Assembly (NCBI GenBank): GCA_016165875.1
Contig: JABBOT010000005.1
Location: 24,639,368 to 24,703,367, forward strand
DNA: 64,000 nucleotides
Origin: Acanthopleura granulata
Taxonomy: Eukaryota; Mollusca; Polyplacophora; Chitonida; Chitonidae
Direction: 5' to 3'
Below the pieces are notes generated by a model. The model worked only from the letters and a program-made list of their open reading frames with translations, was not told the DNA's origin and ran no database searches. Positions 1 to 64,000 of this stretch are shown here, one piece after another. The first letter of the stretch is position 1, and each line of letters opens with the position of its first letter. A program made the position numbers and the translations under genes.

Positions 1-606
1 GGGGGGGGGGGTTACCTTTACAATAGTGTACACGTTTCTTTTCTGCCATCAGTAAATTAACCGCTGTGCTATTCATTCATTGACTTTGAAATGATCACCA
101 AAAGTTGTCAAATGTATATGACCACTCCCCAAACCCTCAGATTTGTGTGTCTTAAGTAGTCCCTGGGATTCTTTGACAAGCCATCGAACGTGTACAGACC
201 CTGTCAGGCTTGTGTTATCCATGCTGATGTAGAACAAAGAAAAGAATGCTTCACACGGTACTTTGCAGGTGAACTAATTCATCTCTTACCTAATAAGCGG
301 AAGAGACGAGATTCAATCCCCATTCGTGCCAAAATTACTTTGGGACTTTAAAACTGGCGATGCGGGTTTAGAGTACTACCCTGCCTTGTCTGCTCAGCGG
401 TATGGTATAGCCTAATTACAGGACGGCATCAGTAAACTGTGACTTGGTATAGTGTCGTGTCTCATGTCTTTCAAATTGTATTCTGTTTAGGCGCCATTAA
501 AATATGAACCAGTCTACTATAATGGAAAAGAGGAAGAGTAAATCCCAATCAACCAATCCCAATATTCAATCCTATGTCTCATCTGCTCCTTTTTGTTGTG
601 TTTCAG
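1..606 (+). other. Intron upstream of the first visible channel exon
   Basis: Must contain the end of the intron leading to exon 607-774. The upstream exon(s) were not found here. The window begins with an eleven-G run, which may be a real tract or an assembly edge. Confidence 0.6.
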
Positions 607-774
607 ACTGACGTGGTTCCTGGTGTTAATCGTGTGCCTGGCCTTGGTTAGTTATCAGATCACAGACAGAGTTATGAAATTTCTCTCCGATGCCACACAC
701 ACTAATATGGATTTACATTATGTAGAGAGCATGGAGTACCCGACGATAACAATATGCAACTTAAACAAATACAG
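607..774 (+). CDS. DEG/ENaC exon 1 of window: TM1 and post-TM1 motif
   Basis: Encodes visible residues 1-57. The acceptor is TTTCAG ending at 606 and the donor is AG|GTAAGT at 775. The first base completes an arginine codon, so an upstream exon outside the window supplies the N-terminus. Residues 3-19 are hydrophobic (WFLVLIVCLALV) and form most of TM1. Residues 45-54 read YPTITICNLN, the hallmark of the first extracellular segment of DEG/ENaC channels. The intron after it is phase 2 and almost 10 kb long. Confidence 0.92.
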
Positions 775-1034
775 GTAAGTCATTGTGTATTTGTAGTCTT
801 TTTGAGAACTTCAGTAGGAATTCTGACATCAATGACTTTTGGACGCCAAAATAGATACGCCTTGTTTGAAGTCAGTAAACAAAGGAAAAATCTCGTTATA
901 TATTGTACATACCATTCACGTCCTGCCTATCATAGAGATATAACGTCGAAATAAAGATACGTTGAGTAAACAATTCAAAATATCCACGGACTACCCTCAG
1001 ACAGGGTAGTAGGAAGGCAATCTGTATAAACCAC

Positions 1035-1186
1035 TGTGTATGAGTGGTGTACATTGTTGTGGCAAAATTGCACATATACATGTTTGTATTTTGTGCACCA
1101 GCAGTATGCAATGTGTGTGATTTGGGTAATACATCAACAATGATGTGTGTATCAATAATACACAATTTGTGTACCACTGATACACA
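1035..1186. repeat. Imperfect inverted repeat rich in TGTGTA/TACACA
   Basis: The arm TGTGTATGAGTGGTGTAC at 1035-1052 is nearly complementary to GTACCACTGATACACA at 1171-1186 (one substitution and a two-base insertion). The sequence between and around them is also rich in short GTGTA/TACAC palindromes. It lies in intron 1; function unknown. Confidence 0.45.
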
Positions 1187-2624
1187 TGCATGGTGGATGT
1201 GCAAATTTGTGCACAAAACCTTCGTGTGAGGCATCAGTTTTCAGTTTATCTTTCAGACATTTTCAAGAATCAGGTAAAACAATAATGCTTTATATTGCCT
1301 GATGTGTACATCCGACGTTCATTGTTTTGCCTAACTGCTATATCTCGGAAATTACTTCCAGCTAATGTTGAAACCTTGAAAGCAACAAAAAGTCATATCT
1401 TTCCTCAAGGCTATGCCTTCCCAGTATTTTTTGTAATTATATTGCATGACATCTCAGGATTTATTTCAGGTTATGATGAAATCGAAATTTTTGCATGCCT
1501 TTTGGCTGGTATTGTCGGATGAAATTCTATTATTGACTAGATTGTGTTAAGAGTACATACTATTATATATGCATGTAATTAAGGAGTGTATCTTTAACAT
1601 CGAAGCAGTTAAGTGGTGTTTATTGAAGTCAGCTGACAAATACATATTTGTAGAATGTTCCTAGTGCTAAAAATTCCGATTGACCATAAATGTCTCCAAA
1701 CTTTATGATCTTTTGCATGCCGAAGAACAGTATACCATTTTAATCGTATTCTAACTGTGGATCTAAGTTTCTACGGATAGTTTGTCAATTTAAGCGCCCA
1801 AAAACCTAAGGATGCCACTCAGCAACAGAAAGCAAAATAGTATTTTAACAGCTCTGTTATCTTGGCATCAAATGACCTTATTTCGACAAATAGGAATACA
1901 TTGAAGCAGTACTCAATCAGATATATCAGGTGAATTGCACATTTGGCCCACGGTAGTGTATCACAACGGTCTGGGTTATATGAGATGAAAAAAGGAGAGA
2001 ATTTTCACACGATGTTAGCTCTCAAGGAAGGCTTAATCTCTACATTTCTGTTGGTGGCATCCGCGATGTTTTTACATTTTGCGTAAGCGAACATCTGTTC
2101 ACGAAATGCAATATATCTACAACAATATCTGCGATGTCATGATAGTTTAATACACACAAACTGTTCTTGTAGCTGAAACCTGAACTCTTCCTTGTCTGGA
2201 GGCAATATTGTATAGTCTGTATTTTCATGGCTTTTTGGGTCTGTCCCTACATCAATTTGTTCATATTTAAGACTTCAAAATGGAAATCATCTATCACATG
2301 TGGACGTGACCTAAAACTATCGTCTCACTGATGTCTGATATATATTAGCCGCTCTTTATACTGACTTGAAGTAACAACCGCTTCCTGTTGCCCCTTAGGA
2401 CAAACCAAACTAATCTCTTTAGGGCACAAATGTGTGATGCCGACTTCTGTTTTTAAAATAGGGAAGCAAGAATAATATGCGAAAAGAAGCCCGAATGAAA
2501 TAGATGTTCTTCGAGTCTAGACCACGTGAAGCTGGTGTAGAAAACGGCAACTAAACCTGATGTTATGGAGATTGGGGGCATGTGTTCGCGTCATCAGCTG
2601 TAATTTTCTTTTGTTTGTTCCAGA

Positions 2625-2715
2625 AGACTGACTGAATGAATGAATAAATAAATGAAAGATTATGTCTTAACGTCATGTCGGCAATATTTCAGTCCTGTCG
2701 TGTCGAGAACATCTT
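2625..2715 (+). repeat. Possible decayed SINE or short interspersed repeat
   Basis: A GAATGAATGAATAAATAAATGA tract is followed by a TCTTAACGTCATGTCGGCAATATTTCAGTC-like sequence. The oligo-(GAAT/AAAT) tract next to a non-repetitive core resembles the end of a retroposed short element, but no second copy is visible here, so this is tentative. Confidence 0.25.
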
Positions 2716-4375
2716 TGAGTCTTGAAAGAAATGCTTGATTTATTAATTTGCGATGATTGCAAGAATTTGTTCTATTAGTTGTTTCTAGCGCCTGGTACTA
2801 TTATACTGAAAAGGTGTGGCTGGTAATCACCATACGGTCATAGTAAAGATGCAAATAATCTGTTTGAGTTAGAGATTATCCAGAACTTATTCTGACTTCT
2901 CATTCTTTGACTTGTCATTTTGACCTCTCCTTCTCTGAAAATTGCATATCATCATCTGTGTGGGTTCTGAGGAAAGAATTCTCGCGTGTGACATCCTTTT
3001 CTTTTTCTTTCGATGAAGGTTTACCATAAGTAATACCAAATAAAAATGATGTCTAATGAGGGTGATTAGCAATGTGTCGCTAATGAGTTTGGTTTGATCG
3101 TCAAACAGACCGACCATATTGAAAGAAGTGCCGTTTTCTAAGGACAAGCTACAGCTCTCAAGACTTTCTGTTGATGGATCCATGTTAGAAATTTTCCCCG
3201 TGCGCTTGATTGTTCTAAAAGCTTCCTGTGTCGCAAACCTCATTATCCGCGGACATCAAACAGATCGGAATGACATGGAAACTATTACGGCCGGCTTGTT
3301 ACTCCGCAATGCCAATGAACAGTCGTCAGATGACGACCATTTAACCAAACCTGTCTGCGGATGTCCTCAGCCCAGACACGTGGTGTACTTGTCTCGGTAA
3401 ACGAAGCTCATTGCCAATCTTAGCCGGTGGGGTCATTGCTATCCGCCCTCACTAGAACACTTATCAGGCTTTACCGTAACTTACAAGACCTTAGCCGTGT
3501 TCCCCTCCCTTTCACTAGCATGCAGGTCCATCGATCGACCGTTCCCTTCAAAGCCTGCAGCCCGAAGCCTCGCCTCAGCTTGGCACAACATCGTTTGTCC
3601 GCGGCATAAGTGAAGGCTTCTCTAGGCTTTTCACTTGCAATCTAGACATCACGCGCGCTCTCGGATCCCCGGTTTAATTTTGACGCTCATGAAAGATCTG
3701 GTTGGTCTCCCCAAGGCCCAGAGCGATCGGTAGCGACAAGCCGTAAAGACTGCCCATTACCCAGATTCCAATTCCGATCGGATACTTTATAAGAACCACC
3801 AATATTGATATTGCTCAGCATTTCCCTATACAGATACACCAGGTTGTATTCTCTAGATACCAAAATGATCTCACCCCGGCATACCGAGGTGACCCTTGTT
3901 CATTATGTGCGCAGAGTTCATGTCATTCAGTCTAAGCCGTGTTTATTAACAGCATAATTAAGTATCTGCCTCGGGACATCCTTTTCTCTACGGCACAAGA
4001 GAAGCAGCAATCTATATGACTCAATTACGAAGAAGTGCAATGGGAAATTGTATCACTGCTGGTGAAATATACAAAACTACAATAGATATTTCTAACATAA
4101 ATACTTATAAGGGATTGGCCAGAGTCTGTTCTGACAGGTTGGAAGTGGTTGGGGGTCCTTTAAAGTTCCTGGTTAATTTTCGCTTATCATGTGGAGAATG
4201 TATGCCAGTGCCTAAATCAGGCTGCCATGATTATTCCTGCAAACAGAATCAAATCAACTGTCAACGAAGGTCGTTAGTACATGTGTACACATGTACGTGG
4301 AGAAGTTAATAACTTGCCAAAGGTCAGTGTTTCACTCCGGGCGCTCCGTTTACCTCCACCTTATTGTTTAACGCC

Positions 4376-4752
4376 TACATGTGGAGACCAGTGTTATAAC
4401 CAGGTACACGTAGACACCATTGTTACAACCAGGTACACAGAGAGACCAGTGTTATAACCAGGTACACAGAGAGACCAGTGTTATAACCAAGTACACATGG
4501 AGATCAGTGTTATAGCCAGATACACACAGAGATCGGTGTTATAGCCAGGTACATATAGAGAACAGTGTTATAGTCAGGTACATACAGAGACCAGTGTTAT
4601 AGCAAGGTACACATAGAGATCAGTGTTAGACTAAGTAAAGTATACATAGAGACCAGTGTTAGCCAGGTACACATAGAGACTAGTTTTATAACCATGCAGG
4701 TACACAGAGATCAGTGTTAGTTAGGTTCACATAGAAACCAGTGTTATAACAG
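4376..4752. repeat. Minisatellite, about 32-bp unit
   Basis: About eleven degenerate tandem copies of a unit that reads roughly GAGACCAGTGTTATAACCAG plus GTACACATA. Copies drift in their last third (ATAGAG, CAGAGA, ATGGAG), which indicates an old array. It lies in intron 1 and has no sustained open frame. Confidence 0.85.
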
Positions 4753-4984
4753 CTTGTGAACAATGATGCGTTCCTTGCATCTTTCCAGCATATTAGGAAA
4801 CACTTTACTCTTTCTCTTTATTTATTATATAAACTTCTTTTGCAGTTTGCTTTGGATGGTATTTTGAGAAACGGTCTTGTGATTATTGACCATGAACTTT
4901 CATTATAGCTGACGACTGGTATGAGAATGTTTGTTATCAGAATTCGATTGATAAGACGCCTCACTCTAAAAAATTGGTCGGTAA

Positions 4985-5128
4985 AGTTATTTAGTTTTAG
5001 AATAAAACCCCAACTGAGATAACTTGGCCAGACACTGGATTTCACCGGTTATATGTGACCATTTGGCAATTATCCTATTGTGGCCCCAGCTCTGGTTTTA
5101 CTATCTATGCTGTAGTCTTTTATATGCT
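4985..5128 (-). repeat. Dispersed TATAAAAG repeat, copy A
   Basis: Read on the - strand this contains TATAAAAGACTACAGCATAG, then TAAAACCAGAGC, a diverged dyad region, AAATGGTCACATATAACCGG and TTGGGGTTTTATTCTA. These blocks occur in the same order in other copies near 10.4, 30.8, 32.9, 40.8 and 41.6 kb. The family is described in the findings. Confidence 0.7.
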
Positions 5129-5800
5129 ATTGACTGATAAGAAGGCAAGCAAATCACAGACTAATCTCAGAGCTATGCTGGTGTCGACTTTGGCTATGCA
5201 AGAATGTGTATGAGAATAATGTGAAAACTGAATAAATAAATGGTCTAAAAATCACATCTTATAGTGACAGAGAGTGCAATAATTATAAGAGGCAACCTTT
5301 AATCTGCAATGGAAATTATCACTCGCTTATAAAGATTCTCTAACATGCGAAACGGCACTTATGCCAACATTTAAGCGCAAGACCTCTGTAAATCCGTCCT
5401 TTCACATAATTACTCATAAAGGTTGTATTAATTAATCACCCCTGATCCGCATTACCTTCTGCAGGGTGATTATAACCTAAAACATAACCTGTGCAAGTGG
5501 CATTTATCCCTCCGGCAGGTGGTTTTTCCTGCATGAAGGGTGTATAAAGTACAGATTTTACACTGCACACAATTATACAGCGTACTTTGAATTGATCCAT
5601 TCAAAATTCACCCGTACAATTCCAGCATTAGCCTGAATATTCCATTGCGACCTATCGCTGAATTCAGCTGCATGCAACTGAAAGCTTCTTTTTATTGAAG
5701 CTAATATATCATTACCCGTTTTGTGCCCTGACAGCGGGGAGATTCATGATCGGAAAGAAATTTAAGAAATATCCGTGTAGTGGATTCTGCCTTATAATTT

Positions 5801-6090
5801 GTAAAATATGTACGAGCACGGTAAATGAATCAAAGCACAATTGAAGTTACAGAAAAATCGTACATCTACGTTATATTTGTGAGCTTAGTGTCCAGTCAGA
5901 GTGGTGTGTAGCGAAGCTTGTGCAATTTGGGCCATCTTGATGATTTCGTAAAATATGTACCGGAACAAGACATAATGCAAAGCACTATTGGAGAGCTAAA
6001 GAAGAAACGTTCATGTACTTGTATTGGTGAGCGTAGAACGCAGTCAGCTCGATGTGTACATTGTAGCTAGGTTTGTGCTGTTTTAGGACA
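5801..6090. repeat. Tandem duplication, about 147-bp unit
   Basis: GTAAAATATGTAC occurs at 5801 and again at 5948. It is followed in both copies by a related sequence (CAAAGCAC-AATTG-AAG versus CAAAGCAC-TATTG-GAG, then GAAAAATCGTACATCTAC-like and GTGAGC-TAG-like blocks). The two halves are clearly diverged, so the duplication is not recent. Confidence 0.6.
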
Positions 6091-9000
6091 TCTAGTTGAG
6101 ATATTTGGTGACAGAAAATTTCAAGCCCTTAAAAAAATACTTATACATATTTGTTGTAGGTTACAAATTGCCGAATAAAAAAATTTATTCCGGTGTGAGA
6201 GGCCTGCACTATAACCTAAAAATTGATTTGATATTTGTCGGTGTGGTCCGTTGACCTCACAGATCAATTACAGGTTCTTGTAATTCAAATGTCAAGTCAC
6301 TGAGCATATCACATGACTCTTCACGGGGATTTCTTATATGTAGAAATAAGACGGCAGTGTGTATTGTTATTGTAGAAAAAAACTGGTGTAGAGTCTTTAG
6401 GCACATCAAAAGGTGTGTTTTGTCGATTCTATTCCAGGGTGTCTATACCGTTCCTTTAGAAAAAGAACTGACTTCATAGAAACTTACACTGGCCGACGGA
6501 AGAAAGGATCAATAATGCCAATTACAGGAAAAATGCCACCTCGGCATTTCATCCTGTCGGGATAAGTCCATCATTTTATGTACACTTGTGGTTATTTCGA
6601 TCAACTGTAGCTGTTTCCACTACATCAAACCCCTGTTTGGAAAGTTGGACAGGAATTCAAATGGCTATGGCTTCAAACGTTAATGTAAGCACACACTCTG
6701 GAAAGCGCCCATACACAATGATGTGTTCTTTTTGTCTAGCAAAAATCGCTAACCTTTTAATGAGCTTGTCTGTATTTACAACCCGTTTTGTTTCCCATGA
6801 GTGAGAACTAACGGAGCGCGCATCATATAGCTTATTGCATTGAATTAAGAGCTGCTTTGATTTCACTTATCTAACAATCGTAGATTAGCTTGAAACCCGA
6901 AAACGCAATCCTCGCATCCTTTAATCCACTTTTCTTAATCAATCTGTAAATCTAAATAACTATTGTAATCATTATAATAAAAGTCTTAAACTGTAACGTT
7001 TGCCATGGCCTTAATGGCTCCTGAATGTACGGCCTATACTAGTTCTTAGTTTTCAATGTGACGGTCCTGAATAATGATACATAATCTTAGCCAACATCTT
7101 ATTGATTTCAATAAAAGCTGCCATAAAATCCTAACCTCGTTAGCATCAAATTGTTTGTCGATCTGCGGAAGACAAGCTTCATGGGTAGGACAGCGTAACC
7201 TTGAGGTCATTCATTTTCCAATTTCATCATCACTAACACTCAGTCTACAAAGACTTTTGAGTAGCATTTCTCGGTATGTTTTTTTAAATATGCGGTACCT
7301 AATCCAGCACAGATAAGACCCAAAACTTGTAAAAAGTGACGAATCGCTCATCAGCCGTTTGAATACAAAGCATGACGCATTATGGCAGAGAAGAGTACAC
7401 GCTATTGTCAGTCAACGAAATCTCACTAACCAACAATCCAGCTTCCCAGCACAATTGCTGTGGATGTATCCCAGTGGAGTGGGGAAACTCCTCTCTAATT
7501 GTCTTCTATTGTGCGCCATCACAAAGCTTTTAGAGTATCTCTATACGAAAACAGTGATCGCAATCAGCGCAGATTGTCGACCCAGAGAAAAGTGTCTTAG
7601 CACCTAAAGAACTGCCCAGGACGATTACCCGCTATCAGCCTCTCCCGGCAAGTATGCTCCCACTATTCTCGATTGGTCCTAACTCGCTCCAGAAATCTCT
7701 CGCTAACGTAGGGCATGGGTTATTTTTTCCCTTGATATCATCTATTCTAACTTGACGAGTTAAAGAGCCTCAACCATCGGCCTAATGATGGCGTAGACTT
7801 CCCCTTTTGTCCCAGGTTTGAGACGGTAATTGCCTCGTTTGTGACGAGCCCGAAGACAGAAAGCAACTGTGCGTTTGTCTTTGGATTTGACGAATGCCTT
7901 TGGAACTTAGTCATGGTTTCTTTCTCCGTCGAGTGGACACCATATTTTAGTTGACGGGCACTTAGACCAAATACATGTGGAGGGAGGGGCGTACTCACCG
8001 ACCGGATGTCTCGCTGAATATCCCAGAATGCAAAAGGATGTTTAGCTAATGGATAACGAAGAACGGCAATATCTTCACACAATAACGACAGGGTTGGGGG
8101 AATTTTTTGCTGTTCTCACCGATAGATTACAATGCGAATATAACTGAACGTTGTGTCTTTCCAAAGCTTCAGCTGAATGTCAAGACAAAATACTTTAACA
8201 CAACACTATTTCTTCACATGGAGATAAAAGATGTGTTTAGGAAACATTCACGATTTTGGCTGTCAGTCGTGCCTCGGCTTTAACTTCCGATCCAGAAAGG
8301 TATGGCAGTGTGTCGCTGTTGGAATTGTTGGCTTTGGCACAAGTGAATCTGTGTTTGAAAATGAAATCAATGTATGGCAATGAAACCGTCTTTGAAATAA
8401 GACATGTTGGCAATTACCTATTTAGGGAGAGTCCGTAATAAAGAGAGTGTCAGATTCTCACTTAGAAACGACGTGGAAATAAAAGGATGTGGGCGCGCGC
8501 GCGGGGATTGGCTTGCCACAACACATTGTCATCGCAGACAATAGAACATTCTATCAAGTTTCGAATTATATGAGCGGTTGGGAAGTCAATAGCAGCCGGG
8601 TAAGCTCCAATGGGCCGCTTGTAGCTATAGGGCACAGACTTCAGAATGAATACACGTTAATAGAAGCGTTTTCACCCACTGAAGTGTTCGTAGATCTACC
8701 TATCTAACCATGGATCCTCTCATGTTTTGTGCCTTCCTCAGGAAGTGGAAATCTGCTTGGAACCTTTTAGCTTTAGAAATTCTACAAGAATGACGGGTTT
8801 TGGTGAAAAGAAAGGCAAACAAGATGGAGAGCGATAGTCCTGCTGGTCCCGCCCAATGTGAACAGCATAAACTCTTATGGCGATAAGAAGCCGTTTTACT
8901 CCAGTACCGGGTTCTTGTCCTATCAGACGAGATGATAGCGCTGTTTTTGTACAATGCAGCACTGCTCCAGTATTTTTGATGTTCACAATTCCTTGTACAT

Positions 9001-9959
9001 GTCATCAACGAAAGTATGGTGTAATTGAACGTGTTTCCAGTTACCATGGAAACAGGACAAATAAGACAATCTATATGGGCTGCATGATGCAATGCATCAC
9101 ACGAATTTTTATTTAACCTGTGCAACTGTTTGCAAAGTTTAACCTCAAAAGCTGTTTCCAAGCGTAAATTCTGTTTTCCGATTAAAAGACTGTTGATGAT
9201 GTTTTCGTGTGTTGAATCTCTTTTTAAGCTCTCTGCTATGCTATATGGTGTAAAAAAAGCCTGGTGTGACCAGCCTGCTGTTTTTATCTATCAAATATAA
9301 TGTATATTTAGGTTATAATACCTTAATAAATTGACATGACTGAAACCTCTGGTACAGCCTTAAATATCAGTTTTCACATTCAACTATTACGAATAAATAT
9401 GTAGATAAGTATGTAAATAAGTCTGTTAGTTGTTACCGGAGTTTTACATTCGACGGTAAAGTAAATGATGAGAGCCCTAGACTACTCTATGCCCATCTCT
9501 CATGAACCTTACCCATGAAGCAATTCCAACAACAACGACGAGAAAGAATGTTCCAATATAGGCCTGAGTTTTGTCTGATCTAATCTTGTAATCTTAAATT
9601 ATTAACCAAGCACAGGTATTGGTGCATCTATTGCCCTAGTTAGTTTCAATTTTTGCTTTGAAATAGAAATTAAAGGGTTGTCTGCACAGTTTAAACATAC
9701 CATAATGAAGATCACATATATGGATAAATTCCTTCATAAAATGGGTTTTGCCTTGGCTCTGAATGGAGCTGTAAACGTTTTGGAAATTGCTTATCGGAAT
9801 ACAATGTGTTTCAATGGTTGGTCTCGGTTTGCATAAGATAAGCTATGGCTAAGACAGGATAGCTTCTAGGTGTGTCCATAAGGATTTTTCCCCTTCTCAC
9901 ACCATTCCTCAGTCTGCTTTATTTACTTTACGAATGAATGTAACATATACTGTGGCATT

Positions 9960-9962
<3 letters not shown>

Positions 9963-9997
<35 letters not shown>
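9963..9997. repeat. (AT)n microsatellite
   Basis: Uninterrupted dinucleotide run of roughly 17 AT units in intron 1. Confidence 0.97.
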
Positions 9998-10002
<5 letters not shown>

Positions 10003-10224
10003 ATGGAATTTATGTAAACTTAAACGTATTATTCCGATATACACTGTTGGGGTGTTTAATGGCGGTCTTTTCTTTCGATGGAAGACTATTGAATCGTATA
10101 CTTTTATGATGTGTTATCCGCATGCTGATGTATTTGTGTATAGTTACAATGGTTGAACTTTACGCCCAGTGGTATAATCTTAGCCAAATGTCTTTGATTG
10201 ACATAACATCCCTAAGGCCTGATC

Positions 10225-10540
10225 ATTTACATTTCATGTTATTGTGTACATGTGTTAAATGTCATGACAACACAGCATTTTGAGTAATTCTAGACCAGTG
10301 GCGCCTAATATATTGCATTTTACATCACTACATTTTTTTTACCTTATTCTTCTTAAGCAATGGTGCTGGGGGTGGGGGTGGGGTGGGGGTGGGTGTAAGT
10401 TGTTACTTAAAATAATTCCGTAACTGAAGCAAGCTGACAAGAGGCCGGATCTCATCGGTAACGTGTCGCCATTTGCAAACTGCCACGCTGTTGTCGCTGC
10501 TCTGGTTTTACTGTCTCTGGTGTAGTCTTTAATATTTATG
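10225..10540 (-). repeat. Dispersed TATAAAAG repeat, copy B
   Basis: The longest-looking copy in this orientation. Read on the - strand it runs from the ACTACACCAGAGACAG block (10527-10512) through GACGACAG-like, AAATGGCGACACGTTACCGA, the C-rich CCCCCAC block, GCTTAAGAAG, CTAGAATTACTCAAAATGCT and ACATTTAACACATGTACACA. The same blocks in the same order are found on the + strand at 32.86-33.24 kb. Confidence 0.75.
10368..10395 (+). repeat. G-rich tract with G-quadruplex-forming pattern
   Basis: Six closely spaced runs of three to five G separated by single T residues. It sits inside dispersed-repeat copy B, where other copies have only a single GGGGG followed by AGTGTAAG or CGTTAG, so it appears to be a local expansion in this copy. 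Confidence 0.85.
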
Positions 10541-10730
10541 TATAGTTGGACAGGTTCAACATATACCGTTCAACGACTCCAACTACACAGTTGTGTGGGT
10601 GTGTGACACGACTTGTTTGTAATAAATTATACACGTGTACACATGTATTACAGTTTACTGTAGATTTTAGCACCTTAAACATCAAGCAATTCACCGTTGG
10701 ACTTTTCCCCTATCTATTATTTCTTTGCAG

Positions 10731-10907
10731 AATAACAGAGGCCAATAAAACAGACCTGTATAGTTTTTTACACGATGTTGTGCACGGAAAGAGAGACCGA
10801 AGAGGGTTGAGTTTTGCTCACGCTCTCAGTAAAACACCTCCCTTAAACAAATCATACAGTGACTTTATGAGGCAAATGTCTCACAGAAAGGAATGCTTTG
10901 TACATAG
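10731..10907 (+). CDS. DEG/ENaC exon 2: start of extracellular finger
   Basis: Visible residues 57-116. The acceptor TTTGCAG ends at 10730; the donor AG|GTAAGC begins at 10908. The segment follows directly on TICNLNKYR and contains TDLYSFLHDVV, matching the helix after the first beta strand in the family, then a basic stretch (GKRDRRG) and the sequon NKS. It ends with the first finger cysteine (KECFVH). Phase 2 on both sides. Confidence 0.9.
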
Positions 10908-10914
10908 GTAAGCC

Positions 10915-11164
10915 AGGCTTTCATATATAGTATAAGGATAGAACTCTTTTGATAAATGTCTCTAAAATTCTGTTTTGTATGGAGTATGAAAATAAAACTC
11001 TCTTGACAAAATTCTGAAAAATTCCGGTTGGTACAGAATATGTAGTGAAAGCTTTTTTCATAAATATCTCCCAGATTCTGTTTGGTATGGAATATGTAGT
11101 TGAAGCTTTTTTCATAAATGTCTCCCAGATTCTGTCTGGTATGGAAAGGAATGGTCTGTACATG
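10915..11164. repeat. About 63-bp tandem array at the start of intron 2
   Basis: Four degenerate units share CATAAAT(G/A)TCTC-CAGATTCTGT and TGGTATGGA-TATG blocks. The last two units are nearly identical. The array ends with GAAAGGAATGGTCTGTACAT (from 11144), a near copy of the 3' end of exon 2 (GAAAGGAATGCTTTGTACAT at 10886), so the exon end itself appears to be part of the duplicated unit. It does not alter the donor in use. Confidence 0.75.
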
Positions 11165-11315
11165 CATGTATATGTACCAAGGTACAGAAATCTTTTACCA
11201 AATATCTTAAACACGAAAGTTGTTTGCCTGAATTAGATGTAAATATACGTTATATGCGAAACCTGTAAGAATTTTTATACTTGATGTTTTATTCTTTCTT
11301 TGTTCTCATTTTCAG

Positions 11316-11425
11316 TTGCACGTGGGCTGGCAGACCTTGTGGAATTCAAAATTTTACCGAAATTTTTACAGACTATGGATTGTGTTACAAATTTTCACCA
11401 AGTTCAAGAAAAATAAAATCAGGCG
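11316..11425 (+). CDS. DEG/ENaC exon 3: finger disulfide block
   Basis: Visible residues 116-153. Contains CTWAGRPC and, after FTEIFTDYG, LCYKFS. This is the family pattern C-x6-C, then F-x-x-x-F-T-x-x-G-x-C-Y-x-F. The acceptor is TTTTCAG and the donor G|GTAAGT. The frame continues from exon 2 (phase 2) and passes phase 1 to exon 4. Confidence 0.92.
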
Positions 11426-14400
11426 GTAAGTAATAAGCACTGCCATTATTATGATTTTTTTCCATGTTTGTGACTAATTTGTAGGCAAACCCTTTGAAAC
11501 CTTGTTTGCAAATTATGTTTATACTAAGTGCAGATTTCACGTTTTTATATGCGACATACTCATATTTTAAATGTCTGATTCCAGTTCTCAGTATTACACG
11601 CTTTTCTTTTTGATTCGCCAAGCTAATAGGGGCAATATATTACACACTCAGGTGTTTCAAAGATGCGGCATGTCAACGCAAACATAAACCGCTCAATTTT
11701 GAGAAATTTAAGGTGTTTCCACACAACGTCATGCTCGTAGCTGCCATTCCCAGTGGGGAATGCTGACTGCCACTTTGGCTAATGAACTTTCTACGCTGGC
11801 TTCCCCGCTAACGGTGGAGTGTTATAACTTACCAAGAAACAGCCGTAAATCAGTCGATAACGGTCGTAAAGCTTCAAGGAAGCCAAATACTGTGATCCAA
11901 TGGTTTGCGAACACGCACTTCCAGATATTAAACCTGGGAAAGTCGGTTGCCCGCCGTCAAAAACTGCAGACGTTAGATTGCTCTAATCAACAAGAAGGCC
12001 AAGGGAAAAACCTTGGCTCAATGCGACCTTAGGGATGGAGCTACATGAACCCTGTGTGTAACTTTGTTTTAATGACCCCATGCATCTGTTGTCCAAATCG
12101 CTCGTAACGTCATTTTAAACTGGACACACGAATTGCGCTCTGTCGGTTGGAATTAGAGACAGACACGTTATCGCACGACTGTGTCAGATATTCCTGAAAG
12201 AGGCTAAATTAACCCACCCGCCACGTACACCGATATAGGATCAGAGAAATCGCCCACTGTCCTTCGTAGAAATATCCGGCGGTCTCACACATGGAATTTA
12301 CGCCAACGGACAAACCAAGTCTTTTAGTTATTAACAAGTTCGCTCTGAGAAAAAATGCTATTACAAATGTGATTTTTAGTTCTTAGGATGACAATATTTG
12401 TGTAACATGTTAATGTATAGCACAAACATTATATAGAAGGGAAAATGTATATTGTTTTCATTACAAATAAACGTTATATCTCAGTATTTTCCATTATCTT
12501 TGAAATTTTTATTATCATTTCACATGAAATCTGCCACGAGTGTCTGTGACCCCTTGCCATGGAGTCTTCAATGTTAACTTTGTTCTATGGCCTTTGAGTT
12601 GGCGGTCTCCAATCATTAGTAGTTCTACACAGTTTTGGCAATGATCACTAATTATTAGTTGAGCAATTTCTAACCGAAAGGATTATACACTATATTATAG
12701 AAAATAATTTATTAGAATTTGTTAAAGTCAGAATTAAGGTAGCAGTTTTTGCAGCGGATGCAGTCATATGCAATACAGTACATCTGGATTTGCATGTTAT
12801 GTCTGCAAATCCAGTGCTATCTTATTGACCTCGGGCAATCCATCGGCAAACCACGTGACCTGCTAAACGCCAGCCATTGGCGGACAGTCAGCAATGAGGC
12901 TGTCATCTCGACGTCCAGGTGTTATCGTCGATCTATATAAGACTTTGATGGGGCGATGTAATCAGAGCTAACAAGCTTCGTTATGCCACCCACTTCCTTT
13001 GGTGCCTATCTTGACGAACATCGGGGACATCTCGCCCCGAGAGAAGACAAACCGAAAGGTCCAAAGATCGGATAAGAACCTATCACTCAACTCCAGCTCG
13101 TCATCGTTTTTGATACGCGCTGTAGTAAAGTATAGCCTGGAGTGTTAACTGTCACCATTAACACATCATTTAACGAAGCTAATTGACAGTTCTTTCTCTC
13201 CTAATTTCTCCACTTTCTCCACCGCCTCGTCCCCGAGGGACAAGCTGACGTAGAGACAAGCGATGGCACCTGCTATTTTCCCAACTCCTCTTTATTTCTC
13301 AGGAATCTGGCACAGTTGGCCCCAGGCCAAGAATTGAGCACCAGGAATAAAGGCTTTTTGTTCTGTTCTTCCAGTTTGTTTATGTCGATTGCATCGGAAC
13401 AACTGTCATGGTGGACTTTCCGAGAGAAATATTTAGCCCTTTGGTCATTACGTGCGATTTCCATTTCGAGACACTTGTGCCTCGGGATAGTAATGTCTTT
13501 CAAGAAGAAACGGAAAGACAAAAAAGAACGAAGGCAACTGCTTTAGACCGAATACAGGGTAGTGTTTATTAAGTTCTGGCCTGTATGTTGTATTTTTCTT
13601 TCCGTACAATATGAGCAGGCTTTGTCACAAGTTATTCTTTGGATGAATTGCACATCGTCTTCCTTGTTTTCTGCTGAATGAAGGACCATTTACCAGCAGT
13701 TGACACTTACGCAGAGGTCAGCAAAGAGTCCTAGGTCCACTAGAAAACATGCACCACTCTTCATTTTGCTATCAGTACGGAATGTTACATGTAAATCTCG
13801 GAAGAAACTCGTTTGTTTATGAACTGTACCACAAACAATGATCATGAATTATGAAGTACATGGTTATCTAAAGCATTAATAATGTGGCGGTAAAGTAGTC
13901 TGTTCAGTTCAGCAATATTTGTCGGACATGACTGTGCACAGAATTTGTTTTCCTGGTAGCATAAAGAACGCTGGAAAATTGGCCTTATTCTCCAGTTATT
14001 GGTTGAGCCAACAAAGTGTCAGAAATCATATCTTTGGCAGAATGGTTGTAAAGCAAATTGGAATCTACTGGTGTGGATGGGATGTGTTCCTCTGTAATCA
14101 ATTGGGCCGCGTGTATTGAGAGCAGCTCTCACATTATCAAGTTATGCAAATAATTATTCTTCCGATTCATAGTCTCGTTTTCTCCCTAAACATTCGATTT
14201 TTTTTATCATGCCACTTTCCCACAAGTCGTCAGCTATCGTTGAAAGCAGACTTGCTCTTACTCCCCAACACCAAAGCTCTAATTGAGCCCCCTATCGACC
14301 AACCAATGCACCAGCTCGTCAACAATGCGGGGCTGTTTCGATTTCGAGAGAATCCAGTTCTGTGATCATTAACTTGTCCGGCATCCCACAATAGCAAATC

Positions 14401-15832
14401 ACGTCATGGAGCAAACAAGACAGAACGCGAGTAGTGGAGAGTAAGAGCTGAGGCCAAGGGCAGACGTCAAGCAATTACAAGTGGCTGCTTCGCCCGTGTC
14501 GATATTTGTATTTGGGGAGCAAAGAATGGCCTGTTTGTACCTAGGGGTGCTCACCTCGCCCTCGCAAAGAAAAATATTCCCAATGATCTGCTGACTCAGT
14601 TGTCATTTTGAGAATTACCGGGTTAATTTGTCCACATGACATCGATATTACCTCAATATTCTTAGCTGAAGGATTTTCTTTAGGGAAGTTTCATCACCAA
14701 ATCAAGTAACCTTCGACTTCCTTTTCATTTTTGTATTTAGTGCATTTTTTTTATTCCTTTCTTATTTTCACATTTAGTGTATTTGTCTGGTTGTCATTTG
14801 TAAGGGGATATAACCCTGAACATTTTATTGTCAATCCCCATTCGGGATATCCTGATCTAGTAAGCGGTCGTCAGGAACCGCCTTATTGTTCTGTGTGGAG
14901 CAAATCGCCACTATTGTTTTTTCAGCACAAGTTATTTGATTACAACAATGCCATAAGTAGAGCTAAACAATCCCCTGTTACATGAACCTGCTGGAGAATA
15001 ATGGCTTTGCTAATCGGATTAGTGGACAAGTGCTGAGACCAGCTTAAAGTATCCTTATGGTCAACGCGCAACACATCTAATCTAATAGCAATTGCCAGTG
15101 TGCCTTTTAGCGAAATGTTCGTAAAATTTAATCAGGGAAAATCTCTCGGAGATCGACGATCTTAGGCTCAAGTAGTTTGTCTTGTCCCCCCAGTGACAAG
15201 CGAGCACTGGTATAGAGGATCCAGAAATCAATAGGATCAAACTATGATCTTTCCCAGCACAAACGGTCAATGTATCAGCGCCCAAGACCGGAGCAATTCT
15301 CAATTTTGACGGGCGTAGTCTCATTATGATGTTTCATATCCCTTTCAAGACCCCGGGGAGGTTATAAATTCCTTATTTTCCTCTTCCCATTTCCTTGCTA
15401 ATCGGCAAACTAATAGAAATTATCTATTGGCAAATCCGGAGATCATAACACAGCCCGTGAATTAATGTGATTTAGACTGGGAATGGAATATTGCATTATT
15501 CTTTGCCCAGCTTCAAATTCAGGGCAAGTAATCTGTTTGTAATTCGCAATCTCAAGACGCAGCAATCGGAACAACGCACATACATTTGTTTTCCACTGGA
15601 ACTTATGGCTGAATGTTTTAATTTATTCAGCCTGTGTAGAACGATTCATTTGATCCCATCATAATACATCATCTTACGTTCACTTGCTACGCTATGAAAT
15701 GTGCTATTATTCATTCTAGTAAACAAGGAATTAGAACAACTTTGTCTTATGTGCTTTTTTATGCTTTTTAACACAATCTATTACTGGTAGGTCATAATCA
15801 TCATTAACTGAAATCTATTGACATGTTCGCAG
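11426..15832 (+). other. Intron 3 of the channel gene (4407 bp)
   Basis: Bounded by GTAAGT and TTCGCAG. No gene, tandem array or clear transposable element was recognised. Open frames inside (for example 14731-14985 on +, 13273-13521 on -) lack splice-consistent ends and family motifs. Confidence 0.6.
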
Positions 15833-16014
15833 GTACCGCCAGTGGGTTATCCGTTGTGTTAAACGTAGAACAATACGAATACTTGCTGGGTCCCCGCTCC
15901 GCTGTTGGGGTGAAGTTTGCTATCCACGACCCGTTGGATCATCCCCAGCTCTCTACAGCTGGCTACTTTGCGCCAGTTGGCTCTCATTCATCGGTATCCA
16001 TTACCAAAGTTCAG
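15833..16014 (+). CDS. DEG/ENaC exon 4: palm/beta-ball region
   Basis: Visible residues 153-213. Contains SGLSVVLNVEQYEYL and VGVKFAIHD, which match the conserved GL-x-V-x-L-x-x-x-Q-x-E-Y block and the G-V-K-x-x-I-H-D strand of the superfamily, followed by SSVSITKVQ. The acceptor TCGCAG ends at 15832 and the donor CAG|GTAAGG starts at 16015. Phase 1 in, phase 0 out. Confidence 0.94.
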
Positions 16015-16511
16015 GTAAGGCCAAGGGCAGGAGATGGAAGAAGATGTCCGATCCAATTACATCTCCCTCATTCACTACCACGGGCTACTTTTGACGGACA
16101 GTTTTAAGCCGATTATATTACCTGATGCTCATCATCTAAAAGCATATAAAGGAGTCCCTCCACGGCCCATTGCCATAAGACATTGCTCTCGCTGCCATTG
16201 ATTGGACCTTAAACATTCAATGAAGACGCTTTGGTGAATATAGCTCCAACTGTTTTGGCAGTAGCATTCGGCCAAGAAGCTTCTTAGTTTAATATATCTG
16301 GAGGGCAAAAGTTTCCTCTTAGTAAAGTCATTGTAATGTTTGAAAGTTATTGTAATACTTGCTTCATTTGCTTCATTTGAATATTTCTTGATTTGAAAAC
16401 CTGTAAGTGCCGCGATTTCCATTAAATCTTCGAATTCGAATGTGTGGGCTGCACAACGACGAACTATGTAGTAAAGCTGTACTACATTTATATCCTTCGT
16501 TTTGATTCCAG

Positions 16512-16674
16512 CACTTGGATAAATCCACTGACGGTGACAGATGGGGACTGTCCCAGTTCCACAACCCGCACCCTGGGAATCGCTACGCTAAAGGGTGCCT
16601 TCACCGCTGTGAAGCCCGACACTGGGGACAACGCTGTAAATGTGGCATGCCCTGGATGATCCGCTATGGAGGAG
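16512..16674 (+). CDS. DEG/ENaC exon 5: thumb cysteines
   Basis: Visible residues 214-268. Contains RYAKGCLHRC and QRCKCGMPW, the Y-x-x-x-C-x-x-x-C and C-x-C-x-x-P-W/Y patterns of the thumb domain. The acceptor ATTCCAG ends at 16511 and the donor GAG|GTATAC starts at 16675. An overlapping frame (16444-16659) is open but lacks family motifs; the chosen frame is the only one that joins exon 4 and exon 6. Confidence 0.92.
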
Positions 16675-17141
16675 GTATACCAACAATGCAGGCCTAGACG
16701 TTAAGCTGAATTATTAGGCAGCATATATATACAGGTCCACCATACCTGCTTTTTTACCTTCACGCTTTGTTATAGTGGGCTGAAAATCAGTACATATCTG
16801 AACCAGCATGTGCTTACACTTACAGTTTTCGTTACACAGTGTCCTTTTGTTGAACAAAACTTCGCTGATATCAACTTCAGAAATTTTTTTTGGCATGGTT
16901 TATCAATATTTCCGGACGATATAGGTTATGTACGTCTCTCTTTGACATAGAATATTTTCATATTCGCTAGCATTTGCTACAGTGAGTTAAACGAGCTACA
17001 TGACCATATTTTTATGAGTTAGAGTCTTTTTAAGGACGCGTTTGAGAGGCTATTTGTTGAATTAATTATTAATTTTGTTAAATCAATATGACCATTTTGG
17101 ACAAAGGATCATTACATGTAATGTATTTTAAAAGTCACACC

Positions 17142-17361
17142 AAAGTACTGTGCGGTCGCTGTGAGTTCAAGTCCAGCTCATGCTGGCTTCCTCTCCGGCC
17201 GTACGTGGAAAGGTCTGTCAACAGCCTGCGGATAGTCCTGGATTTCCCCCGAGCTCTGCCCGGTTTCCTCTCACCATACTGCTGGCCGCCGTCGTGTAAG
17301 TGAAATATTCTTGAGTACGGCGTAAAACACTAATCAAATAAATAAATAAATCAAAGTACTG
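17142..17361 (+). mobile_element. tRNA-derived SINE copy 1, 5'-truncated, with target duplication
   Basis: The element spans 17151-17351. It starts inside the B-box half (GGTCGCTGTGAGTTCAAGTC) and continues through CGGATAGTCCTGGATTTCCC to GTAAGTGAAATATTCTTGAG and an (AAAT)n tail. It is flanked by a perfect 10-bp direct repeat CAAAGTACTG (17141-17150 and 17352-17361), the signature of target-primed retroposition. It lies in intron 5 of the channel gene, same strand. Confidence 0.9.
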
Positions 17362-17438
17362 GTATTAAAATAGTTGATTTTATCATTGTTTTATCATATA
17401 TGTTTTTAATTTACTGTCACCTTACTTTTCTATTGCAG

Positions 17439-17495
17439 GCAACCTGACAGAGTGTTCAGCTAGCGAGTACTTCCATTGTATTCAGCTTACTACAG
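17439..17495 (+). CDS. DEG/ENaC exon 6: micro-exon with thumb cysteines
   Basis: Only 57 bases (visible residues 268-287) and shorter than a usual ORF cut-off. It reads GNLTECSASEYFHCIQLTT with acceptor ATTGCAG and donor AG|GTATCA. The C-x8-C spacing supplies the cysteine pair expected between the thumb block and the CxCxxxC motif, and the phases (1 in, 1 out) are exactly those needed to join exons 5 and 7. Confidence 0.85.
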
Positions 17496-18954
17496 GTATC
17501 ACATTTCAGCCATTTGTACGCGATATAAAACTCTTTCTTAATTATACTGTAATACTGAATTTCCGCTTGCAAATTAAATTCTCCCCCCCCCTCCCAAGTG
17601 TTATCGGATGTATTATGTCAGTTTGTACCATGTCCATGCTAAATGCATTATCTAAACAGGCTCTTTTGGACATGTGAAGTCCTTCCTTTGAATGGCTGGC
17701 CATGTCGTTGAAAGCCGTCAAAACCACGCACACACAACAGAAATAATGGGCAGAGATTTTGCATGATGTCAGATATAATTACGGGTATCTAGGGGAGTAA
17801 TACTGTAAGAGTGTGTGTTCGAGGGACACATGTTTCTTGATTATTCGAATTAGCTGACTTGACACAAAATAACACGTACATATGTTTTTCTGATGGGAAT
17901 TCGTTAATATTTGTCATGTTTTGGAGGGCGGGTTATATAATTTAAACGTCAATTAATACCCTTCGCGAAGGCGAATGGAAAAGCATGATTATTCTTTCGT
18001 TTCGCGAACTACACAAAGACATTCTAGGTCACATTTGATCGTATTTTGCCAACATTTCGCAGAGAAGGTTAGCCCGGTTAACATATGGCGCATGGTTGTC
18101 TGTTATCGCCTATGCGGTTCGCCCAAAATCTCACGTTTCTTCGGCCTTACTGAAGATTTCCGGAAATTACTCTTCCCCCATTAAAGACCCCAGCGGCGTT
18201 TGGTCAGCAAACAGATACAAAGCAGTCGTGTTCTCCCCTGAAAGTCGTGCTCCTCGACGCTGCAGCCAATCAGTGTAATTGACTCCCTGTGATGCTTAAT
18301 GGTATTGAATCCTTGGTGCAAACTTTTCGAGAAGCACAGTATAAAGGTTGATTCTGTTGACACGTTTTCTTAACTGATAGAAGTGAGCCTCAGGGATAAG
18401 CTTCAGTCATGTTTCTTTCCTTGCAAGCAAAAGACGACATGACCACCATGTTCAGAACGGACTATTTTGATACCGTGTTGTGCGACTTTACAGTCTCACG
18501 CAGAGACGCTGTTCAATACGCCGTATTGGCTTTGTCTCTTGCAAAGATTAGCTATCCTTTCCCCCTCCACAAGAACGCCGATGACTTCAAGCCCACACCA
18601 CAGTCTGTTCACTTTGATCTCTGATATTCAAACACTGCTTTCAAAATGATTGATTCTCCTTGCATTCGAGTTATTTCCCAGCACAGTATAGCATCAACTA
18701 TCATGTATCAGTCTGCCCATTAAAGATTTAGAGTAAAAGGGTTGGTACAGCAATACTAAAGCAAACTGTCACTCATGATTGCAAACGATAATTACATGTA
18801 CATGTACTTCTTATTAGACAGGTGTTACAATCCTGTACATTGAAAGATAAAAAAGCTAAAATTTTGTTTACCGATCAATTGCTTGGCATCGCTATGTCGC
18901 CTATATGTTTAGACATGCGGTCTACTTCAACCACATGTTGGTCGGTTGTTTCAG

Positions 18955-20099
18955 ATTTTCTGAACTGTTCGTGTTCCCCAGACTGTGAGCGTGTGGAGTA
19001 CGACGTGGGCATCTCTCATTCCGCCATGTCCTCATACGCGGCCGAGTCTGAAATCAGGACGTTGAGGGACAAGCGCAAGCTGCAGGAAGAATTCCAGAAT
19101 GCCAGAGATACTTACCACCGTATGGACAAAGACGTGATCAAACACGACAAAACCACACTCATCAAACTGGCGGGCAATTTTAATCGAAGCGTCAATAAAG
19201 TACGAATATTGTCCGACAATGCCTCAAAGTACAGGGAACTGTTGACCGAAGACATCAGCAGCATGAATTCCTCTCTTAGAGACCTGAACGATTCTGTCAT
19301 GTTTACAGCTCAACTCTTCAATCAGTTCAGTCATCTTTCCTTCTATCATTTTGACCGAAGTATCAAAGCTACAATAAAGGATATTTCTCAAAGCTATTCA
19401 TACGACGCCATCAGTGCATCGTCCTCTGTGGCCGAGGCAAACAGTACCCTTAACAACATCATCGAGAAATTGGAAACTTTGATCGTAACCAAGCATTACC
19501 CGACCCATAAGTCCTCTCCTCTCATTCCGGAAATTACTAAGGGTATCCAGATTTTTCGAGAGCAGATTGTGAGTGGTTATGGTCAGAAATATAAGGAATT
19601 TCGTGAGTCCCGTGACAAGTACAATAAAACCACAGAAAACATACTGAAGATTTCCGCTCATCTGAAAAGTATTCTCACACAGGAGTATAAGACACTGAAA
19701 AATGTCACCCGCGCAAGGCATACTGGTACAGAACGATACTCAGAAGCATTGGCGCAGTTTTACCGCACTATTCAATTGGTGGAAGGGGATGTCATGCAAG
19801 AAATGGACAGAGAATTGACTGAGCTTCAAGAAGCCTACACCCAAGATAGACTAAAGGTTCTGGCATTTGCCAGAACACTTGTGACTGTAGACGAACAGTT
19901 TCAGACCGAAGCCAGAACAATCGAAACTTCGTCGAAACAACTGTGGAACTCGCTGGAATCGCTCCAAATAGAACTGAATACTCTTCAAAGGGAATTCTCA
20001 AGAGTTAAAAGGGAGTACACCGAAGGGAAACTAAACAAGAGTAAATTAGCACAAAGGCTTGGATTGCCAATACTGGTGGATTCACGAAGAGCCGCTGAG
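18955..20099 (+). CDS. DEG/ENaC exon 7: CxCxxxC motif followed by long coiled-coil insert
   Basis: Giant exon (1145 bases, visible residues 287-668). It begins with FLNCSCSPDCERVEYD, the conserved block that closes the thumb. From about residue 315 it is a charged, heptad-rich, cysteine-free helical sequence. One run has hydrophobic residues at 616, 620, 623, 627, 630, 634, 637 and 641, an exact 4-3 heptad spacing. Prolines occur only at 469-478 (PTHKSSPLIP) and 658, which splits the region into two helical arms of roughly 155 and 180 residues. Eight N-glycosylation sequons lie between 363 and 647, fitting an extracellular location. The reading frame happens to stay open 133 bases upstream of the TTTCAG acceptor; the splice at 18955 is preferred because it restores the frame from exon 6. 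The donor is GAG|GTGAGT. Confidence 0.9.
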
Positions 20100-22502
20100 G
20101 TGAGTAAAGGTTGATCATTGAAATACGTAAGTTTATAAAATGCTGTAGAATATTTCCTCTGAAAAACAAAGAAAGGGACAAAGAGAGGAAATTATAGCAG
20201 AGACGTATAATATCGGTTTACCATAATCACTTTCATAAACTGTTCCCAATTATTGGCTTTCTGTATTGGACGACATTAAAACATTGGATTGCGCGCTTAG
20301 ATTAGAAACTTTCACCACAAGTCTATTTTTACATTTAACACATACCCATAATCATTTTGTGATAATGTTTTCCACAGTCTGTTCAAATGATTACAAAGTT
20401 TATCATAATGTTACATAAAATATAGAAAAAAATTGGGAGCAAGAAAGTCGTCTTATCACTTACACGCGAGTTCAAAAGTTGGGTGAAGATCTATGTTTTT
20501 GATGAGTATTTTTCAAAGTTCAGTTTTATAGGAATTCAGCTATTGTAATTTCAATAATGCCAAGACTTCAACTCAGCTTAGATCTGAACATGACATGGAA
20601 CTCTTCTTCCCATATACCAGCACCTACTAGACTTAGCAGCCAACGCAGCAGACAGTTCCCTTCAAAATTCTTTACGAATCTGCTGTGAAACTCCAGGTGA
20701 ATGGAACGGAATTTTATAAGTTTGCACGTGCATTTCGTTTATTTCCACAGATCAATTGAGTTATATCCAACTCCACTGCAAAGTTTTATGAGACTGTGAT
20801 GTTAATGTCTGGCTCAACCTAAATACACCGAAATCTAATCAAAATTTATACAAAAATTCAACTGACAACATGGCAAAGATTTCTTTGGAATCTATATTTG
20901 TAGAATACACAAATCTCAAATGCAGTGGGCAGCATTGGTTAATCCTATCAAAAGGATCGTCTGTTTTATTGTCAGATAAAGTTGACGTAGCTCATCAGAT
21001 GAATGTGGGAATAGTTCTCTTACAGTGTCAACATAATCATCCTTGTTACTCAGTATTGTTTTACCCACCGATATTATATTTATGTGTCTGCTCTCAAGGA
21101 GTGTGGACATTTTAAACTCAGTTTGTTGATTTAACTAGTAATATTATTAGGCGCTTTATTTACACTCATGACAGAGGTATTTCACATTGATAACTAACAC
21201 ATTTATTATCACACTGATGTATGACAAATGTTTAATAACGTCAGATTCGAAGCAGAACAATAATAAATAGGATATTGCGCAGGGACGATTTGAATTCCAT
21301 TCTTGTTGTTATGAAGGACGAAAAATATCTGGAAATAAAAGAATGCTTGTGCCGAACGGCATCGAAATACATGTAGCTTAACATTGTGGGAAGAACCAAA
21401 ATGTTGCAGAATACAACACAGTTTGCTGGTGCCGCCTTACGAGCCTTTCGCCTAGAGCTTGCCTCAAATTATTCTTACAATGGTTTTGTCATGGAACTTC
21501 TTTTTCTTTTACCGCGGAGGTTTTCAACACCAGTGGCCCACGTGGGCAGAGAAAGAGCAGCCAGGTTTGTGGGGTCACACTTGCAATGCTCTGGGGTTAA
21601 TCAGCACGTGTTGAAATGCTATTCTGTGGGACTTCAAGGCTGGGAGCAGCTGGTAATTGATGTCCCATCTGATTAAGTGTCAGCGAGTTGTGATTTACAG
21701 ACAAACGGCAGGTTCCGGCTTTCTTTGCCCCGTGCAAATTCCATATGACACAGACAGGCTCTCTGGTCACTCGAGAAAGACCTAGGAACACTTATCCCCG
21801 ACAAAAATGACCGATTTCTTCGACACATGCAAATATAATGGATCAGCCGAGTATTTATCTTACCTGAGAGTGAACCAGGTGTGATTGTATCCTTAACATT
21901 AAACTCGCCATATCTAGGCTGGCAAATCTATTCCTAAGATCGCGAGTTCTTCGATTTCCCTTCCGTTTGACGAAGTGGAAAGAATGTCGATTGACACAGG
22001 CTTTGTTCTTATTTGGTAAAACGACCGCGTCGTTGGATGGATACAGATGATATGCTTTTCGTCTCCTTCATGGCTCACTGAATGGATGCCTCATCTGTAC
22101 ATGAATATATTCCTAAACACACAAAGCTGTTAAAACCTACATTGCCCTCACCCCTGAGATTCAACAGAAATGACTTCGCCGCAGTTCTCAAATTACCTGT
22201 GATATCATTTACAATCCAAATGTAAAATCAGACATTTCTCCTACATGTCAATTGCCCAGCGATTTCCAAAACTACACCAAGGTGATGCCCAAAACAAAGC
22301 TTTTTAAATTAGCTCGCTACGCACAATTCGTCACCATTGACAATTACTGTGTTGCTACCGGATAAATGGTATTATTTGAATTTTTGATAAAGTTATTTGT
22401 TAAAGCTATTTCAACTACTGTAATGTCATCTCATTTGAGCAGATATGAATATTATAACCACTTTACTTCAGACTAAAGTCCATAGTTACATTGATTTATA
22501 TG

Positions 22503-22753
22503 GGGCCTCCTTGACTCAGTCGGTTAGCGCGCTAACGCAGCGCAATGACCGAAGCCTCCCACCAATGCGGTCGCTGTGAGCTCAAGCCCAGCTTATACTG
22601 GCTTCCTCTCCGGCTGCACGTGGGAAGGTCTGCCAGCAACCTGCGGATGGTCGTGGGTTTCCCCCGGCCTCTGTCCGGTTTCCTCCCACCATAATGCTGG
22701 CCGCCGTCGTATAAGTGAAATACGGCGTAAAACACCAATCAAATAAATAAATA
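22503..22753 (+). mobile_element. tRNA-derived SINE copy 2, full length
   Basis: The most complete copy. A tRNA-like head (GGGGCCTCCTTGACTCAGTC then GGTTAGCGCGCTAACGCAGC) carries an A-box-like segment. It is followed by the B-box-like GTGAGCTCAAGCCC, the conserved central CTTCCTCTCCGGCTGCACGT, then CCGCCGTCGTATAAGTGAAA and an (AAAT)n tail. It lacks the ATTCTTGAG block found in other copies. Confidence 0.9.
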
Positions 22754-22881
22754 CATTTATGAGTTAATGAGGTGGGGAGGTTACACTGTAGTTATGAAAT
22801 ATAATGTAATGTTATGTAATGTTGGTTGATGATTCGCTCTTTCGGAGGTTGTAGATCCAAACTTGAATTTGTACTTTATGA

Positions 22882-22910
22882 GATAAATAGATAGATAGAT
22901 AGATAGATAT
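22882..22910. repeat. (GATA)n microsatellite
   Basis: About six tandem ATAG units in intron 7. Confidence 0.95.
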
Positions 22911-22938
22911 CTGATGACGGAAGTCTTTTGGGGGTATA

Positions 22939-23376
22939 ACACACCAGATTTGGACGCATGAAGTCAGCGGTTCGGTCACTATATTCACGTATAAACACGT
23001 TATATTTGGAGAGATTATGTCAGCCTTAGACATATAAGGTAAGCGACCCCGTCTCTATGTTCACGCATAAAACCGTTCTGTTTAGCCTAAAAGAGAACAG
23101 ACCAGCTTTGGACGTGTAAAGTCAGTGGTCCCGTCACTACATTCACGTATAAACGCGGTGTATTTGCAGAGATTGGACCAGCTTTGGACGTATGTCAGTG
23201 GTCCCGTCACTATATTCGCGTATAAGCACGTTATATTTATGGAGATTAGGTCAGCTTTGGACGAATAGGCCAGCGGTCTTGTCACTGTATTCACGTATAA
23301 ACACGATATATGCAGTATGAAGGAGAACAGACCAGCTTTGGACGTATGAAGTCAGCGGCTCCGTCACGTAAAAATC
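22939..23376. repeat. Degenerate tandem array, about 70-80-bp unit
   Basis: About six units built from CCAGCTTTGGACGTATGAAG, GTCAGCGGTCCCGTCACTAT and ATTCACGTATAAACACG(T)TATATTT. Unit length varies through internal deletions. Short - strand open frames through the array are repeat translations. In intron 7. Confidence 0.85.
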
Positions 23377-25948
23377 GCCTCTCAGAGATAAGACCTGGCG
23401 CTGTAGAAGAAAGTGGACGCGTATTCTCTGATAATCACGATTTGGCATAAATCGCCCGGTAACAAATCGTGGAGGCAAACATACGGCAATCTCAGTCACT
23501 TTTAAACTCTTGCCGATATTGATACAGTGTAATGTGCATCCTCATTTGAAGGCGGGAACCTGCAGGTCGCGTCATTCCCTGTTTACACAAGGGGAGTTGT
23601 GTGAGACTGTCCGTGTCTTCGAGAGCTATGGAAACATTCTGTGTGATGTGGTTGGGGGTTTCGGCTTCCTGAAGACGCACTGTTCCCTCAGAGACGGCAC
23701 TGCCCCCGAATCTACGGATTTGATTGGCCAACATACCACAGCGCCTCCATGCTTCTCTCAACCCGTCCGAGACGCCATGCGCGCTATTATTTGCTTGACC
23801 ACTTATCAAATCTCTGTTTGCCACTGCGTAGGGAATCGATTGTCAGATTAGTTCGATTTGCTCTTTTCAACTCCCGCTACGCTCTCTCTGTATTAGGTTA
23901 TATTTTGGTTGCGGTCAAAAGCGTACGTTCAGATTAGCATGTCTTATTGCTTGATTTGTATTGAAAAAACACTCAGCCGGGGCTTAGCTAATTTAGTTAT
24001 AGTCGAAACGCTCGATCGGCAAAGCGGGGCGGATTCGGGCCTGCTTCCGTTCTTTGAGTAAAGTCAGAGGTGCCGTCTTCATTACGTCTCCGTAACGAGG
24101 AAAGGCATGTTGATTATTCAGCGAATAGAGTTTCGGAAAAAGCAAAGGCGTGGAGGAACAAAGACAAGCCATAGCACACTGGACATCAGTTATGGCATTA
24201 TGATGACCGTCATTCTCTGTAAATAGTTAAATTAGATGGATTAATGTTTTCGCCTCATTTCACGTGTCAATTAAAACCGACTTTGTTCTATAGATATATG
24301 AGAATTGACAGGGCGTATCGGTAAATGGAGCAGATTGTAGAATTGATGGAGAAACATGATGCTCAAAGCATTCAGCTCATACTGAACAATCTGTAGCGAA
24401 TGATTCGCTAACATTACTGAGGTATGTAAAATTGCTGACTGCTTTCTGGCTCAGGCAGTTAACTTCTATTCAGACTACGTAGAGATTACAATTTTCATTA
24501 CTGTTTAAGATTTGATTGTAATGCTGTATGTAGTGTTATCCAAATATCTTGATGAAGTGACGATTCTACATGAGACTCTGCCCACTGTTTTCATAATGAC
24601 TGAATAAATTTAGGTTTAAATTGCGGTATATATTGTTCTGAAAGAACATTTTTGTCCCAAAATATGAAATTGCAATATTTCCATGAAAGACATCAGAAAA
24701 TACACAAAAGCAAGTGAAGAGCAAAGTCTATTTGTATTCCCGATTTCAAGAAGAGAATATTAGTTAGATTTCTTTCTTCGTTTTCCCATCAAACGTTCCT
24801 TTGAAGGTTGACGTTGAAGTACGGAACAGCTTAAATTCAGGGACAGAAGCTGTTGTTAGAAAAGTTCTTAGTGGATTCATGTTTGTATTTCATCTTACAG
24901 ATTATATTATTTTCTTTGGTCTCAAAGCTGCCTGTTCCGTATGTCCAACTGGTTAATAATGTATAGGCAGTAACAAGCGGCATACCAGCATTACGGGGAA
25001 TAAACGGAGAAGAAAGTCTGGGTTATCAAGCTGAACATATGGGTTTTCTTAGCCATCGACCAGGGAGTTGACAGCTGCTGCTATCAACAATGCATGGCCG
25101 TCCATATCGAGGATAATTAATTGGAAAAAACGAATCACGCTCGGCTCTTTCGGCGGCAGTATGAGAAGCAAAAATCATGTATTCTCTCAATGTTCGTCTC
25201 CGTACGATTGTGCCAGCTCCGACTGCTATTGTGTCCACTATAATTACTCCAATGTATTTCAAGATAATCGTGTTCAGACCTGAAATTTTCTTCTGTGAAC
25301 GACTGCTTGAATCCCCAGGATTATTTAATGCCAATGCATTAATAATTCCTGCTCCATTTTCTTCCCGATATAAGCATTGTTAAAAGGGAATGAAACTATT
25401 AAGCTTATTTTCGAATAACATGGGTATTGTGGCCTAAGTATCCACATGTCTGTTTACACCAAACAATGATGACTTTCTTACCAATCGGTTATATTTGTAT
25501 TAACATGAATTTATACATAATGGAATATACCTGTTTAGTTTCATAGCATATATAGAAAAGCTTGTTGGGTGTAAAGTCTGTGACAGGGAACCAATTATCT
25601 ATGATGAAGTGATTATAAGTATTCACTAGTTCGTTTCGACGTCTCACATACATTGAGCTATGTAGATAATTAGGACCGAGATTTTCCAAATTACTTTAGA
25701 ATAATTCTCCTTTCACAAATTTTGTAATAAACAAAAAGTCTGATTTTCACGACATATATATATCCCCTGATGATTAATGAAAAAATTACCATTTTTTTTA
25801 AATTTCTTTGCTTTACATGAGTTTCTTCCATCTTAGGTATAAGTGAAACCTAAAATATTTTGGTAATGTTCAGTAATTAACATTGCTTGTGTACTTCTTA
25901 CGTATAGTTTCTTGTTCTAAAAAAGTTGTCTCATTTTTTTCTTAACAG

Positions 25949-26214
25949 GAACTTACCATGAAAGTCAAGCAGCTCATGGACGATATTGCTCGCGCCGGAA
26001 CTGCCATGTGGAATCTCATTGAGCCAATCAAATTTCGATTTAGCGATTTCCAGTTGTCACGAAAGATCCTGAAGTCGCTGGAGACGCCATCTCTAGCCCA
26101 GGACACGGACGAAGTGACGAATGATATCCGCAAGTCCCTCAATCACGTGGCCGAGTATGAAACAGAACTAGAAGATTATGTTGAAAGTACAAAGATTAAC
26201 GGAAAATTTTACTT
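25949..26214 (+). CDS. DEG/ENaC exon 8: C-terminal part of helical insert
   Basis: Visible residues 669-757. Cysteine-free and helix-like (ELTMKVKQLMDDIARAG, then RKSLNHVAEYETELEDYVES), ending in INGKFYL, which leads back into the conserved palm strand. Prolines at 694 and in ETPSL break it into at least two helices. The acceptor is CTTAACAG and the donor TT|GTAAGT. Phase 0 in, phase 2 out. Confidence 0.9.
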
Positions 26215-26753
26215 GTAAGTCTTTGTTCATGGACTTTAACTTTCTCCTTTGTTTGTAGGGCTAAAGCACTAAATGCCCATGTCGCCTAAAGCTATAACAT
26301 TCATCGACTTTTGATTTTACTGCTTGTTGTAAGAAGTAGAGCTGCTACAATGAATATGTCAATGTATGCACTATGACGACAGAAACTGAGGATTTTATGT
26401 ACTCTTAATCCTGAAAGTCAGGACGTAAAATTTTGAAGCTTCTGTAGGCTGTTTATTTAGCTAGACCTACTGCTCCAAAATTTTAAAACAATGTGCTAGG
26501 CTGGAAACCTCATGCAAACCAATTGTTTAGGCGTTCGTTTAAATATTTAAATCAACTTTAAGTTTTGATAAAAGCGATAACTACGACTGCTTGTCCGAAT
26601 GGCACGGTGATGTTTACAGATAATGTAACGGTATCTACTTCCTTTACTTAATCCTTATATATTTTTCAAAGGTTTTTTTCTTTGCTTCATTAACAGCTTA
26701 ATCCCAGACTTATCTCTAAACCAAATACTTAGTCAATAAAGTTTCTGTTACAG

Positions 26754-26845
26754 AAACAACTTCTTACAACTGGATATATACTTTGCCGAGCTGACGGAGA
26801 CTACGATAACACAGCAGACTTCATACGGATTATTTGACCTGGCCT
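26754..26845 (+). CDS. DEG/ENaC exon 9: pre-TM2 palm strand
   Basis: Visible residues 757-788. Reads NNFLQLDIYFAELTETTITQ, the conserved strand before TM2, then QTSYGLFDLA. The acceptor is TGTTACAG and the donor T|GTAAGT. The exon is only 92 bases and has no start codon, so it escapes simple ORF searches. Confidence 0.9.
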
Positions 26846-27129
26846 GTAAGTACTTGATCTGGACGCATCAGCACACTTTGAGGCGTTTTAAAATATTTTC
26901 ATTAATTTATTCTTCGCGCTGACTGCACTTTAAACGTTTTTAAGAAAAGATTGCCACACTGAGTAGATCATTTGATTTTCTGAGTGATTTTAAGTGATGA
27001 AATACATCGTACTTGCCCTAGTACAAAAGTTTAGATTAAAATAGATTATGTGTTCTTTGGTTTTGCAAACATGCCGCAGTGTAGGTATTATATTTTATAT
27101 TATATTTCCTTTATATTATTCTTTCCCAG

Positions 27130-27278
27130 GTGACATTGGCGGATCTTTGGCCCTCTACCTGGGCATCAGCGTTATCGCTTTCTTCGAGGCTCTAGATTTT
27201 GCTGGTCAGTTAATTAACATCGTGTTCTTCAAAGGAAAGTTAAAGAGGTTCGAACAGCCGGGAGAATCGACGTGCTGA
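27130..27278 (+). CDS. DEG/ENaC exon 10: TM2, selectivity filter and C-terminus
   Basis: Visible residues 788-836 and stop. Starts C-DIGGS; TM2 contains LGISVIAFFEAL, where GIS (799-801) occupies the G-x-S selectivity filter. The cytoplasmic tail is short and basic (FFKGKLKRFEQPGESTC) with no PPxY motif, so Nedd4-type regulation as in vertebrate ENaC is not indicated. Cysteine 788 directly precedes DIGG, the place of the small degenerin-site residue. Confidence 0.94.
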
Positions 27279-29690
27279 CTAGAGGAAGTGACGTCAATTA
27301 TGAACGTTTACGTGGACATGGCTGAACAAGATCTCGCGTTAACCTCTATGGGAACGTGAAACCCACGACTGTGCTGTTGTCTATGATAACAGAGTTGATG
27401 GTGTGTTTGCTGACATATATTTCAAAATATAAGATTTCAGTTGGACACTGGGAGCAGGCCCATAATGAATTTCATGGTATGAGACTGTATTGTATGACTC
27501 CAACATTAAAATATTGGCAGGGGTGGGGAAGTGATCAAGACGGCCTTAATTGTGACTTTGTTAGAGCTTCTTGGCTTCTTGTGGCCATGGGGTTTCATAT
27601 TACAACTAGACTTCTGTTGGCAGCGGGGTTAACTGTGACATTTGTAAAACGGTTGAACTTGCGATGGCAGTGGAGACGTTGTGTGACATCGACTTTTGGA
27701 TTTCGGCTAACCATGGCGATTTCATGACCGTGACCATTGAGGCCGTGTAGGTTTTGCTTTCCTTCCTTTATTTCCCCCATCCCCTATTTTGCATGAAACG
27801 TGCTGTAACTGTTTCAGACAGTCTTTGTGGACCAGAATGACCTTCAGGAGAGAATGGTTGTTCAGTTGTATTAAAATTGTGGAATGAATGGAGCTTCGTG
27901 CCTTCTTGGCCGGGCATCTGGTATCCCTGAGCAGAGTGGAACGCTCAGCTGGGTTTCTGATTGATGTTGACATAAACAGGCATGGCAATGTAGCACATCA
28001 AACACCCGACACCTCAGCTGCTTTTCCAGAGCGCGTGGCCTCAAGGCAACCAACAACGTCACCGGCAAAACCAGGATTAATTGAAATCTCGTGGAAAATC
28101 TCGTGCTTGATCACCCCGTGCTGTGCTACAGGGTAGGGACGCGTGAAGCGAACTGACGGCTGATTTGAGTGAGGCGAGAAATTTCCTATTTAACTGCCTC
28201 GGGGAAGAATTGCACACCAACATGTCGTGATATTCAGACACAGAAGCCAGAATCTACAATATTCATCTATCAATGTCGAAATAGAGCCGTGCGATTTCTC
28301 TTTTGCCGATTTATCAGCGGATTAGTACATATGTAAATTCGTACAGATTATATCTATTTGGCTGATGCATCAGCGGATTCGCACAGGTGTAAATTCGTAC
28401 AGACTGTACTTCATGCCTCGAGGACCTACATCACAGAGGCATGTATTAATGGGCTGAGCATTATCATGGCAATTCCTCCATGGAATACGCGAACGAAGAT
28501 ATACATGGTGTAAATAAAAAATACTGCTGTTTATAGAGGATGTTTGACGTGGAAACACATCTCTGACTCAATGGACCTATATATGAGCATAACCTTTTCA
28601 GCCTGTCGACAATATTACGTTGGACTAACAGCAGGCTATATTGTACCGTTCAGCGCAGAAATCAAAGTCTGACAACTATTGCTCGATTTTGTAAAAGATC
28701 CATTCCATTTCGTATATTTACTGGTGGTTTATCCCAAAGTGTCATTTTTGTTATCAGTGCAGTAATGTAGAATTAAACACATCTGGTTTATGGTTTAAAT
28801 GAAGTCTGCCAAATATATGTAATCTTACGCGACAAAAGGGGTGATTTATCCAAAGACATGTTCTTTATATGTCATAGATTTGTTTTGATACTTTAGGCTG
28901 TACATATTGTAATATATGCCGGCGGAAGCATAAAATATTCCAACTTTGAACAAGAATCATCGGTCCCAAATCTATATTCTTTCGTCAGTATATGTAAGTA
29001 ACTAAGTCTGCATAACCTGGTTAGTGTTCATGTGTTTAATGGGTTTGGTATGTTCGCGCACTGAACCAAAAGACAATCGAACAGGCCGAAAAGTAATTTT
29101 GCAATCAATCAGTACATTTAGCATTTTCAGATTTTATTCAGTTAATTTTGCATGTATGTCTCGTGTGAAATAATTCTGTTCACAGCTAATAAATATCTAC
29201 CGATCTTCAGACACCAATTAATTCAAAGGCGACTGGTGTTTAAAAGAGTAGTGCGATAACAGTTATATCATCTGAAAATTACCTTTTTATAATGAAGAGG
29301 AAAGCGCAAATACATGATTGTACATAGAGCCGGCATGCTTCATTTTATCGCTGTAATATATATATTTCCTAAGTATGTAAATATTATCCAAGATTAATTT
29401 TTAAAATTGTATAAATATTTTTTTCCGACGGCGACAGACATTAGAAAAGTTCACACGAGCTTGATGGGTTCGTCAGAATAAACACAGCGTGTGGATGTTT
29501 ACCATTTCTGATAAAATGGTGCTTAAAGTGAATAAAAAGATCCACTTTTACCTGTAGCCTTTCCTGTCTTTTATTTCTTTAGAGGTTTTATCAGTGTAAA
29601 CATTTATAAATTTATATAACCAGCACTTCTTCTCTCGCCATATTCAGTTACACGTTTAAACAATGCAAATGACTATATATCATAGAGAGC
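27279..29690 (+). other. 3' UTR and downstream flank of the channel gene
   Basis: No coding feature recognised. The transcript end is not fixed: an AATAAA hexamer is at 28513-28518 in TAAATAAAAAATAC, and another lies near 29532. A direct duplication of about 57 bp (ATCAGCGGATT...AAATTCGTACAGA) is at 28311-28411. Confidence 0.4.
28513..28518 (+). promoter_or_regulatory. Candidate polyadenylation signal
   Basis: AATAAA about 1.2 kb after the channel stop codon. Earlier canonical hexamers were not noticed between the stop and here. Whether it is used cannot be told from sequence. Confidence 0.3.
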
Positions 29691-29696
29691 AAAATC

Positions 29697-30028
29697 AGAG
29701 TACGACAGTGTGATAGCTGGTATAAAATCAGAGTCCGACAGTGTGATAGCTGGTATAAAATCAGAGTCCGACAGTGTGATAGCTGGTATAAAATCAGAGT
29801 ACGACAGTGTGATAGCTGGTATAAAATCAGAGTGCGACAGTGTGATAGCTGGTATAAAATCAGAGTACGACAGTGTGATAGCTGGTATAAAATCAGAGTA
29901 CGACAGTGTGATAGCTGGTATAAAATCAGAGTACGACAGTGTGATAGCTGGTATAAAATCAGAGTACGACAGTGTGATAGCTGGTATAAAATCAGAGTAC
30001 GACAGTGTGATAGCTGGTATAAAATGGT
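29697..30028. repeat. 33-bp minisatellite, ten near-identical units
   Basis: Unit: TACGACAGTGTGATAGCTGG + TATAAAATCAGAG. Variation is limited to one base (TAC/TCC/TGC-GACAG). Because 33 is divisible by three, the array is open in more than one frame and yields an 11-residue peptide repeat; I regard this as chance. The unit matches the GACGACAGTGTGATAGTTGG segment of the dispersed TATAAAAG repeat, and the sequence after the array (GGTGACACGTAACCGGTGAA) continues as that repeat does. Confidence 0.95.
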
Positions 30029-30250
30029 GACACGTAACCGGTGAAATCCTGTTTCCTCTCAGTCTGTCTCATTTAGAGGTTTATCGTGTCCCTTTCATGT
30101 AAATGCTCAAAATGTAGGAACTTATACTCCCGCTAGCAACGTGGCAACGACTTACACGGAATACATCTTTCTCTCTAACTCTATGGAAAAGTGAATGGAA
30201 GGTGTAAAATAGTGTGACGACTGTGTAAAAATATTTTCACTATTTTCTCA
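30029..30250 (+). repeat. Dispersed TATAAAAG repeat, copy C, remnant after minisatellite
   Basis: The proximal part GGTGACACGTAACCGGTGAA aligns with the same segment of other copies, and TCATGTAAATG-type and ACTTACAC blocks follow in order. Beyond that the similarity fades. Confidence 0.5.
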
Positions 30251-30649
30251 TTCAAGAGATATGAATGCTATCAAATAGTCCACAGTGGGTTTTATGAACA
30301 ATATTGGCGGTGTTTAGGTAAGATAAAAGATCACATAATTATTCATTACAGCAATTTTACCAGTAAGTGAAGAAACAATAGATGTTTTGACTAGGACAAT
30401 TTATAATTTAAACATTTGAATTCTCTTAATTTCACTTTAAAAACCTAAAATATGAATATAAGTAGTGTTAGTGAGAACTGTCTGCTGTTCATCTGGTTAC
30501 ACTTTGTCAAGTGTCAGTTGCCGTTTCCTATTGATTTTGTGGCCTGCTGTTAGTTTTCTTTTCAAAATTTCGTCTGTCATGAAAACAACTTGCGTTTTCA
30601 AAAATGAAAACTGCTCTGACAAAATAATTAATTGGAGTAATTGGAATAA

Positions 30650-30910
30650 GTGAGTAATTCTAGATTAGTGACTAATACATGGCATTTAACATCAGTGGAA
30701 TTTTTTGGCCTAATTTTGCTTAAGCCATGGTGCTAAGGGGGAGTGTAAGTTGCTCGTTGTTCGTAAACACTTACATGAACAGTTAGAGCAAACCTAACTG
30801 GGGTAAATTGCAAGAGGGCGGTTTTCACCAGTAACATGTGACCATTTGCTAACCATCACACTGTCGTCGCTGCCCTGGTTTTACACTCTGTGCTGTAGTC
30901 TTTTAGACAT
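30650..30910 (-). repeat. Dispersed TATAAAAG repeat, copy D
   Basis: Reverse-oriented copy. Read on - it gives AAAAGACTACAGCACAGAGT, GACGACAGTGTGATGGTTAG, AAATGGTCACATGTTACTGG, TCTAACTGTTCATGTAAGTG, the short CCCCCTTAGCACCATGGC block, GCTTAAGCAAAATTAGGCC and CTAGAATTACTCAC. It aligns with copy B over nearly its whole length. Confidence 0.75.
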
Positions 30911-31752
30911 TATTCAATCAGTTAAGCTGCTGGAAAGCCAAGGCTTGAGTTGCTACTTTACAACCTACAGTGAAATGAAGGCCTAGACCCTAAAAACCCC
31001 AAGAATGTGAAGTTAAATAGCTTATGATATTTTTCCAGGAATTCAGGGACATACAGGCGTCAGAAATAAAGACATCCTGTCATTATATTTAATAGAGGGC
31101 ATCGGAGTGTGTTTTCTTTCACTCATATGTATTCCTTTAAAATTATTCTTTTTTCAAATGAGAATTTCCGTTTAACGCGTGAAGGTCTGTAATCACTATT
31201 AGACATGATGGTGATCACACTGATAGCCTAAAATGCACAATAGTTTTACAGAAAAACCCATGTCTCCTATCGCTGTATTGATATAAACGTGGTCAGTTAA
31301 TTTGCTGGAAAGAAAATTCAACATTCACTCGACATTGAACAATTCAAACATCTAATCTGTGACAGATGGAAAAGGTAATAAATTAGTATTCATATTTTGT
31401 TTACTAATAAGCAGAATGTATCTCCTGCTTTGCCTATATATCCTGACAATATAAACTAAAATAATTTTGGGACGGAATGTAAAGATACCCATAATACCGA
31501 TATGAACATTTCGAATTCAAATCTCCCAACCCGTTGGTTGCCATTTTCACTGCCATTTACGGAAGGATTCGTCTTCCTGCTGAAATATCTCGACCACTAT
31601 CAGTATATAAGCGAGACAAAGGCCAGTAATTTCTTAAACAGATCTATTTTTTCGTGTTATTTGTATTCCGGCCCATTCGCTACATTATATATATCCAAGC
31701 TTGTGGAATTATTTTCATCTTACAAACTCTACCTGTAATTCCAACCAGAATC

Positions 31753-31986
31753 ATGCACCAAGGACAACTGCTTCTCTTTCTTCTCTTTTTCATTCTCTTT
31801 ATGTTGGTAGAAACTATTGTTGTGCCCCCGCTGACATTAAACACAAAACCAGATGAAGAAGATATATATAAAGTAAATGAATATGATGGAAGAGCCGTTT
31901 GTGAGGTGATTTATGTTACAAGAACAGCCAAAGCTGCTCAGTCATCCCTGCCAATTGCTCCCCCAAATGATCATCAAACATGCTAG
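31753..31986 (+). CDS. Possible small secreted peptide or signal-peptide exon (hypothetical)
   Basis: Not recognised. From the ATG at 31753 a 77-residue frame begins with a strongly hydrophobic stretch (LLLFLLFFILFMLV at residues 6-19), like a signal peptide, followed by an acidic segment (TKPDEEDIYKVNEYDG). A GAG|GTGATT at about 31914 could be a splice donor, which would make it a first exon. The start context is weak and no downstream exon was identified. It could equally be a chance frame in T-rich DNA. Confidence 0.2.
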   Translation: MHQGQLLLFLLFFILFMLVETIVVPPLTLNTKPDEEDIYKVNEYDGRAVCEVIYVTRTAKAAQSSLPIAPPNDHQTC

Positions 31987-32379
31987 TTGTTTGATTTGTT
32001 TGCTGAATCCATTTACCCGGGCTAAATCCAGGAAAGGCTGCAGATGTCCGGTTCTCATTGAAATAAGTTGCCGTCATTTTAACCCCTTGAAGTTCCTGAA
32101 ATCAATGCTGCGCTCTGTTGGCATGTAATGCATGTTCTACGGCACCAGACCATAATTTAAGATGGCATTAATGCTCTTTTCATGCAGTTATGGTTTACTC
32201 AAGTAAATACGGTTGTTTTTCTTTTGATACATCGCTGAGTGGGTGATGAAGACCGACCCGCCTATGAGTTGGCGCTGGTAAGAAAGGGGTGTCGCTGAAC
32301 AAATCGCGCTCTGTTTATCTGATTGTTACGCGTTTCGGCTTATGCACTACATAAAACGTGATGTCACGCATCGATAAGG

Positions 32380-32456
32380 GATTGATCGCCTTGTCACCTC
32401 ATTTATGTATATGACTTTAATGTTAAACACCATTCAAATTAATAAATAAATATAAA
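32380..32456 (+). repeat. Possible decayed SINE 3' end
   Basis: TTAATGTTAAACACCATTCA followed by AATTAATAAATAAATA resembles the GGCGTAAAACACCAATCAAA and (AAAT)n end of the SINE family, but the upstream part is not recognisable. Confidence 0.35.
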
Positions 32457-32849
32457 CTTTACTTTCAACCTCCTGGCTTAGACGTAGTGTTGCAACATAG
32501 AAGTCAAAGAGTCACCTGGTGCTTTCTGGAGTAGGGCCTTATTTACTTAGTTGAGTGCGACATTTCTTGAACTAGATTATGTAGAGTGTAAAGCAATTCA
32601 CGTACCATTCGTGTGGTTAATATTGGAGATTAACTGCAAATCAATAGCAGTTTCGTGAACAAAATTCAGCACAAAGAAACGAAGTAAGGAAAGTGCGAAA
32701 GAGATTAGTACCCTAGAGAAGGAAAATAATCGACACGACACGAAACTGGGCGTCGAAACCGACATTCGTATACCAGCAGTCAACCGAAATGGGCACCCCG
32801 GGGCAATATTCGCGAGACCAGTTTCCAAAACAATGCTTTGCACACACCC

Positions 32850-33245
32850 TCAAATATAAAAGACCACAGCACAGAGAGGAGAAGCAAAGCAGGGACGACA
32901 GTGCGATAGTTGGCAAATGGTCACACCTTACTGTTGAAATCTGACTTATTTTCAACTTACCTTAGCTAGAGTGTTATTCTAACTGTTCATGGAAATGTTT
33001 AAGAAGTAACAACTTACACCTCCCCTTCCATCACAGCTTATAGAATTAGGTAAAAAATTACAGTGATTTTAAATGAAATTGATTTGACGTCACTGATCTT
33101 ACTTACTCCAATAACTCCAATTAATTATTGTCTTACACCAGTTTTCAATTTTAAAAATGCCAATTCTCTGGTCTAGAATCACTCAAAGTACTGTGGTGTT
33201 ATCACATTTAACATATGTATGCACAATAACATGAAAACAAAGCAA
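32850..33245 (+). repeat. Dispersed TATAAAAG repeat, copy E (reference orientation)
   Basis: Begins AATATAAAAGACCACAGCAC, then GGGACGACAGTGCGATAGTTGG, AAATGGTCACACCTTACTGT, TTCTAACTGTTCATGGAAAT, ACTTACACCTCCCCTTC, CTAGAATCACTCAAAGTACT and CACATTTAACATATGTATGC. It contains all blocks in order, so it is useful as the reference copy. Confidence 0.75.
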
Positions 33246-33340
33246 CAAAGAAAGTACCGTATATAAAATAAAAATTATTAAAAGTTCACGCAAAGAAAAG
33301 CAGTCAACAGATATTTGGCGACATCGCTTCCATATCTTTG

Positions 33341-33530
33341 ACTAGCGCAGCGTAATGACTCAGAAGCCTTCCTCCAACATGTGGGAAGGTCTACCAACAA
33401 CCTGCTGATGGTCGTGGGTTTTCCCCCAGGCTCTGCATGGTTTCCTCCTACGATAAATCTGACCGCCGTGGTATAAGCGAAATATTCTTGAGTACGGCGT
33501 TAAACATCAATCAAATCAACAAAAAAAAAA
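33341..33530 (+). mobile_element. tRNA-derived SINE copy 3
   Basis: Partial head (GACTAGCGCAGCGTAATGAC), an internal deletion of the B-box region, then TGTGGGAAGGTCTACCAACA, CCGCCGTGGTATAAGCGAAA and TATTCTTGAGTACGGCG, ending in a ten-base A run. Confidence 0.85.
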
Positions 33531-34469
33531 TAAGCTGATATCATGGATGTGTCTGATCAACATGAATTAACCACCCTAAAATTTGTGAACGTATTACGTA
33601 GGTGCCGGCCACAGAGAGAGTTATGATTTCGCGATCCATTTTCTTCGCAGAACAGCAGTATCAGACTACTGAAAACTTTGCATTGAAATAGAAATCTGAA
33701 CATAGTTGAAAATGTTGAGCTGTTATCTAAATAGTTCATAGTGTGTTTTGTGCAAAGTTATACATTACATAACTGTTACGTTAAGTCGTTCTGGTCGGCT
33801 GAAGCTATCTTCTGTTCTGTTTCTCAGATGTTTTGTTTACTATTCTATTATTCCTCACATATGCTTTGGGGGGGGAACTATAGTGTTTTAGAATCTTTGG
33901 GGAATGTATTTTTTGTTTGTTGGTTGGTTCTGAATTTTTTGTTCTTTTTTGTTTTGGGGGTGGGTTGTTTTTTTTTTTGGTTTTTCGTTTTTTGTTTGTC
34001 GAGCTGGTGGATGAAAGTTCATGTATACAATCAAATATTCACTCTGGATGACATGCGCTTTTAACCTTTGCTGCAATCGAAATACTAAACGTTGCTAAGG
34101 TCATCAGGAAATGGCAGAAAACAGTCAAGATCGTGACTGGTTCATATGAAATTTGATTGCAATAGATAAGCCCTGGCAGCCTCTGAGGGGAATCGATCGT
34201 GAGGATTGATCATCATAATGGTAGATGTCGATGACTGTCAACAAACACGTTCTGCAGGCAGCTTGTCAAGCGTGGGACACACCCCAGCATACATAGTCAG
34301 AGCATTGCTGAGGACACAATCCCGGTCAAGCAAGGGGAGATAATTCTCAAAAATATTAATGTTAATTAATTAGTCTCCCTTGGACGCTACTGTTTGATGC
34401 GTTCTTTAGCTTACATGATTCTAAGAAATAACTGTATAAGCATCACTGATTCCACTGGTTCGTATGGAA

Positions 34470-34745
34470 GAAGTGTGAGGACATCTCGTGCCGGTCCTCG
34501 CGGGTCGGAATCCGCTGCTCGAGAAGGGTAACATCTGCGAGCGAATTGCACAATCCTCGTGGCGGGGTCTCGACCAGCGAGGCCCAGCACGCGGGCTCGA
34601 GGATGGTCACCCTTTTTGCTCGAATTTCACCGTCCTCGTCCCCTCGCGCGAATAGTACCGTTCTAGTGCCGCGGGACCCGACCGCCAGGCACAGCACGAG
34701 GGGACGGTATCTTAGGTTCCGTAGTATTTCGCAGCAGGAATCTAT
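34470..34745. other. GC- and CpG-rich islet of unknown nature
   Basis: About 270 bp far richer in G+C and CpG than anything near it, with repeated CCTCG/CGAGG words that form short inverted repeats. Both strands are open (34546-34851 on +, 34443-34757 on -), as expected of GC-rich DNA with few stop codons. No protein family or RNA gene was recognised. It may be an exon, a promoter-type CpG cluster or foreign sequence. Confidence 0.4.
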
Positions 34746-36048
34746 GGACATAATCAACTCATCCTATAGTGCATTTCTTGTGCATATCGGTAATTTTGAC
34801 GTTTATAACCAAGTAAAAACACCTGTGTTATTGTGCTTTGGTGAAATGTAACTAGTTATGCTTTAACGCAAATTGTATATTATAACGTAGACTGTAGTGA
34901 AAAGAGTAAGTTTTGAACATTTCAAAAACACCATCTGATAATTGTTTAGAGGTTTTCTAAGAAACATATGCTTCATTGCCGTAAGCTCATGTGGCTGTCA
35001 GCAGACACCGACATTTTACTGACCCTCGGGCGTTTCGCTCTCTAGCGGTGAAATGCTGGCCGGGCTCGTTCCCGTCTGTACTCGACGTGCTGTGTGTGCA
35101 GCCAAAATCTGCACTCTGTGGCATCCTGCCAGCTCTTCGTTCTTCTTTCTACGCTGACAAAACACGGGGAAGCAGCCAACCGTCCGTAATTGAGTTGAAT
35201 TCGCATCTTTGTATGAGTAGCGTTATGAACGTTCAAAAGATAGAATTGTTATGTGATAAGGGCCCGATTCATGTCATGTCCGCTAATTGGGCTATGCATA
35301 ATCCCGTTTTCTGACTGATCAAAATTATTTTCACAGTTACGTCCCCTTTTACATGAAGGTATTTACTATTCGTGATTCAGTGTGTGTTATGACCTACCTT
35401 AAAATTTGTTTCCTAGATACTCAAAAAATCTAAACAAAATTTGATGGTTATTTTTAAATATGAAAACCATACTCTTTTACCACAAATTGCCCAGTACTCC
35501 GGTACTCACTTTGAAAACGATATACCTCACTTTCATTTTTCGAAGACATCCAACTGCACTAGAGTAGGGCTTATTGTAGGCCTAACCGTGATGAAAAACG
35601 ATGTCATATAATAACACCAAATGACTTATTATCATCTGATGGAATCGTGGAATGAGACCTCCTATGCTTCTTTCAGTGGGACGAAATTATTGTGACAAGC
35701 GACGTTAAATCGCTGTACACAAAACAAAAACAGAAGTGGGCAAAGCACCAGTATCATTTATTTCACAATGAAAAGCAGAATCAATGCCCAAATGAACAGC
35801 CATTAGCTTGCAAGGCACGGGTTAAATTCTTTTTAATTACCTGATTTCCTCTTTGCAATGTACATGTAAGTTTTGAAAAAGACATTTGTATACCCATTGT
35901 CAACTATAATGGACTCTCCAGGTCTAGAACAATATCTAAAACATGCGAGTATCTAAGTAGTCATTCAGCAAAATTTGTGTGTCAGCTGCGCTCTGATTGC
36001 AATTGTTCATACATTCAACGTGTCCTTTCTCTCACCGGTCGTAACGTG
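34746..36048. other. Intergenic stretch, nothing recognised
   Basis: No family motif, tRNA or repeat copy was identified. 35.02-35.17 kb is moderately GC-rich but has no supporting splice or protein signal. Confidence 0.4.
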
Positions 36049-36053
36049 GGAGG

Positions 36054-36221
36054 TGTGATATCTAACTATAAAGGTTGTACTTTTAGTCAGAAAACACCTC
36101 AACTTAATGATACTTAGCTCTGATTGCAGCATGTCTGCTGACACTTGCTCTTATGCTACTCGCGAACCACATGACTGTATTGGCAGTCATTCATATGTCG
36201 TAATCGAGCATGAACTCTACA
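36054..36221 (-). repeat. 3' LTR of the gypsy-type element
   Basis: About 168 bp, TGTGATATCTAACTATAAAG at the left edge and CATGAACTCTACA at the right edge (read on +). On the - strand it runs TG...CA. It matches 40166-40330 through shared blocks such as ACTTTTAGTCAGAAAA, CAGCATGTCTG-CGACACTT, GCTACTCGCGAACCAC and GGCAGTCATTCATATGTC. Confidence 0.9.
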
Positions 36222-36235
36222 TCTCTCCCTTTCTT
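36222..36235 (-). promoter_or_regulatory. Polypurine tract of the retroelement
   Basis: TCTCTCCCTTTCTT on +, that is AAGAAAGGGAGAGA on the - strand, directly abutting the TG start of the 3' LTR. Position and composition are those of the plus-strand DNA primer site. Confidence 0.8.
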
Positions 36236-36790
36236 AGGAATGAAACTTTTGAGAATATTTGGAATATCAAACAGAGGGTTGTTGAATATCAAACATGGAA
36301 AGGTAACTTTATGTGATTTCATGCTAATCAAAGTAAAGGGTACATGCCTGTCCATTCATTTCTTAAAATGAACCTCCTGAACTGAAACTTTGTAAAATAC
36401 ATGTAATGAAACATTCATGCATAATATCACTATATCTTCACGCATAATGTCACTGGAATGATACTTAATATCACGTACGTCAAAATGAAACTTCTAATTT
36501 CCAATGGTTAAGCGACATAGGCAGACTATGATATACAGTTCACAACGAGAGCATCTATACACAAGGTCTTTCAAACGAACTGGAGATTTTCGCTTTGGTG
36601 TTAATCTCCGCGGTTCACATGTAGGTTTCAAACTGGGGCGAAGCTGCGTGGAGGGGCCAGTTGAGAGCTGTGTTGGTGAAACTGGGGGGGCTGTTGTGTA
36701 GCCGAGATCGCCATCTTCCTCCTCCTGCTCCTCGAACGTAGATTTCTTTTCCGTTGTCGCAGGTACGGTGTCACCTACAGAGAGATAATT

Positions 36791-37560
36791 TTATACTGCG
36801 GTGCGTCTGTCGTCGGCGTATGGTTTTGCCTTCTGCTTACTGAGGGCGTCGCGTTCAGCAATTTTGCTGTCACTGTCAGAGGCAGTCGGCATCCGTGGGA
36901 GAACAATGTTCATCTGATGTCCAGTCAATGCTTCGAATGTCGAAACATCGGTGGAGGAATAGTGATGTAGCACGGTAATGTCTAAGAAATTTGAATAATT
37001 CCTGTTTCCAATTCCGATGTTCCACTGATAAAGCTCTAATGATTTTGTTTAGGGTTGCCATAAAACGTCCTACTTCACCGTTGGCTTCGGACCAGAGAGG
37101 GGTAACGCGGTGGTGTTTGAAACCAAGGTTTGCGGCAAAAACTTGAAGTCCAGGCTGTTGAAAGGCGGTCCGTGATCGGATTTAACTTTTTGTGGAGCGC
37201 CTTGTCGCGCGAATATAGCATCGAGTTTCGGAATTACCGCTCTGGATGACTTGGAGTTGACGATCTCGAGCTCTGGGAAGCGACTGTGTTCGTCGATTAC
37301 GACGAGTACGCGTTCGCCAGATGGGAAAGGTCCTGTGAGATCATCTGCTACTTCTTCCCATTGCCCATATAAAAGTTTTGTCATGCACAGTGGCTCACGC
37401 GTTATCGGACAGCTCATAGAACCTTGACAGGGTAGGCATGATCTGATGCATTGCTCGGTTAACCTGTCAAAACCTTGGAACCAGACTTTCTGTCTAAGTA
37501 GTTGCTTGGTCCTCACAGTCCCTTGTTGACCAGTGTGGGCCAGGTCTACAGCTTTCGCTC
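36791..37560 (-). pseudogene. Integrase of the gypsy-type element, broken
   Basis: Read on - from about 37560. The zinc-binding region has AHTGQQG, where a second histidine is usual and here is Gln, followed by C-x-x-x-C-L-P-C. The catalytic core shows the first Asp in DDLTGPF, the second in KSDHGPPF and the Glu in SEANGEV, the last in a shifted frame near 37080. The C-terminal part continues through FLRHYRAT and ALTGHQMN with a further frameshift near 36970. The DDE residues remain readable, but frameshifts prevent one intact product. Confidence 0.88.
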
Positions 37561-37819
37561 ACAGAGGCTGGGGGATCACGATGCGATTTCCGCGAATGAC
37601 GATTCCGTTGCACATCGTTAACTCGTTTTTTTTACAAGCACTTCGCGTCTGAATCTGTTCACCCACAACTGGAAATGGCTTTTAGCAATTTCTGGATCGG
37701 AGGCTCATTCTAAGTGATCTGTCTAACCTCACCGAGTGTCACAGCTTTCGGAACAGCGTTGGACACAACATAGTTGATGTAGACTTCAGCAACATTCTGT
37801 GTCGCCAGCGTTCCACACG

Positions 37820-38090
37820 AGCTGAGGTCCGTTTTTGGAAAGATCCCTAGCAAAGGTTTTTGGTCTGTCATATTGGTGAAGTCAGTATCAAACAGGTAAA
37901 AATGGAATTGCTCTTCTCAAACAGCGGCCAGCATTTTGCACTCGGTTCGAGAGTAGTGTTGCCCTGTGTCGGTTAGTCCGCGGCTACCGTAGCTAATCAC
38001 TTTGCCCATTTGACAAAGGATTGCCCCTAATCCTACAGGGCTGGCATCGACTAACAGTTCCGTGAACAGATTCGGATCAAACAAACTCAT
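37820..38090 (-). pseudogene. RNase H of the gypsy-type element, broken
   Basis: Not visible as an ORF of useful length; found by reading the - strand. VDASPVGLGAIL contains the first catalytic Asp region. SRGLTDTGQHYSRTECKMLA is the conserved segment with the catalytic Glu, after which a stop replaces the usual Trp. TDQKPLLGIF follows in another frame. Confidence 0.8.
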
Positions 38091-38271
38091 TACCTCGACT
38101 CTGGTGAGGGCACGGTTGAGTTCATCAGGTGCGTTCTGTTCGCTTGGATACTATGTCTAGTCGATGTCCTTGTGTGCCAGATGTCTCAGGGCTTAGCCAT
38201 AGAAGCTTACTTTGACACAAAACGCGATACACGTTAAGCCATATCCAGATGGGACTTTAGCTCACTGACGT

Positions 38272-38925
38272 TCATAGGAGCTGGCAGGTTTGTGATTGCG
38301 TCAATCTTACACAGGTCTGGTGAGATGCGTTTGGCCTCAAAAATGTTTCCGTAGAACTTGACTTGGTTCGTAGAGAATACACATTGTCAGCATTGAGTTT
38401 TACAATACTTTCGTGCAGTCTCCGGAGCACGGCTTGGAGACTTTTGTCGTGTTGGCATTGGTTTCTGACATGTACCTTGATATCGTCTGATAAGTTCATG
38501 GAGCCTGGGAGGTCGCGAATGAGATCCGCGATTTCGCTTTGGAAGATTTCCGAGGTTACGTTAACACCAAACATGAGACCCATGTACCGTCTTAGACCAA
38601 GACGGTATCCCGCTGTTAAATCTAGCTTAAGGAACACTGAGGCGGAGTTCAGATGAGCGATCAGGTCATCAGTTGTTGGCATGGGATGCTTTTGACGCTT
38701 GATCGCTTTATTGGTCTCCCTCATATCGCCACATACCCGATCGCCTCCAGATTTCATTGGAACGACGATCACGGGGCTGACCCATGGTGTTGGCCCTTGG
38801 ACTTTTCCGATTATGTCAGGAGATTCTAATCTCCGCAGCTCAGCCTCGACGTCTTTGCAGACGTGGAAAGATATGCAGCGCTGCGGCTGCTGTTTCGGAC
38901 GGACAGAATGGTCGTTGTGAAGGTA
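38272..38925 (-). pseudogene. Reverse transcriptase of the gypsy-type element, broken
   Basis: Upstream of the longest open part, ELRRLESPDIIG and GPTPWVSPVIVVP can be read without a start codon. The fingers/palm follow with CGDMRETNKAI, HPMPTTDDL and VFLKLDLTAGY, then MNLSDDI, which carries the catalytic Asp pair as SDD instead of the commoner Y-x-DD. The frame is disrupted after about 38275. Confidence 0.9.
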
Positions 38926-39189
38926 AACTTACTTTGCCTTGATTTTTCCGATACCCTCAAAGAAGTCAGGAAACTGTTCGGTTATCGATTGTATCCATGT
39001 CTTGGAGTTACATGACTGGTTCGTTGAGACAGTGCTGAAATTAGGTCGAATGTACAACACTTTAAGTTTCTCCGCTGTCTGATAGCTCAAAAGGTTACAG
39101 GTCTTACTACTGAGAACAAAGAATTTCTCTGACGTGGTGATGTTGTCATGGGTAATGTCAGCATGCGCAGTTCCAATAGCAGCAAGGGG

Positions 39190-39460
39190 GGATTTATGTC
39201 GTATGGAAATACGCTTTAGACTGGGGTTTGAGGTGACACGTTTAATGCTGTCATAGGTGTCCATGTCAATTATGTTCACAGATGAGCCAGAGTCAGTCAT
39301 AAACGGTATTGAGGGTCCATTCAGTGCCATTTGTGGTATGTGAAGCGTGTAACCTTCATTCGCTTGGACAATGATGGCAGCTGAGACAGTAAATATATTC
39401 GTCGTCACTGTCAGACTTTGGTCGCGATTCTTCACGCGGGCTATGTACGTCTTGTTCATT
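39190..39460 (-). pseudogene. Aspartic protease of the gypsy-type element
   Basis: MTDSGSSVNII carries the D-S/T-G active-site triad of a retropepsin near 39275-39300, preceded by VQANEGYTLHIPQMALNG and followed by a typical beta-rich segment (FFVLSSKTCNLLS). The frame itself is open from 39459 to 38929, but its connection to gag and RT is frameshifted. Confidence 0.8.
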
Positions 39461-39479
39461 CTGCTTGCTGAGTCGCGAT

Positions 39480-40151
39480 TGGCATACAGACGAAAAGCGG
39501 TTTAATTTTTCAAAATTGTTGCAGGTTTTTCCTTTCGCGGGACACGACTTTTGTGCCACAGGCTGTAACCACAATATCCTCATGTCCACTGCCCGTTCTG
39601 CATAATGGATTTACCTGCGGGTTGTACGCGGTCACGCGATTGCGATGTGAGTTTATTTTGTGTCCGGCCATTCTCCTCTTGCTTAGTTTGGCAGAAGTTA
39701 TATAGTTCGTTGGCAGTGTCATAATATTCGCTCTATCCAGTATCAGGCAGTGTGTCCAAGATTTCATCAACATCTGTGACAGCGTAATGAAGCAGTAAGG
39801 CACGCTTGCGTAGTGTGTTGTCCATGTCTAGGTCGATAAACAGGCGTTTAAAACGAGACAACCATTTTGCACAACGTGGCCCAACGTTGCTCTCTAAGTG
39901 GAGATCAAAACAGGGGAAAACGGGCAAATTTACAACCATTCTCTTGAAAGCGCAAAAGGCGAGGGCATTGTTATGGAGTGTGGCACTTTGTAAGGAGTGT
40001 AGGTCGAGCTGCGGTAAGCTATAGAATTCACATGCAAGGACAGTTCAGAAAGTCTGATTAGGTGCCTAGCTTTCGTGGCAGGTAACGACATTTCATACAT
40101 GGAGAAACAGAATCTAGCACTTACAGTACTGTGTCCGATCGGCAGTGTCAT
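39480..40151 (-). pseudogene. Gag remnant of the gypsy-type element
   Basis: Read on - in at least three frames. NVGPRCAKWLSRFKRLF near 39850-39895 resembles the N-terminal capsid segment common in this group. CPAKGKTCNNFEKLNRF near 39500-39560 looks like an eroded CCHC zinc knuckle in which some Cys/His positions are replaced. Confidence 0.75.
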
Positions 40152-40165
40152 CCTCGTCGCCTTAA
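40140..40165 (-). promoter_or_regulatory. Putative primer-binding site region
   Basis: Directly inside the 5' LTR on the - strand the sequence reads TTAAGGCGACGAGGATGACA. A GGCGACGAGGAT sequence at this place is familiar from animal gypsy elements. The matching tRNA was not determined. Confidence 0.4.
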
Positions 40166-40330
40166 TGTGATATCCAACTATAAAGGCTCTACTTTTAGTC
40201 AGAAAAAGACTTCAATTTAATGATAGTGAACTCTGTTTACAGCATGTCTGCCGACACTTGGCTGCCATGCTACTCGCGAACCACTTTGTATGTTTTGGCA
40301 GTCATTCATATGTCATAACGAACATAAACA
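40166..40330 (-). repeat. 5' LTR of the gypsy-type element
   Basis: About 165 bp, partner of 36054-36221. The outer end is taken as the CA after CGAACATAAA because this gives TG at the - strand start, parallel to the other LTR. The divergence between the two LTRs is plainly visible by eye. Confidence 0.88.
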
Positions 40331-40356
40331 TTGCCGGAGGGTAATGGATGGTTCTG

Positions 40357-40510
40357 GTAAAGTATACGATTAAGGTAAGGTGAATAATCAGGTAAAGTGT
40401 ACGATAACGGTAAGGTGTACGTTTCAGGTAAAGTATACGATCGCGGTAAGGTGTACGATACCGGTAAAGTATATCATCACGTTAAGGTGTACGATACCGG
40501 TAAAGTGTAA
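40357..40510. repeat. About 18-bp minisatellite next to the retroelement
   Basis: About eight units alternating GGTAAAGT(A/G)TACGAT and GGTAAGGTGTACGATA with variable spacer bases. It starts less than 30 bases from the outer end of the 5' LTR. Confidence 0.85.
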
Positions 40511-40679
40511 CGTGTATATAATCTTAACTATCATCTGTCATATGTGTAATTTTAACAATGATGGAAAATTTTCGGCTTTCGAAGTTTTGGGTTTTGGGGG
40601 GGTCTTTTCATAACTTCAGTCATGTATTATGAAGAAGACGTAAATTCTGCATCTGATTATTGTTCAGAGGAATGTAGTG

Positions 40680-40860
40680 TGCAAAGAACTATACACAGGG
40701 CATTGTACTATGCCAGAGCGAACTTAAGGTCTGTCTCTATACTGATGTGAATTTACAAGAGCCCGAACTCACCGGTGATTTGTGATCATTTGTCAACTAT
40801 CACACTGTCGTCGCTGCTCTGGTTTTACTCGCTGTGTTGTAGTTTTTATACTAAATTTGT
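40680..40860 (-). repeat. Dispersed TATAAAAG repeat, copy F
   Basis: Read on -: ATAAAAACTACAACACAGCG, TAAAACCAGAGCAGCGACGA, CAGTGTGATAGTTGACAAAT and CACCGGTGAGTTCGGGCTCT. The block order is as in the reference copy. Confidence 0.7.
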
Positions 40861-41509
40861 CTAGTTTAGTCATTTAACACCCGAGATTGTCAGAAAGAAA
40901 TGAACATAGAGCAGATCGTCACTCGGTTTAATGTACGCAAATTAGCTCTCTCAGAGGACAACAGTCTAAGGGAGGTAAATTTCTGATGGAAATTAATGTC
41001 TTGCAGATTTACCTCCCATTGGTGTCGCATTTTCGCATCAGTTTGCCTTCACAAACAGTAAAAAGCCACGTTCCGTTTGGTATGAGGGTTCGCATTATCA
41101 AGGATCTCTGGTTTTACTTCTGGACACTGCTTTATCGTTTACCTTGACGTAAGCAAAATTAACCCTTTGAAGTGACCATCTTGAAGACGTATACATATAG
41201 CGGATAACTGTGATTTGCGGTGGTCGATAACGGATCACATCAAAGAGATATGAGTCAATAACTGCTGTATGCTATCCCTGTGCACATACTCACCCAAGCT
41301 TACTATTCTTGTCCCCAAACTATTCCAATATATCGTGTCTCTGGGACGTGGGCCACTGTCACAAAACTTCGTACGTCACTTTCTTCGTAACTTTTCTCGT
41401 AAAAGACGTCGCCTAGGTTATAGCGCCATAAGAAAAATTACAAAAAATGATTTACGAAGTTCTGTAGAGGTGGACCCAGGAGTGAAACTGTTCAGACCAT
41501 GTTTCAAAT

Positions 41510-41705
41510 ATAACAACACACACGTGACGTTGGCGATCCTGGCTCGGTTTTGCATGACTAAGCCATAGTGCAAGGGGGCGTTAGAATAAACCTTAACTAA
41601 GTAAACCGACAAGAGATCGTATGTTACCGGATACGTTTGACCATCTACCAATTATCACACTCTCGTAGCCTCTCTGGTTTTACTCTCTGAGCATTTATCT
41701 TAACT
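41510..41705 (-). repeat. Dispersed TATAAAAG repeat, copy G
   Basis: Diverged reverse copy: on - it carries AGAGAGTAAAACCAGAGAGG, GAGTGTGATAATTGGTAGAT, CCGGTAACATACGATCTCTT and CCCCCTTGCACTATGGCTTA. The TATA block is no longer clear. Confidence 0.6.
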
Positions 41706-42384
41706 GCGACCAGATACACCGCTGTCCTGCAGTGTAAGGAAACCTATCAACAATTCGAAATTCCGGTAACACCTAAGTGCAGCTCGCAATCGCTTTAACA
41801 TTTTCTGCAGCTGGCTAGGTTGCAGTGCTTCATTGATTGAATGCGAAAGTGAACTGTCAAAAAATATTTTCCTTAAGAATATCTTCTTAGCCGAGAAAAT
41901 TATTTGTTTCATAAATAAAAACGTTTTCATCGAGAAAAACCCTATTCACCGAAAACATTTTCGTCTGAAAGAAACATTCTGCGAGGTTCTAAAGAAAGAT
42001 TACTGAATAGGCTAATTATTTTGTTTCGGTTTCTGTGTTATCAACTTTTGTGCACATGTCCTTCTTTGTTTTCAGAGATCAGTTTTAAAAGAAACCAATG
42101 AATCATTGTGGAAACCTTCGAATAGCAATACTGGGTGCAACCGTGTTAAAGTGAGTGACTTTTTCGGTTTGAAGCACTGTGTGTTTTTGGTGAAGATGAA
42201 CCTTTTCAACTATTCCACAACCTGCCTACTTGACGCCTGATGACCTTTCCAAAAGCGATGGTTTACTCTAAATTGATTATACAGGCCATTAAGATTCATT
42301 AATACCACATTTGTAACCGTAACTTACAATAGATGACATCACCCACCTGGGTCGCTGTCATATGTGGACAAGTGCGACACTAGC

Positions 42385-42492
42385 GTACCAAAGGTCTGTG
42401 GTTTAACCAGGCCCTTCCGGTTTCCACCGACCATAAAACTGACAGCCATGGTATGAAAGATTCTGGAGTATGGTGTCAGGCAAAAGTGACCG
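42385..42492 (+). mobile_element. tRNA-derived SINE copy 4, strongly decayed
   Basis: AGGTCTGTGG, GGCCCTTCCGGTTTCCACCG, ACCATAAAACTGACAGCCAT and GGAGTATGGTGTCAGGC correspond in order to the SINE 3' half, but the tail and many positions are lost. Confidence 0.55.
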
Positions 42493-42992
42493 CTAATGTC
42501 GTCGTAAATAATTACGTCTTCAATCCCCTCCTAATGAAAATTAGGATTAAACACTTGCCTTAAATGGGCTGCTATAGTTAGTATTTTTCGACTCAGTTTG
42601 CAAGTATGTGAAATTTTATGGTCTCAGGAAGATGTTACCAAGACTTTTCACATTTTGTAGCACTCTTTTGACACTAAATTCATGGAAAAGTCATTGACGG
42701 ATGCACTGTCATATATATAGTTCTTTCTTATACACCAGCCAGTTGCAGCTTAGAAACAAGAAACAACTCTGGCCAAACACGTCCCATATACTTGTCACGG
42801 AATAGAAAATGCAGGGTGGTCTTTCTACGATCTCCGTGAGATCGGTCATACAAGAAGGACAGCGACAAATTGCTTTCCCAAACCTCCAGCGAAAAGGGTT
42901 GGTTTTGCACAAGTTAGCTTACATTTCTCCCCGTTGGAGAATTCAAGAGTCTAATCAGGATAAAGAAAACTTGGACGAATTTATAACAGGAT

Positions 42993-43331
42993 AATTTCTT
43001 TTCTTTCTGTCACTGGTACCTGGACTTGGTGTTGCCTTGAAGAAAATCACAGCCGGTATCCTTGTATTGTATTCCTGCTTGACACCCATGTGGTATGTGT
43101 GTAATGTATCTATACTTTTGGTTTCACGTCGCACTGAACAGCTCTTCAGGACGAGGAGTCCATACTGTTGCAGTGCTGTCGCCACAGGAACATCATGCCG
43201 AAGACACCAGACATGATACCCCACACAGTCAAATTATACTAACACCGGGTTGACCAGTCCCGTTTCCTTGCGAGTATGACCCCGGATCTCCGGCCTCGGG
43301 GAGGACGATATAACCACCAGGCCACCAAGGT
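42993..43331 (-). mobile_element. Second SINE type, tRNA-derived head, - strand
   Basis: On the - strand it starts TTGGTGGCCTGGTGGTTATA with an A-box-like TGGCCTGGTGG and a degenerate B-box in CCGGGGTCATACTCGC. A non-tRNA body follows (CTGGTCAACCCGGTGTTAGT, GGGGTATCATGTCTGGTGTC, TTCGGCATGATGTTCC) and ends in an A-rich GAAAGAAAAGAAA tail. I associate this body with SINEs of marine lophotrochozoans, from memory. Open - strand frames through it are not genes. Confidence 0.7.
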
Positions 43332-44160
43332 AGTAAATGTACTAGATATAAACCTATCTCACAAGATATAATAAATACCACATAGTCTAAATTCAGGCAT
43401 TAGTGTCTAGTTTGATTGTTTCTATGTAAGCTGAGCATTGATCTGTTTTTATTTTCCTGAGTTTGCGTCTTTTTGTGTATATACTTTGTTAAAAGCAGGA
43501 AAAGATTCTTATCGTCTCAGACGATCGAATACGTAATTTGTAAAAAGTCAGTGAGCAGAATTAACGACAGCTACAAATTCAGAGCGCATGGGTTTAAAGC
43601 GTGAACTATAGGTATAAAAACACTAAAAAAATTCCTCACTATTTATGTAGTAATTTCACAAAGAACACCCACCTAAAACTGTATTCCCTAATTTTTGTTG
43701 GCAAATGTTGTCAAATAACTAGATGCCTGGCCCACAACATATCTAACTATCATGGGGTTGACCACCATTTTCTCAAAATACATCAGCTGGAATGCAAGTA
43801 CTAGCGTTCTATCGCCATAGAAACAGGGTGTAGGGGGCACTTGCTCATTAGGTAATATATTTCTCTGTTTAATTGCAGTCACAAGTGATGGACCTTTTTT
43901 CAACCTTTGTCATAGTTTACACCTGCAAAATTACCTGGTAGTACTTCAACACAATTCAGAGATATGGCCAATCCCTACCGGTCCTCACCGTTTTCTGTGC
44001 GTCTGAATGTTGGATACAAAATCTAATTAGCGTTTATATACCTGTAAGGTCTTGCCTGACGAAAAGGACGTCCGCCTCGAATGTACTCCAATGGCTCACG
44101 AGTATTCTCCCCTACATTACTCAAGATATTAGCATGAACGGTAAAACTGGAATGGCGACA
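43332..44160. other. Intergenic stretch, nothing recognised
   Basis: AT-rich sequence without repeats, splice-consistent exons or RNA-gene signatures that I could identify. Confidence 0.4.
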
Positions 44161-44164
44161 ATAT

Positions 44165-44335
44165 GCGACACGTAGCAAATCATTGCTCTGTTTATATTTA
44201 ATGTCAGACGTAACCGTTGAAAGCCAGTTTTTACTGTTATACCTCAGTTAAAGTTTTATTCCAACTGTCCATGTAAATGTTTAAACACTACCAGTTTACA
44301 CAACCTAATAACCAACGCCACCTGAGTCTGTGGTA
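44165..44335 (+). repeat. Dispersed TATAAAAG repeat, copy H
   Basis: Diverged copy in reference orientation: ACGTAACCGTTGAAAGCCAG, TTTTATTCCAACTGTCCATG, TAAATGTTTAAACACTACCA and GTTTACAC. The TATA end is missing or unrecognisable. Confidence 0.55.
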
Positions 44336-46890
44336 AGATTTCTTCGAAAGACTGGTTAGTATATTGCGAAGTGCCACCAGACATATTATGCCTTTAGTCT
44401 CAGCCAATAGGTAAAGATGTAACTTTACGCCGGGTTCTTAGTTTGGTATACATAAACTTTAATAAGATTGCACATATTCAGTAAAAATCTGTAAATTGGC
44501 AATTGTATTACTACATGAATTACACAGCTTTGCTCACTATTCCTGAAACCGTTGGATATTGCTCAGTGACGTACATTCATATATATATAATGACCATACA
44601 TAAGGTAGTAAATTCCTAAAAAGAAGTGCCCTGTCATTGTATGACATATGTAACACCTGCCTCTAGCAACACGTGTCAAAACTTGCCTGACTTGTTATCT
44701 TAAGTTCTGCGATGACCATGTCTAGACAATTTATTACACTGGTGAAGCTCTAGAAGCGAGTTTTGCACGCTTGAATGACACATGATGCTGTACGACTATA
44801 CACAAGAACGACGGAAGGCCTGTCTGGGCACGTTGTCTCACACATGCGAGCAATGCCAACAGCATGAGCCGCGTGTTCCTGAATCTGCTGGTATCGATAC
44901 TTGTGTGGTTCATCGGTGTTTAATCTATCTAGAAAAAGGCTGGGTGAACAATCGATCTCTATTGTAACAATTGACCATTCTATTTTATTTTATAAAAGAC
45001 CAATCTTGTGTTGTCCAAGATATGTAATATATTTGATATAAGTAGCGCTGTGTAGACTACATATGGACGTACTTATATAACGGAGCCTTACATATATATA
45101 CTTATTCTACTTTTGTTTCTGCAAGACGGTTGCTCTATTTAAGATTAATCATAGGGGGATCGCAACAATACTATAAAAACATTGTGCAATATAAATGAAA
45201 CATGGGAACTCTGGTATTTACAGGTCTGTTTTCTGGAGACCACGCCTTCCCAATTAAATCAACAAAGGAACAAAATAAGTATAAAGGACTTCGCAGAGCA
45301 TGTGACAAAAAAGACAAAAATAGTATGTGTTTCCAAAACGTATAGAGAAAATTAATTCATTATCGTGGGTGTAAAGGTAATGGTGGTTGACAGAGATTTT
45401 AAGCTCTAGATTCTAATTATTTTTATTGAAGTTTGTCGAAGGTATCTGGAAAGTGTATTGCGCATCCTTCAGACGTTTTTGTATATACTTGTGTTGAGCA
45501 TGAATGTAGAGCTGATCTGGTGTCATGGATACAAGAAATTAGTTACAATTATGAAATCCTTTCCTCTCCAACAATTCGCCCATGAAGGCATATGAAAAAA
45601 ATTTTGCACTACGTAATAAAATTGTGGAGTGCTAGCATTTGCTTGAGCCGTCGGCTCGGTTGCGATCTACATTCAGATCCTCTGTGTGAATAAGAAACTC
45701 TCACCAGTTTTGCACAGGGAGCAAATCCTATTTAAAAACAATTCAGAAACTGAATGGGGTTTGACCCTAGATATGTACCTCGGCCAAAAGAAGCAATGCA
45801 TGGGTCTCAAGGAGACTTAAAGACGATTATATGCTTGTGTAAGATTAGAATGACCATACTGAGCATAATCGTTTCACTGTTTTCTGTGTATTTACATATA
45901 TTTCAGCTAAGATTTCGGTTGTATCTTCAGTCGCTTTACAACAGTGTATGTGCATGTATTTAAGTTAAAACTTGCGTTGTATCTCCATTTGTTTACCAAC
46001 GATATTAGAATGTGCATGAAACTCTATTTACTATTAACAGTGTCAACCGTTAAAGCACATGCACTGGCTGTCTCCGAACATTTATAGTTTAGGCATTCCG
46101 GATGTATGCTTAGGGATAGCTTCTGTCCTTTGACATACGCTGGAGAGGCCATTGGAATTGACGGCTGTCAACGGCTGTCAACGCCGCACGGTTACCTTGA
46201 TCAAGCGGGACAACGACAGAAACTCTCTAATTTGCTTGTCATAGTGGACCATTTTAATTTGAAGCCACCAAACAGCAGCTTTGAGGATTCGCGGTTAGAT
46301 TGTGCTAAAATACCCGCCCTTTGGAAATGGCCGTTTGAAGCCATCTGCCGAGGCATAGCTGGTACACTCGACTTTTAATGCTTCTCACCATGTTCGTCTA
46401 AACGAAAGCGGCGAGGGAGTATTTGGGTTTGTTCTGGACATATAACACCAAATAAACGACCAGCAAATGACAGAAACCTGGGAAGGTAACGTTCAAAAGA
46501 TTTCCTCAGTGTAATGACCTGATAAATGCTCCATTTAGAAAACTGCAGAGCACCCGGTTAAGCATAACAGTTATTTGGGGGATATAAACATCTGCATGTA
46601 TGGAGCCGATTCCATGTGTATGTGTTCTGTGTTTTTTAAATTAATAAACTTAGTTCGGAAGAAAGCTTTTGAAAATGGATTAAAATTTATCCCTTTATTC
46701 TATTGTTGTATAAATTTTATGGGAAAGGAAACCGAAAGGCCTGGGGTAAAGCAGCCACCTTTGGTAAATGACTTACAAGCTTTCCCATGCACGTGCATAA
46801 AGATATGTACACGATATTACTGGAAGACAAGTGATCTTCAGCGGACGTTAGACCGTGCAAACGGGCTCAAATGCGTCTTCGATTGTCGAA
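44336..46890. other. Intergenic stretch, nothing recognised
   Basis: Short open frames (for example 46106-46378 on +) have no family motif. A tandem AACGGCTGTC duplication lies at about 46159-46182. Confidence 0.35.
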
Positions 46891-46894
46891 GGTA

Positions 46895-47075
46895 TAAAAA
46901 TTACGGTGATGTTAAATGCTATATTAGATTCACTGGTCTAAAATTACTTAAAGTGCTGTGTTCTCGTCACATTTAACACATGTATAAACAACAACATATA
47001 TAATAAAGCCAAGGGACCAGGCCTCGGGGATGCTTAGTCCACCAGCAGAACCCCGGAATGCAATATAAAAGGCTA
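46895..47075 (+). repeat. Dispersed TATAAAAG repeat, rearranged copy I
   Basis: GATGTTAAATGCTATATTAG, GGTCTAAAATTACTTAAAGT and CACATTTAACACATGTATAA match the distal part of the reference copy. About 80 bases further, AATATAAAAGGCTACAGCAC repeats the proximal TATA block. The order is thus distal then proximal, as if two copies are joined head to tail or the element is circularly permuted. Confidence 0.6.
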
Positions 47076-48580
47076 CAGCACAGCTTTATCCAATGTCGGG
47101 ATGGAACCAATTCATCGAATGTCCTGGAGATGGAAAAACGAGTCTATTCAACACATCGTCACGACCAGGTAAATACACCACATTCAGATATAACAAACAT
47201 GCATTGTTGAAGACATTTACAGAGCGTAGCTGACTGAGTGTAAGCGGAGCTTTATGGACAATGGCAATAGAATAGTCACAGATGTTCTCATCAATGAAGT
47301 ATTGTCTTCCTGAATGTTCAGTAACAGGCTGATTTGGATGAATCGGCCGTTGAAAGGTAATATCGGGTGTTTGGGGCAGGAGTCTTCTGTACTGACATCT
47401 ATATTAATGTTGTTTCGACGTGTACAGCTTTTAAAACCATAAAAAGAAAAGGGAATTCAAATCTGTGGACTTTACAAATGTCCTGAACAAAAGCGCTCTA
47501 CGATTAAGTCGCGTTACGTTGTGCCAGCTTTATACCGCTGTCTGCAGTAATTGTCTGTTCGGCTTTGATACCGTACCCAGACGCTGAATGATATAGAATT
47601 CCATCAGCCTATCTCCAATCTACATTATTGCAGTAGAGTGTCTCCTAGTTCAGCGGCTCAGCTAGAGGAAGTGATTGAAACAGCGATAGCGTTACCTCGG
47701 TAATGTGACAAAACGGCCTTTAGCGAAACAAATCAATATTTCATTTCATTTATAGTTGGGTGAGTAAGTGAGAACCTTTATAATTAGTGAGGACATTTAC
47801 CTGTGTGCAAACCACCGAAGACGAGAACCTTGTGACAACCTCCAGCAACAACATATATATACAGTCTTCATCTAAGCAGGTTGGTATATAAGAATTCGTT
47901 TGTTAAACCCATGTATGTGAAACACTGACAATCTATAAATTACTTAGGTTAAATCCACCTGTGACATAACTGCCGAACAAATATATATATAACGAATTTC
48001 GCTTGAATGTTCAGCAAAATCTGTCAAAGCTTTTCAACGTTAGTTATACAATCTAGGCCTCGTATCTATAACGGTCGTTTGCCAGTAACCAATCATAATG
48101 GATTGATTTACCAGGTAAATAATCCCAATAGTAATTTACAAAGAAGAGCCCAACACAAACCACCAAAGAACTAAGAAAGCATGTAAAATAAGGACTTAAG
48201 ACGGATTGTTGTAAACAGAAGCAATCAGCACCTTTCAGCGATACCGAAAAGGTGAAAGGACCGCTTTACATGTAGGTGCGTAAATTTAATGATTATCAAA
48301 ATCACGTGCCTGATAAACTAATGGACAAAAGAACAGCAACAGGAATAGTGCCATAGCGATCTAGATTTGAATTCATAATCTTTTCCAGTGATAAGCAATA
48401 GTAGCCTAACGTGTGAAGTTTGTCAATACTGTAAATGTAAAGTAGAGCGTGTTTCAGGTGACACGTTGCTTGATTCCGATTGATACATCCACCCTTAGTA
48501 TAGCTTCACTTGGGAGTTGTTGTTTTTGTTGTTTTTGTTGTAAAGCTTGATAAATTTCTTATTAGAATTCCTCTACAAGT
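47076..48580. other. Intergenic stretch, nothing recognised
   Basis: AT-rich with a short GTTGTT/TTTTTG tract at 48518-48541. No gene, RNA or repeat family recognised. Confidence 0.4.
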
Positions 48581-48582
48581 TA

Positions 48583-48676
48583 GTGTGTTTTTCTCCCACC
48601 ATAATGCTGTCCACCGTCGTGAAAGTGAAATATTCTTGAGTACGGCGTAAAACATCAATCAAATAAGAAAATAAAA
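48583..48676 (+). mobile_element. tRNA-derived SINE copy 5, 3' fragment
   Basis: Only the last third: TTCTCCCACCATAATGCTGT, CCACCGTCGTGAAAGTGAAA, TATTCTTGAGTACGGCGTAA and AACATCAATCAAATAAG. A typical 5'-truncated insertion. Confidence 0.85.
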
Positions 48677-49741
48677 CTTATCACAAGAAAACTATTGTAC
48701 TGGTATCAAAATTCAATTCAAGACCTTTAAGTTCTTCTGAAAGTGCATTTTTAGACGCCAAACTTTAAATAAAACACGGTAATAGGGCATCCAGTCCTGG
48801 GTAAGGGTAAATGGTAGATATGTGATGATAGGCATGCATTGTAACACCTTTTCTGATATATATATATATGACGTGGTTTGAGGGCAAAGATTTAGCACTT
48901 TTCCCTTCTTCGGATTTGTTGACGAACGAATGGCATAATTATCAGCATGTTGCCCATATAGCTGAACTCTCTCTGGAAAGGCTGATGCTGAATCCCTGAT
49001 CTAGACACATTTGTAAAACTAGATCTAATACTGTGGGAGAAAATGACAGGCATATATTGGCTCACCCCCTCGCACCTGTCATAATGAAAACTGGCTGTGA
49101 GCGTTGATAGGGGTGTCCTAACGGCTATGGTGATTAATGATACTTGTTTAGCCTGTACCAACAGATCGTATCAGATCGAGAAAAAAGAGATGGAAAAAAT
49201 CCTAACAAACAGCCCCAGATTGGCGTCCGCTGTATATTACTTTGCCCTTGTGCATGGTACATCACAGCCATGTCATACTCAGTAATGCCTGATACGACAA
49301 TTGCATAGGAGGAAAGTTCTTCAACGTTTCAGCATGTGTCTCCTGATATCGATGCGTTTACTTATATACTTCTTGTTTCATTTCTCACTCAAGACTGTAT
49401 GCTGGCGGACAGGTTAACTGTATGGGTGAAGAATAGCGGGGTTCTAATACTAAACCATCTCCCTTTGGCTGGTATCTGACAAACCTCTTGACTTTGAACA
49501 ACAGCTGGAAAAAAACAGAGCTTTATTGAAGCACACAGTCTATTTGGTCATGATCAATCGCTCGCTGCAAAAGCCAGACTTTAGTTGAATAAGCCAACGC
49601 GGGCTGCTTTCAAAAAATGAAAAAGCCGATATCACATATACCATATACGATATATGTAGGATTGTATTAAACTGTGTATATTATATTGTTTCCGTTGATT
49701 TCTACAATAAAGGCAACTCTTATACATGTAGATCAGGCCCC

Positions 49742-49865
49742 GTTTTCATGAAGCGCGCTTAGCTAAGCATTCTCTTAAATGCCATGACAACGTCTTTTGT
49801 AGAGATAGGAAGTGCACTTAGCTAAGTACTACTTTGCAGTATTAAAGTGCGGTTCATGAAACCTG
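49742..49865. mobile_element. MITE-like element with terminal inverted repeats
   Basis: The left end TTTTCATGAAGCGC (from 49743) is matched in inverse at the right end by GTGCGGTTCATGAAAC (to about 49863). The inner sequence has the self-complementary CTTAGCTAAG twice (49758-49767 and 49817-49826). About 125 bp with no coding capacity; this is the size and shape of a non-autonomous DNA element. The target duplication is not clear. Confidence 0.6.
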
Positions 49866-50689
49866 TCGGCTTCAAGTTGGTGTTTCTTCTACACTTTATA
49901 TAATGTGCAGTTTATGAAATGTTTTAAAAGGCTCTGTGTTACATGGACAAGTATTATAAAAAAATACGTAGAGGTCTAACAAACTACAAAAACTAATACA
50001 TTATTCTGGAACCACGCCCTATTTTGCTCATAGTGTATGTTGTATTGCTAAACCATGAAGTAACCCTATAACGCTTACGGTATCTGGGCATTTTCACATT
50101 AACAGCTGTAATCCACCCACCTTGGCTTCTTGTACGCTATCGATTGTAAATAGGGGCTCAAGGGATTAGAAAACAAGCATAGGCCTTCCTTAAATCTATT
50201 TTTGCTTCCCTGATACCATTTGGCTGCTTCCAATCGACCCATTACTCCATCAATTCGTGTCGAATTTACTCCTGCAGCCTGCGGGGTAGTGTTTGACGGG
50301 AGAGACTGTAACGATCGGAGCGAGTCTGCCGGTCCGCGTGTCTGTCCGGGAGGGTAACCAAGTGAAGATGACGAATGTGGTCGCCCATGGCGCTTTATCA
50401 GGAGATATCGTTCCTGTCCCGACCACAATCGCATTGTCCGCCTTGAATGAAATTTCTGGGACAACCACAGAGCATGCCATCGAATGCTGGTCTTGTATCA
50501 GTTTGAAAGATTCACTTTGTGAGCAGTCACACTCCAGTGACGCCGATGACAGTTGACAAAAAGTCAAATGTTACCTTTGACGTAATTGATTAACATGATG
50601 ATGTACTGCGATCATACTACTAAAGTTATTAAATAGACCACGTATTAAAACCAACGTGGCTGTGATTGATGATAGCTATTGTGACTTTA

Positions 50690-51515
50690 ATGTAGCTCTA
50701 TAATGCTACCAGGTAGTCAACGGAGCATGTTTATAATGGTTTCAATGTGGTTCTGTATTGTGACAAAGTAAATAATTGATTATTGTAATAATTGTATCAG
50801 TGTAGTTCCATGATTTTACCAAGTAGTTACATGAGTAACACCACAAAGGTACAACTGTAGCTCTGTAATGTTACCACTGAGTTAGCTGGTTATAGCCATA
50901 CGGGTTTCAGTCTTGATGGAATCTTTTAGCTGTTTATGGCCATGCTGGTTTCGGCCGGGATGTGTAATGTTAGCTGGTTATAGCCATGCTGGTTTTCAGT
51001 CTTGCTGTATAATGTTAGCTGGTTATAATCAAGCTGATTTCAATCATGCTGTATAATTTTACCCGGTGTAGTTTATTGATTACACTCATGATGATCTTAA
51101 TAAAAGAGTATAAGGTCACCGGGTAGTGGATTCAATTTCAACCACGATTGTTTCATGATTTCTGTGTAATGTTACCAGGTAGCTAAGCCATTACAACTAT
51201 CATTGTTTCAATGAAACTGTATAGTATTGCAGGTAGCTATTGAAAGGATCTTCATGCTGGGTTTCTCTCCGGCCATGTGAAGGTCTGCTAGCAACAGGCG
51301 GACGGTCGTGGGTTTCACTCGGGCTCTGCACGGCTTCCTTTCTCCATAATGATGGCCGCCGTCGTATAAGTGAAATATTCTTGAGTGCGACGTAAAACAC
51401 CAATCAATTAAATAAATAAATGCAGTTATCTTAACATGATGTTTTCGGTTTAGCTGTATCATGTTACCAGGTAGTTAACTGAGTATAGTGGCCCCATCTT
51501 GATGCTGCAATGAGT
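50690..51515. repeat. Degenerate minisatellite interrupted by a SINE
   Basis: Scattered units contain TGTAATGTTACCAGGTAGTT, GTTAGCTGGTTATAGCCATG and CTGGTTTCAGTCTTGCTGTA. The array resumes after the SINE at 51422 with TATCATGTTACCAGGTAGTT. Unit lengths are irregular (about 45-75 bp), indicating age. Confidence 0.7.
51245..51421 (+). mobile_element. tRNA-derived SINE copy 6 inside the minisatellite
   Basis: 5'-truncated: TTCATGCTGGGTTTCTCTCC, GGCCATGTGAAGGTCTGCTA, GGCCGCCGTCGTATAAGTGA and TATTCTTGAGTGCGACG, with an (AAAT)n tail. - strand frames of 67 and 84 codons here are SINE translations. Confidence 0.9.
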
Positions 51516-52799
51516 TGATTATACCCATGGTATTGGAGGAATGCACGGTTGATGTTACGGTAGTAGTCCACCTTATATAGTCAATTGCTTAGCCTCCTGA
51601 GTGTACCAGATTCTTTAGGTGTACCTGTGTCACATTCGTTTACCGTTCGGCATTTTGGAGATAGCCTTAGAACTGGTGTCTGTTTGGGTGTCATGTGTGA
51701 TACTTTAATCAGGCAGCAGTGTACTGTCAACCATCTTAAGTCATGGACAAAGCTGAAGCATCCCTTAAAAACTCGAAAAAATGCTAGAAAACCATAACAG
51801 ATGAAATTTTCACCTGGAATCTTGAGAAATATAGGTTAGCGTCCACCAAATAGCAGAAGTGAGTATTTACACGAAAGAAACACTCTCCGTGGTGATAGGT
51901 GTTCGGTGTTTAGGTTCACTGTAATGGCTTATACGAAGCTTTGTCATTTTACAGATTACCAACTCAGTATTATAAGATCACTGGGAGTATTGATTTAAGG
52001 TCACTAGTTCAAAACAGTAAAGAGCTTCATCCAGTTATCATAACCAGAATTTGGGTTATATCAAGACAGTGTTTGGAAATTTGATTATTATCTATACCTA
52101 CGTGGAAAGAGTTAATTTAATCAAAGGAATGCAAGATGTTGTGGCCATTAGAAAACAAACCAGAAAAGTCAAAAGAAAACAATATGCCTGAAGTTAAAAG
52201 TGCCTGACCGGGTAGGTTTTGATCTGTGTGTGATATCTGATCCCCTTTTCTGTCCTCACTTCCTTCGTACCATGGTTACCCAAAACCCGATATGCAAACG
52301 CTCTGGTGTATCGATGTGCTTCTTAGCTCATGCTATACACACTGTTCTTGATGGATCAGTTTTCGATAAGTGCATCACCTTTCCAGTGTATTCGATCTAG
52401 GCGCCATAAGGGGCCCTGTGCTGGCAAGTTACCTGCGAGGCAATGCACTGGAACCATTGTCTAGCTGCCAGTCGTTCAATGGCCCTTTCGGATCAGTCAA
52501 TACTCACACCGGTCTAATAGGCGTTACACCAGTGCTAATTAGAGAGCCCCCTTTGTATTGAATTCTCAAACAATTTCGAACTAGTTTGCTGTCAAACTTT
52601 TATTATGGAGATCACCTTTGCATGGCCTTTTTTTTCATTGCTAATCGATGAATAACGAAACACGTAAGCAGGTTTAGAATGGAGAGAAACGGTGTATTTT
52701 TCTGACGTCTGCTCCATCACTTTAATAGCTACAGGTCAAAAATAGAATGTTGGATAAGTACCCTGTTAACCTGTTATAAGTTAACTCAAGTAAGTTTTT

Positions 52800-52995
52800 G
52801 GGTCTCCATGGCCGAGTAGTTAGCGCGCTAGGGAAGCGCAATAACTCAGGAACCTCTTACCGATGAGTTAAAGTGACTTTTCTCAAGTCGTACATGGCCG
52901 TGTGTTTCATCCGGGCTCCATACGGTTTCCTCCCACCATAATGCTGACCGCCATCGTATAAGTGAAATATTTTTGAATAAGTCATATAACACACT
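52800..52995 (+). mobile_element. tRNA-derived SINE copy 7, with tRNA head
   Basis: The head GGGTCTCCATGGCCGAGTAG with TTAGCGCGCTAGGGAAGCGC carries a good A-box (TGGCCGAGTAG). The middle is diverged, and the end keeps CTCCCACCATAATGCTGACC and ATAAGTGAAATATTTTTGAA but the tail is degraded. An older copy. Confidence 0.8.
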
Positions 52996-55514
52996 TGAAC
53001 AAACTTCACTTGAATATAGTTTCAGCTATTTATGCAAGTCAGGTCAAGATGGCAGAAGCCTGGTTCTTTGAAGGACTGCCATACGTGTAAAATATTTTCT
53101 TACTATATTTCTGTCGGTCAGCCAAAATATATGCATAAAATTTCTATTTATGTCATTTTTCTACAACTTGTAATCGCGTCCCCACAGGGATTTCAAAGTA
53201 CCACCAGCTTATATAGCTAGAACTGACTGACAAAAGACAAACAGATGTAAAATCACCTACGATTCAGTTTCTACAATCCAGGTCACATCTGGCTTGAGAC
53301 CGAGTCTATATAAAGTTATTCGCTAACTTTGTATAAATGAGTTGACCAAGGCAGCCTCGTTTACAACTGGTGTTTACTGTACCCGAAAAAAATCAAGGTC
53401 TATATTAAATAGATTTATTCCTTGTACGGTTTTCTCGAAACCATTTCTCAGACAGATTGGCCTGTGTAACGATACATTACGTTATCACCGCTCTGCGTCT
53501 ATTGTACGAAAATGAGACCGTAGAATGTCATGTAAGCAGGGCTTAATAGCGATCGAGTTCCAAGATTAGGTTAGAATATAGGGGATGACCGAGGCAACCA
53601 TGTATTTACTTTGGAATTCCAGAAATTGCGTTATTGTCTATTTCAAATAGGTCCATTACCTGAATTCTTCTTTAAACCGATTCTTATAGAGAGCACTGAA
53701 CTTTGTACGAAATTGCCTTGCAGTTTCCGTTATCAATAAATTCGATACAACTACGATTGTAAAAGAGCATATTAAGCGCAGTGCCATGTAACATAATGTC
53801 TTGTCACATCAACTAATTGTTAAGAAATTATTTACGGCGGCCCCGCTTTTGGGGGGGGACTTCCGCGGGACATTGTCGTTACAATTTCATTCCTTATTTA
53901 CTGTTTTTGGTGGGAGAGGGATTAGTAGTAGGGGTTACATAGATGAAGTCCATTTATCATATAATTGTCACAATTTCAATTAATGGACTGATGGCGATTC
54001 ATGTTATATATGATAACATAGCTCACCAATAAGCTTAGCTCACGCTGTCAATCGGGGGACAGAATTTATGACGTAATCGTAAAATTTTCTGTAATTGAAT
54101 AGAGGGCATTTACCATGATAGTGTGCAGCCCGAAAAGCCTCTTCATACGGAAGCAGTCATCATCAAAGATATGTTGTTCGATATAAAGGTTTAATAAAAA
54201 CCACATGTGGTTATATGGACTGACAGCATTGATCGTAAAAACCTGTGGCGTCCGTTGTTCTTTCCGGGTCCCATACATAGGGAATGTGTGTATTATGATC
54301 TAATTATCTCAGAGTGACCCGCAGGGTTTTATGCAGACTACAAACCTGAGACTGCATATATAGTCTGCTGCGAACGCCTGGAAATAATTTGGGTATCACC
54401 CGCTGTTGTATCCGCGCAAAAATTATGCGAATGCCTGCTGTAAACATCTTTGAATTAAATTTGTGTTATGCCAATGTTCATCGGTAAATTTGGCAAGGAA
54501 AGTAAGTGTTATTTAACAAAACAATAGCTGTAATCATTGTAGTGTCCTTTAAAAATTGTCTGATTTTTTTTCTAAACAAGTGCCGTGTAGCACTCTACCC
54601 CCACCCCTAGCCCCATTCCTACCCTCATCCCCACTCTCCTCGCCCTTTCACGGCAACTCTCAAAGGTTACAAAGGTTAAAATCCGACTTCGGTATGTGTT
54701 TACAAGGTAGTAGGTACTTGATACATTCCCGGTGAATAAAGTGCCGTCACATCATGCACGGTGTCGTATTGTGTAACATTTCCGCGGCTGTCATCCAATA
54801 TGACTGGGCTGGTCGTCGCCAGAGATGTCTCGCTTGTTGACTATCAAGCAGATGTAGCATATCAATAGGCTTGTCACAAAGGATGATCGATGGCTGCCAC
54901 AAACCTGGGGAAAAAAGCAGCCGACCCTGGTAATACAAAAACGCAACAACTTTGTGTGAACAGCGAACAATGGCTTCAATCCAGAAATACCTGAGCGCTA
55001 AATAAAATGGTCTATAACACTGAAACTGCTGGACAAACACACGTATTTGCCAGTGGCCTCACACGAAGTGAAATATGGATCAAAACTGAAATATCAACAT
55101 GACAAAGACATAAAATGTCATTTGTGTTTCACCTTGACAGTTAACCCTGACAAGACTACGCGGCGACTTGAATGGCAACAGCGTGGACCAGTTGTATACT
55201 ACTGCACACGTGCCACGGAGCACAAGGACACACTTCATGCCCCACCGGTGCTAAAGACGATGTAAGCTGAGCACACTGTAGTGTGAGAAGCAGTCTTCCC
55301 GGTAATGCGGCCTGTGCGTTAGTTTAGAAATGAACTCCGCGGATCTACAGTATTTTTATATTGTGTGATACCATCGACTTCCCCAACGAATTGGCGAGAA
55401 AAATCGAACTATTTTTTGAGAAAATGGGACTATAAACCCTCAAAATAAACAAGGCAGTTCAGGAACTACGTCTTTTCATTGTATGTATCATATAGTATTC
55501 AACTGGATGTTTCT
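52996..55514. other. Intergenic stretch, nothing recognised
   Basis: No supported exon, RNA gene or repeat family. Pyrimidine-rich sequence (CTCTACCCCCACCCC) occurs at about 54593-54645. Confidence 0.35.
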
Positions 55515-55707
55515 TTTGATGATCACTATCATTATTATCACCATTGTCGTTATTATTATTACTATCGTCATCGTCACCATCATCATCATCTTCTTCATCT
55601 TCATCATCATCATCATTATTATCACCAGTGTCGTTATTATTATTACTATCGTCGTCATCACCACCATCATCATTATTATTATTATTGTTATTGCTGTTGT
55701 TGTTATT
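55515..55707. repeat. Trinucleotide tract (ATC/ATT/GTC)n
   Basis: A nearly pure run of three-base words TCA/TTA/TCG/TCT. All frames on both strands are open because the words avoid stops in phase; the resulting poly-Ile, poly-His, poly-Ser and poly-Met frames are not genes. It contains an internal duplication of about 84 bp (TATCACCA-TGTCGTTATTAT at about 55536 and 55620). Confidence 0.95.
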
Positions 55708-56888
55708 TTACTTGTGTCATTACAAAGCAGTATGCATCCGTAGCCTGTACCTTAAGCACCGATCTGTACATCAGGCGTTGGATTGTCCTCAGGTTGATTA
55801 TTTCGAGTCTTAAGTTGCCGCCATATTGCCTAAGCTCCGTCTGTCGTTTATGAATCTGTAAAATGAAGCAGTCTGGTCAGCTGAAGGATTGCCCCCAGGT
55901 TGCCTTTGTTGTAACACCAGACAGTTCGTGGGGGAAGGTTATGAGTTTCTTGCGTGCCAATTTCTACCTTGGTAATAACCATATTGTGAAAGCGTGCGCT
56001 CTGTTGATGAAAGTTACAGTATGGGTACCCGGGGCTAAGGCTTCGTACTTACCGAGGGAGGGTGTCTGACATGATATCGTGGATTAAACAATGCAACCGT
56101 GGGCAGTAACCCATCGCTGCGGGTGTGTGGTAGGGATTGGGGAGTGGGATGGGGCGCCTTGTTGTGTACACTATATGCGCTTGGAGAACACCAGATATGT
56201 AAGGTAGACTTGCGTAGGCCTGACGTCTTTATGTAACAGTACGTGAATTTTCAGAATGTCATAAAGAAATTATCCACATCAGTGAATTACAAAGGTATTT
56301 TCTGTTGATGCGAGAAATCATGTGAAGAATTTTCTAGATTCTAAATTTTCAAAACGGTGGTGATAATATGCCTACAGGGGAAAACGGCTGGTAAACGTTT
56401 TTGTCCTAACTCTTTTTACCATCATTCTTTCAACGGTTCAACTATTTCGATCAACTGAAGCATTGTATTTACATGTATTATACAAAAGCCACGGCCTTCG
56501 TCAGACATTGACAATCGACTTCTGGAAATGCTTGTTCCGTGAACTTATATCATAAATTTTCAAAAGTAGTCATCAATTCCATGACTACCGAAACCTTAGA
56601 TTACCTTTACCACTTTGTAAACAAGATACTGGTAACAAATAATAGTCCGACACACTGTCTGAGTGTATTCAGTGAATTCGTGCCTTTTCGAGTGACACGG
56701 GAATTAAAACCAGCATGGATGGGTAAGCAAAGGTTAGAAGACAGTGTATACCGATCGCATTACCCATGTGTACATAAGAAACCAGCTTTCGCCGTGGAAA
56801 AATCTATACCATAACACCAGACTTCCTCTGCGATTCATACCTGCACGCTGATCGGTGTCACGTGATCATAGCTTCGGTATTGTTCCAA

Positions 56889-56917
56889 TAAAAAAAGGCC
56901 ACTCCATGGCCTTTTAT
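56889..56917. repeat. Short perfect hairpin
   Basis: AAAAAGGCCACTCCATGGCC then TTTT: arms AAAAGGCCA and TGGCCTTTT around a five-base loop CTCCA. It resembles a bacterial terminator in form, but in this genome no such role is implied. Confidence 0.6.
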
Positions 56918-57215
56918 TTTATCAATGTTGAACCATTGATTTCGTTTTGTTAGTAGTGACAGACAATAAACCCGGAGCCATACTGTGTTGTAGATATAAT
57001 GACGTGGGGCCGTGGAGAGGGGTGACTGTACAGGTGACTGTAGCGCTATTAGTCGATGAGGGGTGGGACACTACGTCCAGGTGAACACCAGGGAAGAATA
57101 CAGCAATGATGCATGCTGAACAAATAATAGAAAGTGCTAATCTATCAGAGTAAAATCCAAGCAATAGCAAAAATACAGAAAATGCTTTGCGAACAAGGCA
57201 GAACAGCGTTGACCT

Positions 57216-57320
57216 TAGTTGTCAATGGCCACATAACAGTGTGATATTATCAGTTGCCACATTACTGTGCCATATTGCCAGTTGCCACTTTACTCAGCGA
57301 TGTTATCAGTTTTCACATCA
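57216..57320. repeat. Short degenerate tandem repeat, about 25 bp
   Basis: Four units of TATCAGTTGCCACATTACTG type (AATGGCCACATAACAG, CAGTTGCCACATTACTG, CAGTTGCCACTTTACTC, CAGTTTTCACATCACTT). Confidence 0.65.
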
Positions 57321-57923
57321 CTTTGTGAGGTATACTGTATTTAATTTCATCGCTATCGCACCCACCATCTTACATCCGGATACTTGCACCATGTATAACA
57401 GTGCGTCGTCCAATACATGCTTCCAGATTGTTTTCTTCTTCCCAGACTTGGGACAGATCTTTTCTTTCTTGATTCCAATGGCTTTCATTTATCCCAACGA
57501 TGTCTTAAAATACAGCTTTCCAGTCACAGAGATACACGTTATGACTTCCCCTTGGCGAAATTACGAATTGTAATATATTTTGTCAAGTGAACCCTGAATT
57601 TTATAGCAAACAGCGCATTTCCATAGCGGATCTTGAGTCATTGTGAAGTTTGCTATTCTAGATAGGCCCTGTCAATTCCAACAGGAAAAAATATTGATAT
57701 TTCATGGTTCTTAATTGAATCCTGCTACAAATGCATCTTAGATTATTACAAGGTCATATTCCAGTGTTCTTTTATCCTTAAAGCAGACGTCTTCCGCAAA
57801 TACTGTTACATCATTATGTGCACCCTATTGCTATGTAACAGTTTCATTTTTAATTTTATTTTTGCACCATGCAGATGTTTCAGACACGGCATTGTCGATC
57901 ATGTACAAATATTAATTCATTTC

Positions 57924-58069
57924 AGGGCCTCCGTGACTCAACCTGCTGATGGTCATGGGCTTCCCCCGGGCCCTGCCCGGTTTCCTCCTACCATAATGCT
58001 GGTTGCCGTCGTGTAAGTGAAATATTCTTGTGTGCGGCGTAAAATACCAATTAAATAAGTAAATAAACA
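57924..58069 (+). mobile_element. tRNA-derived SINE copy 8 with internal deletion
   Basis: The head GGGCCTCCGTGACTCA is joined directly to CCTGCTGATGGTCATGGGCT, so about 100 bases containing the A/B-box region are missing. The 3' part is well preserved (TATTCTTGTGTGCGGCG, AAATACCAATTAAATAAG). Confidence 0.88.
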
Positions 58070-58549
58070 AGAAAATGTTTCCACAAAAACGAACCCAGTT
58101 GTATATGTTCGGTAATTTTATTGGTATATAAGAGCATGTTTAAGAACATCTTACTCGTAAGACGGTGGCCATGTTTATAGGTGGACGGAGTATATCACTG
58201 CACTTCATCAGGTATCTGAAAATCTGACCTAAAGCCTCAGCACTATCAGCGAGGGATACTTCATTTAAAGGCTGGTGCTCTATCCTTTGCCTATTGGAGA
58301 GTAGGTTTGTCGACAATGACACCAACGACACAACGTCACAAAAGAATGTCGAATAAACATTGTCAATAATATTATGACGTCGTAATTCCCATATCACTGC
58401 TGGGTAATTCAAATCTCCTCGACGTGACAGGAAATTACTGTTGAAGCTTTACATCTTTGTGTAGGTGAACGCCTCGCTGAATATGACACTTACAGACCCC
58501 ATATAGTTTCGTATCCTTTCAGTTAGTAACCATATAACTAATAACCATG

Positions 58550-58935
58550 AACCTCCAAATAACCCAAATCCTTACACCACTCACAAGACTTCGTCCACCT
58601 CCAACAACTCAAAACTTTACACCGCTGGCAGGACCCAATATCCGCTCCCCCTCCAACAAACCCTGAAACTCCTTGGCAGGACACCATATCCGCGCACCTC
58701 CAACAACACAAACCAATACACCCCATCTGCACAAAACCACACACACGCACCTCACTAGCATCAACCTTAATCCTTATACCCCTCCGTACAGCACCCATAT
58801 CACTGCGCCCCCCTCGCAGCAACCCAAATCATTAAACCCCATCCGAACGACACATTATGCGCTGTCCTCAAAAGGCCCAAATTCTTACACCCTAACTGAA
58901 CCAAGTTCGTGCACCTCCTCTGAAGCAACCCAAAT
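58550..58935. repeat. C-rich, strand-asymmetric degenerate repeat
   Basis: About 30-38-bp units around CACCTCCAACAACCCAAATC and CTTACACC. The + strand is almost free of G and the - strand is G/T-rich. A - strand frame of 94 codons and + frame of 95 codons are products of this composition. Confidence 0.7.
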
Positions 58936-58999
58936 CCGTTCACATCATAACGACAAGTAAAAAGCGTTCTTTTACAGCTTGAACATGCAATCGCTATTC

Positions 59000-61900
59000 T
59001 TTCATGGGCTGTATTACACATCCCTGCACTGAAGTGCGTTCGGTGTATTTAGCTAATCAGAAAACAATAATCCATTGAGATAATCAACAGACTCAGAAAT
59101 AATGCCCTGGAGGTTGGCTACCTAGTGGCTCAAGCTAATGTTTTGGGGATGACTCGGTGAGAAAAGCCATTAATGCGCTTATACCTCAAGGCAAGGTACA
59201 AGTCGGGTTAACCGAAAACACTGGGCTTCTCGGCTGGGCAGTCTGAGTGTTCTACTCGCCCTGGGCAATGATTGGATCGGGCACGTTCGCCCATGGGTAC
59301 TACACCAGCACATTCATTCCATCTGACGTTCACAGTAAGGCTGTAACGACGGGTATCAATCGACATCCGTGTTCATATTTATTTCACTGTCCTTGTAGGA
59401 GTTGAATAACCAAGAATTGCACCTTTGTATTAAGCTTAATTTTTATTCATGAACCTGTACATATTACTTGTATGCTGGCATCTTAGCCATGTTGTACCAA
59501 GATATCAATTTGAGCTGTTATTCTATATTTAACAGACGTATCAGTCCGCAGCAAACAAAACATTAAAACTGACTTGGTTTAAAATAGCCTGTATTGTAAT
59601 ATTACGTCACTGTACCGTCTGCTTCACACCTGCCTTGGCGTAGATCCTTCTGCCCCATGGAAACAGGTCATGTTGTATGTTTCTGTTTTTTCCATTGACT
59701 TATGATATTTTTAGAGTTACATGTACATAAGGAATAGTTTTAGCCTGAAAGTTGAGAACAAAGGCTTAATGCGGAATTGTCTATGGGTGACCACATCAGA
59801 ATTAACACAAGCAATCACACTTAACAGAACAGAACGGAAACCCTTGTTGTCAAAGGTAACATATCACAAGCACAAAACTTGGACCCAAATATTTCAGCTC
59901 AATGATCAAAGGCGGACCGGCTGGAAATATTTCAAATACATGTCAAAGCGACCTGAAGCATTACCCAGTAAATACTAGACCGTTTTTATCGCGATATAAG
60001 CTTAGCTTTGCAGTGTTCAAGACTTTATACATCGCTTACAGTGTCTAAAGATTTGTGTACGTTGTACCTGTACTCTCTGACTTGACACTTGGTGTGTTCA
60101 AAAAGCTTTAGTGGGATTACTTTTACCTCAAAATGGTGAAAGTTCAAGTGATGATGAATTAGCAAAAAATGGTTCAGCATTGGTCATCTATAAAAAAGCC
60201 AAGCTAAATTCTCGGCGAAAGGGTCTGTTTATTCATTTCGGGAGCCCATCGATGACGCCAGGATGTCAAGAAGTGTGGCGATGTCCACTTAAACAGACTC
60301 GCTGACTCCCAAGTGAGCAATCGAGATGCAGTTGACATCTCGATACATTACGTGTTATCAATTCTAGTTACAGGTGGAGAAAATAAAACAGTTGTGCATT
60401 TTGCTGTTTGCATTTGTGTTTTAGAGTTCATTAGTTTTTTTGTGCAGGGGGAGGGCGTAAGTCACAAATCCATTCGGCTTTTCCATCATTTTCACGCAGA
60501 AGAACTCTGTGTACGGACTTTTGTCCGCTGATGACAAGCCCGCTGGCTTTTGTTAGGCAATCAGCGGAACACGGAATCGGTTACAGCTCGGGCTGTCTTC
60601 CTCTCAGCATGCCGATCACTCATGCTGCTCGCCACAGCTGCCATGTCCGTAGGAGACCTCGCCTTCTTTAATTTCTCCGTAGTGCATTATTCATCGCTAT
60701 CTGGCCGACCTGCGACCTGTGAGACTTATCCATCAAGGCTGCCCAGGAAATGGATACGATCTTCTTGGTATGCGAGGTACAACCAACAATCGTGATAATA
60801 CAGACTTACATTGGGCCCAATAATGTCAAATCATGCAGTATCGTAAAGTTTATCCACACTCATAGTTTATATCTAAGCGCTTATTCTAGAAGCGTTATAC
60901 AAACAAATTGCACTCGATCACCTTGTGTCTGGCAGTTACTGCGTTGACTGTATATCGGGAGCGTGGGCTAAGATAGCCAATATCCCACAGGAAAGATACT
61001 GGGAATAGGTTTTGCACTCAAAAATGTTCTTCGCCCTGGTAACTTATTCTTGATTCCTTTCATGGCTAAGGATATCTAGAGATATTCAGAAGCATTAGAT
61101 TAGAGAATCCTTAGTGTCGAGCTTAAAAATATATTTAGATAATAAATGGTTCATAAGGGTAACGTAACTGGCCTTCTGGTAATAAGGTTTAAATTTTGGT
61201 GAGTGTTGAATGTACTTTACGCCATACAAGGCTACGGAATTTAATAGTTATCTAGTTTTCATGTTTGTGTTTAATAAATTTCGTTGAGAGTCGAGTGAAT
61301 CTATCCCTTTGAAGACTTGGTTTGTGTCTGGCCCAGTGTTTACCTACATGAACTAAACACATTGTAGGATTGGGTTTCGGATGGCAAGAATGTACAAAAT
61401 GAAGAATCAACCAATCTGACGGCATACCGCATAACTCCACAGATGCGTAGGCTTGTACATTGAGTGTCTCTTTTTCACAAATCATTTGCTGGATCATCAC
61501 ACTTCTTAGTTGCTAACCTACAGACGACATGTCGGGAAACACCATTTTTCTAAACATCAGCATCATCATAGGCATCTTCATCTAATCATCAAATTCTTTT
61601 CCAAGGGGTTTTGTTTGTAGAAGGGTATACTGGTCTGGCGTCTCCAGGACTAATTCATCCCCGGAGAATTCTGTCTACGTGTACACCACCCCCGGATAGA
61701 GCCCAGAAGCCACATTCACGCCATGTTTCACAGTAAGGTGACGATGGTAACATTAACTTGAGATAGCTTTTCACTGATCTGTAACTTAACCTTCGACCCA
61801 TTGTGTGCTGTATTTGAGGAGCAATGTTACCCCTACACGCGTGGTGCTCTGCCAGCCGGAGCTTTGCAGGGTGAGAAATGAGAATGACCTCTCCAACAGC

Positions 61901-63640
61901 TCCTGTCCGTCCTCTTCAATTACTGTGGACTGGAATTTACAACCGCTTGGAACACCTCCAAACCAATTAGAATTCCCGGCGGACTACTTACACAATTCTC
62001 TGTTGCAATATTTGCGATCTCATCGCCGTCGGTAGATAACACTGGTGGGTCTTTTGGACAGCGGATTCGGCGAATGTCCAGATGTAACTCAGCCTGGAAT
62101 ATAATCCGGTGAAATCACCTTGTCGTCTCTCATGTTATACCACCAGAGTCAGAAAGGCCGTAAACATTTATCACCCTGTACACTGACATAAAAATATCGA
62201 TAACAACGAAGATATACTGTATGACTGTAGCTTAATTCGTTTATATACTGTCTGCCTGGTGGGAAATTCTGAACATCTTCCCCATTTTTTTCAATATCAT
62301 TTTGTGCCGTTCTCACACACTGTTCAAGATGTATCCATGAGGACTAGGCGGCACGTACCTCAATCGATGAAAGGCGCATGAAGGTCAGTTTAGGCTGTGT
62401 CAGCTGTTGTTGTTGTTTTTCAAACTCAGCGCGATGATGTTTGTTTCGTGCCTTTTGGAAGCAGCGCAATTTGCATGACAAGGCTTTGTTCAACCTGCAA
62501 GGAACTGAACTAACTGAAAAAGAACCGAAAGAATGGATTGTCAAAAATTCAAGATGTGAATATTATAAATCATTTTTTGTACATTGATCCTGTTAGAAGA
62601 TTCCATTGTAGAATACAATCCGTCATTTAGCCAGTGTCATGACGATGTGCCACATGATTAACTAGGTAATTAATAGAAAGCAATATGCTAATTCAATGGA
62701 GCCAGCCCATCGACTCTTGTAACAATTTTTTCAAGCAGAACTGTATTACGATCTGGGTGGCCGTATATCAATTAAGCTTGACTTTTTCTGCGAGCATTAG
62801 ACTGGCCGGCAATGTAACCACTCGATGCCTCGTCACAGATTAAAAAGCACGAGAGAGAGAGAGGAAATGGGCAGCCGGCGTAAATCTCCAACGCGGATCT
62901 CTCTTGAGTGGCTAACCAGGCGACTTGAGGGAGGAAACGATGGTATTTTAACGGTCATCCCGTCATGGGTGGCGCGATGATCTCGTCGTCACTCTGACAG
63001 CGGGCTTCAGTGCTTCCAAGACGGATTACTGAGTCAAAGGATCCAAGTTTTCCCATCCCTCCTCACGCTTGTCTTTCCAGACAACTCCATCCAAGCTCGT
63101 GCTCGACAAGTCCTCCATTAGCTACGTGAGGTTCATAGGCGCTGCTTACCGAATGTCGGGGAGTTCCTGGTCGCTTTTCATGAATAGAGACGCCGTTTAC
63201 TAAGTGGGCCACAACTACGGTCGGGTAAAAAAGGCAATCAATCAATCAGCCAGTGGCAAGATACTTAAACTTAAATGTTTCATTGTATAGAAGGATCTAC
63301 AGTGCGTGCCTAGCCATAGAAACTACTGGCCTCTGGTGTCTCATTCTATATATGGCCCGACGGGATTTCTACATTTCAGTGCTTTTAAATTTTCAGCCAT
63401 AGGCATAACAGTTGCTCGTTTGGCATCAGTTGTTTTCTCTGTTGTAAAATGTTGTATTCTGTCTCCCGCATTAAATTGAATTGTGGCCTATTTGGTTTCT
63501 GTAAGCCTCTTGCTTAATAGTATTTTGTATATCTCCTCGATTTCAGTATGACATCTTGTGCTTTAGATATCCTTTGTGCTATTTGAGACCCCCTGTCTAT
63601 TCTCAATTATCTGAAGTTTTTAGTTGTATGTTTATACGCT
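59000..63640. other. Intergenic stretch, no supported gene
   Basis: No family motifs or repeat copies were recognised apart from a short (GA)n run at 62849-62864. A frame at 61805-62035 is enriched in plausible codons but has no recognisable domain or splice support. Confidence 0.35.
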
Positions 63641-63654
63641 GAGTTGTGTAATTT

Positions 63655-63826
63655 GTTGTATATGGACATTGGTTTTCTGTACCATGTATGCTGTTGCCAT
63701 CACCAAAGAGAGCCCTGTACAACTTAATTCCCAATGTATCTGGACATTGGTTTTCTTTACCATGTATGCTATTGCAATCACTAAAAAGAGGATACTTAAA
63801 ACCTGTACAACTTAATTCCTAATGTA
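63655..63826. repeat. Tandem duplication, about 80-bp unit
   Basis: Two copies share TGGACATTGGTTTTCT, ACCATGTATGCT, TTGC-ATCAC-AA and CCTGTACAACTTAATTCC-AATGTAT. The second has a GGATACTTAAAA insertion. About 10% divergence by eye. Confidence 0.85.
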
Positions 63827-64000
63827 TGAATGCTGTGGACAAACGGAATTTTGTTCATAAGTTACAAAGAATACATTGAAACGAGCGGAATTTTTCGCTA
63901 CTGACCAGCTTTTTACCCAAGAGACTGTTTTTTAAAATCAGGTTTAGATTTGGGTAAAGAAACCTTGGATGATAAACTCTGCTCAGCCAGACATTCGCTA

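What the first reader, a model, noticed from the sequence alone, without database searches (positions are those of the whole stretch)
18955..26214. DEG/ENaC channel with a giant cysteine-free coiled-coil insert in its extracellular domain
Seen: between Y302, just after the CxCxxxC motif, and D764 of the pre-TM2 strand, the protein has about 460 residues. Established: ASIC-type members of the family have only about 35-40 residues here, the knuckle helix and following strand. The extra sequence continues directly from the knuckle-helix position, has heptads, no cysteine and eight sequons, and the frame is uninterrupted over two exons with good splice sites. Inference: the knuckle helix has been extended into a helical stalk that would project from the trimer, possibly a tether, lid or partner-binding arm that changes gating. 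I know of no described channel of this family with such a domain, but my knowledge is not exhaustive.
Basis: partly seen in the sequence, partly recalled or inferred. Interest (0 to 1): 0.88.

Follow-up and report, generated by a model that had tools for sequence, protein, structure and literature searches.

The report
Sodium channel with giant helical arm
A mollusc gene, very likely from a chiton, encodes a sodium-channel-family protein with an extra 430-residue stretch on its outer side that is also present at the same place in relatives from clams, snails, octopuses and marine worms; it is predicted to form a long helical arm and would likely pull the channel open when something outside the cell tugs on it.

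Summary
Ten exons (window 607-27279, nine GT-AG introns) encode 835 residues of a DEG/ENaC subunit (Pfam ASC, E 2.8e-70) whose extracellular domain carries about 434 extra residues between the knuckle helix and the last strand before TM2; the ASIC2 chain has 3 residues there. It is no gene-model artefact and not confined to this genome: of 83 proteins from a profile search (its oyster query among them), 72 have at least 430 residues there (median 483), from bivalves, gastropods, cephalopods, a chiton, annelids and a nemertean. Compared on insert residues alone, annelid and nemertean inserts match mollusc ones over their whole length; reversed controls fail. The genome, which matches the chiton Acanthopleura granulata, holds at least 13 such genes, nine of them (the window's included) fast-evolving on one scaffold. 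AlphaFold2 predicts the oyster insert as all-helical (block pLDDT 82-98); the window's exon 7 gives helices of 102 and 105 residues. Sequons are about twice as frequent as expected. No Pfam family reaches its cut-off in the window insert, no solved structure matches it convincingly, and my literature searches listed no description. I read it as an undescribed DEG/ENaC subfamily with a rigid, glycosylated arm, most likely a mechanical tether or lever; that function is inferred and untested.

The parts
607..774 (+). Exon with TM1 and start of ectodomain (residues 1-55); upstream exon(s) lie before the window
   Evidence: splice sites, Pfam ASC, relatives
10731..10907 (+). Ectodomain exon (residues 56-114)
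11316..11425 (+). Ectodomain exon (residues 115-151)
15833..16014 (+). Ectodomain exon (residues 152-212), NVEQYEY block
16512..16674 (+). Ectodomain exon (residues 213-266), four of the conserved cysteines
17439..17495 (+). Small ectodomain exon (residues 267-285)
18955..20099 (+). Large exon: CxCxxxC motif, knuckle helix and first four fifths of the insert (residues 286-667)
   Evidence: open frame, GT-AG; 8 paralogous loci; 72 of 83 proteins with a long insert
19047..20099 (+). Insert, exon 7 part (about residues 317-667); eight sequons, no cysteine; AF2 on 18957-20060: helices of 102 and 105 residues
19575..19601 (+). GYGQKYKEF motif inside the insert, kept with changes in the 8 paralogues of this genome
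25949..26214 (+). Exon 8: rest of the insert (residues 668-755)
   Evidence: aligns to the C-terminal part of the oyster insert; paralogous exon matches at 24-33% identity
26754..26845 (+). Exon 9: last strand before TM2 (NNFLQLDIYFAEL...)
27130..27279 (+). Exon 10: TM2 with GIS filter, short C-tail, stop

Best explanation
This gene encodes a DEG/ENaC channel subunit whose extracellular domain carries an insert of about 434 residues, present at the same place in dozens of mollusc, annelid and nemertean relatives, that is predicted to fold into a long helical arm rising from the knuckle and likely works as a built-in glycosylated tether or lever through which outside force would gate the pore. 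Shown here: one open reading frame with intact splice sites, family membership, site and size of the insert, homology of the insert across three phyla, near-constant length in molluscs despite low sequence identity, an excess of sequons, no hydrophobic stretch long enough for a membrane segment. Predicted: all-helical fold; two helices of about 100 residues (about 15 nm at 1.5 A per residue) with shorter helices beside them. Inferred and untested: that sugars are attached, that the arm projects away from the trimer, that its sugars or tip bind extracellular matrix or a partner, and that movement of the knuckle is passed to the pore.
For: Gene model and family. Insert site: in the ASIC2 chain 6l6p residues 393 and 397 flank what are profile positions 374 and 835. 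Homology on insert residues alone (HHalign, single comparisons): six annelid rows against 50 mollusc rows E 5e-48, the nemertean 4e-27, eleven unnamed rows 6e-31, reversed controls 0.06-0.22; the nine fast copies of this genome against 74 relatives probability 95.7, E 8.6e-9 over 346 collinear columns, reversed control 1.7 and 0.03. Length: 72 of 83 hits have at least 430 residues there, median 483, 64 of the 72 within 470-500, while the oyster insert is 30% identical to chiton, 34% to Solemya and 17% to two annelids, against 51, 54 and 42-44% in the channel: length kept, sequence free, as expected of a structural spacer. Own genome: 8 further fast paralogous loci (insert exon 361-392 aa in the 7 whole ones, pairwise identity 21-31%) and 4 conserved ones with the whole insert in one open frame of 522-551 codons. 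Fold: block pLDDT 82-98 over residues 381-850 of P0001; window fragment helices 58-159 and 251-355. Pro and Gly are low (1.3 and 2.3% against 4.2 and 5.8% in the channel). Sequons 9.47 per insert against 4.32 expected, above expectation in 72 of 74 rows (related rows, not independent). N-glycosylated asparagines in palm and knuckle of alpha-ENaC are reported as needed for shear sensing, with matrix tethering proposed (PMC10148893, passages and a reference title).
Against: No functional, expression or localisation data for any member. Sequon asparagines are not on the polar helix face more than other asparagines (mean cosine -0.06 against -0.16, opposite to expectation). The insert has conserved spots (for example P573 in 94% of 64 rows, the RDAMEER region 70-80%), which a mere spacer would not need and which suit a binding site. 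The window's insert is only 13-18% identical to the eleven relatives compared; genome searches with two conserved relatives did not pick up its insert exon or those of its C5 paralogues; against mollusc rows alone the fast copies score only 84.4, E 7e-6 over 100 columns. Window model pLDDT 73 with residues 181-207 poor; the oyster model has pTM 0.60, so the arm's direction is not given. The window copy lies on a long branch (4.32), so its own function may differ.
Confidence: 0.4

Rival explanations
1. The arm is a receptor head: its distal helical bundle binds a diffusible ligand or a partner protein, and binding moves the knuckle to open or shut the pore.
Confidence: 0.3
2. The arm is an assembly or shielding element: the three arms pack together, or with arms of neighbouring channels, fixing subunit choice or clustering, with little role in gating.
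For: Many paralogues in one genome (13 loci) could need a means of sorting subunits; long helices can self-associate (general knowledge).
Against: The knuckle lies away from the threefold axis (recalled from ASIC structures).
Confidence: 0.15
3. The window copy is a decaying or mis-modelled gene: the big exon belongs to something else or is no longer translated.
For: Long branch; no close relative of the window protein in the protein database (one hit, 34%); no RNA data seen.
Against: Ten in-frame exons with consensus splice sites; a homologous arm in the same place in relatives from three phyla and in 12 more loci of this genome.
Confidence: 0.05

Closest known systems
Acid-sensing ion channels ASIC1/ASIC2 (PDB 6ave, 6l6p)
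   Different: ASIC2 has 3 residues where the profile has 460 positions. An eLife 2023 study reports no putative ASICs in Acanthopleura granulata and Crassostrea gigas (PMC9949801, passages), so 'ASIC-like' database names are loose.
ASIC5/BASIC (PDB 9mkz)
   Same: Best single-sequence PDB match of the window protein, E 2e-40
   Different: 9 residues between the two aligned blocks instead of 434
FaNaC peptide-gated channels of molluscs and annelids (PDB 7yvb, 8on7)
   Different: Lower scores than the ASICs; their best-scoring stretches end before the insert
C. elegans DEL-10 (Q10025)
   Same: Name carried by several NCBI records of members; placed in a subclade with ASICs and BASIC in one tree (PMC9822975, passage)
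   Different: Whether DEL-10 itself carries the arm was not tested; the passages of PMC10424705 that I saw do not mention one
DEG/ENaC members with other added extracellular modules (EGAS channels with EGF-like repeats, MEC-4 regulatory domain; modules recalled, from no call)
   Same: Extra extracellular modules on a DEG/ENaC core
   Different: Recalled as different modules at other places; here a helical insert after the knuckle helix. One Capitella hit (P0081) has an LDLa domain at 120-155 besides a long insert

Membership tests
DEG/ENaC (Pfam ASC, PF00858) | ASC profile above curated cut-off | tested here: met
   238.1 bits against cut-off 23.6
DEG/ENaC (Pfam ASC, PF00858) | Two transmembrane helices flanking a large ectodomain | tested here: met
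   Residues 2-317 and 752-810 align to both TM-bearing ends of ASIC5; model helices 63-93 and 876-916 in P0001
DEG/ENaC (Pfam ASC, PF00858) | Conserved ectodomain cysteines and CxCxxxC | tested here: met
   14 cysteines from C50 to C296, CSCSPDC at 290-296
DEG/ENaC (Pfam ASC, PF00858) | GxS selectivity filter in TM2 | tested here: met
   GIS, residues 798-800
DEG/ENaC (Pfam ASC, PF00858) | HG motif before TM1 | tested here: inconclusive
   N-terminal exon not found in 20 kb upstream; the consensus of relatives has TTxHGLRYI
DEG/ENaC (Pfam ASC, PF00858) | Trimer conducting sodium, amiloride block | not testable with these tools
   No expression or electrophysiology
ASIC subfamily | Compact knuckle-to-strand segment as in solved ASICs | tested here: not met
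   434 residues against 3 (ASIC2) and 9 (ASIC5) between the aligned blocks
ASIC subfamily | Placement in the ASIC clade | not tested
   The tree had no ASIC rows; a paper's passage reports no putative ASIC in this species
Arm-bearing lophotrochozoan subfamily (defined here) | Insert of 430-530 residues between knuckle helix and pre-TM2 strand, homologous to the others | tested here: met
   Alignment to P0001; insert residues alone, nine fast copies against 74 relatives, HHalign 95.7, E 8.6e-9, reversed control 1.7; weaker against mollusc rows alone, 84.4. 31 rows group at 96/92 against four without the arm

The most novel reading that the evidence does not exclude
Molluscs, annelids and nemerteans share an unrecognised class of DEG/ENaC channels whose subunits each carry a rigid, sugar-coated helical lever about 15 nm long, grown out of the knuckle: a channel with its own gating tether built in, which chitons have multiplied to at least 13 genes, nine of them on one scaffold.
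Probability: 0.35. Interest if true: 0.88.

Novelty: new variant of a known kind. Interest (0 to 1): 0.74.

Why it matters
The DEG/ENaC ectodomain is treated as a compact hand-shaped unit. A subfamily found in three phyla that inserts a domain larger than the rest of the ectodomain into the knuckle, keeping its length over deep divergence, would change the picture of how these channels can be coupled to the outside. The long-standing question of whether DEG/ENaC channels are gated by an extracellular tether becomes directly testable, because the candidate tether is covalently part of the subunit and can be shortened, stiffened or removed. It would also give a place to start with dozens of 'uncharacterized' mollusc proteins.

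Tried and rejected

Rows dropped before counts: of 83 hits, 11 have under 430 residues at the insert site: P0080, P0082, P0083 lack it (57, 56 and 39 residues); the other eight have 150-429, and I did not resolve which are truncated gene models and which are real. P0081 (609) was kept there. The sequon set is 74 rows with 400-560 residues, the window included. The 74 relatives are 70 database rows with 430-560 residues plus the four conserved copies of this genome, and there eight of the nine fast copies are represented by exon 7 alone. In one search two unnamed rows (P0005, P0011) and the four conserved copies were left out of the mollusc set.

Full report
What is there. Ten exons on the + strand (607-774, 10731-10907, 11316-11425, 15833-16014, 16512-16674, 17439-17495, 18955-20099, 25949-26214, 26754-26845, 27130-27279) join in frame, with nine GT-AG introns between them, into 835 residues that start at TM1 and end at a stop. 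The protein is a DEG/ENaC subunit: Pfam ASC at 2.8e-70, cysteine pattern, CxCxxxC and GIS filter, and ASIC5 at 2e-40 among solved structures. The first exon or exons lie before the window and were not found in 20 kb upstream.

The insert. ASIC5 aligns to residues 2-317 and 752-810, with only 9 residues between the two blocks in ASIC5. With a 66-row profile, the ASIC2 chain goes from residue 393 to 397 where the profile goes from position 374 to 835. They have no cysteine and eight sequons. Medians of 74 inserts are 1.3% Pro and 2.3% Gly against 4.2 and 5.8% in the channel part. In the window, a 3.6-residue hydrophobic period is reached by 0 of 1000 shuffles in each of the two long helices, while a control part of the ectodomain shows none (699 of 1000), and no stretch looks like a membrane segment.

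Relatives. A search with the insert region alone found nothing, and one with the channel part found one protein, P0001 from the oyster Saccostrea echinata, 919 aa. It has a segment of like size in the same place, with conserved ends. A profile of the two returned 83 proteins, P0001 included, by their names from bivalves, gastropods, cephalopods, a chiton, annelids (Owenia, Capitella, Paralvinella, Ridgeia), a nemertean (Tubulanus) and, without the arm, a nematode, plus unnamed ones. Of the 83, 72 have at least 430 residues at the site, median 483, interquartile range 482-488. Between slightly wider anchors the segment is 458 residues in the window, 488 in P0001, 486 in Tubulanus and 530-534 in five annelid rows (a sixth, P0076, 487). 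Identity to the oyster insert is 69% in Ostrea, 34% in Solemya, 30% in a chiton and an octopus and 17% in two annelids, each below the channel part of the same row. The window insert is 13-18% identical to the eleven relatives compared, its channel part 28-36%.

Is the arm one homologous thing? Pairwise identity in the middle is too low to say, so the inserts were compared alone, as profiles, with reversed sequences as control. Six annelid rows against 50 mollusc rows: E 5e-48 over 460 columns; the nemertean: 4e-27; eleven unnamed rows: 6e-31; reversed controls 0.06 to 0.22. The nine fast copies of this genome, the window among them, against 74 relatives: probability 95.7, E 8.6e-9, 346 collinear columns; reversed 1.7 and 0.03; against the mollusc rows alone only 84.4, E 7e-6, 100 columns, reversed 3.1. 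The arm is thus homologous between the phyla, and very probably so for the window copy. On a tree of channel parts 31 rows, one of them (P0078) with only 179 residues at the site, group at 96/92 apart from four rows without the arm; several branches are long, the window's among them.

The genome. The window lies at G000:C5:24639368-24703367; G000 has 606.5 Mb in 87 contigs, contig C83 being 50.9 Mb long. The published Acanthopleura granulata assembly has 606.9 Mb in 87 scaffolds of 50.9 to 0.05 Mb (PMC7850002, passages), and a locus here is 82% identical over the insert exon to a protein of the chiton Liolophura sinensis. The species is thus very likely A. granulata. With the window's own segment, 8 further loci were found, all on C5; the insert exon is 361-392 residues in the seven whole ones, pairwise identity over all nine rows 21-31%, with shared ARDxYHRxD-, LN-, SHxxF- and GYGQxYxEF-like motifs; one copy (L030) has an extra intron. 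With the bivalve Solemya as query, four more loci appeared, on C83 and C54, with the whole insert in one open frame of 522-551 codons. That makes at least 13 arm genes, a lower bound by the tool's own note. Searches with Solemya and Liolophura proteins found channel exons of the C5 genes but did not list their insert exons, which shows how far these have diverged. In the four conserved copies the end of the insert is followed by a donor-like site, at the place of the window's exon end 26214. A single-exon relative without the arm, L001, is also present.

Mechanism. A domain whose length is kept while its sequence drifts, which is helical, rich in sequons (9.47 per insert against 4.32 expected, above expectation in 72 of 74 rows) and rooted in the knuckle, suits a lever or tether. 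Published work reports that N-glycosylated asparagines in palm and knuckle of alpha-ENaC are needed for shear sensing and discusses matrix tethering for DEG/ENaC channels (PMC10148893, passages). Against this stand a negative sequon-face test, conserved spots that suit a binding site, and the absence of any functional data. A ligand-binding head is the strongest rival.

Literature. Ten searches of the open PMC library were made: nine aimed at such channels and one at the chiton genome. None of the listed titles and abstract starts describes such an arm; one search returned no paper, probably because of how its terms were written, and searches listed only the top of 107 and 441 papers. In seven papers I read passages only: PMC10424705, PMC9822975, PMC10507113, PMC9949801, PMC6827283, PMC7850002, PMC10148893. 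None of those passages mentions it. Subscription journals are mostly not in this library.

Noticed in passing
window 37070-39501, - strand: Remnants of a retroelement pol: integrase-like (rve 3.2e-07, H2C2 3.3e-07) and reverse-transcriptase-like (1.6e-05, below cut-off) open frames.
   Followed up: partly
window 29691-30025: Tandem array of a 33-base unit, 10.2 copies, 98% matches; the unit is a multiple of three, so several frames stay open, but no gene is evident.
   Followed up: partly
G000:C5 24.44-25.22 Mb, 14.31-14.43 Mb, 18.09-18.23 Mb: Fast-evolving arm-bearing channel genes lie in three regions of one scaffold, in both orientations, which suggests local duplication followed by fast divergence.
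   Followed up: partly
P0081 (Capitella teleta), residues 120-155: A DEG/ENaC protein with an LDL-receptor class A domain in the first part of its ectodomain as well as a long insert after the knuckle.
   Followed up: no
P0057 (Owenia fusiformis), residues 1006-1351: Arm-bearing channel fused in the record to a CBM39 and a glycosyl hydrolase 16 domain; possibly two genes merged in annotation.
   Followed up: no
window residue C787 (codon 26845/27130-27131) and C881 of P0001: The residue before DIGG at the start of TM2 is cysteine in the window and in the family consensus, where the ASICs shown have glycine; by recall this is the degenerin position that sets gating.
   Followed up: no
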